Shown one piece after another: positions 1-64,000 of a stretch of 64,000 nucleotides of DNA (its first letter is position 1; every line of letters begins with the position of its first letter). The notes beneath the pieces were generated by a model, which was not told where the DNA came from, did no database searches, and saw only the letters and a program-made list of their open reading frames with translations. The stretch lies in the NCBI RefSeq assembly GCF_001435315.1, contig NZ_AZGK01000002.1:76763-140762 (forward strand). The letters run 5' to 3'. This DNA comes from Lentilactobacillus parabuchneri DSM 5707 = NBRC 107865 (GTDB lineage: Bacteria; Bacillota; Bacilli; Lactobacillales; Lactobacillaceae). The position numbers were made by a program, and so were the translations under genes.

Positions 1-316
1 CGTTATCGCGTCGAAAGTGGTGATTGGATTAAGCGGAGAAAGTTGGTTTGCACAGCACGTTTAGTGCGGAGCAAACCGTTTAACTACTAGACGCTGCACT
101 TCGTTTGCGGTCGTCGGAGCATTAATTGAATCATCAGTTTTGACGCGTTATCGCGTCAAAAGTGGTGATTGGATTAAGCGGAGAAAGTTGGTTCGTGGAG
201 CACGTTTAGTGCGGAGCAAACCGTTTAACTACTAGACGCTGCACTTTGTTTGCGGTCGTCGCCCACAGGACTAAACGCTACACTCCGTTTGCGGTCGTCG
301 GCGCATTATTGAATCG
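1..316. repeat. Tandem non-coding repeat, about 145-bp period
   Basis: Two near-identical copies begin at 1 and 146. Each has a hairpin-forming block with CACGTTTAGTG at its centre, flanked in the first copy by GGTTTGC and GCAAACC, then a block ending GCGGTCGTCGG. A third, partial copy of the last block lies at about 269-301. A perfect GACGCG/CGCGTC hairpin sits at 142-157. No coding potential was seen. The array begins before the window edge, so the copy number is a minimum. Confidence 0.8.
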
Positions 317-324
317 AATACTTC

Positions 325-355
325 AGCCGAGAGCACAATGCTCCCGGCTTTTTTT
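325..355 (+). terminator. Intrinsic terminator of a gene upstream of the window
   Basis: AGCCGAGAGCA at 325-335 pairs with TGCTCCCGGCT at 339-349, with one mismatch, and is followed by six T residues. It would end transcription entering from the left, after the tandem repeats. Confidence 0.75.
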
Positions 356-418
356 ACGCGCACGATTCCTCACTATGATATCATGAAATCGTCTATTCAA
401 AGAGGAGATAATTGAAAT

Positions 419-2209
419 ATGAAGGATCAAAAGCTTTTAAGAAACGCTACGCGAACTTTCTTTCACAATTGGGGTGCCTACGTCAGTTTGCTCATCGTCA
501 TTAACCTTTTATTGAGTATAATTGTCGTTCCAATCATGGAATTCATGACAAGTGTGATTTTAAAATCAAATGGTGTACCTTACATTTCATATACGAATGC
601 CGTCTGGCTGCTCACGCAAAAACCACTTGCAATCCTCGAACTCCTGCTATTATTAATTGCCATTTTTGCATTGGTCTTTTGGCAATTTGCCTTCATCCTT
701 TATGGGATTGACAATATTGCCCTTCAGCAGAACATGACGCTTTGGCAAGTTTGCAAAAGCGCGCTTTCAAACATGCGACGTCTTCGAATCGGCAGCTTTT
801 TATTCTTTATCGGCTACTTTATTTTAATTCTGCCACTCTCATTTGTGTACCTGAATTCTCCGTTGCTGGCAAAAGCCACCATTCCGGTCTTTATCCTCGA
901 TGATCTTGAAAAAAATCCACTGATCGCAATTCTCCTTGCCGTGCTTGGTCTACTGATCTTTTACCTTGGACTTAGATTGATCCAGGTGTTGCCACTCATG
1001 ATTATTCACCAACAACGGGGCTTTCAAGCCGCTCGAAATAGTTGGCAGTTAACCCGCCACAACGGCTGGCAGTATCTCTGGCGAATTTTCCTACTTGGCA
1101 TTATCAGCTTTCTTTCAACAGCCATCGTTTCATATGGCCTTTACTTCCTCCAAAAATTTCTGGATACGCAATCCAAACTGGTTGCCTTTATTGGTGCGGT
1201 TACGAATATGGGCCTACTCACTGTCTGGCAACGACTTGTCGCCTCGTTTAGCATGGTTGTTTTCATGCTGATTTTGCTAATGGTGTTGGATCAATCACAC
1301 TGGAAGCGAAACACCTTACTGACACGTTTGCCGAAAAAGAGTCGGGTTAAAAGACGCTGGGTTGGGGCAATTTTAATCGGGTTGTTCTTATTCGCCGGAA
1401 TTTCTTATAATGTCGTTTACCTTAAAGGCGCTTTGTTCAGCCAACCGGTCACCATTTCCCACCGGGGCGTTGATGACGGAAACGGCGTTCAAAACACCAT
1501 TCCAGCCCTCAACCGAACCAGCCGGGAAAAGCCCGATTACGTTGAAATGGACCTTCATGAAACCAAAGATCACCAGTTCGTCGTCATGCACGATGAAAAT
1601 TTGGCTAAATTAACCGGCGTCAACGCTGCTCCTTATCAGTTAACGTTGGGCCAAATTACCAAGCTAAAGGCCCGTGAGAATGGCCATCAAGCTTATATCC
1701 CGAGCTTTGACGCGTACTTAAAGGCTGCAGAACACGACCATCAAAAATTATTGGTTGAAATCAAAACCACTTCTTATGATAGCAAGAACATGTTGCAATT
1801 ATTTATCAATCGGTATGAAAAACGGCTTTTACGAGACCATGATCACGTCCATTCACTGGACTATCACGTCATTATGGGGCTCAAAAAGCACGCCCCTCGA
1901 TTATTCGTCAGCTATATCTTACCTTACAATTTTTCGTTTCCTGAAACGAAAGCCAATGCCTACACCATGGAAGAAACCACGCTTAATCAGCAATTTGTCG
2001 GCGAGGCGCATCTTCATCGCCAACAAGTGTACGCTTGGACCGTTGACGACCAGCCGCACATGACACGGATGTTATTTCTAAATGTTGACGGAATTATCAC
2101 CGACAATTTAACAGAATTGAAGGCCACCATTCGTTCAACCTTTGACCACCCGTCGTATGCGCAACGTTTACTCATTTACTCCAATGAATTACAAGATGTT
2201 AATAATTAA
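419..2209 (+). CDS. Membrane-anchored glycerophosphodiester phosphodiesterase
   Basis: Likely hydrolyses glycerophosphodiesters, or polymers such as lipoteichoic acid backbone, at the membrane. Residues 1 to about 340 are hydrophobic, with six or more membrane segments (GDPD membrane-domain type). The catalytic GDPD domain follows at about 345-585. It shows the family signature HRG near residue 348, then EMDLHETKD and VVMHDENL, which supply the metal-binding Glu, Asp and His. At 596 residues it is a usual length for the two-domain Gram-positive form. The ATG is preceded by AGAGGAGA with good spacing. It is monocistronic and ends at a strong shared terminator. The substrate is inferred from the family only. 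Confidence 0.9.
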   Translation: MKDQKLLRNATRTFFHNWGAYVSLLIVINLLLSIIVVPIMEFMTSVILKSNGVPYISYTNAVWLLTQKPLAILELLLLLIAIFALVFWQFAFILYGIDNIALQQNMTLWQVCKSALSNMRRLRIGSFLFFIGYFILILPLSFVYLNSPLLAKATIPVFILDDLEKNPLIAILLAVLGLLIFYLGLRLIQVLPLMIIHQQRGFQAARNSWQLTRHNGWQYLWRIFLLGIISFLSTAIVSYGLYFLQKFLDTQSKLVAFIGAVTNMGLLTVWQRLVASFSMVVFMLILLMVLDQSHWKRNTLLTRLPKKSRVKRRWVGAILIGLFLFAGISYNVVYLKGALFSQPVTISHRGVDDGNGVQNTIPALNRTSREKPDYVEMDLHETKDHQFVVMHDENLAKLTGVNAAPYQLTLGQITKLKARENGHQAYIPSFDAYLKAAEHDHQKLLVEIKTTSYDSKNMLQLFINRYEKRLLRDHDHVHSLDYHVIMGLKKHAPRLFVSYILPYNFSFPETKANAYTMEETTLNQQFVGEAHLHRQQVYAWTVDDQPHMTRMLFLNVDGIITDNLTELKATIRSTFDHPSYAQRLLIYSNELQDVNN

Positions 2210-2212
2210 CCC

Positions 2213-2257
2213 GAATACTAAAAAAGAACCCCAGCCGAGGTTCTTTTTTAGTATTTA
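2213..2257. terminator. Bidirectional intrinsic terminator
   Basis: A perfect 16-bp inverted repeat (2215-2230 with 2239-2254, loop CCAGCCGA) has A and T tracts inside the arms. It serves both the GDPD gene and the convergent pepC. Confidence 0.9.
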
Positions 2258-2263
2258 CGGAAA

Positions 2264-3589
2264 TTAGGCCAAGGAATCCCAAGCCGGCAATTCGATTGGT
2301 GCTTGTTCAAGCAATGCCTGCTGATCCTCTGACAGGTACTTTTTGTGGACAACCACCTCATAGACATAATCATCCATCCAATCGTCGTTCATGGTAAAGT
2401 AACCTTTTTCTCCGTTCTTGTCGCCCCAGGAATTTTCAACTTTCCATTTGGTCGGTGTATCACCGTTTAAGTCGACACCAGTAAAGGTCATGGCATGAGA
2501 TACTGCGGCTTGATGATACTTCAACCGGGTTGCTTTGTCCATTTCTAAATCGGTATCAAATAGTTCTGAATAGCGGTACAAGTGGCTATCCAAAAGCCCT
2601 TTTTTGCGGTCCATTTGCTCGAGGACATCGTTTCCAAACCACACCGTTTCACCGTCTTTAAGCTGGGCAATGGTGGCTTGTTTGAGCGTACTCATGGGTA
2701 AATTTAAAAATTCGATTTGTTTTCCGCCAGCCACGTTGTTTTGGCTCGGCAGTGAATAGAGCTTGTTGTAGGCTTTTTCCGGTGAATTCGACACCACCAC
2801 ATAATCGTCAAGGTCAACGCCAAAGTATTGATCGTAAAACGCTTTGGGGGATAAACCCGAAATTTTGTGGTACTTTTTGTCATCATCTCGATAAGCAAAA
2901 TCAACTGTCGTGGGTGGCTCCCCAAAGGAGTAGGCCGTGATTCGATACACGGCGCTTAACATTTGTTTTCGAGCCGCATTAATTTCGTCATCGGATTTGC
3001 CATCGTGAATCATCTCACGGAGCTTGGCGGCGTCAATCCGGAGCTTGCGGTTCATTACCGTGTCAAAGGCCCCGGTATTCTCAACATTGGCGGTTTCTGG
3101 AAAATCGCTCACCGGCACGACGCCATACTTTTGAACCAGGGCAGCTGCCATGGCCCACTGGCCACCGTCATCGCCGGGAAAGCTCAAATAAGCTTCAACT
3201 TCTCGGTCATCGGCTGGTCGACTGGCTGTGGCAATCATCCGGTCATAAAAGATATTCGCCCGTTCAATTTTGTCCCAGAAAAATAAATACTTCTGCGATA
3301 AATTAAAATCCTTAACCTGATACTTCTTGGCAAATTGATGGCGTAACGTATTCACCAGCGAAAATAACCAGCAACGGCCACTTTGTTTTTGATTGGTCAC
3401 CGTTCCGGTTTGTAAATCGACTGAGAACACCGGGTTTAATCGAACTTGGGCCTCTGGATCCTGGGCCGCTTGATTAATGCCGTTTTGGGTAATGATTTTA
3501 GAAAGGACGTCGCTTTTTGGTGCATCCTTAAATTCTTGATGTAACTGGGTTATATCTTCTGTTGTTAATTGATGGTTATCTTCTGTCAT
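2264..3589 (-). CDS. pepC: Aminopeptidase C (cysteine peptidase C1B, bleomycin hydrolase family)
   Basis: Cytoplasmic cysteine aminopeptidase that trims N-terminal residues from peptides taken up from the medium. The catalytic cysteine lies in QSGRCWLFS (about residue 73). The histidine is in VSHAMTFTGVD and the asparagine in VENSWGDKNG, the order expected for the papain fold. The length of 441-444 residues matches lactic acid bacterial PepC. An ATG three codons earlier (3598) sits directly against GAGGAGGG, whereas the ATG at 3589 has about 10 bases of spacing, so the latter is preferred. It is convergent with the GDPD gene. Confidence 0.95.
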   Translation of the reverse strand: MTEDNHQLTTEDITQLHQEFKDAPKSDVLSKIITQNGINQAAQDPEAQVRLNPVFSVDLQTGTVTNQKQSGRCWLFSLVNTLRHQFAKKYQVKDFNLSQKYLFFWDKIERANIFYDRMIATASRPADDREVEAYLSFPGDDGGQWAMAAALVQKYGVVPVSDFPETANVENTGAFDTVMNRKLRIDAAKLREMIHDGKSDDEINAARKQMLSAVYRITAYSFGEPPTTVDFAYRDDDKKYHKISGLSPKAFYDQYFGVDLDDYVVVSNSPEKAYNKLYSLPSQNNVAGGKQIEFLNLPMSTLKQATIAQLKDGETVWFGNDVLEQMDRKKGLLDSHLYRYSELFDTDLEMDKATRLKYHQAAVSHAMTFTGVDLNGDTPTKWKVENSWGDKNGEKGYFTMNDDWMDDYVYEVVVHKKYLSEDQQALLEQAPIELPAWDSLA

Positions 3590-3632
3590 TGTAGACATCC
3601 CTCCTCACAAAAAATGATTGATCATTTTGCAG

Positions 3633-4145
3633 TTAAATTCGTTTCTTTAATTTTGGCGTGACCAAATATGCGATCAAAGCCCCAACCAATCCTTGAATCA
3701 AATTAGTACCTATCCCGATGTAGCCGGCATACAGATTGTAGAGCACCGAATCGGCCACAAAGTAGCCCACCACCATAATGGCAATTCCAACCGACACCGC
3801 GATGAGTTTGGTCCATTTGCGATCGGCGTTCTTACCCGCAATTAAGCCAACAATCAAGCCTTCTGCGCCATGGACAATGAGTGAAAACCACATGTACTGA
3901 CCGTATCCGGAAATCAGATCCAGCAAGAATCCACTGGCCCCACCGACAACGCCACCAACTTTTGGTCCTAATAAAATAGCACTAATAAAGATTCCCGCAT
4001 CACACAGATTGATATTTCCGTGAGTCATGGGAACCGGAATAATGAAGAACCGGCTGATTGCGACGGTAACCGCGATAAACATGGCCGTCAGTACCACCTT
4101 AAAAATGTCACTGCTGACCTTTCCTCCAACACTTTTTCGATCCAT
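3633..4145 (-). CDS. ECF transporter S component, probably vitamin B6-type (PdxU/HmpT-like)
   Basis: Small integral membrane protein of 170 residues with about five or six hydrophobic segments, typical of substrate-binding S components of energy-coupling factor vitamin transporters. Motifs such as PVPMTHGNINLCDAG and LLDLISGYGQYMWFSLIVHG resemble the HmpT/PdxU group. It is the last gene of a three-gene operon, and its ATG overlaps the stop of the UPF0340 gene by one base. The first gene is a pyridoxal-kinase-like enzyme, so pyridoxine, pyridoxal or pyridoxamine is the most likely substrate. Hydroxymethylpyrimidine is the alternative. The ECF module genes are not in the window. Confidence 0.8.
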   Translation of the reverse strand: MDRKSVGGKVSSDIFKVVLTAMFIAVTVAISRFFIIPVPMTHGNINLCDAGIFISAILLGPKVGGVVGGASGFLLDLISGYGQYMWFSLIVHGAEGLIVGLIAGKNADRKWTKLIAVSVGIAIMVVGYFVADSVLYNLYAGYIGIGTNLIQGLVGALIAYLVTPKLKKRI

Positions 4146-4735
4146 TATTGCTGTCCTCCCAATACATAATCTTCTTTATTTGCTGCCGTAAAATCATACA
4201 TTGCCCGCTGACCACCAATCAGTTTAGGCCGTGATGATAGGCAAACCACGTTAGCCGCCCCGACCTTTTTATTGGTCATTCTAACCGGAATCTGAACGTA
4301 TTTGACATGCATCCCAATCTCCGTGCCACCAATATCAATTCCGCCAAATGCGGTGATGTGCTCAACTTCAACCGGATCATCCATCCTCTCGTAGGCTGCA
4401 ACTTGAGTGCCGCCGCCTGCGTGGATGGCCGGGACAACCGACACAATTTCCAGATTGTGCTGCTCAGCAACTGATCGTTCAACCAGAAGTGCCCGGTTAA
4501 TGTGCTCGCAGCCTTGAATCGCCCAGTGAAGATTTCTGGGAAGTAAAAATTCCTCCAACGTTGAAACGACAGCCTTGCCAATATCCAATCGGGAGTTAGT
4601 TCCCAACCAATCACCCGAAATGGCGCTGGTACTGCAGCCAACGACAAAAAGTCCGTTTTTTGGAAACTGAACCTTGTCAAAATACTCAGTTAAGACATCT
4701 GATAAATCATGTTTGACCGTTGCTATATCCATCAT
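4145..4735 (-). CDS. UPF0340 (YwlG-like) family protein
   Basis: A 196-residue soluble protein of the TIGR01440/UPF0340 family. Recognisable conserved blocks are GCSTSAISGDWLGTNS, IQGCEHINRAL, IHAGGGTQVAAYE and FGGIDIGGTEIGMH. The biochemical role of the family is not established to my knowledge. Its ATG follows the TAA of the kinase gene directly, implying translational coupling, and its stop overlaps the S-component start. The tight context ties it to vitamin B6 salvage here, which is an inference. Confidence 0.85.
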   Translation of the reverse strand: MMDIATVKHDLSDVLTEYFDKVQFPKNGLFVVGCSTSAISGDWLGTNSRLDIGKAVVSTLEEFLLPRNLHWAIQGCEHINRALLVERSVAEQHNLEIVSVVPAIHAGGGTQVAAYERMDDPVEVEHITAFGGIDIGGTEIGMHVKYVQIPVRMTNKKVGAANVVCLSSRPKLIGGQRAMYDFTAANKEDYVLGGQQ

Positions 4736-5611
4736 TTACACTTCTTCCCCTGCTTGTCCTAACGTAAACTTTGCGACATCATACAATGTTTTGGTTAAAT
4801 TCAACCCAAATTTGTGCTGAATGGTTGGTGCTTTACTGGTTAACCGAACTGCCTCATAGACACCATCAATCGACTTTTGAATCGCCATATCAAAATCCAA
4901 GTTGAGGTTTAAGTAACCAATCAGGAGTGCCGAAAATACGTCGCCAGTTCCATAAAAGTGACCATGAAGCCATTTCGACCCAACCCATTTGAGCTGACCA
5001 TCACGCATATAAACACAACCAATGCCTTCATCTCGCAAAACGCCGGTCACAATCACCCGCGCCTTAGACTGGGTCTTCTCTTGACACTTTTTGATGGCGT
5101 GAACTAGTCGATCGTCATCGGCGTCAGATACCAATTTTTCACCGCTTAATAAACTCAGTTCCGTGATATTTGGCGTCATCAACGTGGCGACTTCCACCAG
5201 GTGTTTGATGCTTGCCAGGTAGGCATCGTCAAAGCCTTCGTACATCTGTCCCCGGTCACCTAAAACCGGATCAATTAGCAGCGTCGTTAAATTCGATTTT
5301 GAACAGTAGTCGTACAACAAGTCAGCTGTACTGGATTTTCCGACGTAGCCGACGATCGCTGACTTGAATATCAAATCATCCAGCCCATTCCAGTGACCGG
5401 TTGCTCGCCTCAAAAAGCCATCGGTGGTCAGAGTGGTTGGCCGACCAAACCCCTCCGTCTGAGTAGATAAAATCTCTGTCGGTAACGTGGCGGTCTGACT
5501 GCCAAAAGCCGACAAAATCGCAAGCGCAGCGGTTGCCGACAGTCGACCAACCGCAGAAAAATCTTCGGCAATTAGTATACTCGACTTGATAATCATCATC
5601 CTTCCAGTCAT
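4736..5611 (-). CDS. Pyridoxal/pyridoxamine kinase-like protein (ribokinase superfamily)
   Basis: Predicted to phosphorylate vitamin B6 vitamers (pyridoxal to pyridoxal phosphate). The ribokinase-fold signatures seen are ILIAEDFSAVGRLS at the N terminus, LLIDPVLGDRGQMYEGFDD, LMTPNITELSLLSG and the anion-hole/catalytic HFYGTGDVFSALL near residue 225. Length (about 286-291) fits PdxY/PdxK. Start choice is uncertain: GGAAGG lies just before tandem ATGs at 5599 and 5596, and an ATG at 5611 has no clear ribosome binding site. First gene of the operon with the UPF0340 gene and the S component. A phosphomethylpyrimidine kinase is less likely but not excluded. Confidence 0.82.
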   Translation of the reverse strand: MTGRMMIIKSSILIAEDFSAVGRLSATAALAILSAFGSQTATLPTEILSTQTEGFGRPTTLTTDGFLRRATGHWNGLDDLIFKSAIVGYVGKSSTADLLYDYCSKSNLTTLLIDPVLGDRGQMYEGFDDAYLASIKHLVEVATLMTPNITELSLLSGEKLVSDADDDRLVHAIKKCQEKTQSKARVIVTGVLRDEGIGCVYMRDGQLKWVGSKWLHGHFYGTGDVFSALLIGYLNLNLDFDMAIQKSIDGVYEAVRLTSKAPTIQHKFGLNLTKTLYDVAKFTLGQAGEEV

Positions 5612-5818
5612 GATGCGTTACAAACATTGTACCCTATTAACGATCTAAAAGTTAGTAGCTTACACATTAAATGTAACAAGTTCTCATCAAAAGTAGTTTA
5701 AGTATAACAAGAATTTTCAAAGAAACAATGGACAGTTTCTTTTTAGTGTCGAACTCGCCGATAACTCTGTTATAGTAGACCTGTAATGACATAGAGAAAT
5801 TAGGAAAGCGTGATTATC

Positions 5819-6496
5819 ATGAACTTTTCCACTAAAAATAGTCTGACGACCCTGGCGCAAACATTTATTATGGGGTCCATTGATGCTTATACCTTTCAAA
5901 ATTTTCACGGCTCATTTGTGAGCGCCCAGACCGGAAATCTGGTGGTCTTTGCCTATGAATGGGCAACCAAGGGATGGCATACGGCCTATATTCGCGTGCC
6001 GGTATTGCTGGGATTTTTACTTGGGGCGTTTATCTCTCAAGCCTGTAAACACATTAAGCTCGATACGGATCGGCGCTTTAACGTCTTTTTGCTCTTCAGC
6101 ATTCTGTTTCTTGGACTTTTAGGCTTGTCGACCCTGAACCATTTATCGATGCTGACGATGCTCTTTTGCCTCGGCCTATTTTCGGGCTATGAACTGACCG
6201 TCTTTAACAAAATCGGCAGTACCAGCGTCAATAACGGGATCATGACCGGAAACTTGAAGAATTTTTCCAACAACGTTTATGAGGGGATCTTCAGCCATGA
6301 TCGGACGGCGATGATCAAAGCCGGCAGGTTTCTCAGTGGTATCTTGATGTTTATTTTGGGGATCGTCTTCAGTGCCTACGTTCTCCATGCGGCTGGTGAT
6401 AAAGTCTTTGCGGCCGCAATTATCATCAATGTGGTTTTACTGGCGATTATCTATATCGACTTCAAACGAACACATCATCAGCCAACAATTAATTGA
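5819..6496 (+). CDS. YoaK-family (DUF1275) membrane protein
   Basis: A 225-residue polytopic membrane protein with about six hydrophobic segments. The start of the family is recognisable in AQTFIMGSIDAYTF and SFVSAQTGNLVVFA, and the second half has NGIMTGNLKNFSNN. The molecular function of DUF1275 proteins is not established. An in-frame GTG at 5810 is possible, but the ATG at 5819 has better spacing from TTAGGAAA. It is transcribed away from the vitamin B6 operon and is followed directly by the methionine T-box. Confidence 0.8.
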   Translation: MNFSTKNSLTTLAQTFIMGSIDAYTFQNFHGSFVSAQTGNLVVFAYEWATKGWHTAYIRVPVLLGFLLGAFISQACKHIKLDTDRRFNVFLLFSILFLGLLGLSTLNHLSMLTMLFCLGLFSGYELTVFNKIGSTSVNNGIMTGNLKNFSNNVYEGIFSHDRTAMIKAGRFLSGILMFILGIVFSAYVLHAAGDKVFAAAIIINVVLLAIIYIDFKRTHHQPTIN

Positions 6497-6550
6497 CATC
6501 CCATTGAATTTGAGTTAAATTAAAAAGCAATTAGAAAACTTACGAAATAT

Positions 6551-6812
6551 CAAGCTATGAGGAGAAGAGTAGCCACTCGGATCGATTTCAGAAAGCCTGG
6601 CAGATGAGAGCAGGTATCGAAATGACGGTGAAGATGAGCTCCAAAGGGCATTGTTCCGTTCACGCGGAATAATCGGTAGGAACCGTTAACTTCCCGGGTA
6701 TCAATGGGTACCGTTGAGGCGTTGTTTGCAAAAGCAACGCGAATAAGGGTGGTAACGCGAGCATTCGTCCCTTGATTGTCAATATGACAGTCAGGGGACG
6801 AATGCTTTTTTC
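6551..6812 (+). promoter_or_regulatory. T-box leader, specifier ATG (methionine)
   Basis: Stem I begins near GAGGAGAAGAGTAGCC and carries the loop-E AGTA/GAA motif. By comparison with the glyQS specifier loop (GAA, one base, codon, A), the specifier reads ATG at 6634-6636, a methionine codon. The T-box core AAGGGTGGTAACGCGAGC is at 6746-6761. A terminator with stems 6761-6773 and 6792-6804 and a T run follows. Uncharged tRNA-Met would favour read-through into the methionine synthase-like gene. Confidence 0.93.
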
Positions 6813-6850
6813 GTAAGTGAAACTTTGCCAAATTTTAGGAGGATCTTCAA

Positions 6851-7984
6851 ATGACAAATTCAATCGTTCAAACTAAATTTCCGTATCGTTATGATGTTGT
6901 TGGGAGCTTATTAAGAACACAAACCCTCAAGGATGCCCACGCCAAATTTAAAGCCGGCCAAATTACTGCCGCCGAGCTTCAACAAGTCCAACACAACGAA
7001 ACCAGGAAAATTGTTGCCAAACAAGTTGACCTTGGACTCAAGGACATCACTGACGGCGAGTTTAACCGTAGTTGGTGGCACCTTGATTTTCTTTGGGGAT
7101 TAACCGGCGTTGATAAATATGACTACCATAAGAGCTACAAATTCCATGGCAGCAAGACCCGTACCGATAATGCCGAATTATCCGGCAAGGTGGCCTTCAA
7201 CCCCGACCACCCATTTTTTGAAAGCTTCCAGTTTCTTCAATCAATTACACCAGACGGGATCACACCAAAGCAAACCATCCCTTCACCAACCATGCTCTTC
7301 CGCGACAACCGCAGCGATAACTGGCCAAAGTTCTATGACACCTGGGATCAATATTTAGCCGACGTTGCCAAGGCATACCACGAAACCATTTTGCATTTCT
7401 ACGAACTTGGTGCCCGCTACATTCAACTCGACGACACCACCTGGGCATTTCTAATTAGCAAGCTCCACGAAACCGCCGATGATCCGGATGCCCATGCCAA
7501 ATATATCAAGTTGGCTGAAGACTCCGTCAAAGTCATCAATCAACTTCTTGAAGACTTACCTGCCGATTTAACCGTGACGACTCACATTTGTCGGGGAAAC
7601 TTCAAATCAACCTTTCTATTTTCCGGCGGCTACGATGGGATTGCCGACTACCTCGGTCAGCTAAATTACAACGGCCTTTTTCTTGAGTACGACAGCGAGC
7701 GGGCCGGTGACTTCACGCCACTTGATAGGATCTGGAATGGCGACAAGAACAAGCGGATTGTTCTGGGATTAATTACGTCCAAGGCACCAAAATTAGAGGA
7801 TAAAGATGCCGTCATTAATCGTATCAACCAAGCCAGTGCCAAAGTACCACTTGAAAACCTTGCACTTTCAACTCAGTGCGGCTTTGCTTCAACTGAGGAA
7901 GGCAATAAGCTGACCGAGCAGGAACAGTGGGCTAAGTTAAAGCTCGTTCGAGACATTGCCGAAGAAGTTTGGAACGTCGATTAA
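6851..7984 (+). CDS. Methionine synthase II-like (MetE C-terminal domain, YxjG/YxjH type)
   Basis: Cobalamin-independent methyltransferase of 377 residues matching only the catalytic barrel of MetE. It probably makes methionine from homocysteine with a folate or other methyl donor. Candidate zinc ligands are the His/Cys of TTHICRGNF and the Cys of STQCGFAST. The N-terminal sequence PYRYDVVGSLLR and the block KDITDGEFNRSWWHLDF are typical of YxjG-like proteins. The methionine T-box directly upstream supports the role. GGAGGATC precedes the ATG. Short forms of this family may use a donor other than the polyglutamylated folate of full-length MetE. Confidence 0.9.
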   Translation: MTNSIVQTKFPYRYDVVGSLLRTQTLKDAHAKFKAGQITAAELQQVQHNETRKIVAKQVDLGLKDITDGEFNRSWWHLDFLWGLTGVDKYDYHKSYKFHGSKTRTDNAELSGKVAFNPDHPFFESFQFLQSITPDGITPKQTIPSPTMLFRDNRSDNWPKFYDTWDQYLADVAKAYHETILHFYELGARYIQLDDTTWAFLISKLHETADDPDAHAKYIKLAEDSVKVINQLLEDLPADLTVTTHICRGNFKSTFLFSGGYDGIADYLGQLNYNGLFLEYDSERAGDFTPLDRIWNGDKNKRIVLGLITSKAPKLEDKDAVINRINQASAKVPLENLALSTQCGFASTEEGNKLTEQEQWAKLKLVRDIAEEVWNVD

Positions 7985-8013
7985 GCTGCTCATATCCGAA
8001 AAGAGGGATTCTC

Positions 8014-8208
8014 ATGGATAAATCTACGCAAAAAAGCAATCGGACACAGACCGTTTATAATCACGAGACCCATTGGCTTGGGCTGGCCCTCGGACTGGGC
8101 TTTGGCCTAGCAATTGATGCCTTATCCGGATTTAAAACCGGGACGTTCTTCACATTTGTGGGGATTGTCTTGGGAATGAGCGGCTTGTTGGATTTTAAGA
8201 AAAAATGA
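8014..8208 (+). CDS. Small hypothetical membrane protein
   Basis: A 64-residue protein with a charged, Thr/Asn/Gln-rich N terminus, two hydrophobic segments (about 22-38 and 43-58) and a lysine-rich tail (FKKK), consistent with a double-spanning membrane protein. The ATG at 8014 follows AGAGGGATTCTC. An in-frame ATG at 7969 would overlap the methionine synthase-like gene and lacks a ribosome binding site. It may be co-transcribed with that gene. No family recognised. Confidence 0.6.
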   Translation: MDKSTQKSNRTQTVYNHETHWLGLALGLGFGLAIDALSGFKTGTFFTFVGIVLGMSGLLDFKKK

Positions 8209-8233
8209 TCAGGTCCCTTCAAGCTGTCCGTTG

Positions 8234-8262
8234 TTGTCGGCTGGATCAATAAGGCATATACT
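8234..8262 (+). promoter_or_regulatory. Predicted promoter of the MFS leader transcript
   Basis: TTGTCG (8234-8239) and TATACT (8257-8262) are separated by 17 bases, close to sigma-A consensus. Transcription would start near 8269, just before the leader peptide. Confidence 0.6.
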
Positions 8263-8299
8263 TTTACCAATATCTTTCAGTAAAAAAGGAATGATCAAC

Positions 8300-8359
8300 A
8301 TGCTGGCTTGGATTAGTCTGCAACACAGCATTATAGAATTCAACGCACTTCAGTCATAG
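8300..8359 (+). CDS. Candidate 19-residue leader peptide
   Basis: Short ORF reading MLAWISLQHSIIEFNALQS, with AAGGA nine bases before its ATG (another in-frame ATG at 8291 abuts the same site). Its last codons (Asn-Ala-Leu-Gln-Ser) form the 5' arm of a 13-bp helix whose 3' arm contains the Shine-Dalgarno of the downstream MFS exporter. This is the layout of leader peptides in translational attenuation of antibiotic-resistance genes such as erm and cat. No similarity to a known stalling peptide is recognised. Function is inferred from layout only. Confidence 0.55.
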   Translation: MLAWISLQHSIIEFNALQS

Positions 8360-8436
8360 TCGAAACTTGGCACGCTACCAAACGGACCGGTACTAAATAC
8401 CCCGTCTGGCCGTGCTCACCGTAACTGGAGTGCGTT
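8342..8436 (+). promoter_or_regulatory. Shine-Dalgarno-sequestering leader hairpin (candidate translational attenuator)
   Basis: 8342-8354 pairs with 8424-8436 (13 bp, one U-G wobble). Nested helices follow: GGCACG/CGTGCT (8369-8374 with 8411-8416), CCAAACGG/CCGTCTGG (8378-8385 with 8402-8409, one mismatch) and GGTA/TACC (8389-8392 with 8398-8401). The GGAG at 8427-8430, nine bases before the MFS start codon, is buried in the outer helix. There is no T run, so control would act on translation, not termination. Confidence 0.65.
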
Positions 8437-8439
8437 ATC

Positions 8440-9612
8440 ATGAAAAACAAATATCCAAGTACCATCGCGAAAGGCTACACATACACATTTTTTTCTTTCT
8501 TTGGGATTACTTCACTGTGGGTCATCTACCTTCAGATGCAAGGATTAACCCTCGTTGAAATTGGTCTTTGTGAGAGTATCTTTCACGTGGCCAGCTTTCT
8601 CTTCGAAGTTCCGTCAGGTGTCTTGGCGGATCGATTTTCGTATCGCTTTTCCCTGTTTTGGGGCAGAATCGCAGCGATTTTATCAGCGGTTATTATTTTG
8701 ATGGCCGATAGTTTTTGGCTGTTTGCGTTAAGTTTTGTCCTTAGCGCGCTTTCTTACAACCTCCAATCAGGGACGATTGACGCGTTGATGTATGACTCGT
8801 TGGTGGCACCAAAGCTTACTGATAGATTCCCAAAAGTGATTAGTAATCTCAATGTCGCCATTGAATTTTCCCAAACCTCCGGAGTCGTTATTGCCGGCTT
8901 TCTGGTTCACTGGCACTTTGAGCTGACCTACGTTGTAGCAATTATAATTGGTGTATTTGGCTTGATTACCGTTTTGTTAATGCAAGAGCCTAGGATTCCC
9001 AAATCAGTGGAGACCCCGGAACAAACCATCCGGACAATTGTAATCATGGCCTATCGCACCTTAAAAAACAACCGTCAACTTCGTGGCTTGATGGGCTTTC
9101 AGGCGCTCTTTGACGGTGTCTGTACCAGTTATTTTTTCTACTTTCAATCGTTAATGGAAACGCACCATTTCTCTGGCACCCTCATTTCACTACTGATGGT
9201 CATCTCAGCGGGAATGGATATAATCGGAATCAAATTGACTCCCTGGATCCAAAAACGATTGTCAAAATCAACTCTGGTCATGAGTTTAAGCGCTGCGCTC
9301 GTCTGCTTATTACTACTGAGCTGGTTTAACTGGATTCCGGGATTGACCGTCCTGTTTTTAACCTCGCAATTACTGGGCGCCTTAATTGAGCCAATTTTTA
9401 GCAGTTATTACAATGAACTCATTGACTCAGAGCAGCGGGCAACCCTGCTGAGCGTTGCGAGCGTTTTGTTTTCAGCTTCAATGATTGTCTTATTCCCACT
9501 CATTGGCTGGCTGGTTCAAACTTGGACGTTTTCCATGGGATTTGGTATTATCGGCTGCATCATTTTACTTTTATTAATCTTAAATAAATTCAAATTGAAT
9601 TTTGCAAACTAA
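8440..9612 (+). CDS. MFS transporter, probable drug/multidrug exporter
   Basis: A 390-residue polytopic protein with about 12 membrane segments. The N-terminal half carries an MFS loop motif, EVPSGVLADRFSYRFSLFWGR, after the second and third segments. The overall pattern resembles exporters of the DHA3/tetracycline-type MFS groups. Substrate unknown. It stands alone behind its own promoter, a short leader peptide and a hairpin hiding its ribosome binding site, which suggests inducible synthesis, perhaps by a ribosome-targeting compound (inference). It ends at a strong bidirectional terminator. Confidence 0.85.
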   Translation: MKNKYPSTIAKGYTYTFFSFFGITSLWVIYLQMQGLTLVEIGLCESIFHVASFLFEVPSGVLADRFSYRFSLFWGRIAAILSAVIILMADSFWLFALSFVLSALSYNLQSGTIDALMYDSLVAPKLTDRFPKVISNLNVAIEFSQTSGVVIAGFLVHWHFELTYVVAIIIGVFGLITVLLMQEPRIPKSVETPEQTIRTIVIMAYRTLKNNRQLRGLMGFQALFDGVCTSYFFYFQSLMETHHFSGTLISLLMVISAGMDIIGIKLTPWIQKRLSKSTLVMSLSAALVCLLLLSWFNWIPGLTVLFLTSQLLGALIEPIFSSYYNELIDSEQRATLLSVASVLFSASMIVLFPLIGWLVQTWTFSMGFGIIGCIILLLLILNKFKLNFAN

Positions 9613-9666
9613 AAGGATGGTTCAAGAAGTCGTACACAAGCGATTTCTTGGACCATCCTTTTTGAT
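9611..9666. terminator. Bidirectional intrinsic terminator
   Basis: AAAAGGATGGTTCAAGAA and TTTCTTGGACCATCCTTTTT form a long stem with A and T tracts at its ends, between the MFS gene and the convergent dsdA. Confidence 0.88.
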
Positions 9667-9690
9667 TTGAGTTTTTAATTAACAATGACT

Positions 9691-10992
9691 TTACGATTTT
9701 AGGAGTGCTTCTCCTTTAGCATGGTCAACACGGCGTTCGCTTTCTGGCATCATACTGCCGCCAGTTGCCCAAACAATATGAGTGGCGTTTTCCGAATTGA
9801 AATCAGGCACTTCTGTAATTGCCCGTTCAATGGCGGTAAAGCCTGCAGCAGCTGATGGTTCAACGGTTATATGCTCGGTATCCATTAACTGGGCCTCGTA
9901 TTTGTAAATTGTGGGGTCTTGGAAAGTCGTGCTGCCAAATAAAAGGGTTCGCATAACTTTGCCGGCAATTCGAGAGGGCCTTCCAACGGCCAAACCATCG
10001 GCAGCAGTCTTGCCATCTAAGCCAATATCAAAGACTGAAATCTCGTTGTTCAGCTTGGTCATCATCCCCAAAGTCACTGACGGCACGTGGGTCGGCTCAC
10101 AGAAAATGGCATGAATATTTTCGCCAATAATTGTTTTCAGCCCAAACGTAACGCCACTTGGGCTTCCGCCAACGCCGGCTGGTAAATAAACAACAACCGG
10201 ATGGTTCTGATCGACTTTAATATTTAAATCATCAAGTTGTTTTTTCAGGCGAACACCCGCGACTGCATAACCAATGAACAGGTCTCGGGACCCCTCGTCG
10301 TCAATGAAATGAATCTGATCATCTTTGGCCGCGGCTTCCCGGGCCTTTGGAATAACAGATGAAAAATCAGTGTCCAACTCAACGACATTCACACCACTAG
10401 CCCTTAACTTGGCCTTTTTCCATTCCTTGGCATCCCGCGACATATAAACGGTTGTCTTGAAACCAAATGTTGAGGCCGCAATCCCGACGCTTAACGCCAA
10501 ATTCCCCGTTGAGGCAACCATGACACCATACTGGGCAAAAAGTTGCTTATACTTGGGTGATCGTAAAATTGCATAGTTATCAGTCGGCTTGAGGTCGCCC
10601 TTTGTCAAAGCCACGTGTTCAGCAAATTTCAGCACTTCATAGATACCACCACGGGATTTAATTGATCCAGAGATTGGCAGTTGACTATCGGCCTTCAAAA
10701 AAAGGCTGCCAGCGATAGCCGTTTGATGATCCTGATTAAATAACTGCTTCATCTTGTCCAATCTAATCAGTGGCGACTCAATGATGCCATGCATATTAGC
10801 AGTTTCGGGAAAGGCCGCCTCAATGAAGGGCGCAAAACGATCCCAGCGGGCAACTGCATCAAATATCTCTTCTTTAGAAAAAGGGAGGTCAGCAGATTTC
10901 CCATAGTCTGGATTCTTCCAAAAAATCGGCTTTTTAGCCATCATTTCTTTTACTTGTGGATACTGGTCGGTCAAGGTCTGTGTATTATCCAT
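9691..10992 (-). CDS. dsdA: D-serine ammonia-lyase
   Basis: PLP-dependent fold-type II enzyme converting D-serine to pyruvate and ammonia. The PLP lysine is in SGSIKSRGG (about residue 114). Other family blocks are MVASTGNLALSVGI, YLPAGVGGSPSGVTFGLK (phosphate-binding glycine loop) and THIVWATGGSMMPE near the C terminus. 433 residues is the normal DsdA length. The ATG follows TTAGGAGATAACCGG. It is monocistronic with no dsdC-type regulator next to it, so it probably serves for detoxification or as a pyruvate source. Confidence 0.95.
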   Translation of the reverse strand: MDNTQTLTDQYPQVKEMMAKKPIFWKNPDYGKSADLPFSKEEIFDAVARWDRFAPFIEAAFPETANMHGIIESPLIRLDKMKQLFNQDHQTAIAGSLFLKADSQLPISGSIKSRGGIYEVLKFAEHVALTKGDLKPTDNYAILRSPKYKQLFAQYGVMVASTGNLALSVGIAASTFGFKTTVYMSRDAKEWKKAKLRASGVNVVELDTDFSSVIPKAREAAAKDDQIHFIDDEGSRDLFIGYAVAGVRLKKQLDDLNIKVDQNHPVVVYLPAGVGGSPSGVTFGLKTIIGENIHAIFCEPTHVPSVTLGMMTKLNNEISVFDIGLDGKTAADGLAVGRPSRIAGKVMRTLLFGSTTFQDPTIYKYEAQLMDTEHITVEPSAAAGFTAIERAITEVPDFNSENATHIVWATGGSMMPESERRVDHAKGEALLKS

Positions 10993-11146
10993 ATCCGGTT
11001 ATCTCCTAAAATTTAATTGCTGGTCATATTGTAGCCCTAATCAATAACGCTGATTGACTGACCCGACAACCTTTACCAAGGTTTAACCATGCTGGCAATT
11101 CCGCGTCACATTAAATACAAATAAAACTTATCATCTCCATGATAGG

Positions 11147-11935
11147 TTACTCATTGACTTGATTGGCACTTGGAGCGTTATTTTTAATGTTTTCGGGCAC
11201 CTTAAACACCTTAACGCGGTTAACGTTGGTATAAGTTCCATCAATTTGTTCAGAAATTGACTTCTTAGACTTTTTATCCTGATACTGCATATAAATAAAA
11301 GTGCTCTGTGGCAAGTGCGTCTTGTTGTCTAACGTGTACTTATAGGTAAACTTCGTAATCTTAACGTTCTGAAGGGCATTTTTTGTGCTTTCACTATGGT
11401 TGGCTTCCGCCAAAATGATCTTCTTGGCAACCATCGAGCCCAGTTTGCCAGCCCCAGTATAAGACAGAACATCTGATGTTTTGGTCTTCTGCAGCTTGAG
11501 GTCATTTTTTAAATAATCCATCGCCCTGACAGTTGCACTGGCAGTCATTTGGCGGCGGACACTTTTAATCAATGGACTATTCTTTGGCAAGACCTGCTTG
11601 GACCAATTATTATCAGCGTGAATATAAACGGTCCGCCCCTCAATGAAGTAGTCGTAATTTTTGACCAAACCACTGACATTATTTAACTTAGCTTGAACAA
11701 CCATCGGCTTTAAATGAAATTTGGCCGTGATTTTTCCCGTGTTCGTTTTATTATTTTGGGTATTTTTGGTTACCAAAACAACGTTGCCAGACTTCAGTTT
11801 CTTGGCAGCCTTTTGCGCCTGATTAACCACCTTCACGGCTTCAGTCGGTTTGGTCTTATTTGATTGATGTGATGAGCACCCCGTCAGTAAAAGTCCAAGA
11901 ACTGCTACAAAAGCAATTGTTATCTTCTTCATCAT
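11147..11935 (-). CDS. Predicted lipoprotein, unknown function
   Basis: A 262-residue secreted protein with a type II signal peptide: MKKI start, hydrophobic core and lipobox LLTGC with Cys near residue 20. The mature part starts with a Ser/Lys/Thr-rich linker, then a beta-rich domain with repeated blocks such as GKITAKFHLKPMVVQAKL and YDYFIEGRTVYIHADNNW, resembling the DUF6612-type lipoproteins of Firmicutes. A weak hairpin (TATCA/TGATA) lies over its 3' end. It is 21 bases downstream of a membrane-protein gene on the same strand and probably shares its transcript. Confidence 0.75.
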   Translation of the reverse strand: MMKKITIAFVAVLGLLLTGCSSHQSNKTKPTEAVKVVNQAQKAAKKLKSGNVVLVTKNTQNNKTNTGKITAKFHLKPMVVQAKLNNVSGLVKNYDYFIEGRTVYIHADNNWSKQVLPKNSPLIKSVRRQMTASATVRAMDYLKNDLKLQKTKTSDVLSYTGAGKLGSMVAKKIILAEANHSESTKNALQNVKITKFTYKYTLDNKTHLPQSTFIYMQYQDKKSKKSISEQIDGTYTNVNRVKVFKVPENIKNNAPSANQVNE

Positions 11936-11956
11936 ATTTCTCCTTGAATAAATTCA

Positions 11957-12481
11957 TTAAACCAAGCTAAATACAGACCACAGCACAACATAAGCGCCTG
12001 TCACAACTGTCAAAGACAACCAATGCGCACGCAAAACTCGCTTAACGGCCGTTGCCCATTTCGAAAAATAGTAATGAGACTTCTTCTTTCGTGTGACCTG
12101 AATAATCTGAAACGCCATCATTGTCGCACAATATATCAAAATAATGTAACTCATGATAAATAACAGGTCAATGGCAATTCCCCGCCAATTACGGCTAAGG
12201 GTCACGAGGGTTAACTGCCAAAGATAAGATCCAAGAATGCCGAAGTAAAGAAAGCCGGGAATCGCGATGGCTAATCTTGAAGAGAAAACGGTGAAAACAA
12301 CGTATACCAATAACAGTAATCCGCCTCTCAGCAGTCCTGCAAGCAAACGGCCATCATTAATTGAAAAAGAGATCTTGATTGCCTGGCTCTTAAAAATTGA
12401 AGAAGCCACAAAAAATGCGGCCATCCCCCATAAAATAAAGATAATATAAGTGGATCGGCGTAATTTTAAGTTATCCAGCAA
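11957..12481 (-). CDS. Hypothetical membrane protein
   Basis: 174 residues with about four or five hydrophobic segments and a basic loop (QVTRKKKSHYYF) before the last one. No family recognised. In size, segment layout and C-terminal pattern (basic stretch, then a long hydrophobic end) it resembles the 176-residue protein at 30504-31034, which may be a distant paralogue. It lies between a secreted-protein gene and a lipoprotein gene, all on the minus strand and closely spaced, so a cell-envelope role is plausible. Confidence 0.6.
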   Translation of the reverse strand: MLDNLKLRRSTYIIFILWGMAAFFVASSIFKSQAIKISFSINDGRLLAGLLRGGLLLLVYVVFTVFSSRLAIAIPGFLYFGILGSYLWQLTLVTLSRNWRGIAIDLLFIMSYIILIYCATMMAFQIIQVTRKKKSHYYFSKWATAVKRVLRAHWLSLTVVTGAYVVLWSVFSLV

Positions 12482-12514
12482 ACCAGTCCCTCCTACTCCA
12501 ATTGATTAATTCAC

Positions 12515-13378
12515 TTAGTCCACCACAATCATTACTTCCGGCTTCCAGGACTTGGCAGTTTTATCAGGTACGACATATAAGCCATAGTGACCATTCACAG
12601 AACTATCCGCCGCACTGGAAACGTGGCTGGAAATAATAGAAGCGTAATATTTCAGTGCATTTGTTGTTTTATGCTTTGCCCAAAAAGCGTAGTACCCCGT
12701 CATTGTCTTGGGATCTACCTGTTTGACCGTAAAGCTGGTGGTCTTGGGATTGGAAATCCCCGCTTTTTCGGCGGCATCTCGGGTGCTGACATCCTGAGTA
12801 GCTAAAATTTTAGCCATCGCATCCAGCTTTTGATCTGAGACATCTTTAGTCAAATTGGCAGCCACCTGATCACTGATCAACTTTTGAAACTGGGACTGCG
12901 GCAAACTCGCCAGCGTCGTCAAATTATCCTGGAAGAACTGTAACGAGCGTTCAGACGAAAGATTCACAATCGACTTGGAAGCCGCGTTCTGTGAGGGATT
13001 AACACCCTTGGTTAAATAACCCCGCCAAATGAAGCCATCTGAGGCATTCCCATAGTTATAAACTTCATAGTAAACGTGCTTTTTGGTCCCATTTTGCATC
13101 ACGACACTATTTTTAACGTACCAAGTTGTATTGGGGTAATTCTTGAGATTATGCAGTCGCTTGGTGTGGGTAGCATTCCACAAATATACCGGACTATTGG
13201 ACTTGGCATGGTACGCCACCGCATGATTACGACTGAGGACTTTCGTCCAAACATAAGTCGATGAAGCAGTCGCTGCGGTATTCGCTGTCGCAATCAAATT
13301 GGTGTTTCCTGAAACTGGAAGACTCGTTGCGGCCACAAACCCAACCGTCATCAACGCGAGTAATAATAACTTTTTCAT
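12515..13378 (-). CDS. Secreted protein with SH3-like/surface-layer-type domain
   Basis: 287 residues. A Sec signal peptide (MKKLLLLALMTVGFVAATS) is followed by a Thr/Ala-rich linker. Residues about 42-125 form a Tyr/Trp/Asn-rich beta domain (blocks AYHAKSNSPVYLWNATHTK, NTTWYVKNSV, GFIWRGYLTKG) like the cell-surface domains found in many lactobacillar exported proteins. The rest is a helical region and a beta C-terminal part with no recognised family. No LPXTG motif. GAGGAAAACACA precedes the ATG. Envelope association through the N-terminal domain is inferred. Confidence 0.65.
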   Translation of the reverse strand: MKKLLLLALMTVGFVAATSLPVSGNTNLIATANTAATASSTYVWTKVLSRNHAVAYHAKSNSPVYLWNATHTKRLHNLKNYPNTTWYVKNSVVMQNGTKKHVYYEVYNYGNASDGFIWRGYLTKGVNPSQNAASKSIVNLSSERSLQFFQDNLTTLASLPQSQFQKLISDQVAANLTKDVSDQKLDAMAKILATQDVSTRDAAEKAGISNPKTTSFTVKQVDPKTMTGYYAFWAKHKTTNALKYYASIISSHVSSAADSSVNGHYGLYVVPDKTAKSWKPEVMIVVD

Positions 13379-13456
13379 TGTGTTTTCCTCCTATGTACTA
13401 GCCAATTAATTATATCAGAAAACATCCCTAAAATATGGCCTATGTTAATTATATAC

Positions 13457-13494
13457 GTAAAAATGCCCGCTAATTTTTTAGCAGGCATTTTTTT
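13457..13494 (-). terminator. Intrinsic terminator of the ABC exporter operon
   Basis: AAAATGCCCGCTAA and TTAGCAGGCATTTT form a stem with one mismatch. Read on the minus strand it ends in a T run, just after the permease stop codon. Confidence 0.85.
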
Positions 13495-13510
13495 CAAATT
13501 GTTAACTTAT

Positions 13511-14734
13511 TTACTTCTGATAGCTCAATCCTCTGCGTAGTCGTTTCCAAAATGACGTATCATCGGTCTGTAAAATCAAGCCTTCATAGATCTGGCCAAT
13601 GTACCAGGTCAATAACCCAATGCTGACAACTAAGATGGCTAAGGAAATTGAAATCTCCATCCCACTGGCGTTGTCGTTAATAATTCTCATCGGCATAAAA
13701 TAAGAAGAGAAAAACGGAACGTAAGACAAAATTTTGGCAATTAAGGCGTCAGAATTACTTTGAAACGGCATCGTCAAGAAGAAGGCAATCATACTCAAAT
13801 AAATTGCCGGCTGGGCCGCCTTGGGTGCATCCTCTGCTTTGGCAACCAGCGCCCCGCTGAACGCCGAAATAATCGTGTAGATAATGACCCCTAAGAAGAC
13901 AAATAACAGGTTGACGTTTAACATATTGCCGATAATCGCGTTCACCAATGACCGGTTATCAACGATGATCGTTTTGATGTTGTCAAGATGCATGGCAATC
14001 TGAAAGAAGCCGTAACCCCCGACAAGGTATACAAGAATCTGTGTCAAAATGACACCAAAGACGCCCAAAATTTTGCCAACAAAATATTTAGAGGCTTTGG
14101 TACTGGAAAAGATAATCTCCATCACTTTGGTCCCCTTCTCTGACGCAATTTCCTGGGCAGTCACTGACGAATAAGTAACTAAAATCATGTAAATCATGAA
14201 GACCAGAATCCAAAATGACGCAATCTTGGCAAAATTGGCGCCACTATCAGACTTCTTGATTTGCGCTTTAAATGACGGCTGCACTGCTAACGACTTCATC
14301 TGCTTGGCACTTAACTTGGCATTGGCTAAATTAAGTTGCTGCTGGGTTTGCGAAAGGAATACGTTAATTTTTGTTTTCATGCCGCCGCCCAGTGAATCAG
14401 TCGAATGATAGGTCCCGGTCACTTGGCGCTTATCAGAGGACAATACCAAGTAGCCGGCAAGCTTGTTGTCGTTAACGGCCTTTTGAGCCGCTGCCGTTGT
14501 TGTTACAGTCGTTTTAACGTCATCCCGATTTGCTTTAATAAATTGTTGGCGTAATGTTGGGTTATCTGAAACGACCGCAATCCGCTGTTGATCCGAACTG
14601 GAGGTTGCACTGGTGTAACCAATTCCAAGCGAAATCGCCAGCAAAATGAACGGCGACAGCACCAACACGATAAAACTCCAGGACTTGACCTGTCTAAGGT
14701 AGGTTTCCATGGCGACAATTAATGTTTTATTCAT
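13511..14734 (-). CDS. ABC transporter permease, NatB/YhaP-like
   Basis: 407 residues in the ABC-2 permease layout: an N-terminal membrane segment (about 20-40), a large extracytoplasmic region rich in Thr/Ser/Lys (about 45-170), then five or six membrane segments with the cytoplasmic block TAQEIASEKGTKVMEIIFSS typical of NatB-like permeases. It overlaps the upstream ATPase gene by eight bases. Members export sodium, drugs or peptides, and the substrate cannot be told here. Confidence 0.85.
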   Translation of the reverse strand: MNKTLIVAMETYLRQVKSWSFIVLVLSPFILLAISLGIGYTSATSSSDQQRIAVVSDNPTLRQQFIKANRDDVKTTVTTTAAAQKAVNDNKLAGYLVLSSDKRQVTGTYHSTDSLGGGMKTKINVFLSQTQQQLNLANAKLSAKQMKSLAVQPSFKAQIKKSDSGANFAKIASFWILVFMIYMILVTYSSVTAQEIASEKGTKVMEIIFSSTKASKYFVGKILGVFGVILTQILVYLVGGYGFFQIAMHLDNIKTIIVDNRSLVNAIIGNMLNVNLLFVFLGVIIYTIISAFSGALVAKAEDAPKAAQPAIYLSMIAFFLTMPFQSNSDALIAKILSYVPFFSSYFMPMRIINDNASGMEISISLAILVVSIGLLTWYIGQIYEGLILQTDDTSFWKRLRRGLSYQK

Positions 14735-15623
14735 TGGTCATCCCCACTTTCATTCTGAAAATTTCATCCAGTGTTGGTGGCTGCTGACTGAATTCTTCAA
14801 TATATCGACCCGCTGTCAACTTTTCGAACACTTCAGGCCCCGCACTGGGATCATCTACCCGCAATAAAAATCGTTTGCCACGAATATTTTGAACCATGGT
14901 AACGTGCGGTAGTTGACGTAATTGATCAGAAGTCCAGTCGGTTGTGACATAAATTTCTGATTTACCAAACTGGTCGCGGACTTCGCTGATCGTTCCATTT
15001 AAAACCATTTCACCCGTCCGAAGCATGACGAGTCGATCACAAACGGCTTCGACATTTCCCATATCATGACTGGAAAAAATAATGGCTGCGCCAAGGTCAC
15101 GGGCCTCAAGAATTGCTTGTTTTAACAAATCCGCATTCACCGGATCCAATCCGCTAAAGGGCTCATCTAAAATAATCAATTTGGGCCGATGAATCAGCGT
15201 CACGATGAGCTGAACTTTCTGTTGATTTCCTTTTGAGAGATCTTTAATCTTGTCAGACTTCTTGCCCTTAACCGCAAACTTCTTCAACCAATCGTCAATC
15301 TGGGGCCGAATCACTTTGGCAGGCTGATTTTTTAATCGTGCCAAATAAACAATTTGCTGTTCAATTGTCAGCTTGGGCATCAAGCTGCGTTCTTCTGGCA
15401 GATAACCAATTGAATCAAAGTCAGCTTCTGAAATGGGCTGGCCATTCCAGCGAATCTCACCATCATATTTTAAAAAGTTGAGAATACTGTGAAAAGTCGT
15501 CGATTTGCCGGATCCGTTTTGGCCGATCAACCCGGTAATCTGTCCGTCCGGAACATTAAAACTCACGTCGTTGAGGGCTTCGACACTACCAAATTGTTTG
15601 TGGAGATGGTCGATTGTAAGCAT
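14727..15623 (-). CDS. ABC transporter ATP-binding protein, NatA/YhaQ-like
   Basis: 298-residue ATPase with Walker A GQNGSGKST (about 34-42), a signature motif in the variant form LSKGNQQKVQL, Walker B LIILDEPFSGLDP and the switch histidine in IFSSHDM. The C-terminal extension (about 215-298) is the accessory domain common in NatA-type exporters. First gene of a two-gene operon with the NatB-like permease, ending at the terminator near 13475. No regulator adjoins it; the next gene is divergent. Confidence 0.9.
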   Translation of the reverse strand: MLTIDHLHKQFGSVEALNDVSFNVPDGQITGLIGQNGSGKSTTFHSILNFLKYDGEIRWNGQPISEADFDSIGYLPEERSLMPKLTIEQQIVYLARLKNQPAKVIRPQIDDWLKKFAVKGKKSDKIKDLSKGNQQKVQLIVTLIHRPKLIILDEPFSGLDPVNADLLKQAILEARDLGAAIIFSSHDMGNVEAVCDRLVMLRTGEMVLNGTISEVRDQFGKSEIYVTTDWTSDQLRQLPHVTMVQNIRGKRFLLRVDDPSAGPEVFEKLTAGRYIEEFSQQPPTLDEIFRMKVGMTNE

Positions 15624-15856
15624 GCAAGTAGCCTCCTTTGTTATCGCTTATCATACCATACGTGAAACTTTTTAAAAATAATTTGATTTATCGCTGAATC
15701 CGTTACCATCGTTAGTCCTATTGGAATTTGGCAACATTAATAATTTTCAATGATGACTCATAATATTTTAATTCAAATTTTGTTCAAATATAATTCATAA
15801 GTTTTTGCTAATATTTTCTCTGTACCTAAATCTTATGTAACTTTGGAGGAACATAT

Positions 15857-18800
15857 ATGAGCAAAAAACTAAGAAATAACGTTTTATTAGCGACAGGATT
15901 GTTGGTTGGCCTATCGACCACGTCTGCGATCGACCATTCCACGGTAAGCGCTGATGAAACATCCCCAACCGCAGCCGTATCTGAAACTGTGAATGCATCA
16001 CAAGCCGAAGAACAGGCAGCTCAATCGGAAACCACAACCTTTCAGAAGCCAGCTGCAGCTGAAACTCCCACAACCGATAATTCGATACCACAAGCATATT
16101 CGACTTCGACAAATGCTACAACTACTCAACCAGCTTCGACGACGCCTGCCAACCAATCTCCCACTGAAGATACCACAGGCACACCAGTATCTAATCAACA
16201 AGAATCGAAATCGACACCAAGTTCTCAATCAACTAACATAAACAAGCAAGTATCATCTCAGACAAATCAGTCTTCAACAGGCAACTCGGTTCAAGAAACT
16301 TCACCTGATCAGTCCACTTCACAAAAGTCCCAAACTCAATCAGAAGCACAAACTGTATCAGATACTAATCCAACATCTGAAGACACTTCAACTACCAAAC
16401 AAAATCAATCAAAGACGAATCAAGCGTCTCAACGCGCCAAAACCAAAAAATATATTCCTTATCATGAAGCGACAGGTGAAAACCAATATGGTCGCATCAT
16501 TTATCGACAAACTGATTCAGAAAATAATTCAAAGTATTATTTGTATGACCAAGAGAAAGATCAATATTTTGAAATTGTTGACGATGAGACCATAGAAGAA
16601 GTTACTGGTGCCGACGCAGCTGGAGTGATTTCTAAACATTACTTTGGCGACCAAAGTGAAATTCCAGAAACTGACCGTCAGCAATTAGAAGATGCCATTG
16701 AAAATGGTGACGACAATATTAAAGAATATAAAGTCGTAACCACTGATGAAAGGCCCGCTGACAACATTCTGGTGTATAACCATGTTGATAAACAATACTA
16801 CAAAGTTGGTGAAGGCCCTGCCGATGCCAAGACCGTCATCGCAGTTCAAATTGATGGTAAATACTACTCATATGACGGAAAAGACCAAAATGGCGACCCC
16901 AAATACACAGAAATAACAGACGAATATAACGAGGCTGAATCAGTCGCTCAGACTTTCTATGCTAATTCTGGCCCAACTGGTGACTTAGATACGATCAAGC
17001 AAGCATATGAAGCGGCCAAAGAAGACGGCACCGTATTGACTCACTATCATCAATATCAAATCGTGACAGGAGCAGAACAGCCTGATTTATCTGACAATCA
17101 ATATTTCACCAATACGGAGACAACACTTTACCATCCTGATGAAACAAACTTACCGACCGACACAAAAATTGTAACTGTGTTTGAAGACGCTTCAGGTAAC
17201 CTTCTAAAATACGAGAAAGATCGGTTTGAACCACTAAGTGCAGCGGAAAAGGCACAATACATGGAGGCCAAACAAAGTACCTCAGAGTCGTTTCCAAACG
17301 GCTTAGTGAAAACTGACACCCTCAAAGACAACCAAGAGTCCTTCGGGAACAGCCAAGCCATCGAAGAAGCCGTTCAAAATGGGCAGGACATCATTACAGT
17401 TGATGGCAAACAGTATAGGATCAATGGCGTCCACAGTAAGGAAACACTTGATGAGCTCGGAGAAAACGTTGCATATTATCTCGATGTTAAACCATTTGTC
17501 GAGAATGAGAGTGTCGTTCCAGAAGGCAATTTGACTGAAGTCGAATCCCCTGCAACAGCCGGTGTCAAAACGACAATTACCGATTACTGGATTTCAAGTG
17601 AGAGCGAAGATAAAGACAAATCCAAACTGATGCAATCTGGGATCAACGCTGGTCATACCCTTAAATTTTCAACGGGAACTGGAGATGGCGAAGAGTGGAA
17701 CGACTATAACAGACACGTCATTTTCACCGGGATTGTCCAAAGTCAACTTGGAAGTGACGGCTATCCTGTCCTGAAGGTCGGGGGCACAACTGAAGCAAAT
17801 GGTACATCGCCTGAATCATTAAGGTACCTCTTCGATGGCTCATCAGATCTTGGAGATGAGACCACCAAAGGATCACGAAAAAACTATGTATCAGGAAAAG
17901 AAATGCCACTGTTCTTAAGTGACGGCAAAGGAAACTATACTTTTGATAGTAGTTTGCATTACACACAACTGCAGGAAGACCAAAACGGCAATTACCGCTT
18001 GGTTGTTTATAATATTCCTAACAAGCCCAATCAGGACAGTACCGGCCAATTCTTCCCATTTGACGAAAAAGAGATGTTCTTCGATTCGCAAGGCCAGCCC
18101 ATCAATTACAAGACAAGCAGCACGTCTGAGGTAACGCCAAACCATTATTTTGGCGTCAAAATGGAATTGGAATATATCCAACCCGAAAATGGCATGCTGG
18201 TTGAGAAACAGGATACAACCAACAAAGAGACGTCAGAAAAACCGATGACCTTTGATTTTAGCGGCGATGATGACTTCTGGCTGTTTATTGATGGCCATTT
18301 GGCACTCGACATCGGTGGGATTCATGACAAAGCATCAGGGACAATTGATTTCAGTACTGGAAAAGTCAAAATCACTGATGCAACCGGTCATGTAACCGAG
18401 CAGGCCAATCTTGATGATGTATTCGCCAATACAGGAATCGATTGGCGAGAAGCCGGCTCAAAACACACAATGAAAATTTTCTACCTTGAACGTGGAAATA
18501 ACCTCTCCAATTTAAAGGTTCAATTCAATCTACAAATACCAACTTACTACTATGCCCAACAAAGTTCCTATGGTGTCCATGAAGCTGTTTCATACGTTTC
18601 TGCTGAAAACCAGCAGTACGATAAGACCGAAACCCCGCTTTACAGTTATGGGGTTAACGAAAAATATGGGGTTGAGCTTGTGGACGAAACCGTCCCTCCA
18701 GTCACACCGCCCGTCACACCACCGGTGACACCCCCGGTAACACCACCAGTCACACCTGAAACCCCGGAGCCCCCGACAACGCCAGAAATACCATCAATTC

Positions 18801-19189
18801 CTGAAGTTCCGGTCACCGAATCCCCTTCGACTGACCTCCCAGATGACATTGAAGACCCAATGGGAATTCCTTCAATTGATGACGAAACAACTGCCCCGCA
18901 ATCAAGCAATGACAATTCCAATGTTGAATCCGATGAAGGGCTTCTTTACTTGAAAGCTGGTACTGATCTGGCAACTCCAAAGAAAGCCAGTCATTGGAAC
19001 TACGAGAAGCATGGCACACCGCATGTTGATCTGCATCAATCAAAGATTAGCAAAGCAGGCATCGGCCAAACACTCCTTCCACAGACCGGAGATGCCCACC
19101 AGTTGAACTGGCTGGCAGCCCTTGGATTGTCACTTCTTGGCCTTATGGGTCTCTCAAAGCTAAGGAAGCGCCGTGAACAAACCAAATAA
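15857..19189 (+). CDS. LPXTG-anchored fibro-slime-domain surface protein (putative adhesin)
   Basis: 1110-residue cell-wall protein. Signal peptide at 1 to about 35. Ser/Thr/Gln-rich low-complexity stalk at about 36-190. Then about three degenerate repeats of roughly 110 residues (about 195-550), each with a KYY-Y-D strand, an acidic helix (D-x3-I/L-x2-A-x3-G) and a Y-x-I/V strand. A fibro-slime/PA14-like region covers about 565-890, with FSGDDDFWLFIDGHLALD near 800 and IGGIHDKASG after it. A VTPP repeat linker follows at about 945-965. The sorting signal LPQTG near 1075 is followed by a hydrophobic segment and the tail RKRREQTK. GGAGGAAC precedes the ATG. Possible promoter TATAAT at 15789. 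Confidence 0.88.
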   Translation: MSKKLRNNVLLATGLLVGLSTTSAIDHSTVSADETSPTAAVSETVNASQAEEQAAQSETTTFQKPAAAETPTTDNSIPQAYSTSTNATTTQPASTTPANQSPTEDTTGTPVSNQQESKSTPSSQSTNINKQVSSQTNQSSTGNSVQETSPDQSTSQKSQTQSEAQTVSDTNPTSEDTSTTKQNQSKTNQASQRAKTKKYIPYHEATGENQYGRIIYRQTDSENNSKYYLYDQEKDQYFEIVDDETIEEVTGADAAGVISKHYFGDQSEIPETDRQQLEDAIENGDDNIKEYKVVTTDERPADNILVYNHVDKQYYKVGEGPADAKTVIAVQIDGKYYSYDGKDQNGDPKYTEITDEYNEAESVAQTFYANSGPTGDLDTIKQAYEAAKEDGTVLTHYHQYQIVTGAEQPDLSDNQYFTNTETTLYHPDETNLPTDTKIVTVFEDASGNLLKYEKDRFEPLSAAEKAQYMEAKQSTSESFPNGLVKTDTLKDNQESFGNSQAIEEAVQNGQDIITVDGKQYRINGVHSKETLDELGENVAYYLDVKPFVENESVVPEGNLTEVESPATAGVKTTITDYWISSESEDKDKSKLMQSGINAGHTLKFSTGTGDGEEWNDYNRHVIFTGIVQSQLGSDGYPVLKVGGTTEANGTSPESLRYLFDGSSDLGDETTKGSRKNYVSGKEMPLFLSDGKGNYTFDSSLHYTQLQEDQNGNYRLVVYNIPNKPNQDSTGQFFPFDEKEMFFDSQGQPINYKTSSTSEVTPNHYFGVKMELEYIQPENGMLVEKQDTTNKETSEKPMTFDFSGDDDFWLFIDGHLALDIGGIHDKASGTIDFSTGKVKITDATGHVTEQANLDDVFANTGIDWREAGSKHTMKIFYLERGNNLSNLKVQFNLQIPTYYYAQQSSYGVHEAVSYVSAENQQYDKTETPLYSYGVNEKYGVELVDETVPPVTPPVTPPVTPPVTPPVTPETPEPPTTPEIPSIPEVPVTESPSTDLPDDIEDPMGIPSIDDETTAPQSSNDNSNVESDEGLLYLKAGTDLATPKKASHWNYEKHGTPHVDLHQSKISKAGIGQTLLPQTGDAHQLNWLAALGLSLLGLMGLSKLRKRREQTK

Positions 19190-19198
19190 ATAATTCTC

Positions 19199-19231
19199 TG
19201 ATCCTCAACTTCTTGTTGGGGGTCTTTTTCG
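19199..19231 (+). terminator. Intrinsic terminator of the adhesin gene
   Basis: GATCCTCAAC and GTTGGGGGTC pair with G-T wobbles, followed by TTTTT, ten bases after the stop codon. Confidence 0.75.
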
Positions 19232-19238
19232 ATCTATA

Positions 19239-19267
19239 TAAAAAACCAGGACCCAAAAAGCCCCGGC
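19239..19267 (-). terminator. Intrinsic terminator of tenA
   Basis: On the minus strand CCGGGGC pairs with GTCCTGG through two G-U wobbles and is followed by six T residues. Confidence 0.6.
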
Positions 19268-19285
19268 TAGTTCAATATTCATCAA

Positions 19286-19984
19286 TTAACGATACTGTTT
19301 CATTGGCTTAACGAAGTGCCAGCTGCGTTGCTGGTAAGCCTGGTCCCAGAACTCCCATTCCAGTTCACAGCTCTTCAAGAATTCTTCTTTGACAACGTCT
19401 AAATGATGCTGGTCATAGTGCTCGGATTCGCGGTCGATTAAAGCAAATAACTGTGGCAGAATGCTGTCATCGGAATCCTCCATATCGGCATAAAAGTCGA
19501 TCCAAGGCTTGAATACATTGTCATCAGTATTCTTCCCCTGCTTCACAAACCGGTTTGCGATTTCCAAGTAAGTCCATGGACACGGCGTCATGGCGGCAAC
19601 AATGTCAATCAAGTCGCCAGTTCGTGCAGATCGGTACATATGTTCATTGTACAGGTAGGTCCCCGGTGCTTGAGGATCATGTTGCAGCGTTTCGTATTGA
19701 ACACCCGCGACATCGCAGAAGTTGTGGTGCGGATGAATTTCACTATTCAAAACAAAGTCAATTTGCTTGGCAAAAATTGCCATGTCTGCTCTGGTTTCCG
19801 ACTTCTCGATCGCGGCAGCATACACCTTGATGAAAGCGTTCAGGTAATTGAAATCCTGACCAACGTAAAACGTCAGTGCCTCCTTGGGAAGATCTCCGTT
19901 GCCGATTCCTTCGACAAACGGATGTTGATAGATTTGGTTCAAAATCGGCTGTCCAGCTTCAACTAATTCTTCAGAAAATTTCAT
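19286..19984 (-). CDS. tenA: TenA family aminopyrimidine aminohydrolase/thiaminase II
   Basis: 232-residue all-helical enzyme hydrolysing aminopyrimidine products of thiamine breakdown so that the pyrimidine can be salvaged. Family marks are QDFNYLNAFIKVYA, the active-site cysteine in AMTPCPWTYLEI (about residue 138) and the C-terminal SCELEWEFWDQAY. A TPP riboswitch lies immediately upstream, so it is repressed by thiamine pyrophosphate. It appears to be a single-gene unit with its own terminator; other thiamine genes are outside the window. Confidence 0.93.
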   Translation of the reverse strand: MKFSEELVEAGQPILNQIYQHPFVEGIGNGDLPKEALTFYVGQDFNYLNAFIKVYAAAIEKSETRADMAIFAKQIDFVLNSEIHPHHNFCDVAGVQYETLQHDPQAPGTYLYNEHMYRSARTGDLIDIVAAMTPCPWTYLEIANRFVKQGKNTDDNVFKPWIDFYADMEDSDDSILPQLFALIDRESEHYDQHHLDVVKEEFLKSCELEWEFWDQAYQQRSWHFVKPMKQYR

Positions 19985-20049
19985 GGGTCAATGCTCCTTA
20001 AAGCAAAATTTTCAAACAGAACGTAACCGGACTTGGTACAGATTGTTCT

Positions 20050-20142
20050 CATTTCTTCCACTTCCCTACGTTGGTATTAACCAAATCAGGTTCAAAGGGA
20101 TTGGCGAATTGCCATCTCAGCACAAGGCACCCCTAGTGATCT
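20050..20142 (-). promoter_or_regulatory. TPP riboswitch (THI element)
   Basis: Read on the minus strand, the conserved order is ACTAGGGGTGCC, GCTGAGATGG, CCCTTTGAACCTGAT, then GGTTAATACCAACGTAGGG, matching the THI-box consensus. It ends about 65 bases before tenA. No clear terminator stem follows, so control may act on translation initiation. Confidence 0.95.
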
Positions 20143-20303
20143 TATTTGAATATCCAAAGTCTAACATATTTGGGCGGGGGTTTTACGATTTTCTTTTAAT
20201 CAAAAAGAATTCAGCAATAGTAACCAACGCATGAAAAGAAGCTGCTGATCTCATATTGAGATTTACAACGTCTTTAACTTTATATTGTTATTACACTTAC
20301 GAC

Positions 20304-20858
20304 CTATCCATTCTTCACCGCAAACATCGGTAACGTCTTCAAGAACACGCAGTCATTTCGATCAGCTGCGTGACCTTCGGCTAAAATTGAGCAACGTTGA
20401 ACGACTTCGGCACCAACCTTTTTTAATAAGTGTTCAGCTGCGGATAATGATCCGCCGGTACTAATGACGTCATCCACAATAATGACCCGTTTTCCGCGCA
20501 GCATTTCGGCATCGCAGCCATCTAACACCAATTGTTGATGATAGTCCGTGGTAATTGACCGCATCCCAATCGCAATTGGATTTCGCATATACGCCTTCAC
20601 ACTCTTCCGCAGGACAAAATAACGCGGGTGATGCGTGATCAGGCTCAATTCTTGGGCGAGTGGAATTCCTTTGCTTTCCAAGGTGACCAGATAATCAAAT
20701 GGAATATTGATCCGCTTAGCCAACTCTTCGGCAGCATAGTGAGTCAACTCGGCATCCCCCAGCAGCACAAATGAGGCAATTGCTGCCGTATCTGTAATCG
20801 GAATAATCGGTAATGTCCGCTTCATCTTGCCAATCGTCAGTTCATATTGTTTCTGCAT
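20304..20858 (-). CDS. Phosphoribosyltransferase family protein (adenine PRTase-like)
   Basis: 184-residue protein with the PRPP-binding loop RVIIVDDVISTGGS (about residues 122-135). An upstream flexible region, LESKGIPLAQELSL and YFVLRKSVKAYM, resembles adenine phosphoribosyltransferase-type enzymes. It may salvage a purine base or regulate nucleotide metabolism; the base specificity is not evident. It is about 10% longer than typical Apt. A TCTATATATAGA palindrome lies just upstream (20873-20884). It is monocistronic, with the tenA riboswitch downstream. Confidence 0.8.
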   Translation of the reverse strand: MQKQYELTIGKMKRTLPIIPITDTAAIASFVLLGDAELTHYAAEELAKRINIPFDYLVTLESKGIPLAQELSLITHHPRYFVLRKSVKAYMRNPIAIGMRSITTDYHQQLVLDGCDAEMLRGKRVIIVDDVISTGGSLSAAEHLLKKVGAEVVQRCSILAEGHAADRNDCVFLKTLPMFAVKNG

Positions 20859-20872
20859 TATTATCCCCCACG

Positions 20873-20884
20873 TCTATATATAGA
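20873..20884. promoter_or_regulatory. Short AT palindrome upstream of the phosphoribosyltransferase gene
   Basis: Perfect palindrome TCTATATATAGA, sharing the CTATATATAG core of the NrdR-like box found 440 bases away before the RNR gene. It may be a promoter -10 region, an operator, or both. Confidence 0.35.
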
Positions 20885-21279
20885 AAGAAAAAGTGTAACG
20901 TGAAATGAAAGTTCCCATAAAATTTTTAAAATCCAAAAGATTCATCCATACAATATTTTACTTTTTATATTTTTCGTTCGTTTATAACTATGATAATACC
21001 TTACTTTGGCATTAATATCCATGCTTATATATTAAAAACCGAATTTATCCGTTTGAAACCATCAAAAAATGAAATTGGCACACAGTATGTTAGCTGGACC
21101 CGCACATAACGTGGTTCGTTTATCGTCTTCGAAACCACATACTGGGTGTGATTATCGCAAATTTCACTAACAATTTGTTGTCTCCAATCCCACTCAAAGT
21201 GTGATTAAAAAAAGTTTCAAATCGAATAATCCGCGACTCGACGCGATTATGCACGCTACAAGCAAATTTGCCAAATACA
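20885..21279. other. Long intergenic region with an unexplained inverted-repeat structure
   Basis: No gene seen. CACACAGTATGT (21079-21090) pairs with ACATACTGGGTGTG (21137-21150) apart from small bulges. A nested hairpin GTGGTT/AACCAC (21111-21116 with 21133-21138) abuts the right arm. No cobalamin riboswitch core was found even though a cobalamin-dependent enzyme lies downstream. Confidence 0.5.
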
Positions 21280-21325
21280 CAATATATTGATTAAAGGTCG
21301 GGATAGAGATACTATATATAGTATC
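21276..21325 (+). promoter_or_regulatory. Two NrdR-box-like palindromes before the RNR gene
   Basis: CAATATATTG (21280-21289, within ACACAATATATTGATT) and the perfect palindrome GATACTATATATAGTATC (21308-21325) have centres 32 bases apart, about three helical turns. That is the known spacing of paired NrdR boxes. The second box overlaps the -35 position relative to TATAAT at 21345-21350. NrdR would repress when dATP/ATP levels are high. Confidence 0.72.
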
Positions 21326-21370
21326 AACTCAAGCGAAAAGAGAATATAATTCTACATAGGAGGAATCATT

Positions 21371-23620
21371 ATGCAAGCTATGAAACTTTCATCAGTTTCA
21401 CTATCTGATGAATTTATAAACCAAGTTAAAAATGAAGTGACACCCCACTGGGGAGAATTAGGCTGGGTAACCTACAAGCGGACTTATGCGCGTTGGCTGC
21501 CTGAAAAAGGCCGGACAGAAAACTGGGACGAGACCGTTAAACGGGTTGTTGAAGGAAATATTAACCTTGATCCTCGTTTACACGAAGACAACGTTGATCC
21601 ACAAGTTGTCAGCGACTTAACTGAAGAGGCTCACAAGCTTTACAAATTAATCTATGGGCTGTCTGCCACTCCATCTGGACGTAACCTTTGGATCTCTGGT
21701 ACCAGCTATCAGGACCGTAACGGTGACGCCTTAAACAACTGTTGGTTTATCGCGGTTCGACCACAATCTTATGGTCACAGCCACATCCTGCCAGACTATC
21801 TTCAACCAGAAACGCCTGCCGTTTCGATGCCATACTCATTCATGTTTGACCAATTGATGAAGGGCGGCGGTGTTGGTTTTTCTGTGACAAAAAACAACAT
21901 CCACAAGATTCCACTAGTTGATAACAAGATTGACTTGAAAGTGATCATCGACAAGAATAGCAAGTCCTACAAAGATTCACTCGAAATGGGCGCTATGGAC
22001 AAAGACGAGTGGTTGAAGAATCATTCGATTAAAGACGTTCGCTACTATCGTCTTCCAGATACCCGCGAAGGCTGGGTAGTTGCCAATGCCCACTTGATTG
22101 ATATGCATTTTAACGGCACAAATATTGATGGTAAAACTGACTTGGTTCTCGATATGAGCGATATCCGTGAAAAGGGTGCTAAGATCAAGGGCTTCGGTGG
22201 AACTGCTTCAGGTCCAATGCCACTAATCGAAATGCTCATTGATATCAACGAACTGCTCAATTCGCGCGTTGGCCGTCACTTGTCCTCAGTTGACGCTACT
22301 GATATTGGTAATTTGATTGGAAAAACGGTTGTTGCCGGAAACGTCCGTCGTTCAGCTGAATTAGCTTTAGGATCGGCTGACGACCAAGACTTCATCACGA
22401 TGAAACAGGACAAAGACAAGCTGTACCATCACCGTTGGGCATCAAACAACAGTGTTGCTGTTGACTCTGCATTTGATGACTACGGCCCGGTTGCCGACTC
22501 TATTCAGCATAATGGTGAACCGGGAATCGTTAACTTGGAACTTTCACGAAACTATGGTCGAAAGATCGACGGTAAACAAAAAGATGTTGATGCCAACGTT
22601 GAAGGTACTAACCCATGTGGTGAAATTTCATTAGCAAACGGTGAACCATGTAATTTGTTTGAAGTCTTTCCTTATGTTGCAACTCAACAGGGCTGGGACC
22701 TCAATGAAGCCTTCACTTTGGGAACCCGTTTCTCAAAGCGGGTTACATTCAGTAACTACGATTGGGAAGTTTCCCGTAACGTCATTGAAGAAAACCGCCG
22801 AATCGGAATTTCGATGTCAGGTATTCAAGATTGGATCCTGGCAACATTTGGAAATCGGGTTGTGACTGGCTATAAAGATGCAACTGACCCTGATACTGGT
22901 GAAGCAATCAAGGAACCCATTTACGATCCAAGAATTGTTAAAGAAGTCGACGGTTTGTACAAAGCTGTTGTTCAGGCGGACAAAGATTACTCCGATACGC
23001 TTGGATGCAAGCCTTCTATCAAGCACACCACGGTTAAACCATCAGGAACCGTTGCTAAATTAGCCGGTGTTTCTGAAGGAATGCATTTCCACTATGCCGG
23101 TTACTTGATTCAACGGATCCGGTTCCAGGATTCAGATCCCCTGCTGCCAGCTTTGAAAGCTTGTGGCTACCACGTTGAACCGGATGTTTACACCAAGAGC
23201 ACGATGGTTGCTGAGTTCCCAATCCGCGCATCCCATGCGGATAGTGAAAACTTCGCTTCTGCCGGAAACGTTTCAATCGCAGAACAATTTGCCACCCAAG
23301 CATTCCTGCAAACCTACTGGTCAGACAATGCGGTAAGTTGTACCGTTACTTTCCAACCAAATGAAGGTGACCAAATTGCGCCACTGATGAGACAATACCG
23401 GTTCACAACCAAGTCAACTTCATTGCTTCCTTACGTGGGAAATGAGTTCAAACAAGCCCCTAAGGAACCAATTGACGAAAAGACCTACGAAGACAAGGTT
23501 ATGGAAATCCACGGTGATGTCGCAACGGTCTTCGCCAAGCAAAACGGTAACCATGATAAAAAGGATATCGAGTTGGTTGACCAAACCGATTGTGCAGGTG
23601 GCGCTTGCCCGGTAAAATAA
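21371..23620 (+). CDS. nrdJ: Adenosylcobalamin-dependent ribonucleoside-triphosphate reductase (class II)
   Basis: 749-residue monomeric class II enzyme reducing ribonucleoside triphosphates with coenzyme B12, very like the Lactobacillus leichmannii RTPR. Cysteines seen in the expected places are NNCWF (about 124), NPCGEISL (thiyl cysteine, about 415), EPCNLFEVFP (about 426) and the C-terminal redox pair in DCAGGACPVK. The N-terminal block ELGWVTYKRTYARWLPE is also typical. ATG follows TAGGAGGAATCATT. Two NrdR-like boxes precede it. The cobalamin adenosyltransferase gene lies 550 bases downstream, so cofactor supply and use are physically linked. Confidence 0.97.
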   Translation: MQAMKLSSVSLSDEFINQVKNEVTPHWGELGWVTYKRTYARWLPEKGRTENWDETVKRVVEGNINLDPRLHEDNVDPQVVSDLTEEAHKLYKLIYGLSATPSGRNLWISGTSYQDRNGDALNNCWFIAVRPQSYGHSHILPDYLQPETPAVSMPYSFMFDQLMKGGGVGFSVTKNNIHKIPLVDNKIDLKVIIDKNSKSYKDSLEMGAMDKDEWLKNHSIKDVRYYRLPDTREGWVVANAHLIDMHFNGTNIDGKTDLVLDMSDIREKGAKIKGFGGTASGPMPLIEMLIDINELLNSRVGRHLSSVDATDIGNLIGKTVVAGNVRRSAELALGSADDQDFITMKQDKDKLYHHRWASNNSVAVDSAFDDYGPVADSIQHNGEPGIVNLELSRNYGRKIDGKQKDVDANVEGTNPCGEISLANGEPCNLFEVFPYVATQQGWDLNEAFTLGTRFSKRVTFSNYDWEVSRNVIEENRRIGISMSGIQDWILATFGNRVVTGYKDATDPDTGEAIKEPIYDPRIVKEVDGLYKAVVQADKDYSDTLGCKPSIKHTTVKPSGTVAKLAGVSEGMHFHYAGYLIQRIRFQDSDPLLPALKACGYHVEPDVYTKSTMVAEFPIRASHADSENFASAGNVSIAEQFATQAFLQTYWSDNAVSCTVTFQPNEGDQIAPLMRQYRFTTKSTSLLPYVGNEFKQAPKEPIDEKTYEDKVMEIHGDVATVFAKQNGNHDKKDIELVDQTDCAGGACPVK

Positions 23621-23622
23621 GA

Positions 23623-23973
23623 GAGTGTGACAAGCAACGTTTTGACACGGTGAGCTAAGTGCGCTTTGATTTAAATCCTGGGTTTGGATTTGAATCAAAG
23701 TGTCTTAGATCGCAGTGTCAGTTGCGTCGGAACACGTTTAGAGTGTGACGAGGGCTGGGTGATGCGATTTCTAAGGCAGCTTTGGTTTAAACCCTGCTTT
23801 TGGGTTTGAATCAAAGTTGGCTTAGAAGTTAGCATCAGGCCCGTCGGAACACGTTTAGAGTGTGACGAGTAACGGGTGATGCGGTTTCTAAGAGTGCTTT
23901 GGCCTAAACCCTGGTTCTGGGTTTGAGTCAAAGCGCACTTAGAAGTTAGCAGCAGTTGCGTCGGAACACGTTT
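23623..23973. repeat. Three tandem hairpin-forming repeats of about 117 bp
   Basis: Units start at 23623, 23741 and 23858. Each holds an inverted repeat CTAAG-N4-CTTTGGTTTAAACCC-like, loop, GGGTTTGAATCAAAG-N4-CTTAG, flanked by GTGTGAC and TCGGAACACGTTT. In unit 1 the inner stem is AAATCC/GGATTT where units 2 and 3 have AAACCC/GGGTTT, so both arms changed together. Unit junctions carry ACACGTTTAGAGTGT, itself a hairpin. No coding potential. Confidence 0.85.
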
Positions 23974-24173
23974 CCACTAGGTAAAATGGAGACGCGAAAC
24001 CGAGATGCCCTATATATAACCAAGTCACCCAACTAAAACAGTGTTCAACCTTGGCCGATCGGTCCCCCGCCGTTTGGCCAAGCCCTAAAATAGATCATTT
24101 GCACGAAGGAGGCCAGGGCAGAATTTGAATTTTGCCCTGGCCTTTTTCATTACATACTTGATGGAGGTAAACA
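23974..24173 (+). other. Spacer between repeats and the adenosyltransferase gene
   Basis: No ORF with support. It holds a TATATA stretch at 24011-24018, a hairpin CTTGGCC/GGCCAAG (24050-24056 with 24076-24082) and then the terminator at 24111-24147. It could be the 3' end of the RNR transcript or a small RNA of about 120 nt. No convincing -35 element is visible. Confidence 0.4.
24111..24147 (+). terminator. Strong intrinsic terminator before the adenosyltransferase gene
   Basis: GGCCAGGGCA (24111-24120) pairs perfectly with TGCCCTGGCC (24132-24141), followed by TTTTT. It lies only 27 bases before the next start codon. Confidence 0.85.
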
Positions 24174-24707
24174 ATGTTAAAAATTTATACCAAGGTCGGC
24201 GATCACGGGAAAACCAAACAGGTCACCGGAAAAATGGTTCCCAAATATGACTTACAAATTGAAGCACTCGGTGCCTTAGATGAACTGGATTCGTGGTTAG
24301 GCTACGTCGTTTCAGTGCTTTCGCCTAAAAGTGCCGAATTGGCCCCAGCAATTCAAACCGTACAGCGAAACCTATATGAATTGCAGGCTGACATCACGGT
24401 CAAACGGCATCACAATATCACGTTTGACGAAACCAAAAAGTTGGAGAATGAGATTGACGAGATCATGGCCAAACTACCAGCAATCAAAGCGTTCATCTTA
24501 CCGGGTGGCAATCAAGCCGGGGCTTCACTCCAATACGCCCGAGCATTGGCAAGACGTGCAGAACGGATGGTCATTGAGTTAAATGATAAACAGCAACCGC
24601 TCAACGACGAAATCTTTGAGTACTTAAACCGACTCTCAGACTACCTGTTTGCCCTGGCCCGTTACGCAAACTATCTTGAAGGCTATGAGGAAATTAAAAG
24701 CAAATAA
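24174..24707 (+). CDS. PduO-type corrinoid (cobalamin) adenosyltransferase
   Basis: 177-residue enzyme transferring the 5'-deoxyadenosyl group of ATP to cob(I)alamin. The ATP-binding N terminus YTKVGDHGKTK, FILPGG near the middle and the C-terminal helices RALARRAERM and YLNRLSDYLFALAR match the PduO family. It makes the cofactor needed by the class II RNR upstream. GATGGAGGTAAACA precedes the ATG. A strong terminator just upstream indicates it either has its own promoter or depends on read-through. Confidence 0.95.
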   Translation: MLKIYTKVGDHGKTKQVTGKMVPKYDLQIEALGALDELDSWLGYVVSVLSPKSAELAPAIQTVQRNLYELQADITVKRHHNITFDETKKLENEIDEIMAKLPAIKAFILPGGNQAGASLQYARALARRAERMVIELNDKQQPLNDEIFEYLNRLSDYLFALARYANYLEGYEEIKSK

Positions 24708-24717
24708 CCGTGTACTC

Positions 24718-24767
24718 GAAAAGGAGAACCGAAAACCACGATGCTGGTTTCCGGTTCTCCTTTTTAG
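24718..24767. terminator. Bidirectional intrinsic terminator
   Basis: AAAAGGAGAACCG and CGGTTCTCCTTTTT, with a continuing AAACC/GGTTT stem, lie between the convergent adenosyltransferase and dehydrogenase genes. Confidence 0.88.
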
Positions 24768-24773
24768 TGCAAT

Positions 24774-25772
24774 CTAAACATTGATTGTGTGTTTAGTCGG
24801 CTTACCATTAATTAATTTCAACGTATCATCAAGTGACTGCTTGACCATATTTTTAACCGCAATATCTGTATAGAACGCAACGTGAGGTGTCAAAAAGACG
24901 TTATCCATGGATTTAAGCTTTGTATATGCCTTCAATGGAATGTCGCCTTCAAATGATTGATTAAAGATTTCCGTCTCGTCTTCGATCACATCAATGCCGG
25001 CACCGGCAATTTGCTTGTTCTCCAACGCATCAATTAAGGCATCGGTATCAACAATTGGTCCACGAGAACAATTAATCAAAAATGCGGAAGGCTTCATTTC
25101 GGCAAATTGTTCACTGCCAATCATATGATAATTATCCTCACTCATGTAAGTGTGCATGGTAATGATATCGGCATTCTTAAAAATATCGGCTTTAGATGTA
25201 TATTCTACGAGATCTCGAAAATCATCATTTTCCTTAATATCATTTCCGAGGACCCGAGCACCAAACCGCTTAAATATTTTCGCAACGGTACTTCCAATTC
25301 GACCCACACCGATGATCCCGATGGTCATCTCCGATAATTCGCGTGACCGAAGTCCTTCAACGATGTAGTCGTTTTTCATCATTCGTGCTTGGAATTGAGG
25401 AATATGGCGGACCAGATTCATCGCATGGGTCAATGTCATTTCAGCAACCGCTTCAGGTGAATAAGATGGGACGTTCGTGATCGTTAGGCCGTTTTCCTTG
25501 GCCCATTTCAGGTTACAGGAATCAACACCAGCCGAACGTAATGCAAGTTGGGTAATACCAAATTCGTGCAGTTTGCGATACAGATCCGGCGTTCCGCTGA
25601 GCTTACTGCGTTGACGATAATCAATGCCGTCATAGCTCTTTGCCAAATCAACAGTATCGTCATGGAGTTCCACGGAATTAAAATCAACTTGTACGTCTGG
25701 ATGCTCAGCTGCCCACTCCAACACGAATTCTTTCTCATAACCTAAAATGTTATACGCCAAAATTTTTTTCAT
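24774..25772 (-). CDS. D-2-hydroxyacid dehydrogenase, D-lactate dehydrogenase type
   Basis: NAD-dependent oxidoreductase of 332 residues, probably reducing pyruvate or a related 2-oxoacid to the D-hydroxyacid. The Rossmann motif is GIIGVGRIGSTVAKIF. The catalytic Arg is in INCSRGPIVDTDAL, the Glu in the DVIEDETEIF region and the His in LTPHVAFYT. The ATG at 25772 follows TAGGTGGAATA and starts MKKILAYN. A start five codons earlier would lie over that site. D-lactate dehydrogenase is the usual annotation, but D-hydroxyisocaproate dehydrogenase is a close relative that cannot be excluded. Confidence 0.88.
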   Translation of the reverse strand: MKKILAYNILGYEKEFVLEWAAEHPDVQVDFNSVELHDDTVDLAKSYDGIDYRQRSKLSGTPDLYRKLHEFGITQLALRSAGVDSCNLKWAKENGLTITNVPSYSPEAVAEMTLTHAMNLVRHIPQFQARMMKNDYIVEGLRSRELSEMTIGIIGVGRIGSTVAKIFKRFGARVLGNDIKENDDFRDLVEYTSKADIFKNADIITMHTYMSEDNYHMIGSEQFAEMKPSAFLINCSRGPIVDTDALIDALENKQIAGAGIDVIEDETEIFNQSFEGDIPLKAYTKLKSMDNVFLTPHVAFYTDIAVKNMVKQSLDDTLKLINGKPTKHTINV

Positions 25773-26008
25773 TATTCCACCTACCACATTCGTTAATATT
25801 ATAAAACAATTAAAATTTGCATATAATATAACTCATAATTGACGCCATGTCAAAGTCATTTTTCTACAAAAACCTTTCAATCTGGTAAAATTTACCGGCA
25901 TTTTGAACCATGAATCGCAATATAACCGATTTCAACTTCCAGAAGGTACGGTTATAAGTTAGAATGAAAGTTATTAATAATCTATATTCATGGGAGAGGA
26001 TAATTGAA

Positions 26009-27628
26009 ATGACAAATTCGATTTTGAACGACCCCTTTAAAAATAAGGGAACAGGGTTTACACAAGCTGAGCGCCAACAATTGGGGATTATCGGCACGTT
26101 GCCCCCGAAAGTTCAAACTTTAGACGAACAGGCAACCCAAGTTTATCAGCAGTACCAAACCAAACCGTCAGCGTTAGAAAAACGCGTTTTTCTAATGAGT
26201 ATCTTCAACGAAAATCGGGTTCTGTTCTTCAAAGTATTCTCACAACACGTCGCAGAGTTCATGCCAATTGTATACGATCCCACAATTGCGACGACTGTTG
26301 AAAATTACAGTCAACTATTTATCCAGCCACAAAACGCTGCCTTCCTTTCCATCGAAGACCCCGATTCAATTGAAGAAAGCTTAAAAAATGCCGCCGAGGG
26401 CCGGGACATCAAACTACTTTGTGTGACCGATGGCGAAGGAATTCTCGGCATTGGCGATTGGGGTACCCAAGGTGTCGATATCACCGTTGGTAAGCTGATG
26501 GTGTACACAGCTGCTGCCGGAATCGATCCGAGTCAAGTGCTGCCAGTTGTCATTGATGCCGGAACCAACAATGAGTCACTGCTTGAAAATCCACTCTATC
26601 TTGGGCTGAAACAGCACCGGGTTCGAGGTGAACAGTACGATTCTTATATTGATAAGTTTGTTGCTGCCGTCGAAAAGTTGTTCCCAGATGTTTATCTTCA
26701 CTTTGAAGACTTTGGCCGCTCAAACGCCGCCAAAATTTTGAATCGCTATAAGGACCACCAACTGGTATTCAACGATGATATTCAAGGAACCGGAATTATT
26801 GTTCTGGCCGGAATTATTGGTGCTTTAAACATTTCCAAGCAAAAAATCATTGATCAAAAATACTTATGCTTTGGTGCCGGGACAGCCGGTGCTGGAATCA
26901 CCATGCGAATCTTTAACGAAATGGTTGCTGCCGGCCTATCTCCCGACGAAGCCAAAAAACACTTTTACCTGGTTGATAAGCAGGGTCTACTGTTCACGGA
27001 TACGCCCGACCTAACTCCGGAACAAAAGCCATTTGCCCGCTCACGTGATGAGTTCGAAAACCCTGATGAACTGACAGATCTTCTTGCAGTTGTCAAAGCC
27101 ATTCATCCAACCATTATGGTCGGCACTTCAACACAACCCGGAACCTTCACTGAAGCCGTCATTAAAGAAATGGCCGCCCACACTGAACGGCCGATTATTT
27201 TTCCAATCTCAAATCCAACCAAGCTGATGGAAGCAACGGCTGCTGACTTGATCAAATGGACCGACGGTAAGGGCTTAATTGCCACGGGCGTCCCATCGGC
27301 TGCCGTTGACTATAAGGGTGTCACCTATGAAATCGGCCAGGCGAACAACGCCTTAATTTATCCGGGGCTGGGGCTTGGCGCCATTGCCAGTTCGGCCGCT
27401 GTCTTAAATGATCAAATGATTTCTTCGGCTGCCCATTCACTAGGTGGCATTGTCGATCCGAACCAGCCTGGTGCCGCAGTTCTTCCACCCGTTTCAAAGC
27501 TCAACCAATTTTCGGATACAGTTGCCAAAGCAGTTGCCCAAAGCGCGGTCGATCAGAAACTGAATCAAAAACCAATCGATTCGGTTTCCGATGCAATTCA
27601 CAACGCCCAGTGGGAACCCAAGTATTAA
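26009..27628 (+). CDS. mleS: Malolactic enzyme
   Basis: Converts L-malate to L-lactate and CO2 with NAD+ and Mn2+, giving energy and acid tolerance. 539 residues from the ATG at 26009 (AGAGGATAATTGAA upstream), the size of malolactic enzymes. Blocks [43 protein letters not shown] (metal and NAD region), [10 protein letters not shown] and [16 protein letters not shown] match the malic/malolactic family, and the whole is closest to malolactic enzymes as I recall them. NAD-malic enzyme remains the alternative. Twelve bases precede fumC, so they form an operon. No mleR or malate permease gene adjoins it. Confidence 0.88.
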
Positions 27629-27640
27629 TCGGAGGGACAT

Positions 27641-29023
27641 ATGACTGAATATCGAATTGAAGCAGATACTTTAGGAAACGTGAAGGTGCCAAAAAACGCA
27701 CTCTGGGGACCGCAAACTGAACGGAGCCGCCATAACTTCCCGACTGGTCCACAGATGCCGGTTCAGGTTATTCGCGCATTACTGACTATTAAAGCGGCAG
27801 CTGCCCAAGTCAACCAATCCCAAGAAACTTTGGCAACCAACAAAGCCGACCTAATCGAGACTGCTTGTCGTAAACTTTTATCACTAAACGATCCCGATTT
27901 AATGGCCGATTTTCCACTTCATGTCTACCAAACCGGCTCTGGAACGCAAACCAACATGAATGTGAATGAAGTTATCGCCAACCTCTGCAAACAATTGGAT
28001 CCTGCCATCGAAATATTGCCTAACGATGACGTCAACCATTCCCAAAGTTCTAACGACACCTTCCCAACGGCAATGAATATTGCGGCAACGCTGGCAACCC
28101 TTAAGCTCAAACCGCAAATCGAACACTTGATTGCAGTTCTCAAACAGAAGCAGAGTGAGTATTGGGATGTCGTTAAAATCGGCCGAACTCATTTACAAGA
28201 TGCCACCCCGATCACATTTGGTCAGGAAATCAGCGGTTGGGTCAGTGCCTTGGAACACGATTTGCACTTTATTGAAGAAACCCGTCAATCACTATTGGAA
28301 CTTCCGATTGGCGGAACCGCTGTTGGAACAGGGCTTAACACAACTTCGGACTATGCCGATGCCATGGTTACGACCCTTAGTACGGAATATGCACTACCAT
28401 TTAAACAGCAAAACAAGTTCTACGGTCTTGCTAACCATTCAGGTCTCGTCGCAACTCACGGCACCATTCGAACCCTTGCGGCCGACCTGGTAAAAATTGC
28501 CAACGACATCCGCTTTTTGGCTAGTGGCCCCCGGGCCGGCTATGGTGAATTAAGTATTCCTGCCAACGAACCGGGATCGTCAATCATGCCGGGCAAAGTG
28601 AATCCGACTCAGGCAGAGGCAATGACGATGGCCGCAACTCGTGTGATGGGAAATGACACGACGATTACTGTCGCTGCCAGCCAAGGCAATTTTGAAATGA
28701 ATGTTTACAAGCCAGTCATTATTTTCAGCTTTTTGGAATCGGTTGATCTATTGACCGGCATCTTAGATAATTTTACCGAAAAAATGGTCGCTGGAATCAC
28801 CGTCAATGTGGACCGAATGCAGCAATTGGTGGACAACTCACTGATGACTGTGACGGCGCTGTCCCCTCACATTGGCTACCACAAAGCGGCCGAAATTGCC
28901 CAACTCGCACATAAAGACGGCACAAAATTGAAAGTCGCCGCCCTGAAATTGGGTTATGTCAGTTCCGCTGACTTTGATAAGTGGATGCGGCCGATTGATA
29001 TGACCAATAATGACCGAAAATAA
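27641..29023 (+). CDS. fumC: Fumarate hydratase class II
   Basis: Interconverts fumarate and L-malate. 460 residues. The family signature GSSIMPGKVNPTQ (about residue 318) and blocks TGSGTQTNMNVNEV, NDDVNHSQSSNDTFPTAMN and KIGRTHLQDATPITFGQE are intact. The ATG follows CGGAGGGACAT. It is second in an operon with the malolactic enzyme, so fumarate can be fed through malate to lactate. The operon ends with a hairpin terminator. Confidence 0.96.
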   Translation: MTEYRIEADTLGNVKVPKNALWGPQTERSRHNFPTGPQMPVQVIRALLTIKAAAAQVNQSQETLATNKADLIETACRKLLSLNDPDLMADFPLHVYQTGSGTQTNMNVNEVIANLCKQLDPAIEILPNDDVNHSQSSNDTFPTAMNIAATLATLKLKPQIEHLIAVLKQKQSEYWDVVKIGRTHLQDATPITFGQEISGWVSALEHDLHFIEETRQSLLELPIGGTAVGTGLNTTSDYADAMVTTLSTEYALPFKQQNKFYGLANHSGLVATHGTIRTLAADLVKIANDIRFLASGPRAGYGELSIPANEPGSSIMPGKVNPTQAEAMTMAATRVMGNDTTITVAASQGNFEMNVYKPVIIFSFLESVDLLTGILDNFTEKMVAGITVNVDRMQQLVDNSLMTVTALSPHIGYHKAAEIAQLAHKDGTKLKVAALKLGYVSSADFDKWMRPIDMTNNDRK

Positions 29024-29028
29024 ATCAA

Positions 29029-29058
29029 ATGGATTGCGACTTGCAATCCATTTTTATT
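29029..29058 (+). terminator. Intrinsic terminator of mleS-fumC
   Basis: ATGGATTGC pairs with GCAATCCAT across GACTT and is followed by TTTTATTT. Confidence 0.85.
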
Positions 29059-29059
29059 T

Positions 29060-29151
29060 GGAACTATACTTCCATATTTTTAGGTATCTGTTTAAAAAGG
29101 AACTATACTTCCATTTTTGGGGATTTTCTCATATAATGGAAGTATAGTTTT
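29060..29151. promoter_or_regulatory. Three copies of an operator-like 16-mer
   Basis: GGAACTATACTTCCAT occurs at 29060-29075 and 29099-29114, and its reverse complement (14 of 16 bases) at 29136-29151. The last copy overlaps a TATAAT -10 element at 29132-29137, and the middle one falls at the -35 position 17 bases upstream. This suggests a dedicated regulator of the ATPase gene that starts at 29172. Confidence 0.7.
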
Positions 29152-29171
29152 GACTTGGGGGGCGAGATTAA

Positions 29172-30365
29172 ATGCTTCAAAGACCAACGTACTTAAAACA
29201 ATTAATCCAATTTAAAGATAATGATCATATTAAAATCATTACAGGCGTCCGTCGCTCTGGAAAATCCGTCTTACTGATGCTGTATCGCGATTATCTCATA
29301 TCACAAGGAATCTCAGAGCAAAACATCATTTATCTGAATTTTGAAGACTTTGATCTGCTTTCGGTCCAGAGTCAGGACCAATTGAGTCAACTTCTTTCAA
29401 AACGACTTAACAAAAATGTCCGGACTTATCTACTTCTTGACGAAATTCAAATGGTCGATGGTTGGCAACGAGTCGTTAACGCTGTTAGAGTCAGCTTCAA
29501 CTGCGATATTGTCATCACAGGTTCAAATGCACAAATGTTATCTGGAGAACTCGCAACTTTGCTAAGTGGCCGATATGTAGAAATTCCAGTATATCCATTT
29601 TCGTTCAAAGAATTTCTACTAGCAAAGAACATTGATCCAAACGCTAGGCAAGTTGATAATGCTTTCTCAGAGTACGAGCAATATGGTGGATTCCCATCTG
29701 TTGTCTTAGCGTCAAAAGAAATTAAGGATACCATTCTTTCCGGCATTTATGATACGATTATTTTAAACGATGTCTCGATGCGATCAGGAATTCGCGATAC
29801 TGACATTTTAAGTTCATTAGTCGCATTTCTATCTGATAATGTTGGCCAGTTAGTAAAGCCAACCAAAATTGCGAATACATTATCGAGTAATGGCTTTAAA
29901 ACCAGCAATCACACCATTGAACGTTACTTAACATTACTTGAAAATGCATTTTTATTCTACAGAACTCGACAATACAATATTCGTGGAAAAGAATACCTCA
30001 AAACCAGTGGAAAATATTTTATCGTTGATCCCGGCCTCAGGAGAAATGCCGTCAGCAAACATCCAGGAAATTATGGCGGTCAGTTAGAAAATATTGTTTT
30101 TCTGGAATTAATCCGTCGTGGCTACACAGTAGATGTTGGAAAACTAGACTCCAAAGAAGTCGATTTTGTTGCCCGAAAGGTTGATGAAATCCTTTATGTC
30201 CAAGTTACGTATGAGATTCCTAATAATACACATGAAACCGACAATCTTTTAAACATCCGCGACAATTACAAAAAAATACTCATTACACAAAGATATTATG
30301 AATTTAAAGAAATCGATGGGATACCAGTGATTAACGTTGTTGACTGGTTATTATCAGAAGATTAA
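29172..30365 (+). CDS. AAA-type ATP-binding protein with DUF4143 domain
   Basis: 397 residues. The P-loop is TGVRRSGKSVLL (about 23-34), Walker B is YLLLDEIQMVDGW and sensor 1 is VITGSNAQMLS. Residues about 200-390 match DUF4143, containing a PD-(D/E)xK-like core (EVDFVARKVDEILYVQVTYEI). Function of this family (COG1373) is not settled; roles in defence or toxin-like systems have been suggested. It follows CTTGGGGGGCG and three operator-like repeats and is bounded by terminators, so it is an isolated unit, likely acquired. Confidence 0.85.
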   Translation: MLQRPTYLKQLIQFKDNDHIKIITGVRRSGKSVLLMLYRDYLISQGISEQNIIYLNFEDFDLLSVQSQDQLSQLLSKRLNKNVRTYLLLDEIQMVDGWQRVVNAVRVSFNCDIVITGSNAQMLSGELATLLSGRYVEIPVYPFSFKEFLLAKNIDPNARQVDNAFSEYEQYGGFPSVVLASKEIKDTILSGIYDTIILNDVSMRSGIRDTDILSSLVAFLSDNVGQLVKPTKIANTLSSNGFKTSNHTIERYLTLLENAFLFYRTRQYNIRGKEYLKTSGKYFIVDPGLRRNAVSKHPGNYGGQLENIVFLELIRRGYTVDVGKLDSKEVDFVARKVDEILYVQVTYEIPNNTHETDNLLNIRDNYKKILITQRYYEFKEIDGIPVINVVDWLLSED

Positions 30366-30375
30366 TTCGAAAATT

Positions 30376-30414
30376 TAAAAAGGGGTCTGCGATTTGACTG
30401 CAGGCCCCTTTTTA
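30376..30414 (+). terminator. Intrinsic terminator of the DUF4143 gene
   Basis: AAAAAGGGGTCTGC and GCAGGCCCCTTTTT form a 14-bp stem with one mismatch. Confidence 0.87.
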
Positions 30415-30503
30415 AGTTTAAACTTTGGGATCTCACGAATCGAAATGACAACTGAAATTGTCAATAATAGCTGATTTCAAAGGAATCGGCAAGCCTTCAA
30501 GCG

Positions 30504-31034
30504 CTAACCAGCAAACAAACTCACTAATAAGTAAAAAACATAGCTCCCCAGCAAGGGCTGCCAAAGCTCCCTCAACGACATTTTTAAAGCCCCAAACCAC
30601 CTTACCAGATAATGATCACTCTGAATAAACATGTTATTATGAATAATTCGTAAGGTTATCAAAGAAAACACGTAAACGACGGCACCAAATACCAACGTGT
30701 GGAGCAGGTAACCCATCCCGTCAACAAATTGTCCTTTAGAAAAAAGTAATACCACCATCAAAGCCCGAATCGCAAACGCTGAATAGTACCAAACTGCTGG
30801 GACAACCACCGACCATTTCGTATGGATGAGTGAAAAAACCAGATATGTGAGTGGTAGCCGCCACGCAAAGTATAGTGCGTTGGAAATTTTCGTATCGGAA
30901 ATCCCGATGCCACTGGCGACAGGGACAATTTCCTTAAAGTGCGGAATGATGATCAATAAACCAATCAACCAAATAAATGCGCCATACCAAAAAAGAGATT
31001 TCACAACTGATTTATTCACAGTCAGCTTTTCCAT
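30504..31034 (-). CDS. Hypothetical membrane protein
   Basis: 176 residues with about four or five membrane segments and a short basic or amphipathic loop (HYLVRWFGALKMSLREL) before a final hydrophobic segment ending LLVSLFAG. No family recognised. Layout and size match the 174-residue protein at 11957-12481. The start codon follows AAGGTGTTCCTTT on the minus strand (GGTG as the possible ribosome binding site). It stands alone. Confidence 0.55.
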   Translation of the reverse strand: MEKLTVNKSVVKSLFWYGAFIWLIGLLIIIPHFKEIVPVASGIGISDTKISNALYFAWRLPLTYLVFSLIHTKWSVVVPAVWYYSAFAIRALMVVLLFSKGQFVDGMGYLLHTLVFGAVVYVFSLITLRIIHNNMFIQSDHYLVRWFGALKMSLRELWQPLLGSYVFYLLVSLFAG

Positions 31035-31094
31035 AAAGGAACACCTTCCAATATCAAATATTTCTTAATAGTTATAACGTACCACTAAATTGGA

Positions 31095-31135
31095 CAAAAC
31101 AAAACTGCCATCAGAAACCATCCGATGGCAGTTCT
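31095..31135 (-). terminator. Intrinsic terminator
   Basis: AACTGCCATC pairs with GATGGCAGTT. On the minus strand it is followed by TTTTGTTTTG. Confidence 0.75.
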
Positions 31136-31381
31136 TTAATTAATCACTTCTTGATAGGTGCCCACATCCAGCACCAGTGTGACAGTCAATACCAGAATAA
31201 TTTTGAATAGGTCCGCCTCTTGAAATTGTCGATAGACGATTGACATAAATGGATCGACTAATAGATAAGCGGCAACCAGATTCAAGATGATAAAAATAAT
31301 CGCAAATATTATTCTCTTTGCAGTCATGAAAAAGCCCCGTTTCATTCCCTTACCGTTGTCTAAGTTGGTGTAAGTGTACAA
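31136..31381 (-). CDS. Small hypothetical membrane protein
   Basis: Up to 81 residues. Only the part from the internal ATG at 31327 (63 residues, MTAKRIIFAII) has a hydrophobic pattern, with two membrane segments. That ATG follows ACGGGG with six bases spacing, so the shorter form is likely. ATGs at 31381 and 31345 are alternatives. It has its own terminator. No family recognised. Confidence 0.45.
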   Translation of the reverse strand: MYTYTNLDNGKGMKRGFFMTAKRIIFAIIFIILNLVAAYLLVDPFMSIVYRQFQEADLFKIILVLTVTLVLDVGTYQEVIN

Positions 31382-31522
31382 AGATCCAATTCATAAGTCA
31401 AGCAACTAGCATATAGTTTCATAAACTCAATCTAATATACAACTTTTTTTCCAAAAACGGCTTATAACAACAATATTTGAAATGCAACAAGACATATTCA
31501 CCTTAAGGTTAGCTATCCCGTT

Positions 31523-32818
31523 TTAGCCGATATCCTTTTGGTTCGTTTCATCACCAAATACCCAAACAACGATCCCGGCAAACAGCGCAATGCCGCCAAT
31601 TGTCCAAAAAATCATGTTGGGACTTGTGACTTTGAGCATCCAAGCAACGACGATTGGCATGGCCACCGTGAACAACTTGGCTGCGCCATTAGCAATCCCT
31701 GATCCGCGGAACCGGAATTTGGTTGGGAAAAGTTCTGCCACGTAAACGGCAATCACTGAGGCCATCAACACATAGAAACATACTTCCAATAAGAACCCAA
31801 TCGTCATAACGCCAGCAACCGTTGACTGCTGACCATACATGAATCCAAAGACGGCTGTCATGAAGAATGCTGGAGCAATCGTCTTTTTGCGACCAATTCG
31901 GTCAACTAAGTAGGCACCAATTGCACAGCCAACCGGAGCGCCGACCATCATAAAGGCCGACATCCACAAGGAACCAGAAATATTGATACCCCGATTGCTT
32001 AGCAAGGTTGGAACCCAAGACGTGAAGGTGTATTGGCAAATGATCGTAGCAGAGGCCGCAACCGTTGCGACAAATAAACTAACTCCAAGCGAATGGTGAA
32101 CAACTTCATGCTTCTTAACGATTGGTGTTACGTCCTCATTAACGCCATTGACCTCCAACTTTTGAATAATTTCTTGTGCTTCATCGTTTCTTCCATGGGC
32201 CATTAACCAACGGGGAGATTCTGGAATATTTCGCCGCAGATACCACAAAATGGCAGCCACGATTCCGACACCCATAAACATTACCCGCCAACCGAAGCGG
32301 GGAATGATTGCACTCGCTAAAATCATTGTGACCGGAGCGCCACAGTTCGCAACCAATGACGTTGTGGCACACCACTTACCACGACTGTGGATTGGCGCAA
32401 ATTCATTCACCATCGAATAACCAGTCACAATTTCAGACCCAAGGCCAATACTTGACATTAAGCGACAGAAAATTAAAAACGACATATTAGGTGAGAATGC
32501 CCCTAAAAAGGTAAAGCCGCCAAACATCAACAGGTTAATTTGATAAGCGACTCGGCGTCCCTTTAAATCACCAATAAACCCAGCAATCAGTGAGCCGATA
32601 AATAGGCCTAAAAAGCCACTGGATAAAAAGTAAGAGTTTTGCTGCAAGGTGGACCAGCCGTCTTTTAAAACAGTTGTTGCCACTGCGCTGGCTAAGTAAA
32701 CGTCAACTGCGTCCAAAAACATGCCGCCGGAAACCAGGGCAAAAATTTCATAAAACAATGGAGATTCTTTCGTTCGGTCGATTCGACCTTGTAATGTGAT
32801 CGGTCTTTCCATAGGCAT
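31523..32818 (-). CDS. MFS transporter (sugar-porter/organic-acid type)
   Basis: 431 residues with 12 membrane segments. MFS marks are GDLKGRRVAYQ after segment 2, PESPRWLMAHGR between the halves and DRIGRKKT after segment 8, as in sugar porter or aromatic/organic acid symporters. GGAGG precedes two in-frame ATGs; the second (32812) is better spaced. It begins 62 bases after leuD on the same strand with no terminator between, so it may be the last gene of the leucine operon. Its substrate might then be a branched-chain oxoacid or hydroxyacid, but this is inference. Confidence 0.82.
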   Translation of the reverse strand: MPMERPITLQGRIDRTKESPLFYEIFALVSGGMFLDAVDVYLASAVATTVLKDGWSTLQQNSYFLSSGFLGLFIGSLIAGFIGDLKGRRVAYQINLLMFGGFTFLGAFSPNMSFLIFCRLMSSIGLGSEIVTGYSMVNEFAPIHSRGKWCATTSLVANCGAPVTMILASAIIPRFGWRVMFMGVGIVAAILWYLRRNIPESPRWLMAHGRNDEAQEIIQKLEVNGVNEDVTPIVKKHEVVHHSLGVSLFVATVAASATIICQYTFTSWVPTLLSNRGINISGSLWMSAFMMVGAPVGCAIGAYLVDRIGRKKTIAPAFFMTAVFGFMYGQQSTVAGVMTIGFLLEVCFYVLMASVIAVYVAELFPTKFRFRGSGIANGAAKLFTVAMPIVVAWMLKVTSPNMIFWTIGGIALFAGIVVWVFGDETNQKDIG

Positions 32819-32880
32819 CTGCCTCCAATAACGTCATTTTTCCATCAACTCAGGAGTTGATTCACTGAAGCCCGCCGCTG

Positions 32881-33468
32881 CTAATCAAAGCTTGGGATAC
32901 TGGCCTCGTAGTCTTCAATCTGCTGCTTGTAATCCATCGTAATCGCAATATCATCGAGCCCGTTTACAAACTTGTGTTTCCACAGAGGGTCAATCTCAAA
33001 ATGAAAGGCGCGTCCTTGATATCTGACTTCTTGATTTGGGAGGTCAACGGTAATTTCAGCATCTGCCGGGGCACTGGCTAAGAAGTCTCGTTGATCCTTG
33101 GGTAAAATAATTGCTAAAAAACCGTTTTTGGTACTGTTCATATAAAAAATATCACTATAGCCGCCAGCAATGACCACTCGAAATCCCCAGTCTTTCAGTG
33201 CCCAGACAGCATGTTCCCGTGAGGACCCACAGCCAAAGTTATCGCCGGCAATTAAGATTTCAGCCCCTTGGCGTTCCGGTTTGTTAAGAATAAAGTCAGG
33301 ATTGGGTTGATGGGGCTTTTCATAGCGCCAATCGTAAAATAGATTTTTGCCATAGCCGGTCTTTAAAATATTCTTCAAGAACTGCTTTGGAATCAATTGA
33401 TCAGTATCTATGTTGTCTCGCATAATTGGAATTGACGTGCTTTTGATAACCTTAATTTTTTCTACCAT
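32881..33468 (-). CDS. leuD: 3-isopropylmalate dehydratase small subunit
   Basis: 195-residue swivelling-domain subunit of the isopropylmalate isomerase. Signature blocks are MRDNIDTDQLIPKQFLK, GDNFGCGSSREHAVWAL and FYMNSTKNGFLAIIL. It forms the heterodimer with LeuC, whose gene ends three bases before it, in step two of leucine synthesis. Confidence 0.97.
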   Translation of the reverse strand: MVEKIKVIKSTSIPIMRDNIDTDQLIPKQFLKNILKTGYGKNLFYDWRYEKPHQPNPDFILNKPERQGAEILIAGDNFGCGSSREHAVWALKDWGFRVVIAGGYSDIFYMNSTKNGFLAIILPKDQRDFLASAPADAEITVDLPNQEVRYQGRAFHFEIDPLWKHKFVNGLDDIAITMDYKQQIEDYEASIPSFD

Positions 33469-33471
33469 AAT

Positions 33472-34845
33472 TTAGACCCGCTCCTTTGAAATATCGATAA
33501 AGTGACCGTTAATCGCGGCTGCAGCAACCATCGCCGGGCTTGCTAAATGCGTCCTGGAGCCTACCCCTTGGCGGCCTTCAAAGTTTCTGTTTGACGTAGA
33601 AGCGCAGTGGATTCCCGCGGGAACGTGATCGGGATTCATCCCCAAGCAAGCTGAACAACCAGGTTCGCGCCATTCACAGCCCGCATCCTTAAATATCTGG
33701 TCGATGCCTAATTCTTCGGCCCGTTCCTTAATCGTTCGTGAGCCCGGCACCACCCAAGCGGTTAATCCTTCGGCGATGTGGTGGCCCTTTAAGACCGAAG
33801 CGGCAATTTTCAGGTCAGACAAGCGGCCGTTGGTACACGAGCCGAAGAATGCCCACCGAATTGGAATTTCTTCCGGCTTACCACCCGGTTTTAAGCCAAC
33901 GTACTCATAAGCCTTACGATCGTCTTCATCCTTAATTTCGGGAAAGCGGCCGTTTACAGGAATTGACATGCCGGGATTGGTCCCCCAAGAAATATATGGT
34001 GAGAGATCACTGACATCAAAATCAATCACTTTATCAAATGCGGCTTCATCGTCAGTCGTAAACTGTTTCCAGTATTCAATCGCCTTATCAATCTGTTTTG
34101 GTGCATATTTACGTCCGGCCACATAGTCAAATGTGGTCTGATCAGGCTGCACACTTCCCATCTTGGCGCCACCTTCAATCGCCATATTGCAAAGCGTCAT
34201 CCGTTCTTCCATGCTCATATTCGAAATTGTGTCGCCATAAAATTCAGCCGCATAACCAGTTCCAAAAGCAACGCCTTCACGGGCAATAATGCCCATAATG
34301 ATGTCCTTAGCGTAAACACCATGGTGTAATTTCCCATGAACGTGAATCCCCATCGTCTTTGGCTTCGTCTGCCAGATTGTTTGGGTTGCTAAAACGTGTT
34401 CAACTTCACTGGTCCCAATCCCAAAGGCAATTGAGCCAAATGCGCCGTGAGTGGCAGTATGTGAATCGCCACAGACAATGACCATCCCCGGCTGTGTCAG
34501 TCCAAGTTGGGGCCCGATCACGTGAATAATGCCTTGGTCTTCATCACCCATACCGGCCGAGCGGATCCCAAATTCATCGGTATTTTTTTGCAGGGTATCA
34601 ATTTGTTTTCTGGCAATGGCGTCTTGAATATTAAAGATATCAACGGTTGGGACGTTATGATCCATGGTCGCAAAGGTTTTATCGGTTCGCCGGACTTTTC
34701 GATGATTTTCGCGTAACCCTTCAAACGCTTGTGGAGAGGTCACTTCATGAAGCAGATGCAAGTCCACGTATATCAGTTGTGGGTCACCGGGCTTTCCGGT
34801 AATGACGTGTTGATCCCAGATTTTATCGAACATCGTTTTCGACAT
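33472..34845 (-). CDS. leuC: 3-isopropylmalate dehydratase large subunit
   Basis: 457-residue aconitase-family subunit carrying the [4Fe-4S] cluster. The three cluster cysteines are in FFGSCTNGR and [11 protein letters not shown]. Substrate and fold blocks such as [14 protein letters not shown] and NRNFEGRQG are present. Its start overlaps the end of leuB by 23 bases. With LeuD it isomerises 2- to 3-isopropylmalate. Confidence 0.97.
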
Positions 34846-35902
34846 AGTTGTGCCTTCTTTCGTAAATTTGTTGAATAATCGCGTTTGTCACTTGGTTGGT
34901 GGTTGCATTTCCACCCAAATCAGGAGTTACGGTGCCGCTATCGATCACCGCATCTACACTTTGGCTGATTTGATCCGCAAGGTCGGAACGATCAAATGTA
35001 TGGGTTAGCATCATGGCCACTGAGTTAATCATTGACAACGGGTTCGCAATCCCTTTGCCTGCAATATCGGGGGCTGATCCATGAATTGGTTCATACAATG
35101 CCGGACCATCACTCCCCCGACTCATCGAAGGAATGGTTCCAAGAGAACCGGTGATTTCAGCGGCCTCGTCGCTTAAAATATCACCAAACATGTTCTCGGT
35201 TAAAATGACGTCAAACTGTTCAGGGGCACTAATAATCTTCATTGCCGCAGCATCAACATAACTGGTATCGTAGTGAACTTCCGGGAAATCGGCAGCGACT
35301 TCAGCAACCACTCGGCGCCAAAGGTTACTAGTCGCCAAGACATTGGCTTTATCAACCATGGTCACGTGTCGTTTGCGTTTCATCGCCATTTCAAATGCCA
35401 CCCGGGCAACCCGGCGAATTTCATCGACTGTGTAGCGCATCGTATCAATTGCGTGGGTGTCATCAATTTCACGGGGCTTGCCAAAATAAATTCCGGAAGT
35501 TAATTCACGGACAATTACAAAATTAACTGGTTCCACCTGCTTAATTGGAGAATAACGTTGCATCGCCGCGCTAATCGACGTTGGTCGAATATTCGCAAAT
35601 AAATTCAATTCTTGTCGGATTTGGAGTAATCCTTTTTCCGGCCGGTTGGGCGCGTCATCCCACTTAGGCCCGCCAATTGCTGCTAATAAAACCGCGTCAC
35701 TCTGCTTGGCTGACGAAAGAGTCTCATCCGGTAGGGGAACGCCAAATTGATCAATACCGGCACCTCCAAAGGGTTGTTCATCGATTTGGTAATGAAATTG
35801 ATCCTGACTGACGGCTTTTAGCACCGCTAAGCCGGCCTTCATAATTTCTGGTCCGATATAATCTCCCGAAAGAACGGTGATTTTTGCCACTTGGTTTGTC
35901 AT
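34823..35902 (-). CDS. leuB: 3-isopropylmalate dehydrogenase
   Basis: 359-residue NAD-dependent decarboxylating dehydrogenase. Blocks seen are the N-terminal [31 protein letters not shown], the catalytic region [16 protein letters not shown] and the metal/NAD part [19 protein letters not shown], then [18 protein letters not shown]. The start codon overlaps the leuA stop (TAATG) after GGAGG, implying translational coupling. It produces the leucine 2-oxoacid precursor. Confidence 0.97.
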
Positions 35903-37065
35903 TAACGGACGGCCTCCTTTACTTTGTTCATAATCACTCGTAGATCTGATTCATCAATAATGGATTTGGTATCCGCCATTTGTTTAAAGATTGGAAAAAT
36001 TTGCTTCATATCATCTTGATCAACGTCAAAACCAATTTCCTTGAGCTTCGCCATTACAGCATGAGAGCCTGACAATTTTCCAAGTGGCAAAGTGGTCTTA
36101 GCGGCCCCGACTGATTCAGGTGTCAAAATTTCGTACGTTTGCGGGTTCTTCAACATCCCGTCTTGGTGAATCCCTGATTCGTGGGCAAAGGCATTAGCAC
36201 CAACAATTGCCTTGTTATGAGGAACCGGCATGTTGGCAAAGTCACTGATGATATCTGAAACGTGCTTGGTTTCTTGCAGGTGAATGTTATTCGTTGCTTG
36301 ATAGTAATCTTGACGAACATAAAGGGCGGCGGCAACTTCCTCCAATGCAGCATTACCAGCCCGTTCACCAATGCCATTGATCGTCCCTTCAATTCGAGTT
36401 GCACCGTTTTCGATGGAAGCCAAACTATTGGCCACTGCCATCCCCAAGTCATCGTGGCAGTGAACGGAGAAGGTAACGTCGTCAAACTCTTTCACATTTT
36501 CTCGGAGATTTTTGAAAATGTTGCCAAATTCAACCGGGTTGGTGTAGCCCACGGTATCGGGAATATTGATCACGGTCGCCCCAGCATGAATGGCGGTTTC
36601 AATCGATTCAACTAAGAAATCCGGCTCCGTTCGGGTGGCATCTTCTGGTGAAAACTCAACGATATCAAAAAATTGATGGGCATAGGCGACCGAATCGTGA
36701 ATTGATTGGATAACTTGTTCCTTTGTCATGTGAAGTTTAGAGTCGCGATGAATTGGCGACGTTGCGATAAAGACGTGAATTTGTTTGTTGACGGCGTCTT
36801 GGGTTGCTTTAACGCAGGCATCAATATCACCTTTGCGCGCTCTGGCAAGTCCTGTTACTTGGGTGTGCTTGACGGCTTTGGAAACAGCTTGGACAGCTTC
36901 AAAATCTTCGGGGGAAGCCACGGGAAATCCAGCTTCGATCACATCAACGCCCCACTTTTCAAGAGCTTGGGCAATTTTGACTTTCTGGTCAACACTGAAG
37001 TTGACCCCAATCGTTTGTTCGCCGTCACGCAATGTTGTATCAAAAAATTGAATTTGTTTTGTCAT
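35902..37065 (-). CDS. leuA: 2-isopropylmalate synthase, short form without regulatory domain
   Basis: Condenses acetyl-CoA and 2-oxoisovalerate. The catalytic barrel is intact: [15 protein letters not shown] at the start, [17 protein letters not shown] with metal-binding His, and [15 protein letters not shown]. It stops after about 387 residues, in the linker/subdomain region, where typical LeuA of about 510 residues continues into the leucine-binding regulatory domain. There is no frameshift relic; leuB starts at once. ATG at 37065 follows AAGGAGATCTTGATT. Loss of feedback inhibition is a possible consequence. Expression is controlled by the leaders upstream. Confidence 0.93.
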
Positions 37066-37114
37066 AATCAAGATCTCCTTAGTTGATTACAAGTGTCATT
37101 TAGTCAAAAAGTTG

Positions 37115-37150
37115 TAAAAAAATAGTACCACCAGCAACCTGGGGTACTTT
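37115..37150 (-). terminator. Attenuator terminator before leuA
   Basis: On the minus strand AGTACCCCAG and CTGGTGGTACT form a stem followed by ATTTTTTT. It follows the leader peptide, a hairpin of AGGAC/GTCCT type, and a possible TTTGAG/CTCAAA pairing that could compete with it. Confidence 0.82.
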
Positions 37151-37203
37151 TGAGGGCCCCATTGTTTCTCAAATAGGACCCGACTATGATGTCAGAGTCC
37201 TGT

Positions 37204-37278
37204 TTAGAGTAATAAGGCGAATAATGTCGTTGCTTCAAACGAAGCTGGTTGAACGATTTCTGTATTGATACTTGGCAT
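37204..37278 (-). CDS. Leucine leader peptide of the leu operon
   Basis: A 24-residue ORF starting MPSINTEIV and ending LFALLL (codons TTA TTC GCC TTA TTA CTC, then TAA). It has a strong ribosome binding site, GAAAGGAG, ten bases before its ATG. It lies between the T-box terminator and leuA, followed by the attenuator hairpin. Four of its last six codons are leucine, so ribosome stalling under leucine shortage would alter folding downstream. Leader-peptide control of leu genes is known in Lactococcus. Too short for normal ORF calling. Confidence 0.8.
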   Translation of the reverse strand: MPSINTEIVQPASFEATTLFALLL

Positions 37279-37279
37279 T

Positions 37280-37496
37280 TGAAACAACTCCTTTCTTAAT
37301 TGCTAAAATACTGGCTTCTATGTCGTTATGTGAATTTTGAATAGGTGTTTTATGTGTGAATCAATGCCGTGGAATCACCGGCTATGTGAACGATTCTAAT
37401 TGTGAGTTGCCTTTGACCATAAGTGTGGTCAACTCACATTCGTTGTTAAATTCATCTGATGCACGTTAACCATCTCCTATCTAAAGTTTCAATTTG
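37280..37496 (-). other. Spacer between T-box and leader peptide
   Basis: No gene. It contains a strong hairpin: TTGACCA/TGGTCAA with an outer GTGAG/CTCAC stem (37402-37437), without a T run. Its role in the leader is unknown. Confidence 0.5.
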
Positions 37497-37770
37497 ACAA
37501 AAAAAGTCCCTTCCGGCCGAAGCCGAAAAGGACGTTTTCACGTGTTACCACCTAAATTTGTAAGACACTTGCATGCATTACCTCAATGAGTCCCATAGTT
37601 GGAACCCTGACATTCATACGGGAAGTCGCTCCCAAGTCTCTCGAAAAAGGCTTTCGCTCACATGCACTTTCACCCACCAGGAAGATACATCCTTCCATCA
37701 ACGATGCTTGCTTTAAAATTCGCTGGCAGTTACTTAACATGTGATTAACACGTCATCGATCAAATTGAAT
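37497..37770 (-). promoter_or_regulatory. T-box leader of the leu operon
   Basis: On the minus strand stem I has base pairs TCACATG/CATGTGA, loop-E elements AAGTA and TGAA, and a distal arm. Then come TTAGGTGGTAACACGTG (the T-box) and a terminator made of GTCCTTTTCGGC/GCCGGAAGGGAC with seven T residues. In the glyQS-type alignment (GAA, one base, codon) the specifier reads GTG, a valine codon, not a leucine codon. This assignment is tentative because the next base is C, not the usual purine. Confidence 0.85.
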
Positions 37771-37776
37771 GGTATC

Positions 37777-37806
37777 AGTATACATAGTACCTTGAGAAAT
37801 TGTCAA
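37777..37806 (-). promoter_or_regulatory. Promoter of the leu operon
   Basis: On the minus strand TTGACA (37806-37801) and TATACT (37782-37777) are 18 bases apart, a near-consensus sigma-A promoter. Transcription would begin near 37770, at the T-box 5' end. Confidence 0.75.
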
Positions 37807-38139
37807 CCAAATTTTAATCATTTTCTTTTGATTTTCCAATATAAAATTAATCGTGCCCAATGTTTAAATAAACGAATTGGCATGTATGATCTCAATGTTT
37901 TTAGATCTCTTAAACACCAGAGAAAACATGTTATCAGAGGCAAAAGATTCAATTGCACAATTTAAAAATAAACGTTACATTATCAATATCCAATGTCATC
38001 AAAGTACAAAATTTAACTTCGTTGCACGAAAATAAAATGAGTGACTTTTGATTTTTCCTAACCCAATTCTTTTTAACGTTGAGCCTTTGCCATCGGGCTA
38101 AAAGATTGTTCAGATGACGGTAACGAAAGCCTTCTGAAA
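37807..38139. other. AT-rich intergenic region
   Basis: Nothing convincing seen. It separates the leu operon promoter from the terminator of the ribosomal protein/metal-homeostasis unit. Confidence 0.5.
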
Positions 38140-38181
38140 ATAAAAATGGCTTGGCCCCTTTAAAAAAGGAAACCAAGCCAC
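38140..38181 (-). terminator. Intrinsic terminator of rpsN and the 38-residue protein gene
   Basis: TGGCTTGG (38147-38154) pairs with CCAAGCCA (38173-38180), with an inner CCTTT/AAAGG stem. On the minus strand it is followed by TTTTTATTTT. Confidence 0.85.
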
Positions 38182-38239
38182 CTTTATTTGAATGACTATC
38201 TAATATAACTATTGTCGGACAACATCACCGTGAACTTGC

Positions 38240-38356
38240 TTATCTACGCGGCTTATTTGCCTTAGCTTCATGAATAATCTTCAAAGCGCGCTTGCGAACC
38301 TTGATACTTGGGCTCTTCAGCCGGCGATGGGCACTGGCTAAATCTTGTTTTTCCAT
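38240..38356 (-). CDS. Small basic protein, putative metal-homeostasis protein
   Basis: 38 residues, start MEKQDLASAHRRLKS and end ANKPRR, with many Lys and Arg and no hydrophobic segment. AAGGAGTGGTGAAT precedes the ATG. It sits 25 bases after the rpsN stop on the same strand and shares its terminator. Similar short basic proteins are annotated as putative metal homeostasis proteins in lactobacilli, from memory of the family. Pairing with zinc-independent S14 and a Zur-like box fits. No biochemical function is shown by the sequence. Confidence 0.7.
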   Translation of the reverse strand: MEKQDLASAHRRLKSPSIKVRKRALKIIHEAKANKPRR

Positions 38357-38381
38357 ATTCACCACTCCTTAGTAAAAATAT

Positions 38382-38651
38382 TTACCAACTGGCTTTGTGG
38401 ACACCTGGAATCTGTCCCAAATGGGCATACTTCCGGAAGTTCAAGCGTGACATGCCAAACTTGCGCATGTAACCACGTGGACGACCGTCTAATTCATCAC
38501 GATTCCGAAGCCGATTAGGATTTGAGTCTTTAGGCAATTTGGCCAAGGCTTCATAGTTTCCCTGCTTCTTCAATTCTCGGCGGATATCCGCATACTTTGC
38601 GATCAGAGCCGCTTGCCGCTTGTTCTTTTCGATTTTTGATTTCTTTGCCAT
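38382..38651 (-). CDS. rpsN: 30S ribosomal protein S14, zinc-independent form
   Basis: 89-residue S14 from the ATG at 38651, which follows TTTGGAGGAATGAC. In-frame codons upstream are not coding. It has the long form ([13 protein letters not shown] at the start, the conserved [21 protein letters not shown] near the C terminus) and lacks the two CXXC zinc-ribbon motifs, so it is the alternative paralogue that replaces the zinc-binding S14 when zinc is scarce. A Zur-like operator lies 61 bases upstream of the start. Confidence 0.95.
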
Positions 38652-38711
38652 GTCATTCCTCCAAATAATCGTATTGTTGTTTTTGGGTTTTAGGTTATTT
38701 TGTGTACACTC

Positions 38712-38730
38712 AATAGTAACGATTACTATT
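38712..38730. promoter_or_regulatory. Zur-box-like operator before rpsN
   Basis: AATAGTAACGATTACTATT is a palindrome with 8-base arms and matches the core of the Firmicutes Zur consensus (GTAAT-N-ATTAC) at most positions. Zinc-responsive repression of alternative S14 is established in other Firmicutes; the regulator gene is not in the window. Confidence 0.65.
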
Positions 38731-38781
38731 ATTACAATAAACTGGCATTCTGTCAATCATCGGACTTAAAAAATTTGTGTT

Positions 38782-39438
38782 TTAAATAAACAAAGTCACC
38801 CCAGTATCCCAAACACAGTGTAAAATCGTGCTCGGCCACAAGTTCTTCGTCCGGTAAAACATCCAGCCAAAGATCAAGCCCAAAGGAAAGACGTTAATGA
38901 TGTTAATGAACCAAGACATGAGCGATAACCCCTCCAGGTAATATAGCGGAAAATGACTAATCTGAAACAGAATTGCCTGAGTGATATTGGCGGTCACAAT
39001 CCCATAACGGGTCATTAAAAAGTTCATAAAGAATCCCCGAAACAAGAATTCTTCAATCAGACCGGCTCCCAGTGTGACGCTTAATAGCTCACCACTTTGA
39101 AGTAAATTGGGTTTAATGTAAAAGCCATGGTGTGCGCCAAACATTAGAAATATTAAGTAGGCAAGAAGCATCGCAAGAACAATCCAAAATTGAATCGGAA
39201 AGTTTCCGTTATATAGTTTGCGTTTTGATACCCATAATTGGTCGTTGGTCCGGCTGATAAAGAACACTCCCAGACCAACCATAATGACTGTTTTAATAAT
39301 CAGGCTCGTCAAATCGCTTGCAAGCCCATCGGTAAAATGATGGGTGATAAAATCGATCAGCTCCCGACCGAAGAACCAAAGAACAATTAAGAAAACATAG
39401 CTCAGATAAAATGTCGTTAACGACCAAGTCTTTTTCAA
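38782..39438 (-). CDS. CPBP family intramembrane metalloprotease
   Basis: 218 residues with about six or seven membrane segments. The family motifs are present: LIEEFLFRGFF (EExxxR, about residue 128), ISHFPLYY (second His motif) and the C-terminal HCVWDTG. In lactobacilli such proteins are often linked to bacteriocin self-immunity or protein processing. No bacteriocin gene is seen nearby. The ATG follows AAAGGGCAGGCAGTC on the minus strand. Confidence 0.88.
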   Translation of the reverse strand: MKKTWSLTTFYLSYVFLIVLWFFGRELIDFITHHFTDGLASDLTSLIIKTVIMVGLGVFFISRTNDQLWVSKRKLYNGNFPIQFWIVLAMLLAYLIFLMFGAHHGFYIKPNLLQSGELLSVTLGAGLIEEFLFRGFFMNFLMTRYGIVTANITQAILFQISHFPLYYLEGLSLMSWFINIINVFPLGLIFGWMFYRTKNLWPSTILHCVWDTGVTLFI

Positions 39439-39511
39439 GATGACTGCCTGCCCTTTCAGTTTATTCAGAGTTTGATTATATCATTAAACTGACATTGCAT
39501 ACCAACAATGG

Positions 39512-39556
39512 CGACAAAAAGACCGTGGCAAAACCATTCGTTTTGTCACAGCCTGT
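39512..39556 (-). terminator. Terminator of the GntR-ABC operon
   Basis: TGGCAAAA/TTTTGTCA stem, with TTTTTGTC following on the minus strand. It is imperfect but well placed after the permease gene. Confidence 0.6.
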
Positions 39557-39611
39557 GTCATAAGATTATACCGGGTTGCTTTTAAGGCAGTTTGCAATAA
39601 AGGCGAACTAA

Positions 39612-40412
39612 CTAGTTCTCTGTTTCCACCCATTTTTTTAGCAGGTAAACAATCCCAATCGATTCGAGCAGGCCAAATACGATTAGGTACAAGGATGCTA
39701 AGAATAAGTTGGCGTATAGATTGCTAGACATGCCTTCAAATAAGTGGAAATGCTCGATGATATCGCCAATCCGGTTTGCGAACACGGTGTAGATGTAGCC
39801 AAATGCGAAAACCACGACGATGTAAAGAACAAAACGGAAGAACTTTTGCCGGGCATCCGGTAAAAAGTTGGTTAAGGTATACCCTGTTAAATGAATGAGG
39901 CTAATTGACGTCCAGAAAAACAGTAACGCAACAACCGCCAGCACGATTGCACTAATGATCGATAGCGTGACATTCATCGCGAAGTGGGCCTTATTCGAGC
40001 TTTGATACAAGAAGTACATTGTTGTTTTAAACGCACTTCCGAACTGTCCCCAGTATGGGATCAAAGTCACGAGGTACAATACCAATTGAACGAGTCCGAC
40101 GTAGATCATCGCAATGAAAGAAGATAGCAGATTAGCTGAAAATAAATTGGTATCACTTGTTGGGATTAGGCGGTAAGAATCACTCACAAAGATGTGTTCG
40201 CTATTTCTGGAAAATAGGATAAATGCAACGATCCCGACAAATATCGAAAATAACAAAGAAATGGCAATTGGGGTTTGAGTTTCCAGTTGTCCTTGATACA
40301 CTTCATAAAGTAGCGCCACAACGATCGCAATTACATCTATTAGTAAAATTCGGTTTGCGATTCTGATTTTTGGTCTGGTTAACGTTTTATTGAGATTAAA
40401 AAAACTAGTCAT
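39612..40412 (-). CDS. ABC transporter membrane protein
   Basis: 266 residues from the ATG at 40412 (AAGGGAATGACTTCG upstream), overlapping the ATPase stop. About six hydrophobic segments. The sequence is typical of the poorly conserved permeases partnered with YtrB-like ATPases. Third gene of the GntR-ATPase-permease operon. The substrate is unknown; related systems respond to cell-envelope stress or antibiotics. Confidence 0.75.
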   Translation of the reverse strand: MTSFFNLNKTLTRPKIRIANRILLIDVIAIVVALLYEVYQGQLETQTPIAISLLFSIFVGIVAFILFSRNSEHIFVSDSYRLIPTSDTNLFSANLLSSFIAMIYVGLVQLVLYLVTLIPYWGQFGSAFKTTMYFLYQSSNKAHFAMNVTLSIISAIVLAVVALLFFWTSISLIHLTGYTLTNFLPDARQKFFRFVLYIVVVFAFGYIYTVFANRIGDIIEHFHLFEGMSSNLYANLFLASLYLIVFGLLESIGIVYLLKKWVETEN

Positions 40413-41118
40413 CGAAGTCATTCCCTTCATATATGCTTTCGTAGTATTGCTGAATTCCCTCCGCGTACTTTGAACGGATCTCTTCGGTACTCTTGTGCGT
40501 ATAAATGGTTTTATCTTTAATAATCACCACTTCGTCTAAGATACTTGATATTTCGGAAACGTAGTGATCGGAAACCAGAATGACGGCATCATCGCTTTTC
40601 CACTTAATGATACTTTGAATAATCCTTTTTCGGGTCATACTGTCAATCCCACCAAACGGTTCATCCAATAGATAAACTTTCGTATCTCTGGATAGTGTCA
40701 GTCCAATAACCAACTTCTCCTTCATCCCTTTTGAGAGTGCTGATAACCGCAAACCTTCATCAATCTGCAGGAAACCTGCCATTTGGTTATATTTCTCAGT
40801 GGAAAAGTCCGGGTACACATCCTCATAAAACCGAATGATCCGATCAATTCTCATGTTGGGATTAAACCCACCCAACTGCTCACTGAAACTGATATAGGAT
40901 TTCATTATTGGGACTTTATTTTGCCCAGCAACTGTAATGCTTCCAACCGATCCCTTGGCAACACCGGCAATCAACCGCATCAACGTGGTCTTACCGGCCC
41001 CATTCTCTCCAAGCAACCCAACCGTCTTGCCAGCCTCAATAGTCAAATTTACATCTTCAAGAATACTGCGATAGTTCTTTCGATAGGTTAGATTCTTTAT
41101 TTCAATTGTATTCGTCAT
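40405..41118 (-). CDS. ABC transporter ATP-binding protein, YtrB-like
   Basis: 237-residue ATPase: Walker A GLLGENGAGKTTLMRL (about 35-50), signature LSALSKGMKEKLVIG, Walker B VYLLDEPFGGID and switch VSDHYVSEI. The signature motif is the LSKGM variant common in YtrB/EcsA-like exporters. Its start overlaps the GntR gene by four bases. It pairs with the permease downstream. Confidence 0.9.
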   Translation of the reverse strand: MTNTIEIKNLTYRKNYRSILEDVNLTIEAGKTVGLLGENGAGKTTLMRLIAGVAKGSVGSITVAGQNKVPIMKSYISFSEQLGGFNPNMRIDRIIRFYEDVYPDFSTEKYNQMAGFLQIDEGLRLSALSKGMKEKLVIGLTLSRDTKVYLLDEPFGGIDSMTRKRIIQSIIKWKSDDAVILVSDHYVSEISSILDEVVIIKDKTIYTHKSTEEIRSKYAEGIQQYYESIYEGNDFDD

Positions 41119-41489
41119 AATTGCACCTGCTTTCTTTCGTTAATATAGGTTTGTAAATAGGTCACGATTTCGTCATCTGTAACATTCAGCTGATAGAGGT
41201 TTTCATATAATTCCTGAAGTTGTTCTGTAATCAACATTTTCTTTAATTTTTCAATGATTTCACGGTCCTCTGTGACAAAGTTACCTTTTCCACGCTGAGG
41301 TTCAATAATCTTCTCTGAAATTAATTCGCCAAGCGCTCGTTGGACCGTATTAACATTCACGGTTAAATCAACGGCTAACTGGCGGACCGCCGGCAATTTA
41401 TCCCCTGGTGCCAGCTCACCGACAATAATTTCACGATAAATGTAGCTCTTGATTTGGTAATAAATTGGGATCTTATCATCAAATTTCAT
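41115..41489 (-). CDS. GntR family regulator, YtrA subfamily
   Basis: 124 residues: N-terminal winged helix (KIPIYYQIKSYIYREIIVGE, then PAVRQLAVDLTVNVNTVQRAL as the recognition region) and a short C-terminal dimerisation helix of about 50 residues, the YtrA pattern. First gene of the operon with the ABC ATPase and permease, which it probably represses. A matching palindrome lies just upstream. Confidence 0.9.
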   Translation of the reverse strand: MKFDDKIPIYYQIKSYIYREIIVGELAPGDKLPAVRQLAVDLTVNVNTVQRALGELISEKIIEPQRGKGNFVTEDREIIEKLKKMLITEQLQELYENLYQLNVTDDEIVTYLQTYINERKQVQL

Positions 41490-41502
41490 TGTGCCACCTC
41501 CC

Positions 41503-41528
41503 TAGTGTTATATTTTACTATTACACTA
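41503..41528. promoter_or_regulatory. Candidate operator of the YtrA-like regulator
   Basis: TAGTGTTA (41503-41510) and TTACACTA (41521-41528) form an inverted repeat with one mismatch, spanning the probable promoter of the GntR operon. Confidence 0.6.
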
Positions 41529-41635
41529 TAACGCCAATTATCTAAGAGTGCAAGCCAAACTTATTTTGTTTTTAAAATAAGGCAAAAAGAAAACCGCTGC
41601 ATCGCCACCTGAAACGGTTTTGGGGTCAGAGATAA

Positions 41636-42442
41636 ATGCAGCTGACTTACTCCAACACGATCTTGTCAGCTAGATCACAACCCGACATTGTCCCACTCAT
41701 CAACAACATCGTGCAACTCCCCTCCAAAATCTTACAGATCGATGGCGTGGTTTCCGCCGGGACTGGTGAAGAAGTGGTTGATGAACGTGATGAAATGGAC
41801 TCCGAAGGTAAATTACCGCACGTTGATTATCTGGTTAAAATCAACGGTGATTCCATGGATCCCATAACGCGGTGTCGCAAGTACAACTCATATGCGGTCG
41901 AAATCACACCAGCGGTACCAAATATCTTGTCACGTAATTTTGATACGAGTTTGCCTAATCAAAAATGGGTCACTGATATCACCGAGTTTTCAATCCCTGC
42001 AGGGAAGGTCTATCTGTCTCCGATTGTAGACTGCTTTGACGGGGGCACCCCTAGCTGGTCAATTGGTACCAGTCCAAATGCAGAATTAGTTAATACCATG
42101 CTTAAGACCGCTGCCGATACACTATCAGAGAGCGAAAGACCGATCATTCATTCAGATCGTGGCGCACACTATCGCTGGCCGGAATGGATTGGCTTAATGA
42201 ATCAATATGGGTTCACTCGCTCAATGTCCAAAAAGTCTAGTACACCAGATAATGCACAGGCTGAAAGTTTCTTCGGCCATTTAAAGACCGAGTTCTTCTA
42301 CAACCAAAGTTGGCAGGGAAAGTCGGTGCAGGATTTTATGAAAGAACTTAACGACTATCTTGAGTGGTATAACACCAAACGAAGAAAAATTTCTTTAGGA
42401 GGAAAGAGCCCTCGTGAATACCGCCAAGCCAAGTCTGCATGA
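41636..42442 (+). pseudogene. Chimeric ORF: S24/LexA-like repressor fragment joined to IS3 transposase OrfB
   Basis: An open 268-codon frame made of two unrelated pieces. Residues 1 to about 77 match the middle of a phage-type repressor with an S24 peptidase domain (GVVSAGTGEEVVDE, then VKINGDSMDP carrying the Ser motif) but lack the HTH and the catalytic lysine region. From about residue 78 on it is an IS3-family integrase domain (WVTDITEF, VDCFDGG, IIHSDRGAHYR, AQAESFFGHLKTEFFY), missing its N terminus. The join at about 41867 keeps the frame, apparently by recombination. Activity is unlikely for both halves. Confidence 0.8.
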
Positions 42443-42572
42443 CGGTTCTGGTCCAGAAAAAGGTCCGCACGTCTTTTCCACATTTTACGATTGCCATTTG
42501 CATATGGTACAATTTGTAATGTCGTTTTTTGTTAATCGACACAATTAATAATGTCTGGGAGGACAGAGTGCG

Positions 42573-42959
42573 ATGCAATCAATAAAAGAATATTTCACAA
42601 AGATGTTTGTTTTTGGGGCCAGCGCCACGCGTAAGCAGTTCTGGATCCCATACTTCACGATCTGGATAATTACCGCCATCGTCCGGTTGGCGACGGGGGC
42701 CAATGATTTTACTAATGCGCAGGGCGAATTCGAGTTGGAATTGAACGGCCGGGCCATTGCGTTTGGCATATACTTAGTGGTGGTCTGGATCGCGAGCTTT
42801 ACGCTCAAGGCGCGCCGCTTACATGATACAAACCGCAGCAACTGGTGGATCCTCATTGAACTCATTCCGATCATCGGATGGATTTGGCTTTTTATTTTAT
42901 TCCTGTTACCGAGCAAACAGAATACCCGTTGGCCGATGAACCAATCCGATGTGCATTAG
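42573..42959 (+). CDS. DUF805 family membrane protein
   Basis: 128 residues with three or four membrane segments. The DUF805 signature is visible in ATRKQFWIPYF near the start, ARRLHDTNRSNWWIL in the middle and IPIIGWIWLFILFLLPS at the end. Function unknown. GGGAGGACAGAGTGCG precedes the ATG. It lies between two transposase relics and may be passenger DNA. Confidence 0.85.
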   Translation: MQSIKEYFTKMFVFGASATRKQFWIPYFTIWIITAIVRLATGANDFTNAQGEFELELNGRAIAFGIYLVVVWIASFTLKARRLHDTNRSNWWILIELIPIIGWIWLFILFLLPSKQNTRWPMNQSDVH

Positions 42960-43004
42960 CGTTGGTGATGAACGCAATAGTTGAAATGGGATGAAAAAGA
43001 GTTT

Positions 43005-43067
43005 GGGACAAAAGTCCCAAGCAAAGAAAAATGACCTCCAGAATTCCTCCTGGGGGTCATTTTTTGT
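43005..43067 (+). terminator. Terminator-like hairpins before the IS1182 relic
   Basis: GGGACaaaaGTCCC (43007-43020), then AATGACCTCCAG/CTGGGGGTCATT followed by TTTTTT (43028-43066). The second ends the DUF805 transcript. The first may be part of the insertion-sequence end. Confidence 0.65.
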
Positions 43068-43131
43068 GGTTTCACAAAGTCGGCTTTGTTATCATTGTAT
43101 TGACCAAAACACACTGAAAGAAGGCCGCTTT

Positions 43132-44438
43132 ATGTACCTCCAGTATAACAACAACCAAACAACTTTAACAATCCCGGTGACAAGTACTCTTTTGTTTGGC
43201 GCCGAGCCGTCGAGAAAAATGAGGCCAGACTGGATCCCAAAATCGACGCTCTTTTCACTGAATTAGTGCAAAACAAAGTGGACTTGGCACTCGCTAAAGA
43301 AATGGACCCGATCGAAAAGCTGGTCACGGCTGACAACGCCCTCACTGCTGAAATCGTTCAGTTGGACGAAACCATCGCGCATGAGAAGGTGGAACCGGGC
43401 GGTTCCACAAATAAACAGCGGCGCCGTCAACTAAAACATTTCCACCATGTCATCACCACCGACTTCTTACCGCGGAAACAGAAATATGTCCAGTACAACG
43501 CGCAGTTCGGCGACCGTAACAGCTTTTCAAAAACCGACATCGATGCGACCTTCATGCGGATGAAAGAAGATGCGATGCAAAACGGCCAGTTGAAGCCGGG
43601 TTACAACCTTCAAATTGGCACTCAAAACCAGTTTGTTCTCTATTATGATATTAACCAGAGACCGACGGACCAGCGGACGCTAATCCCGTTTCTTGAACAG
43701 ATCAATTTGGTGGATCATCCCTTTCAGTACACTGTCGCCGATGCTGGTTATGGCAGTGAACGCAACTACCGTTGGATTGAGGAGAATAGCGGCGCTATTG
43801 CTTTGATCCCGTACACGATGTACGACAAGGAACAGAGCCGCAGCTACCAGAAAGATCCGCATAAACGGATGAACTGGGACTACGATGAAGAAGCGGATGT
43901 TTACACTGATGATCGCGGCATCAAGTTTGCCTTCCAAAAAGAGTACGACAAAACGGAAAAGGATGGCACTGTTAAGCATTTCCGCCGGTATGAATCCCTT
44001 AATTACCAGGATCCGGAAGGATACTACTGGGCTACTACGCGCAATGGTTATCAACGCCGCATCGATATCAACCCAACTTGGGAACATTACAAAACAGACA
44101 TGCGCGAAAAGCTTTCAAGTGAGGAAGGCCAACGTCTCTATGGATTACGGAAAATAGAGGACGAACCGGTTTTCGGCAACTTGAAGGCTCATTTGAAGTT
44201 CCTCAGATTATCGGTCAGAGGCATCGCGAAGGTCCGCAACGAAGTTGGTATCGCCCTGCTGGCATATAACATCATGAAATGGCAGCGGGCCATTTCGCTA
44301 TATTCATTTCTGTCCGCCATGATTAGTGAATATATCCAAAAAATGGGAATTCAACCACTACTTATTGTTTCTAATAAATGCAAACCAAAAAAGATATGGC
44401 CTTCAACTGATATAAGATACATCATCATGTGTCAATGA
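43132..44438 (+). pseudogene. IS1182-family transposase, internally deleted
   Basis: The start MYLQYNNNQTTLTIP (43132) is the usual N terminus of IS1182-type transposases, but after about 16 codons the frame jumps. The transposase resumes in another frame at about 43180 (YSFVWRRAVEKNEARLDP) and runs through the DDE region (VADAGYGSERNYRWIEE, then GLRKIEDEPVFGNLKAHL). Roughly 150-180 residues, including an expected N-terminal catalytic part, are missing at the junction. The last 45 residues look like flanking sequence. Non-functional. Confidence 0.8.
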
Positions 44439-44475
44439 ACAAGTCATCAACCCATTCAACCCATTCATGTCACCG

Positions 44476-45093
44476 TTAGTTATGCACGATTCCTGGCAAC
44501 TCCTGCCCATTAGCATCAATCGCTAATCGGACCAAGATCAGCTTGCCAGAATCAATTGGGACACCGTCAATGTAGACTTCACGGTGTTGATCATCTTGGA
44601 GCCTTTTAAAGCCCTTCTTTTGAATCGTGTCGGTTAATACTTTCAGTGCTTCGCTATCCGGTGTCACGGTTCCGGTGTTCACAGTTTGAATCTCAATGCC
44701 TTCAGCCAGGTGCTCGAACTTAATTTCTCCCAAGTTAAAATCCGAAAAGTCAGTTCGGGTTAAGGCAGCATCAAAGTCCTTTTCGTTAATGAAAAGCGGT
44801 TGCTTAATCCAAATCTTAAAATCTTCACCATCACTGGTCTTTGTCCAGACCGCCTGTACCGGGTATGGCCGGTATGCTTTGAAGCCTTCAACCGGAATCC
44901 CCTTGTCAGGGCCACCGCTAATGGTCTGAGCAACTTCAGCAGCTGCCCCCGCCAGCCTCAAAAAGTTGGAGTCATCCGTATGCTTGGTCGCGTGACCTTC
45001 AGCGGTAACGTAGCTTCTCGTGGTTAAATCCACATAACTTGGTTCTGGGTTGCGGCTATACTCGTCTGGTTCAAACGTCTCCCAATTAAACAT
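44476..45093 (-). CDS. GyrI-like small-molecule-binding domain protein
   Basis: 205 residues resembling COG4832-type GyrI-like proteins: N-terminal FNWETFEPDEYSRNPEPSYVD, a VTAEGHATKHTDDSNF block, then KGIPVEGFKAYRPYPVQAVW and the C-terminal substrate-binding half. There is no HTH, so it is a stand-alone ligand-binding or hydrolase-like domain. GAGGAATCGAT precedes the ATG. It is monocistronic. Ligand unknown. Confidence 0.75.
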   Translation of the reverse strand: MFNWETFEPDEYSRNPEPSYVDLTTRSYVTAEGHATKHTDDSNFLRLAGAAAEVAQTISGGPDKGIPVEGFKAYRPYPVQAVWTKTSDGEDFKIWIKQPLFINEKDFDAALTRTDFSDFNLGEIKFEHLAEGIEIQTVNTGTVTPDSEALKVLTDTIQKKGFKRLQDDQHREVYIDGVPIDSGKLILVRLAIDANGQELPGIVHN

Positions 45094-45234
45094 ATCGATT
45101 CCTCCTCAATTTAAGTTCGCGGTAAATATAGGCTAAATTGTGGGGGAAATCAAGAAAACAGACCTTTAATTACGCCTAAAATAGCCGTGAAATTAAGTCA
45201 CGACGGACAGCGCAGATTTCAACAATGCATTTGG

Positions 45235-45262
45235 TTGCTTTCCATACCCGACCAATTATAAT
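45235..45262 (+). promoter_or_regulatory. Predicted promoter of the 3-hydroxyacyl-CoA dehydrogenase-like gene
   Basis: TTGCTT (45235-45240) and TATAAT (45257-45262) with a 16-base spacer, followed by the start codon at 45310. Confidence 0.65.
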
Positions 45263-45309
45263 TAAGGTGAATGACGAAACCGCTTTCATTTCACAAGGGG
45301 GATATTATT

Positions 45310-46203
45310 ATGACAATTAAAAACGTAACGGTTGCAGGTAGTGGTGTTTTAGGAAGCCAGATTGCCTTTCAAACCGCGTTTAAAGGGTTCAGTGTCACTG
45401 TTTATGATATTAATGAGGATGCCATCAACAAGGCAAAGGAGCGAATTAAGGGCCTTCGCCACATGTATAAGCACGATATTGCCGCAACCGACGAAGAATT
45501 TGAAGCCGGCCTATCACGAATCACTTATACTTGGGATCTTGAAGATGCTGTTAAAAACGCTGATTTAGTGATCGAAGCGATTCCGGAACGACTCGACATC
45601 AAGAAACCATTCTATGACAAGATTGGTAAGTTAGCACCAAAAGAAGCTATCTTTACCAGTAACTCATCTACGTTAGTCCCAAGTGCATTAATGGAAGATA
45701 CCGGCCGTCCGGCACAATTCTTAAACATGCATCTTGCCAACCAGGTTTGGCTGAACAATACTGCTGAAATTATGGGGTCACCAAAGACCGATCCAGCCAT
45801 CTACAAAGAAATTGTTCAATTTGCCCGTGACATTGGCATGATTCCAATTGAGTTGAAGAAGGAGCAACCTGGCTATATTCTCAACTCACTATTAATTCCA
45901 CTCCTCAGTGCTGGTGAAGGATTATGGGTAAAGGGCGTGGCTGATCCTGAAATGATTGATAAGACCTGGATGGCAGCAACTGGCGCTCCAATGGGGCCAT
46001 TTGCGATCTTGGACGTTGTTGGAATCAGAACTGCCTATAATATCACGGAAGCACAAGCCAAGGCCGGCGACTCAAACGCTCAAGTGCTTGCCGATAAATT
46101 AAAGGAATTGTTGGATCAAGGTAAGCTCGGAATGGAATCTGGCGAAGGATTCTACCACTATCCAAATCCGGCTTATAAGGATGAGAACTTTTTGAAGATT
46201 TAA
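45310..46203 (+). CDS. 3-hydroxyacyl-CoA dehydrogenase-like protein
   Basis: 297-residue NAD-dependent oxidoreductase. The Rossmann motif is VAGSGVLGSQIAFQTAFKG at the N terminus. The NAD-domain end is ADLVIEAIPERLDIK, with SNSSTLVPS and the catalytic His in FLNMHLANQVW. The C-terminal helical domain has GYILNSLLIPLLSAGEGL. ATG at 45310 follows AAGGGGGATATTATT. It lacks a fatty-acid operon context, so the true substrate may be another 3-hydroxyacid; L-gulonate or carnitine-type dehydrogenases are relatives. It stands alone. Confidence 0.85.
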   Translation: MTIKNVTVAGSGVLGSQIAFQTAFKGFSVTVYDINEDAINKAKERIKGLRHMYKHDIAATDEEFEAGLSRITYTWDLEDAVKNADLVIEAIPERLDIKKPFYDKIGKLAPKEAIFTSNSSTLVPSALMEDTGRPAQFLNMHLANQVWLNNTAEIMGSPKTDPAIYKEIVQFARDIGMIPIELKKEQPGYILNSLLIPLLSAGEGLWVKGVADPEMIDKTWMAATGAPMGPFAILDVVGIRTAYNITEAQAKAGDSNAQVLADKLKELLDQGKLGMESGEGFYHYPNPAYKDENFLKI

Positions 46204-46225
46204 ACTAATGTTCATTAGATATATG

Positions 46226-46259
46226 AAAACCATCAAGATTTGAGTCTTGATGGTTTTTA
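46226..46259. terminator. Bidirectional intrinsic terminator
   Basis: AAAACCATCAAG pairs with CTTGATGGTTTT across ATTTGAGT. Confidence 0.87.
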
Positions 46260-46330
46260 GTATGCAATCATATTTGTTATACTTCAAGTTTCATAGCTTT
46301 TGAAGCATCAAAATTCGCTGAGACAACCCC

Positions 46331-47725
46331 TTAACGTTTCTTAAACAACGTCCTAAACAAGAAGAAGTTCACAACACCAATCAACGCCATCATCGCAAAT
46401 GCCAACTGGCTTCCAGCGGCAACATTTTGAACATGGGAAAAGCTGGGGATATGAACTGACGTCATCATCGCTGCAATGATGGTCGTTCCAAGCGATCCAG
46501 CCAGCATATTTCCAGTTCCATAAATCGCGTTGGCGTCATTTTGCTCGTCACGGGACAGATGTTTCAAGCCGTATGCCATACTATTTCCAAATGCCATCGA
46601 CCGACCGGTTGCGTAAACGGTATACAAAATTGTAATCAAGACAACGGACATCTGCTGGCCCATAATCGTCATGATCAACACTGGTAACAAGAACAGGGTA
46701 TTCCCTAAATAAAGTGGCAACTTGCCACCAAAGCGATCCAGCATCCAGCCATAAATTGGTTGTCCCAACCCATTCAAGACACTACCAGGCAGCAGAATGA
46801 CCCCACCGATGAAGGCCGTTGCACCATTTACCATCTGCACGTAGCTCGGTAACATGAAATTCATTCCAATGTTTGAATATTGCAGCAAAATATAAGGCAA
46901 GAAACTAAATAAAAACACCGGGCGTTTGAAGACCGATAACTTGAACAACGCTTTGTGACTGTATTTTGATAGCCAGCCAAATGTGCAAAATAGCACTGCA
47001 CTGACGACCATATACAAGGCAAATTTAATCAGCACCCCTGGCTGACCCATGATGTTAAAGCCCATTAATAAGCTAATCATTCCAAGCGCAAGCACGCCAA
47101 AACGCAGCCAGTCAAAATCATAGTGCTGTGTCGGTGTGTACTGCTTAATAATGAAAATGCCCAAGATTAATAGGACAATGGTAACCGGAACGGTAATCCA
47201 AAAAATCATCCGCCAACTGGCAAAAGAAACCACCGAACCGCCAAAAGTAGGTCCAAGTGCCGGCGCAACCAAAACGATCAGGTTGGCCATTCCCATATAG
47301 GTTCCCAGCTTATGCGGGGGAACAACATCTAAGATAATGTTATTCATCAAGGGACCCGTTAGTCCAACACAACCGGCCTGAATCAAACGGCCCACTAAGA
47401 GCACCGGATAAGTTGGTGCCAAACCGCACATTACGTCACCGGTGATAAATAACAGTGCAGCTGAGATAAACAACTGCTTATTCGTAAATCGACGTTTTAA
47501 AAATGCCGATGTGATTGTAAGTAAGGCCACCGTGAGTAAGTATCCGGTTGTAACCCACTGGACGGTTGGCAACGAGATATTAAATTGCTTCATTAAGGTT
47601 GGAAGCGTAACGTTCATGGACGTTTCAGTCAAAACGCCCATAAATGTCATTAATGCCACAACCGTGATAACCAAAAACGGGTGTTGTTTGGCGTTATCCG
47701 TTTGACTATTAGCTGAAAAATCCAC
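46331..47725 (-). CDS. MFS drug exporter, DHA2-like (EmrB/QacA group)
   Basis: 464 residues with about 12-14 membrane segments. The antiporter motif is visible at LIVLVAPALGPTFGG (segment 5), and the early loop GRLIQAGCVGLTGPLMNNI is typical of DHA2 proteins. The start is a GTG after AGGGGGCACCAGC. It is likely a proton-driven efflux pump for toxic compounds. No TetR or MarR regulator adjoins it; the next gene upstream encodes an ASCH protein on the same strand. Confidence 0.87.
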   Translation of the reverse strand: MDFSANSQTDNAKQHPFLVITVVALMTFMGVLTETSMNVTLPTLMKQFNISLPTVQWVTTGYLLTVALLTITSAFLKRRFTNKQLFISAALLFITGDVMCGLAPTYPVLLVGRLIQAGCVGLTGPLMNNIILDVVPPHKLGTYMGMANLIVLVAPALGPTFGGSVVSFASWRMIFWITVPVTIVLLILGIFIIKQYTPTQHYDFDWLRFGVLALGMISLLMGFNIMGQPGVLIKFALYMVVSAVLFCTFGWLSKYSHKALFKLSVFKRPVFLFSFLPYILLQYSNIGMNFMLPSYVQMVNGATAFIGGVILLPGSVLNGLGQPIYGWMLDRFGGKLPLYLGNTLFLLPVLIMTIMGQQMSVVLITILYTVYATGRSMAFGNSMAYGLKHLSRDEQNDANAIYGTGNMLAGSLGTTIIAAMMTSVHIPSFSHVQNVAAGSQLAFAMMALIGVVNFFLFRTLFKKR

Positions 47726-47802
47726 GCTGGTGCCCCCTGAATATTAGTTAGTCGAATTTACCTGCAACTAACATACTACCATTTACAGTGGGGCCCACAC
47801 AA

Positions 47803-48270
47803 TTAAATTTTTGGAGTATCAATGACCTCAAATAGCTCACAAATACAAGGGCTTTCTAGTGAAAATGTTTTCCCATGAATTTTTGCCTGCTTGCGGAAAA
47901 GTTGCTTATGCAGTTGCCGCCAGTATTTGAGTGAGCGATTCCCTTCGCCCTCGAGAAATGCGTGTTCTGAAGACACCCATTTAAACGGCACGATTTCAAC
48001 GACTTTCAATTGAATGATGCAGGCCGGATCGCCATTTTGTTTGAGCACCATGCGGTAATCGCCCGCGGTGGGTACCACCTGATCTGCGTCGTAGAAGTTA
48101 AACCAAGAACTATAAGCAGTCTTTTGTCCTTTAACCACCATTTCAGCTAACATATCACTAGAGTTGGGACGATCAGAAAACGCCCAAGTATCGAAATTGG
48201 CATGATTGATGTTGTTTCGACGCATAAAATCTTCCCAGTATTCAGTTGCATCCATTTTTAAAACATCCAT
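47803..48270 (-). CDS. ASCH domain protein
   Basis: 155-residue soluble protein of the ASCH superfamily (PUA-like fold), thought to bind RNA or nucleoside substrates. Characteristic blocks are DMLAEMVVKGQKTAYSSWF, GDYRMVLKQNGDPACIIQL and SSEHAFLEGEGNRSLKYWRQ. ATG follows TGGAGGAATCTAA. It stands 78 bases upstream of the MFS gene and may be co-transcribed. Function not established. Confidence 0.88.
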   Translation of the reverse strand: MDVLKMDATEYWEDFMRRNNINHANFDTWAFSDRPNSSDMLAEMVVKGQKTAYSSWFNFYDADQVVPTAGDYRMVLKQNGDPACIIQLKVVEIVPFKWVSSEHAFLEGEGNRSLKYWRQLHKQLFRKQAKIHGKTFSLESPCICELFEVIDTPKI

Positions 48271-48364
48271 TTAGATTCCTCCATTCATTTTTAAATGATG
48301 GTAAGAGTTTAACTTGAAGACCTTAAGTGAAGCTTATATGGCATCGCGGGTTCATACTTGCACA

Positions 48365-48404
48365 CAAAAAGACCGGGGCAAAATCATTTGTTTTGCTCCG
48401 GTCT
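48365..48404 (-). terminator. Terminator of the aminotransferase operon
   Basis: GACCGGGGCAAAA pairs with TTTTGCTCCGGTC (one mismatch). On the minus strand it is followed by TTTTT. Confidence 0.85.
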
Positions 48405-48585
48405 CTTCGAATTTCATTTCATCATAATCTCAAATTTCTTCTATAATACATTCTATTTGGCGTGCTATGTGTCAGGATTTACCTGCAGGTCGACTGAGTG
48501 TCGCCAATATGTGGGTGGTACTTCTGAGTTGGTCCATTTTATTGATATAAATGCTGGTATCAACCCCCTTATCGGATGCGTTAAA
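48405..48585. other. Intergenic stretch downstream of the aminotransferase gene
   Basis: No gene supported on either strand. It carries CCTGCAGGTCGACT (48482-48495), which equals a common cloning-vector polylinker segment but may be chance. Confidence 0.4.
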
Positions 48586-49794
48586 TTAACGGACACCGGA
48601 AGTTTCCGTTTGCGCAATGGTTTCCTTAATCGCGCTTCCCAATCGTTCGATGCCGGTCTGAATTTGATCTTCGGACATGTTGGAGTAGTTTAATCTAAAG
48701 GTGCCAGGCGTAACCTTGTCCGGGTAAAACGGCTCGCCGGGAACAAAGGCAACGTTGTGCTTGATGCAGGTATTAAATAACTCGATGGTATCGACATCGC
48801 CAGGTACTTCCACCCAAATGAATAAGCCGCCTTCTGGATGACTGTAGTTGACGCCAGCTGGGAAATACTTCTCAATGGCTGCCATCATAACGTTTTCACG
48901 CTTTCGATAAACCTTCTTGATTTTGTTCACATGTTCGTCAATGTCATATTCTTCCATGAATTTGGCGACAATGTGTTGGGTTAAGTTATCAGAATGAACA
49001 TCGGCAGATTGCTTCATCACGCTATATTTTGGCATTAAGTCCTTATTCATCACAATCCAACCTAATCTCAAGCCGGGTGCTAAAATTTTCGAGAAGGTGC
49101 TGAGGTAGATAACCCGCTCCTGCTTATCATAAAATTTAACAGGTTCAATATCATCGCCGGCAAAGCGGATGGCACCGTACGGGTCATCTTCCATAATCAT
49201 GATGTCGTACTTATTGGCAATTTCAATCATCTTCTCACGACGCTCCGCTGACATGGTGCGTCCAGTCGGGTTCTGGAAATTCGGAATCGTGTAAATGAAC
49301 TTCGTGTTGGGATTATCGGAAACAGCTTTTTCCAACTGGTCCATCTTCATGCCGTCTTCATCCATTTCAACGCCAACAATGTGGGCACCATAGCTTCTAA
49401 ATACATCTAAGGCGCACAGGTAGGTCGGCTTTTCGACAATCACCGTATCACCAGGATTAACAAACATTTTAGCGGTGATGTCGATCGACTGTTGTGAACC
49501 AGTGGTAATCATGATGTTATCAACGGTTGCTTGAATTCCCTGCTTATTCATTCGGTTTGCGATTTGTTCGCGTAAAGCTGGATAGCCGATCGCTGACGCA
49601 TACTGTAATGCGGAACGACCACTTTCATCGAAAACTTCATTGGTCACTTTTTTTAAAGCGTCAATCGGAAATAACTCTGGTGCTGGTAAGCCGCCAGCAA
49701 AGGAAATAATGTCTGGACTGCCAGCCACTTTTAAAATATCCCCGACTGGATCACTGTCATTTGTTGGAACACGTTTCGAAAACTGGAAACTCAT
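48586..49794 (-). CDS. PLP-dependent aminotransferase, class I/II (aromatic/branched-chain or 2-aminoadipate type)
   Basis: 402 residues, fold type I. Blocks are ISFAGGLPAPELFP, TTGSQQSIDITAKMF, FIYTIPNFQNPTGRTMS, MIMEDDPYGAIRF and the PLP lysine in YLSTFSKILAPGLRLGW. The closest pattern is the LysN/AraT-like group that lacks the MocR HTH. It overlaps the upstream PanE-like gene by four bases. Together they convert amino acids to 2-oxoacids and then D-hydroxyacids, or the reverse, under T-box control. Specificity is uncertain. Confidence 0.88.
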   Translation of the reverse strand: MSFQFSKRVPTNDSDPVGDILKVAGSPDIISFAGGLPAPELFPIDALKKVTNEVFDESGRSALQYASAIGYPALREQIANRMNKQGIQATVDNIMITTGSQQSIDITAKMFVNPGDTVIVEKPTYLCALDVFRSYGAHIVGVEMDEDGMKMDQLEKAVSDNPNTKFIYTIPNFQNPTGRTMSAERREKMIEIANKYDIMIMEDDPYGAIRFAGDDIEPVKFYDKQERVIYLSTFSKILAPGLRLGWIVMNKDLMPKYSVMKQSADVHSDNLTQHIVAKFMEEYDIDEHVNKIKKVYRKRENVMMAAIEKYFPAGVNYSHPEGGLFIWVEVPGDVDTIELFNTCIKHNVAFVPGEPFYPDKVTPGTFRLNYSNMSEDQIQTGIERLGSAIKETIAQTETSGVR

Positions 49795-50807
49795 ACGCGG
49801 ACACCTGCTTTCTTTGAATCGTTCTGTTGATCTGCAACGTTGGTTTGTGGTTGGTGATACTTACGCATCATTTCGGCCATGTGGACTTCTTGGACCACGA
49901 ATTCGTGGGTGCGGCAAACATAATCATGCTCACGGCCAATTTTGGCAATGTAGCCGTTAATATAATCAACTTCGGTTGGTCGACCTTTCGAAAAGTCCTG
50001 ATACATTGATGGATAATGATATTTGTAATCCTGGCTGACGGTAATGACGGAATCAACCTGTTCTTGTCGAGTTGCGATTAAGTAAATCCCAGCCCGTTCA
50101 CAAGCATCGTAGGCTTCATCGAATAATTGCCGAGACATTTTGCGAACACCCGGATACTCAATGAATTGGCCCATTTGCATTTCAAACATTGTGCATAATG
50201 TGTTGGTTACGGCGTTGAACACCACCTTCGACATACACATGCCCATCCATTCATCGGCGAATACTGGTCCTAACTTGGCCTTGGTAAAATCATCAAAGAT
50301 CGCTTGGGTCTTTTCGTCCGGCTTTTCGTTGTTATAACGCGCCATATGCATGACTTCATCACCCTCAGCCCCCATAAAATCAACATCAGCGGGACCATCC
50401 ATTCGAGTGGCGATCATTGCAGTTCCACAAATAATATTTGCCTTTGGGAAGTAATTGGCAATCTTCTCAAAGTGTCCCATCCCATTCATTGCGGAGAAGA
50501 CATACTGGTCATCATGGAAAATTCCGGCTTTATTGTCGCGCTCTAATTCTTCAGCTAACTGCATCTGCTTTTTAAAGACAATCCAAACATCTGGATGTCC
50601 TTTATATTCTTCTGGATAGTAGATGTTGACGGGAACGATTCTGCGGTTTGCGTGATCACGGGCAACTGAAACGCCGCCTTGTTCGCGGATCTTTTCAACA
50701 TTCGGCTCCCAAGTATCGATAAAATCAACATCGACTCCGGCATTTTCCTGTAACATTACGCCATACCTTACTCCCATTGCTCCTGCGCCAATAATACCGT
50801 ACTTCAT
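49791..50807 (-). CDS. PanE/ApbA-family 2-oxoacid reductase (ketopantoate reductase-like)
   Basis: 338 residues. N-terminal Rossmann motif MKYGIIGAGAMGVRYG; the C-terminal helical domain carries SKVVFNAVTNTLCTMFE as in PanE. In Lactococcus a PanE-like enzyme acts as D-2-hydroxyisocaproate dehydrogenase, and linkage to an aminotransferase suggests that role more than pantoate synthesis. ATG at 50807 follows AAAAGGAGTGGTCGTT; an in-frame GTG at 50816 lies on the ribosome binding site. First gene after a T-box leader. Confidence 0.85.
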   Translation of the reverse strand: MKYGIIGAGAMGVRYGVMLQENAGVDVDFIDTWEPNVEKIREQGGVSVARDHANRRIVPVNIYYPEEYKGHPDVWIVFKKQMQLAEELERDNKAGIFHDDQYVFSAMNGMGHFEKIANYFPKANIICGTAMIATRMDGPADVDFMGAEGDEVMHMARYNNEKPDEKTQAIFDDFTKAKLGPVFADEWMGMCMSKVVFNAVTNTLCTMFEMQMGQFIEYPGVRKMSRQLFDEAYDACERAGIYLIATRQEQVDSVITVSQDYKYHYPSMYQDFSKGRPTEVDYINGYIAKIGREHDYVCRTHEFVVQEVHMAEMMRKYHQPQTNVADQQNDSKKAGVRV

Positions 50808-50842
50808 AACGACCACTCCTTTTTATTTTTATTCATCCGACT

Positions 50843-51118
50843 AAAAAAACGCCCCTTGGTTATAAAAACCAAAGGACGTTAAGTTAACGTGGTACCACCT
50901 TAATTTGAGTCATCTTCACAAACAACTCCTCGAAGCGTACGGGAAAATATTCCGATACGCCGGCACGTTAATGGGTACTACCATCTCACCTCGAAAAGTG
51001 AACTTATCGGGTTCAATCTTTTAATTCGTAGTTTTAATGCCCTCACACCATCCAGGCACTCTCTTTGTAAAGCTAAGAATCGACTCCATTGGACCAAATC
51101 AATTAGTCGTATTTAGAT
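50843..51118 (-). promoter_or_regulatory. T-box leader of the PanE-like/aminotransferase operon
   Basis: On the minus strand: base helix GGTCCAAT/ATTGAACC, a distal arm AGTGCC/GGGCATT with GGATGGTG, the T-box TTAAGGTGGTACCACGTTAAC, and a terminator AACGTCCTTTGGTT/AACCAAGGGGCGTT followed by seven T. The specifier lies in GAATTAAAAG. I cannot assign the codon with confidence; TTA (Leu) is one reading. Loop-E elements are degenerate. Confidence 0.88.
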
Positions 51119-51302
51119 GTTGCATGAACTATAGCTCATGTTTGACGGATGTGTCAACAACTTTTTTTGAATTTAATTAGACCAATCTCATCAAAATGCC
51201 ATTTTATCAAGGGGTTTGGCATTTTAAAATAATTTTATTTTCAATCCATCGTTGATTTCGGGTATACTCGAGATAACAAATGATTTGAAAGAGGTAAACT
51301 CA

Positions 51303-51482
51303 ATGCGTGCAATAATTGGAATTGCTGGATTAATCTCAATGGCAATGTGTATTGGAGCAGTCATTTTCTTAATTATGGGAAATCGAACAGTCGCGGTCCC
51401 ACTCGTTTCGGTCGGTCTCGTTATTTTGATTGTGAGTTATGGTGCTGCAACCTACATTTCGCATAATGACAAGGGAAGATAA
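51303..51482 (+). CDS. Small hypothetical membrane protein
   Basis: 59 residues from the ATG at 51303 (AAAGAGGTAAACTCA upstream), with two hydrophobic segments (about 2-24 and 28-50) and a polar tail SHNDKGR. No family recognised. It lies 43 bases before the GNAT gene on the same strand and may share its transcript. Confidence 0.6.
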   Translation: MRAIIGIAGLISMAMCIGAVIFLIMGNRTVAVPLVSVGLVILIVSYGAATYISHNDKGR

Positions 51483-51525
51483 ATTGCGGTTTTTTACATA
51501 ATCTGACATGTAAAGAAGGGTGCAT

Positions 51526-52050
51526 ATGCTACTAATTAGGACCATTCGCCAAAGTGACTACTCAGATGTCAGCGATTTAATCAGACTGGCATTTTCCAAA
51601 ACACAAAACGGCTATCGAAATGAGGCAGCGATCGTCGATAAGGTCCGGGAAGATCCCACTTACAACAAACGTTTAGAAGTTGTCGCCGAAAATAATAACA
51701 GGATCATTGGCCACGGATTGCTTAGCGAAATCCAAGTTATCAACGCCAATTCCTCATCAACCGGGCTTTGCTTAGCACCGTTATCTGTGTCCCCGGAATT
51801 CCAAAAAAACGGGGTCGGCACTGCCATCATCAACGAACTTGATAACCGAGCGATTCGTTTAGGCTATAAGTTTATCGTCGTAACCGGCTGGCCTGAGTAC
51901 TATCCACGCTTCGGCTACCAAAAAGCAAGTCGCTTTGGAATCAAATCACCATTTCCTGTACCGGATGAGGTCTTCATGGTGAAGCCACTGGTAAAAGACG
52001 GCCTTAGCGGTGTTTCGGGAACCGTCAAGTATCTGGAAGCATTTAACTAA
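51526..52050 (+). CDS. GNAT family N-acetyltransferase (YhbS-like)
   Basis: 174 residues with the GNAT fold: N-terminal IRTIRQSDYSDVSDLIRLAF, the acetyl-CoA-binding part LAPLSVSPEFQKNGVGTAIINEL (Q/R-x-x-G-x-G/A loop) and GYKFIVVTGWPEYYPRFGYQ, as in YhbS-like members. Acceptor unknown. GAAGGGTGCAT precedes ATG 51526; the in-frame GTG at 51520 overlaps that site. It ends at a strong terminator. Confidence 0.88.
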   Translation: MLLIRTIRQSDYSDVSDLIRLAFSKTQNGYRNEAAIVDKVREDPTYNKRLEVVAENNNRIIGHGLLSEIQVINANSSSTGLCLAPLSVSPEFQKNGVGTAIINELDNRAIRLGYKFIVVTGWPEYYPRFGYQKASRFGIKSPFPVPDEVFMVKPLVKDGLSGVSGTVKYLEAFN

Positions 52051-52082
52051 CGCTTATCGAGTAGCAAAGTAATATCAAAACT

Positions 52083-52132
52083 AAAGGGGCTGGAAGCTAA
52101 GCATAACTTGCTTACGTTTCCAGCCCTTTTTG
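52083..52132 (+). terminator. Intrinsic terminator of the GNAT gene
   Basis: AAAGGGGCTGGAA and TTCCAGCCCTTTTT form the stem, with an inner TAAGC/GCTTA helix. Confidence 0.88.
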
Positions 52133-52153
52133 AATACGGCCGGTCATATCTGC

Positions 52154-53101
52154 TTAGTTGAGCGCATCCCGTACTTCTCGAATGTCATTGGGAGTTGTTC
52201 GACAGCAGCCACCAATGATCGTTGCCCCGGCATTGAGCCATTTCGGTGCCAAATCTGAGAATGATTGCGAACTTGGATCGGGTTTCCACTTTTTGGTTTC
52301 CGGATTATAAATGTCGCCGTTATTCGGGTAAACAACAATCGGCTTTTCAGTGACTGACCGGATGGTTTTGACCGCTTCTTCGATATTTTCCATTCGGGTA
52401 CAGTTCACCCCAATCGCCGTAATCTGTGGATAATCATTGAAGTAAGCGACGGCTTCCTCTAATGGGGTTCCATCACATAAATGCTTTGCATCTTTAACAC
52501 TAAAGGACAGCCAGCCCGTTCGATTCGCAAACTTGGTTTCCAACAGGTTTGCGATTGCTTTTGCTTCTTCAAAGTTCGGTTGGGTTTCAAATGCAAACAG
52601 ATCAATTCCGGCGGCGTCTAATAATCGCATTCGCGGTTCGTGGAATTCGAGATATTCACCCTCTGAAAGATCATAATCTCCCGTATACTCGCTTCCATCA
52701 GCTAGATACGCCCCAAATGGGCCAACACTTCCGGCAATTAACGGATATTTCGCCCGCTTTTGCCGTTCCTGAGTCGACAAGTTCGAATAGAATTCTGTCC
52801 TGACTTCTTGCGCAAGTTTCACGGCATTGGTCACCATTTTGCTGGCCTGATGAGGTGTGAAGCCGATTTGCTGGAATGAATCGAGGTTCGCTTGATACGT
52901 ATTGGTAATCGCCACATCGGCACCAGCTTCAAAATACGAGCGGTGAACATCTTTGACTGCCTGTGGGTGATTAATCAGTGCGGCCGCCGACCATAATTGG
53001 CTGTCCGTATTCACCCCACGCTTTTCAAGCTCAGTTGCCATTGCGCCATCCAGCACCAAAGCTTTTTGATTTTCTAAATCTTTTTTGAGTAAATCAGGCA
53101 T
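52154..53101 (-). CDS. mmuM: Homocysteine S-methyltransferase
   Basis: 315 residues from the ATG at 53101 (TTGGAGGTTTTCGAT upstream). Transfers the methyl group of S-methylmethionine (or SAM) to homocysteine. The N terminus LVLDGAMATELEKRG, GADVAITNTYQAN and the zinc cysteines in AIGVNCTRM and IIGGCCRTTPNDI match MmuM. Divergent from mmuP, its transporter partner, across a 125-base intergenic region. It forms one of two methionine-making routes in the window, the other being T-box-controlled. Confidence 0.95.
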   Translation of the reverse strand: MPDLLKKDLENQKALVLDGAMATELEKRGVNTDSQLWSAAALINHPQAVKDVHRSYFEAGADVAITNTYQANLDSFQQIGFTPHQASKMVTNAVKLAQEVRTEFYSNLSTQERQKRAKYPLIAGSVGPFGAYLADGSEYTGDYDLSEGEYLEFHEPRMRLLDAAGIDLFAFETQPNFEEAKAIANLLETKFANRTGWLSFSVKDAKHLCDGTPLEEAVAYFNDYPQITAIGVNCTRMENIEEAVKTIRSVTEKPIVVYPNNGDIYNPETKKWKPDPSSQSFSDLAPKWLNAGATIIGGCCRTTPNDIREVRDALN

Positions 53102-53226
53102 ATCGAAAACCTCCAACTGATCAATTTTTTCTTGAATATTATCTTCATTTGATGCACTCTATTAACTATGAGACTTTACTCATTTTATTCTTATCAAATT
53201 AAAAGTGCAATATTGGAGGGAAATTG

Positions 53227-54642
53227 ATGAACAATAAACCACACATTAATCTTGAGCGAAAGATGGAATCACGTCATCTGCTAATGATTTCCCTAGGCGG
53301 TGTTATTGGGACTGGTCTGTTTCTCAGTTCCGGATATACGATTCATCAAGCAGGGCCAATCGGGACGATTTTAGCATATGCCATTGGGGCCGTTGTCGTT
53401 TACCTGGTGATGCTTTGTCTCGGGGAACTCTCTGTGGCAATGCCCCAAACTGGGTCTTTTCATGTTTATGCCGATAAATACATTGGGCCGGGCACCGGAT
53501 TTACCGTGGCAATTCTTTACTGGCTGACGTGGACAGTTGCTTTAGGGTCCGAGTTCACCGCTGCCGGTCTGATTATGCGGACATGGTTTCCAACCACTCC
53601 CACGTGGATTTGGAGCGCCTTGTTCATGATTGTTATTTTTACTTCCAATGCCCTGTCGGTTAGATTCTTCGCAGAAACCGAATTCTGGTTTTCAAGCATC
53701 AAAGTGATTGCCATTATTTTGTTCATTGTTCTGGGTAGCTTGGCCATTATCGGCGTCATCCCCATTAAGGGCGTCCAGCATGCGCCCCTTCTAACCAATC
53801 TAACTAAAGATGGACTGTTCCCAAATGGCTTTAAAGCCGTTTTTACGACGATGTTAACCGTTAACTTTGCCTTTTCAGGAACCGAACTGATTGGTGTAAC
53901 TGCGGGTGAAACCAAGGATCCTTCCAAGAATATTCCGAAGGCCATCCACACGACATTGTTTCGGCTGATTATTTTCTTCATCGGCAGTATTACGGTTATG
54001 GCTGCCTTAATCCCCTGGCAAAAGGCCGGTGTTAACCAAAGTCCGTTTGTCTTGGTATTTAACAGTATCGGCCTCCCCTTCGCCGGCGATATTATGAATT
54101 TCGTGGTTCTGACCGCAATTTTATCGGCCGCAAATTCAGGGCTTTATGCCTCAACCAGAATGCTTTGGTCACTCGCTCATGAAGGCATGATTCCGTTGAA
54201 ATATGCCAAAACCAATTCGCGTGGCGTCCCCATGCTGGCACTGGTTTTCAGCATGGCCGGCGGTATCTTGGCGTTGATTTCCAGTGTTGTCGCCGCTTCG
54301 ACCGTTTATCTGGTTCTTGTCTCGATCTCCGGTCTGGCCGTGGTGATCGTTTGGATGGCGATTGCCCTTTCTGAAATTAATTTTAGAAAAACATGGCTGG
54401 CAACCGGTCATTCCGTCGATGAATTAAAGTTCAAGACACCTTGGTATCCAGTGTTGCCGTGGACCGCGTTTATTTTATGCTTATTATCATGCGTTTTAAT
54501 CGTCTTTGATCCAACCCAACGACCAGCGTTATTTTACATGATTCCCTTCGTTGGGCTTTGCTACATCGTTTATTACGGTAAGGCTAAGCTTTCGGGACGA
54601 AAAAAAGGAACCATCAGCAAGGATGATTCCAGTGAAAACTAG
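53227..54642 (+). CDS. mmuP: S-methylmethionine permease (APC superfamily)
   Basis: 471 residues with 12 membrane segments. The amino-acid permease start [40 protein letters not shown] and [16 protein letters not shown] are very close to MmuP-type permeases. The pairing with divergent mmuM supports S-methylmethionine uptake. ATG at 53227 follows TTGGAGGGAAATT; TTG at 53224 is less likely. The stop abuts that of the convergent TDT gene with no space for a terminator, so the transcripts must overlap. Confidence 0.92.
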
Positions 54643-55629
54643 TTAGTCTTTTGTGATCGTCTCGTTATCCGAGAGGGTCATTTTTTTATCTTCAATTGCT
54701 TGATTCGCAAGCTTAACCAGGAACTGACCGTATTTGATGACCACGAAGATAACCATGAACGTCGCTACGGTGATTTCCAAGTTCGCAATCACTCCAATGA
54801 CTGAGTTCAAGCCGTTTGCCAAATGGAAGCTGTTGTTAAACAGGTTCAACGCAGTGGCTGAAATCACCAGTGGGAAAGTGAACGCACCAAAGCTTGGGTA
54901 AAACGATAAGCGAACATATTTGAAAATCTTGGTCAACGTGCCCCAATACAGAGTTTGTGCCAGAAGCACCATGACCAATGAAAAGGCCCATGACGGCGCT
55001 GTATTCATTGTTAAGTAACCTGTTAGGCAAAGTGATGCGGGTGCTGCCATGATTGTCAGCAGTGGCAGGGTTGCTTCAAACATAAACTCGCGTCGGAGCA
55101 ATCGGATGCAAACGATTGGCAGAAGAATCGCGTAAAGTCCAAGGGAAAGCCATAAGATTGGCGTTCCGAGTGCTGGAATGAAGTTGTTGGCGGTGACCGG
55201 AATCACACCAATGCCGACAAAAGTTACAAACCAACTTGGGTACACATGATCCAATTCAACAGTTGGACGTAATAAATGGCGATAAATAAAGTAGCCCATA
55301 ATGACGAATTGCAAAATCACTGCAAATGTCCAAACTGCTGTTGGTAATACCGGAATGCCCCATGATTTCAAGAATGTACTGATAATCATCAAAGACATCG
55401 TGAAGGTTGGTGCGACTGACGCAATAATCGGATCATTTAAATCATTCATGCTCAGCTTAAAATGAATGCCAATCTTTGCAATCACCAGTAAAATCAACAC
55501 AAGTGACAAGATGCCCCAAGCATTCCCAATGACGGGCAAGCCAATTGCTTTAAACAAATTCCCCAGTGAGGCAATTCCAAGTATCAATCCACAAATTGGT
55601 AAAGGTAACTTCTTCAAAAATAACTTCAT
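54643..55629 (-). CDS. TDT family (TehA/SLAC1-like) transporter
   Basis: 328 residues, about 10 membrane segments. The start PLPICGLILGIASLGNLF and the mid block SWFVTFVGIGVIPVTANNF are typical of tellurite-resistance/dicarboxylate transporter (TDT) proteins, which move anions such as malate, sulfite or chloride. Divergent from a LysR regulator that probably controls it. Malate uptake for the malolactic enzyme 27 kb away is possible but speculative. Confidence 0.88.
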   Translation of the reverse strand: MKLFLKKLPLPICGLILGIASLGNLFKAIGLPVIGNAWGILSLVLILLVIAKIGIHFKLSMNDLNDPIIASVAPTFTMSLMIISTFLKSWGIPVLPTAVWTFAVILQFVIMGYFIYRHLLRPTVELDHVYPSWFVTFVGIGVIPVTANNFIPALGTPILWLSLGLYAILLPIVCIRLLRREFMFEATLPLLTIMAAPASLCLTGYLTMNTAPSWAFSLVMVLLAQTLYWGTLTKIFKYVRLSFYPSFGAFTFPLVISATALNLFNNSFHLANGLNSVIGVIANLEITVATFMVIFVVIKYGQFLVKLANQAIEDKKMTLSDNETITKD

Positions 55630-55738
55630 ACGGTCCTCTCCTCTCTTAGATGAGCTTAATTATATCGTGTATGGTACAATAAATAAAATTGATAGTATTT
55701 ATATTTATTATAGACGAAATCTATAAGGAGCCAAAACG
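55630..55738. promoter_or_regulatory. Divergent promoter region of the TDT and LysR genes
   Basis: AT-rich 109-base interval with ATAAATA/TATTTAT arms (about 55679-55711), a plausible LysR-type site. Both genes have ribosome binding sites at its edges. Confidence 0.5.
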
Positions 55739-56554
55739 ATGTTCAAATTCCTCGAAACCTTCATGGTGGTCTACAAAACCCGCAGTTTCTCACTGGCTGC
55801 CCAACAACTATTTATCACCCAACCAACCGTGTCAAATCAAGTCAAACAACTCGAACTTCAGTTGCACACGGAATTGTTCGAACGTAAAAGCCGGCGGGAA
55901 ATTGTCCCAACCGAAGCGGCCAATTTGCTATACAAACGTGCAGGAAAAATTCTCAAAAACTGGCAGGACGTGAACGATCAAATCACACGATTGGGAAATG
56001 AAGACAACGAGAAGGTCAAGTTTGGTATCTCGCAAACCGTTTCGAGGATCCTATTTGCTAAAATTGCCAATCAGTTGGTCGCGTCGTTACCCCACGTTGA
56101 CTTCGATGTTACGGTGTCGAACTCTGAAGGTGTCTTAAACCAATTGGAAACCTATAAGATTGATATTGGCATTATCGAAAAACCACTTGTGACAGAAAAC
56201 ATCTCCCGGATTTCCATTGGTAAGGATCAACTTGTGAAGGCCGGTGTTGACAACGGGAACTGGATTACCCGTGAACCAGGATCCGGAATTGGCTACTATA
56301 CCGAGCAGTATTTCCGCGAAGCAGATGTCCAGCCCACCAAGCTGATTCACGTTAATAATAGTGGCTTGATAAGGCGAATGGTGGCGCAAGGAGTCGGCCA
56401 GGCACTCCTATCAGACAAGGACTTACCGGAAAACGTGCCGGTTGAATCATTGGGGGAACATTTTGTCCGCGATTTTTATTTGCTGGCCAGAGAAGATAGT
56501 GAGCGGGATAAAACCCTGGCACACATTAGAAAGATTGTTGAATCGTTTAATTAG
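55739..56554 (+). CDS. LysR family transcriptional regulator
   Basis: 271 residues. N-terminal winged HTH with KTRSFSLAAQQLFITQPTVSNQVKQLE (positions about 13-40), followed by the periplasmic-binding-like effector domain (KVKFGISQTV to the end). About 20-30 residues shorter than the typical LysR, with the effector domain slightly reduced at its end. Divergent from the TDT transporter, its likely target. AAGGAGCCAAAACG precedes the ATG. Confidence 0.92.
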   Translation: MFKFLETFMVVYKTRSFSLAAQQLFITQPTVSNQVKQLELQLHTELFERKSRREIVPTEAANLLYKRAGKILKNWQDVNDQITRLGNEDNEKVKFGISQTVSRILFAKIANQLVASLPHVDFDVTVSNSEGVLNQLETYKIDIGIIEKPLVTENISRISIGKDQLVKAGVDNGNWITREPGSGIGYYTEQYFREADVQPTKLIHVNNSGLIRRMVAQGVGQALLSDKDLPENVPVESLGEHFVRDFYLLAREDSERDKTLAHIRKIVESFN

Positions 56555-56559
56555 GCGTA

Positions 56560-56609
56560 AAAATGAACCACAAACTATGGATTTCAAAGTTTGTGGTTCA
56601 TCTTTTTTG
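56560..56609. terminator. Bidirectional intrinsic terminator
   Basis: ATGAACCACAAACT pairs perfectly with AGTTTGTGGTTCAT, flanked by A and T tracts. Confidence 0.88.
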
Positions 56610-56619
56610 ATATTAACTT

Positions 56620-57948
56620 TTAAATCACCATCTTAAGCCTGGTCGCACTTACAGCGGCGCTCCGGTAAATCTTTTCGATGGTCTTTTCGTAGTCACTGTT
56701 GGCCACTCCAAAGACGACTTTGATGTCGCTTCCTTCTTGGACCACCAAATGAATTTTGATTTGACTGTTATCCAATAAATCAAGAATCTTACCGGCAATT
56801 GCAGGTCGCTTACCCAGTTGGGACGAAACGGCCGCAACCATAGCGATATTTTTCTCCAGCTTGACGGCATCCAAATCGCATCCGGACTTCAAAGCCGTCA
56901 CGATAGCCATCAACTTACCATCAACGTCAGCCCGTTTGGCAAGGAATTGAACTGAATCAGTTCCGGCTGGAACATAGTCGAATTTAACACCAAATTTTTG
57001 AATAACTGAGAACACTTTGGCCATAACGTCAAGGCGTTTATTCAGTTGATACTTTTGAATTGAAATAACCACGTAGTCTTTCTTACCGGCAATTCCGGTT
57101 ACCAACTGGTTGGCATTACTATCCGCCGAATCAACTACCAGAGTTCCATCTTCTTCAGGATGATTCGTATTCAAGATGGCAATTGGAATCTGCTTTTCTT
57201 TAGCAGGCTGAATTGCCTCTTCCTGAAAGACGCTGATGCCCATATAAGAAAGCTCCTGAAGCTCTTCATAAGTCAGCTCGTTGATCTTACGGGAGTTATT
57301 GATAATCCGTGGGTCGGCCATTTTAATGCCGGATACGTCAGTCCAGTTCTCGTATAAATCAGCATCGACAAAGTTGGCTAATAATGCGCCGGAAATGTCA
57401 CTCCCACCTCGAGGCATCAAGTGTGTCAATCCATTTTCGTCAACCCCGTAGAATCCGGGAACGACGATATGCTCATCATAGCTCATGAAATCACGCAGGC
57501 GGTTGATTGATTCGCCGTAGTTTACCTCATTTTGGTCAAATACCAAGAAGCGGGCAGCATCAATGAACTGGTAGCCTAAAAAGTCGGCCATTAATTTAGC
57601 GGTCAGAAATTCACCCCGAGACACTAAGTAATCATGACTGCAGTTGGGAATCTGCTTGGCAATCTTCTGCAGGTCGGATTCAATTGCGACCTTCAAACCA
57701 AGTGCATCTCGAATGCCCACAAAGCGACTTTGGATATGGTTAAATACTGGCATGTAGTCGTCACCTGCATCCCGCAACTTCTCTACTTGAATTAACAAGT
57801 CGGTGACCTTAACGGCCTCACTATCACTCTTACCGGCTGCGCTCACCACAATTACCTTGCGATCTGCGTTTGCTTCAACAATTGCGCGAACTTTTTTAAA
57901 TTGGCCCGCGTCAGCAACTGAACTTCCACCAAATTTTGCTACTATCAT
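56620..57948 (-). CDS. Aspartate kinase
   Basis: Phosphorylates L-aspartate in the first step of the aspartate family pathway. 442 residues. Kinase motif IVAKFGGSSVAD at the N terminus, then VSRGEFLTAKLMADFLG and MPRGGSDISGALLA, with two ACT-type regulatory parts from about 290 (ISIQKYQLN, IHLVVQEGSDIKVVFGV). It overlaps hom by four bases (ATGA), so the two are translationally coupled. Which amino acid inhibits it cannot be told; linkage to hom suggests threonine. Confidence 0.94.
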   Translation of the reverse strand: MIVAKFGGSSVADAGQFKKVRAIVEANADRKVIVVSAAGKSDSEAVKVTDLLIQVEKLRDAGDDYMPVFNHIQSRFVGIRDALGLKVAIESDLQKIAKQIPNCSHDYLVSRGEFLTAKLMADFLGYQFIDAARFLVFDQNEVNYGESINRLRDFMSYDEHIVVPGFYGVDENGLTHLMPRGGSDISGALLANFVDADLYENWTDVSGIKMADPRIINNSRKINELTYEELQELSYMGISVFQEEAIQPAKEKQIPIAILNTNHPEEDGTLVVDSADSNANQLVTGIAGKKDYVVISIQKYQLNKRLDVMAKVFSVIQKFGVKFDYVPAGTDSVQFLAKRADVDGKLMAIVTALKSGCDLDAVKLEKNIAMVAAVSSQLGKRPAIAGKILDLLDNSQIKIHLVVQEGSDIKVVFGVANSDYEKTIEKIYRSAAVSATRLKMVI

Positions 57949-59126
57949 TTTACTGCTCCTCCTTTCTTACTGGGTAAACTCGCCATAAAGGCTGTCTCAT
58001 CTCGTTTAAGAACCTGTCTCATTAAGCTGTGCATCTCACCTACCGGAATGTCGTGAATCAACAGGTAGTCGCCACGAAGCTCCGGCTGGTACTCGCCAAA
58101 CAGTTGAGAACAATCAATTTCCGACCTCACAATGTAATCGTGCATCGTCAAGTTGGGATCGAACTTAAAGCTGCTCTTGAACTCGCGCTTCAAATGCTCC
58201 TTATCTTGGAAAATGTCCAAGATATCTTGAATGACGGCGTTGGCAGTTGGCAACTGGCCGGCTCCCTGGCCCATAAACTTCAAGGTCCCAATGGTTTCAC
58301 CAATCAGTGAAATCAAATTGTAGTTATCTCGAGTATGGGCTTCTAAAGCATCGCCATAATACAACGTGGGTTCAACCATATAGTCAAACCGATCACCGCG
58401 TTGGTGACTCTTTCCCATTAACTTAATGGTCAGCCCCAACTTATCAAAGTGGGTCATGTCATCTTCGGTGATGTTTCGAATCCCAAAGACCGGCAGTTCC
58501 GCCGTCGGCTTGATAAACAAGTCATAGGCGATATCAACGCTGATACATAACTTATTGGCAACGTCCAAACCATCAATATCGGCACTGGGGTCAGCTTCGG
58601 CATAACCAAGTTGCTGGGCTTCCATTAAAACCTCATTGAACGACTTGCCGGTGCGGTGCATCTGGGCAAGAATGAAATTACTGGTTCCATTGAAGATTCC
58701 TTGAATCTTAGTGACATCGTCAACCCGTAGTGCCCGTTCCAATCCTTGGATCCAGGGAATCCCACCGCCGACGCTTGATTCAAAGTAGAACTTGGCGTTA
58801 TTCTCAGCGGCGACCTTCGTGAACTCATCCATATACTGTGCAATCACGGCTTTGTTAGCGGTAATAACGTGCTTGTGATGCTTCAGTGCGTCCACTATGT
58901 ATTGATGGGCCGGTTCGATGCCGCCGATAACTTCGACGACAACGTCAACATCCTGATCGTTTAAAATTTCATCAATGCTATCCGTCATTTCCGGTAAATC
59001 CGGTTTTTTATTCTTTCTGATCAAAATATGCTTTACATGGAGGTTTTGGGCTTGGCGCTTGGCATTTTGGATAATTTTGTATACGCCTGATCCGACTGTC
59101 CCAAATCCTAATATTGCAATATTCAC
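57945..59126 (-). CDS. hom: Homoserine dehydrogenase
   Basis: Reduces aspartate semialdehyde to homoserine. 393 residues from a GTG at 59126 that follows TTGGAGGTTGGAGCT; a TTG five codons earlier overlaps that site. NAD(P) motif IAILGFGTVGSGVYK, the catalytic region ANKAVIAQYMDEF and GIFNGTSNFILAQM, then GYAEADPSADIDGLD. The C-terminal part is shorter than the roughly 430-residue Bacillus form, with only a partial ACT-like end. First gene of the minus-strand operon with aspartate kinase, divergent from thrC. Confidence 0.95.
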   Translation of the reverse strand: MNIAILGFGTVGSGVYKIIQNAKRQAQNLHVKHILIRKNKKPDLPEMTDSIDEILNDQDVDVVVEVIGGIEPAHQYIVDALKHHKHVITANKAVIAQYMDEFTKVAAENNAKFYFESSVGGGIPWIQGLERALRVDDVTKIQGIFNGTSNFILAQMHRTGKSFNEVLMEAQQLGYAEADPSADIDGLDVANKLCISVDIAYDLFIKPTAELPVFGIRNITEDDMTHFDKLGLTIKLMGKSHQRGDRFDYMVEPTLYYGDALEAHTRDNYNLISLIGETIGTLKFMGQGAGQLPTANAVIQDILDIFQDKEHLKREFKSSFKFDPNLTMHDYIVRSEIDCSQLFGEYQPELRGDYLLIHDIPVGEMHSLMRQVLKRDETAFMASLPSKKGGAVK

Positions 59127-59164
59127 AGCTCCAACCTCCAATTTTTACGGTGTTCACAAATAAT

Positions 59165-59204
59165 AAACACTTGTGTTTTACATGAAAACAGATTATCATA
59201 TAAA
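59165..59204. promoter_or_regulatory. Divergent hom/thrC control region with a perfect palindrome
   Basis: AAACACTTGTGTTT (59165-59178) is a perfect 14-base palindrome. It touches a possible thrC promoter, TTTACA (59177-59182) and TATAAA (59199-59204) with 16 bases between. Its place between the two halves of the threonine pathway suggests a shared operator. Confidence 0.55.
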
Positions 59205-59230
59205 TCATAGAAATGCAAGGAGTAAAGTTG

Positions 59231-60736
59231 ATGAATAAATATTATACGAGTACCAGAAACGATTCAATCCAGATTTCAGCTAAGGATGCCATCAAAAAAG
59301 GCTTCGCTGATGACAAGGGTCTCTTCGTTTATCCCGACTTGGAAAAGCTCCAAGTAAACTTCGAAAAATTAATTCAATTAAATTATCAAGATATCGCGCG
59401 CGCTGTCTTATCTATCTTATTGCCGGACTTTTCGGCGGACGAGATTGACGAGAGTATCGACGCCGCCTATCAATCAAGCTTCGATACGCCAAAGATTACA
59501 CCGGTCGTCGACGTTGACAATTTCCATGTCCTGGAGCTCTTCCACGGACCAACCAGCGCCTTTAAAGATGTTGGCCTACAACTATTACCGCAGTTAATGA
59601 AACATGTTTTAACCGACAATAATAAGGTAATGATTCTAACAGCCACAAGTGGTGACACCGGAAAAGCCGCTCTGGAAGGCTTCAAGGACCTCCACAACAT
59701 GGGGATTATCGTCTTTTACCCAGATGGCGGCGTCAGCCAAATTCAAAAGTTACAGATGATTACCACTGGTGGTTCAAACACAAAGGTGGCCGCAATCGAA
59801 GGAAACTTTGACGATGCGCAGACCAACGTTAAGCAGATCTTTAATGATAATGAGTTGAAACAATCCTTGGGAGACGGTGTCACCCTTTCAAGCGCCAACT
59901 CAATCAATATTGGCCGATTGATCCCCCAAGTCGTTTACTACTTTGATTCTTACAAACAACTGGTAAACAATGGCTCAATTCAAGTTGGCGACAAGGTTAA
60001 CTTTACCGTTCCAACTGGAAACTTCGGCGATGTTCTGGCCGGCTACTATGCTAAAATGCTTGGCTTGCCCGTCAACAAATTTGTTGTTGCTTGTAACGAA
60101 AACAACGTTTTGGCCAACTTCTTCAACCATGGCGTCTATGATCGTAACCGGCCGTTCTTCCAGACGGTCGCCCCAAGTATGGATATCCAAATTTCCAGCA
60201 ACTTTGAACGTCTTCTTTACTATAAGAGTGGCGAAGATACTGACTACGTGAAACAACTAATGGACGATTTGGAAGACAGTGGAAAGTACGAAGTTTCAAA
60301 GGAAGTCCTGGCAAACATCCAAAAGGATTTCTATTGTGGCTTTAGCACTGATAAGGACATCGAAAGCTCGATTGCCGATGTTTATGAACAAAACGGCTAC
60401 CTGATGGATCCACATACCGCCGCCGGTTACAAGGTGATGCGTGATTACCAGGAAATGGATCCGGATACACCGATGATTCTCCTAAGTACTGCCAGCCCCT
60501 ATAAGTTCGTTAACGCAGTGGCAAACGCCGTTTTACCCGAAACATCAGATGACGTTCAACAAGTCATGAAGGATCTGCATGCGGCAACCAACGCGCCGAT
60601 TCCCGACAATTTAAGCAAAGTCTGGGACCTGCCAGTCCGTCATGAAAGCGTCATTCAAAAAGACCAGATGACCGAATATGTTAAGCAAAAAGTCGAGGAG
60701 GTATTCTATGATAAGGATCAAAGTTCCAGCAACTAG
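59231..60736 (+). CDS. thrC: Threonine synthase
   Basis: 501 residues from the ATG at 59231 (GCAAGGAGTAAAGTTG upstream). PLP fold-type II enzyme making threonine from phosphohomoserine. The N terminus YYTSTRNDSIQISAKDAI, the PLP lysine in GPTSAFKDVGLQLLP and TATSGDTGKAALEGF match the long, fungal/Gram-negative-like threonine synthases. First gene of thrC-thrB-ACT. It overlaps thrB by 29 bases. Confidence 0.96.
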   Translation: MNKYYTSTRNDSIQISAKDAIKKGFADDKGLFVYPDLEKLQVNFEKLIQLNYQDIARAVLSILLPDFSADEIDESIDAAYQSSFDTPKITPVVDVDNFHVLELFHGPTSAFKDVGLQLLPQLMKHVLTDNNKVMILTATSGDTGKAALEGFKDLHNMGIIVFYPDGGVSQIQKLQMITTGGSNTKVAAIEGNFDDAQTNVKQIFNDNELKQSLGDGVTLSSANSINIGRLIPQVVYYFDSYKQLVNNGSIQVGDKVNFTVPTGNFGDVLAGYYAKMLGLPVNKFVVACNENNVLANFFNHGVYDRNRPFFQTVAPSMDIQISSNFERLLYYKSGEDTDYVKQLMDDLEDSGKYEVSKEVLANIQKDFYCGFSTDKDIESSIADVYEQNGYLMDPHTAAGYKVMRDYQEMDPDTPMILLSTASPYKFVNAVANAVLPETSDDVQQVMKDLHAATNAPIPDNLSKVWDLPVRHESVIQKDQMTEYVKQKVEEVFYDKDQSSSN

Positions 60737-61613
60737 TGCCAATGTCGGTGTCGGATTTGACTGCCTCGGCTTGGCGGTATCGTATTATTCAACCATTTCA
60801 TTTGAAACAAGTGATGCGCGGTTGATCATTACCGGATCGCCGAAAGAATTTCAAAACGCTGATAATTTAGTCTATCAAGCCTTCGTTAAAGGCTGTAATT
60901 TTTTGGACAAACCGGTGCCAAACGTTAAAATTAATATCGAAGGCGACGTTCCGGTTGCCCGTGGACTTGGAAGCTCATCCGTTTGTGTTGTTGCCGGATT
61001 AAAAGCCGCCAGTGTGTGGTACGGCGACGCCATCTCAACTGATCAATTGTTAGTCTTGGCAACCGAAATGGAAGGCCATCCCGATAACGTGACGCCGGCT
61101 ATTCTCGGTGGCTTATGCGTCTCGTTTCTTGACGACCAGAACCTGCCTCAAGTGGTTCAGTATCATGTCAGCGACCAGTTACATTTTGTCGCCATGATCC
61201 CTGATTATGAGGTCAGCACTCACGCCGCTCGCAAGGTGCTGCCGACCACTTTAAGCTATGCCGACGCCATTCACCAGGTCAGTCACTGTGCGGCAATGAC
61301 CAAAGCTTTGGAACTTGGTGATCGTCATATGATCCACGAAGCCTGTGATGATCGGATGCACGAACCATACCGGGCAAAATTAATTCCAGACTACAGTCAG
61401 GCTAAAAACATTTCAGAGCAATTTGGCGGCACGATGTACATTAGTGGCAGCGGTTCAACCATGATGGCAATCACCGCTAACGAAAACGACGCTGATAAAA
61501 TCGTCGAAAATGCCCAAGCAGCCTTTCCAAAATGGACGGTTCGCAAGATGGCAGTCGATTCGACAGGCGTAACAAGTGAGGTAAGTGAACGTGGAAAAGT
61601 ATTACATCGTTGA
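60708..61613 (+). CDS. thrB: Homoserine kinase
   Basis: 301-residue GHMP kinase. ATG at 60708 follows GAGGAGGTATTCT inside the end of thrC. Motifs: PATSANVGVGFDCLGLA, the phosphate loop PVARGLGSSSVCVVAGL, EGHPDNVTPAILGGL, and GTMYISGSGSTMMAI near the C terminus. It supplies phosphohomoserine to ThrC. Its end overlaps the ACT-protein gene by about 23 bases. Confidence 0.95.
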   Translation: MIRIKVPATSANVGVGFDCLGLAVSYYSTISFETSDARLIITGSPKEFQNADNLVYQAFVKGCNFLDKPVPNVKINIEGDVPVARGLGSSSVCVVAGLKAASVWYGDAISTDQLLVLATEMEGHPDNVTPAILGGLCVSFLDDQNLPQVVQYHVSDQLHFVAMIPDYEVSTHAARKVLPTTLSYADAIHQVSHCAAMTKALELGDRHMIHEACDDRMHEPYRAKLIPDYSQAKNISEQFGGTMYISGSGSTMMAITANENDADKIVENAQAAFPKWTVRKMAVDSTGVTSEVSERGKVLHR

Positions 61614-62025
61614 TAGCTCCATTCTCCCTGAATCTTTTGACAAGGTCATTCAAGCTCGACAATTGCTGGAAAGCGGTAAAGTCAAGCAGGTCAGTGAGGC
61701 TGTCAAAGTTGTTGGTATCAGCCGGGGAACCTTCTATAAATATAAAGACCTGGTCTTCTTGCCCGAAGAAAACATGATGGACCGAAAAGCCGTTATTTCC
61801 TTAATGTTGGAAAACCAACGCGGCATCCTTTCGAAAGTCTTAACAACCATCTCAGAATCAAGTGCCAGCGTATTAACGATTAACCAAAACATCCCGATTC
61901 ACAACATCGCAAGCATCGTCATCTCACTGGATTTAAGTCATTTTCAGGGAACTATCGATAACTTGTTAAATCATATCAGGAAAGTCGATGGCGCTAGTAA
62001 TGTCCAACTGGTGTCAATTGAATAA
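61591..62025 (+). CDS. HTH-like plus ACT-domain protein (PheB/ThrR-like)
   Basis: 144 residues from a GTG at 61591 (GAGGTAAGTGAAC upstream). Residues about 25-55 (SGKVKQVSEAVKVVGISRGTFYKYKDL) look like a helix-turn-helix, and about 70-144 form an ACT domain (VISLMLENQRGILSKVLTTI). The family is known as ACT-domain protein PheB/UPF0735. It is the last gene of the threonine operon, overlapping thrB. A regulator that senses threonine and binds the hom/thrC palindrome is a natural hypothesis. It is followed by a strong terminator. Confidence 0.85.
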   Translation: MEKYYIVDSSILPESFDKVIQARQLLESGKVKQVSEAVKVVGISRGTFYKYKDLVFLPEENMMDRKAVISLMLENQRGILSKVLTTISESSASVLTINQNIPIHNIASIVISLDLSHFQGTIDNLLNHIRKVDGASNVQLVSIE

Positions 62026-62060
62026 CAACGTACACGACAACCTCATCATGTGAGATTCTC

Positions 62061-62104
62061 AAAAAGGTCTTCGATCCATAAATATGGAATTGAAGACCTT
62101 TTTT
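62061..62104 (+). terminator. Intrinsic terminator of the threonine operon
   Basis: AAAAAGGTCTTC and GAAGACCTTTTTT form a 12-bp stem with an inner CCATA/TATGG helix. Confidence 0.88.
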
Positions 62105-62239
62105 GCGTTTAGCATTGTTTACGCCGAATCTAAAGACCCTTTTACTGCCGTTCGCGTTCTGGTTATGTTAGCCTTAAGTTAGATGTTTAATATGAATTGT
62201 TGAGTATGAGCCTCAACATATAGTTAATGGGGGTAACTA

Positions 62240-64000
62240 ATGTGTAATTTCAAGAGATGGCTTTATGTAGGCTTTTGTTCACTTTTATGTATCATAATGA
62301 GCTGGTTAATGCTAGGCACACTGGCCCAAGCATCAACGACTGGCTTAGGTACCTTTTCAGCTGTTGAACAGACACCTCTCCAAACAGGATTTCAGACGGT
62401 CACACTCACCCCAGCAAACGATTCAAATACGCTGAAAACAAATGGTGGTGTTTTTCCAGACGAATCGACTCTGGCCATCAAATTTATGGATGGTGATCAA
62501 CTGGTTGGCACAAAGACTTACACTCATGGCACCAACGCAAATGTTAACCTGATTATTAACAGCTGGATTCCCGATAACTACCAATTTAACTATGCCAACA
62601 TTACTCCTGAACCTAATCAATTCGTTTACCTGAACGGAAATGAAGTTCATGTTTGGACGAACGTTTTCGATCAGACTGTCATTATCAATGTCTTACCAAT
62701 TGCGCCACAAAAAACGACGATTTCGGTTCATTATGTTGATGAATCCGGAAGTCCAATTTCCGGGATTACTTCCAAAAGTTTTACCCAAGAAGTGAACAGC
62801 AGCTACGATGTTTCAGGTGCTGATTTTAAGCCTGTCATTCCAGGCTACACGTTGGACACCTCTAAGTTGCCGACAAATGCAACTGGAATCGTTGGCACAA
62901 CTCCTATCTCAGTCACCTATGTCTACCGGAAAAATCCGGTGATTGCCCAGCCGGTGACCGTTAAATACGTTGACGAAAATCATCAGCCAATTGCCGATGA
63001 TCAGATCATCACCGGCTATGTTGGCGATAGCTATAATGCCGCAGAGACACCGTACAAAGTCGATACGCTCACAAGCCACAATAATATCTATCAGTTAGTC
63101 ACGACGCAGTTGCCAACGAACGCAACGGGACTACTGGGCAATGAGGCAATCACGGTCACCTACGTTTACCGAAAAGTGGCGACTACCGCAGACAACGCCA
63201 CCGTAATCGTAAATTACGTTGATCGCGACAGCCATTTAATGATTAAAAACAGTCAATCGATTAGTGGAAAAGTTGGTGACCCATACCAGGCCACTGGGAA
63301 CTATCAGCCCAGCACTATTGTCTACAAGGGCGATACGTATACGTTAGATACTAACCAGTTACCCGTTAATGTCACGGGAACTTTTAGCGATAGCACTCAA
63401 TTTGTGACTTATTACTATTTCAAGAAACAAACGCCGACCCCACCGAACCCCAATCCGGAACCAACACCGAATCCACAACCGACACCCAGTCCAGCGCCCG
63501 ATTCAGGGGGCGGAACAATCACCAATCCCAATGAAATTGTTTCACGTGGAACAGTCGTTTACGCAATCAATCGGATCTATCTCTACCAAAACCCAACTTT
63601 TAAAATTAACCAACGAACCGTTAGATACGTCAAAAAACCACGCATTTATCGACCAATGTTTGTCGTAACCGGCTACGGCAAATCAACAAGTGGCCGCCTT
63701 CGATACAAAGTCCGCGATGTTAATCACCTGAGTAAAACACGCTATAAGACCGGCTATATCACGACGCAAGCAACACATGTGGCACCGGTCTATTATCAGA
63801 AGTTGCATACGGCCATTTCCGTTATCAACCCAAATGGTGTCAATTCATATGTGTACAAGAATCTAACCGGCAAGGTTAAAAATTATAAACAGGGAACCGT
63901 CTTAAAAATCGACGGAATAGTTCAACATCGTCTGACTACCCGGTTTGTCCTCCGTAATGGGAAATTCATAACGGCAAATCGTAAATTAGTTCAATTAAGA
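62240..64000 (+). CDS. MucBP-repeat, DUF5776-containing surface protein (partial, 3' end outside window)
   Basis: Open for 587 codons from ATG 62240 (TTAATGGGGGTAACTA upstream) to the window edge. Signal peptide at about 1-35 (FKRWLYVGFCSLLC to QAST). A beta-rich N-terminal region covers about 36-150. Three MucBP modules follow at about 155-400, each of the form I/V-x-V-x-YVDE...G-x-P...T-YVYRK. Then comes a Pro-rich linker (PNPEPTPNPQPTPSPAP), and from about 435 DUF5776-type beta modules (AINRIYLYQNPTF, RYKVRDVNHLSKTRYKTGYIT), repeated at the end. Probably a mucus or cell-wall binding protein. No sorting motif before the edge. Confidence 0.88.
   Translation, partial: MCNFKRWLYVGFCSLLCIIMSWLMLGTLAQASTTGLGTFSAVEQTPLQTGFQTVTLTPANDSNTLKTNGGVFPDESTLAIKFMDGDQLVGTKTYTHGTNANVNLIINSWIPDNYQFNYANITPEPNQFVYLNGNEVHVWTNVFDQTVIINVLPIAPQKTTISVHYVDESGSPISGITSKSFTQEVNSSYDVSGADFKPVIPGYTLDTSKLPTNATGIVGTTPISVTYVYRKNPVIAQPVTVKYVDENHQPIADDQIITGYVGDSYNAAETPYKVDTLTSHNNIYQLVTTQLPTNATGLLGNEAITVTYVYRKVATTADNATVIVNYVDRDSHLMIKNSQSISGKVGDPYQATGNYQPSTIVYKGDTYTLDTNQLPVNVTGTFSDSTQFVTYYYFKKQTPTPPNPNPEPTPNPQPTPSPAPDSGGGTITNPNEIVSRGTVVYAINRIYLYQNPTFKINQRTVRYVKKPRIYRPMFVVTGYGKSTSGRLRYKVRDVNHLSKTRYKTGYITTQATHVAPVYYQKLHTAISVINPNGVNSYVYKNLTGKVKNYKQGTVLKIDGIVQHRLTTRFVLRNGKFITANRKLVQLR

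Follow-up and report, generated by a model that had tools for sequence, protein, structure and literature searches.

A conserved leader peptide and a Shine-Dalgarno-hiding helix upstream of an MFS transporter gene in Lentilactobacillus parabuchneri and its relatives

An MFS transporter gene of Lentilactobacillus parabuchneri DSM 5707 (= NBRC 107865) is preceded by a conserved leader peptide and by a conserved helix that hides the Shine-Dalgarno (SD) sequence of the transporter gene, with fixed spacing between the two. The locus is probably a translational attenuator in which the leader peptide acts as the sensor. All positions below refer to the window, the whole stretch of 64,000 nucleotides that was analysed (contig NZ_AZGK01000002.1, positions 76,763 to 140,762), and lie on its forward strand unless stated otherwise. 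A preliminary description, made from the letters of the sequence, had read the region as an antibiotic-type attenuator in front of an exporter; our analysis confirms the observation behind it and gives good support to the attenuator reading.

The leader ORF, the helix and the transporter gene

The leader open reading frame (ORF) runs from ATG 8300 to TAG 8357–8359 and comprises 19 codons (MLAWISLQHSIIEFNALQS, followed by the stop), with its own SD sequence, AAGGA, at 8286–8290; the 19 codons and the AAGGA site agree with the preliminary description. Another in-frame ATG lies at 8291. The start at 8300 is favoured over it by the relatives, as each of the 26 distinct loci with the same architecture, hereafter the window type, has a start codon three codons ahead of a Trp codon (ATG in 19, TTG in 6 and GTG in 1, the window included). 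This Trp codon, codon 4 (8309–8311), is invariant in the 26 loci, and codon 11 (8330–8332) encodes Ile in 25 of them and Val in one. Leu occupies position 7 in 22 of the 26 leaders; the residue four after the Trp (W+4) is Gln in 18 and Lys in 8; and position 12 is Ile in 12, Thr in 8, Val in 3 and Phe in 3. At the other end, residue 16 is Ala in 19, Thr in 5 and Pro in 2, residue 17 is Leu throughout, and none of the leaders ends in Pro. Within the genus, in-frame pN/pS was 0.267 over leader codons 2–15 and 0.155 over codons 3–12, similar to the value for the N-terminus of the MFS protein (0.296), versus 1.00 and 1.48 in the other two frames (13 codons). The leader peptide is under selection at the protein level, and coding selection is confined to the leader frame.

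Leader codons 15–19 contain the 5′ arm (8342–8354) of a 13-bp outer helix, whose 3′ arm (8424–8436) holds the SD sequence of the MFS gene (GGAG, 8427–8430). The helix had been proposed by inspection, and it is present in the minimum free energy (MFE) fold of 8269–8470. This fold has −51.3 kcal/mol, compared with a mean of −40.1 (s.d. 4.24) for shuffles of the same stretch (z = −2.64), 3 of 200 of which fold as well. In the window the loop carries an inner hairpin (8370–8415); across the 26 loci the loop between the core arms measures 27–103 nt, and in some it is too short for such a hairpin. In the window, no contiguous helix to the SD region is longer than these 13 pairs, a length that none of 100 shuffles of the upstream stretch reached. 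For the remaining 25 window-type loci, 0 to 7 of 100 shuffles reached the observed length, so that any one locus is not always decisive, whereas the set of loci is.

A contiguous helix of 10–14 bp between the leader end and the SD region is kept in 26/26 distinct loci, the window included, and its ten core pairs (alignment columns 64–73) are paired in all cells but one. In the 26-locus alignment, 81.4% of the cells are paired, compared with 32–39% when the partners are slid. This percentage, the number of cells with a two-sided change (40 versus 23.2) and the helix covariation score (0.264 versus 0.186) each lay above all 500 column shuffles. Two-sided changes occur in seven pairs, most clearly in column pair 64–176 (GC, GU, AU, CG), and clearly also in 72–168 (GC, AU) and 74–166 (GC, UA, AU). 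The count of pairs changed on both sides did not clearly exceed the column shuffle (7 versus 6.3; 213 of 500 as high), nor did that of further pair types (24 versus 21.0; 37 of 500 as high). As expected for an arm that carries an SD sequence, five helix pairs show no variation at all. The helix is conserved with compensatory changes, and the distance from the Trp codon to the CACT of the helix arm is 37 nt in all 26 loci. As a separate observation, the leader Trp region (8306–8313, GCTTGGAT) pairs in the MFE fold with MFS codons 5–7 (8453–8460, ATCCAAGT).

A putative sigma-70-type promoter, TTGTCG-17-TATACT, lies at 8234–8262. The site had been called near-consensus, which is too strong for 9 matches out of 12: a scan of 7900–9750 found six sites at this level where 2.9 were expected, which places it weakly above chance. 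Directly upstream of this promoter is an ORF of 64 aa (8014–8208), hydrophobic by eye, and DNA resembling its end is also found upstream in L002, L015 and L020. At the other end, the MFS gene is followed by a strong intrinsic terminator (9613–9660) with a 20-pair stem and then a T tract. Searches of Rfam at gathering score returned nothing for 20 related loci and, in the window, only a TPP riboswitch away from the locus (20046–20144, minus strand, 83 bits); a known RNA family was therefore rejected for the leader region.

The MFS gene (8440–9612) encodes a protein of 390 aa that matches Pfam MFS_1 with 102 bits, and an AlphaFold2 model built from 12 sequences has the MFS fold (mean pLDDT 84.1). 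Export is likely and is read from sequence similarity: the matches to Tet(40) (41.2 bits; cut-off 800) and TetA(P) (37 bits; cut-off 750) are far below the family thresholds, that to NorA is weak (E = 0.0028), and there is a weak likeness to the HP1165 exporter. The predicted fold matches NorA, MdfA, NupG and sugar carriers alike; Foldseek found exporters and importers about equally and gave no separation by substrate or direction. We regard the protein as a generic MFS member. Tested strains of L. parabuchneri are reported to have tetracycline MICs of 16–64 mg/L, with no cause stated in the accessible part of the source (PMC11732008). To connect these values with the MFS protein would be a guess; if it were correct, the leader and the transporter may bear on intrinsic drug tolerance.

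Occurrence of the leader and its other outputs

The genome groups with Lentilactobacillus, its best named matches being L. parakefiri (78%), L. fungorum, L. sunkii and others. At E ≤ 1e−60 the MFS gene was found in 16 of 24 genomes of the genus, and three of the other eight are less than 90% complete. All 16 have the leader, and all 16 loci keep both ORF and helix with compensatory changes. No leader was found in the eight genomes that lack the MFS gene, using a leader-peptide HMM and a covariance model. The HMM gave E ≤ 2.4e−6 in the 16 MFS-bearing genomes and at best 0.041 in the other eight; the covariance model gave E ≤ 1.6e−20 in the same 16 and 0.0054 as the next best value. By construction these matches are no test, since the HMM was built mostly and the covariance model wholly from these 16 leaders; what is informative is that the leader is a single copy always located before the MFS gene and is absent where this gene is absent. 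In L. parakefiri JCM 8573 (L002/L016), the MFS frame contains internal stop codons, and leader and helix are intact.

The region upstream of the MFS gene was read in 18 loci first and later in 68 of the 69 places found by a family search of 397 genomes, a broken MFS remnant in G052 being left out. The 68 loci comprise 27 of the window type (26 distinct ones and L038, which nearly duplicates L036), 25 of a terminator type, 4 hybrids, 4 with a diverged leader and 8 leader-less ones. The leader is present in eight genera (g1, g13, g22, g30, g12, g15, g29 and g38) and in a diverged form in g5; the four diverged leaders, all from one genus, have no Trp by eye. An MFS gene with neither ORF nor helix, which the preliminary description had said would count against an attenuator, was not encountered in the genus. 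In the family, 8 of the 68 loci have no recognisable leader or helix; for five of these, the same genome has another copy that does carry a leader. Six MFS loci without the Trp leader are five second copies in one genus and one single copy (L075–L078, L080 and L081). By eye, an AGTGGGG or GGTGGGG stretch precedes the gene in four of them (L075, L077, L078 and L081), and none of the six has an Rfam match.

Beyond the genus, the proposed architecture is kept in part: a related ORF is found in 29 loci (25 terminator-type and 4 hybrid), mostly followed by a hairpin and a terminator instead of the helix. Over the 55 leaders of all types, the first position of the motif is Trp in 53, Phe in one (L043) and Tyr in one (L050), and position +7 is Ile in 49, the exceptions being L010, L058, L066, L068, L074 and L079. 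W+4 is Gln in 22, Lys in 20 and another residue in 13. A hairpin starting with GGG(G), looked for at 36 to 60 nt after the aromatic codon, begins 44–46 nt past that codon in 29/29 loci, irrespective of whether the ORF stops there. A 24-nt stretch forms a stem of at least five pairs in 27 of the 29 loci (mean 6.7 pairs, versus 4.7 after shuffling), and AGTCT occurs in it in 20 of the 29. A terminator-like hairpin was seen in 25 of the 29 loci (not in L045, L047, L074 and L079), with a T tract that begins 16–43 nt before the MFS start. Such a hairpin is also present in all four diverged loci and in the leader-less L013, L076 and L080. Among the 26 window-type loci it occurs once, where it is weak and overlaps the leader (L005).

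The hybrids (L042, L045, L047 and L057) have a different SD helix, formed by CCTTCAAGG with CCTTGAAGG. In L057 both sides of one pair have changed (T-A to C-G), and singly these helices are within chance, with 2 to 28 of 100 shuffles as long. The hairpin of L045 and L047 is degraded, and no terminator was seen there. Two terminator-type loci (L067 and L071) have an 11-pair helix between the leader start and the SD region (1 and 5 of 100 shuffles, respectively). A pairing of the Trp region with a stretch past the hairpin, similar to that in the window, appears possible by eye in several terminator-type loci. A long-range antiterminator was set aside for the terminator type: in 28 of 33 loci (the hairpin pattern missed five), the RNA was folded from the hairpin on, without the 5′ part of the latter, and inspection by eye revealed no consistent alternative that would break the terminator.

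Given the related peptide in front of a hairpin or terminator in these 29 loci, one sensor peptide seems to serve both translational and transcription-type outputs. In a quick MFS tree of 68 rows, in which some end branches are long, the 26 window-type loci are split from all other rows by a single branch (SH-aLRT 91), the hybrids by another (SH-aLRT 80), and nine leader-less rows need four changes. From this branch pattern we read the leader as older than the split of its outputs.

Copies of the leader before other genes were sought with the peptide HMM in the 24 genus genomes (E ≤ 10) and in 395 genomes of the order (E ≤ 0.05). In the order, 31 places passed, four of which are leaders before the MFS gene. 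Eleven of the other 27 and two of the weak matches in the genus, 13 places altogether, were read by eye and judged to be chance; the remaining 16 of the order comprise 15 inside open frames of at least 116 aa and one in a frame of 25 aa (G594). Among the places read in these 24 and 395 genomes, none was a convincing additional copy without the MFS gene, and this means none at the sensitivity of the HMM, which is weak on the most diverged terminator-type leaders. A class-level sample of 398 genomes contained an MFS match at E ≤ 1e−60 in 11, ten besides the genome of the window, and the Trp leader was recognised in none of these ten, all outside the family. Among more distant homologues, it was not recognised in Sporolactobacillus L013, in L179, in nine order-level loci or on one Lactococcus plasmid. 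The bare string W-x6-I/V occurs in 6 of 11 of these loci (L179, the nine order-level loci and the plasmid), outside any leader-like ORF there.

A different arrangement was observed before more distant MFS homologues in nine genomes of another family of the order (35–38%) and on the Lactococcus plasmid pUC109A (33%). All ten loci (L180–L188 and L139) lack the Trp leader and show, 64–71 nt before the MFS start, an SD sequence and then an ATG-stop. It may be a start-stop uORF; in L180 and L183–L185 it can also be read as the peptide MKEVEKM, ending at a stop, and in L186 and L187 a frame of more than 280 codons runs into the site. A 10-bp helix after the ATG-stop reaches the MFS SD sequence in L182, and the other nine have no such clear helix. 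The literature on start-stop uORFs that we searched offered nothing bearing on this arrangement.

A proposed arrest mechanism and its alternatives

We placed a ribosome at set codons of the 26 leaders in a thermodynamic model and recorded the probability that the SD GGAG is unpaired. This probability was 0.00 in all 26 models when the RNA was free and when the ribosome stood at codon 1 or at Trp codon 4. It rose to a mean of 0.28 with the ribosome at codon 12 and of 0.44 (range 0.05 to 0.85) at codon 16. That blocking the 5′ arm opens the SD sequence is built into the model, and the opening is only partial; a ribosome at codon 12 or 16 is predicted to free the SD sequence in part. The closed state at the Trp and start codons argues against Trp starvation and against a stall at initiation as direct triggers.

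In the mechanism that we propose, a ribosome in the resting state would finish the leader, the helix would re-form and the MFS gene would be silent. On induction, the nascent chain, with Trp4, Leu7, Ile11 and Ile or Thr12 in the exit tunnel, and a small molecule would together halt the ribosome near codons 13–17. The halted ribosome would cover the 5′ arm, the SD sequence would be freed and the transporter would be made. If Trp4 is placed like Trp12 of TnaC, the P site would be occupied by codon 16, and the ribosome would then shield the helix arm of window-type loci and the beginning of the hairpin in loci of the other type. We infer this halt position from the spacing. Residues 13–15, which would be next to the peptidyl-transferase centre (PTC) in the presumed halt, are variable, so that no defined arrest site can be read from the leaders. 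Most likely, the halt is triggered by a compound with a site of action in the ribosomal tunnel or the PTC, and the transporter removes this compound. An antibiotic, another tunnel-binding compound and a metabolite are all candidate inducers, and induction by an antibiotic is possible.

A narrower form of this explanation, a drug-specific attenuator of the erm/cat type, falls a little short of an even chance. Here the arrest would occur only with a bound antibiotic (a macrolide, lincosamide, phenicol or similar), and the MFS protein would be a dedicated resistance pump. The anatomy is the same as that of the erm/cat attenuators. Small penultimate residues favour phenicol arrest, and residue 16 is Ala, Thr or Pro in the 26 leaders; however, the SD pairing also dictates Ala16-Leu17 in window-type loci, and leaders of other genera often have V, N or H at position 16. 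Supporting the drug-specific form, the BmrB and mef/mel leaders are described, in the accessible parts of the reports, as doing likewise for transporters (PMC4191407, PMC4335068). Against it, no known drug leader was recognised in the peptide by eye, and a start-codon halt such as tetracycline is described to cause in toiL, in what is accessible of that report, leaves the SD sequence closed in the model (PMC12121999).

A broader reading, which we hold tentatively and at clearly less than even chance, is that the leaders form a stand-alone family of arrest peptides in Lactobacillaceae. The aromatic-x6-Ile chain would read a tunnel-binding metabolite or natural product and would be wired to at least three outputs that control one orthologous transporter; taken jointly and with the same reserve, these would be the Lentilactobacillus-type SD helix, the terminator type and an independently gained SD helix.

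The other narrower form, a TnaC-like metabolite sensor, is unlikely. It takes the Trp4/Leu7/Ile11 face as a tunnel pocket for a small, perhaps aromatic, metabolite moved by the MFS protein. The W-x6-I spacing equals that of W12-I19 in TnaC, the Leu at W+3 (22/26) is hydrophobic like Ile15 of TnaC, and three residues stand ahead of the Trp where TnaC needs at least two. The near-constant aromatic residue and the Ile at +7 across the 55 leaders fit as well. However, none of the 55 leaders has an Asp at W+4, the window type has no equivalent of Pro24, and by a rough estimate one peptide in about fifty would match at two or three positions by chance.

It is quite improbable that the leader has no regulated halt and serves plain translational coupling or makes a small functional protein. 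Translation of the leader would by itself open the helix for a time, but the fixed spacing of the Trp codon to two unrelated RNA elements (37 nt and 44–46 nt) and the related peptide before terminator-like hairpins fit a halted ribosome better, and, among the places read and at the sensitivity of the HMM, the leader was found with this MFS gene only. An amino-acid starvation attenuator on Trp or Ile codons would account for the invariant Trp codon and the several Ile and Leu codons, and a ribosome waiting at codons 11–12 would partly open the helix, yet it is very improbable, as the Trp-codon ribosome leaves the SD sequence fully closed in all 26 models, which led us to reject a Trp-starvation trigger, the codons are single and scattered rather than in a run, and 14 of 26 leaders have Thr, Val or Phe in place of Ile at position 12.

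If the preferred reading of a sensory leader peptide is correct, the locus would represent an uncharacterised sensory nascent peptide that is shared by several lactobacillus genera, and a natural example of a sensor that was kept when the output was swapped between translation and transcription; a compound that halts the leader would then be a direct route to what the transporter handles. The literature that we searched, mostly without subscription papers, contained no description of this leader. In its accessible part, a 2010 survey of attenuators includes an ABC-leader in lactobacilli and not this MFS gene (PMC2965389).

Comparison with known systems

In the erm/cat attenuators (ErmC, ErmB, cat-86), the leader end overlaps a helix that hides the SD sequence of the next gene. 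The 26 window-type loci share with them both a leader ORF under coding selection and a helix of 10–14 contiguous pairs from leader end to SD sequence; they differ in that the leader peptide is not recognisably related, the target is an MFS gene and the helix has a single-helix form. The leader peptides BmrB of bmrCD and mef/mel likewise precede genes of drug transporters and resemble the terminator-type relatives; in the accessible text, bmrCD is induced by lincomycin, erythromycin and chloramphenicol (PMC4191407, PMC4335068). As described there, both differ from the window locus in using transcriptional attenuation, and BmrCD is an ABC transporter. For the toiL uORF of topAI-yjhQ, the accessible part of the report proposes that ribosome stalls open a structure occluding the ribosome-binding site, in response to at least five antibiotic classes via stalls at different positions (PMC12121999). 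The likeness to toiL is one of proposed mechanism, peptides aside.

With regard to the peptide, a Trp with Ile at +7 is shared with TnaC (window type, Trp 26/26 and Ile 25/26; all types, 53/55 and 49/55). SecM has the same spacing in W-I-S-x4-I, ends in G-I-R-A-G-P and senses secretion; the present leaders have no such end. TnaC senses free tryptophan and needs Asp16 for L-Trp sensing. In the accessible parts of the structural and functional reports, Trp12 of TnaC is close to the constriction of the tunnel, Ile19 is beside A2058/A2059 and Pro24 is at the PTC, and at least two residues are needed ahead of the Trp (PMC3902921, PMC10941005, PMC8429421). Unlike TnaC, the window-type leaders have no Pro-stop end, residue 17 being Leu in 26/26 and residue 16 Pro in two, and the tna operon uses Rho where the window locus has the SD helix. 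We do not count the peptide among the TnaC members because a counterpart of Asp16 is missing in 55/55 leaders and one of Pro24 in the window type; by analogy, TnaC with its W-x6-I spacing is the nearest mechanistic resemblance that we found.
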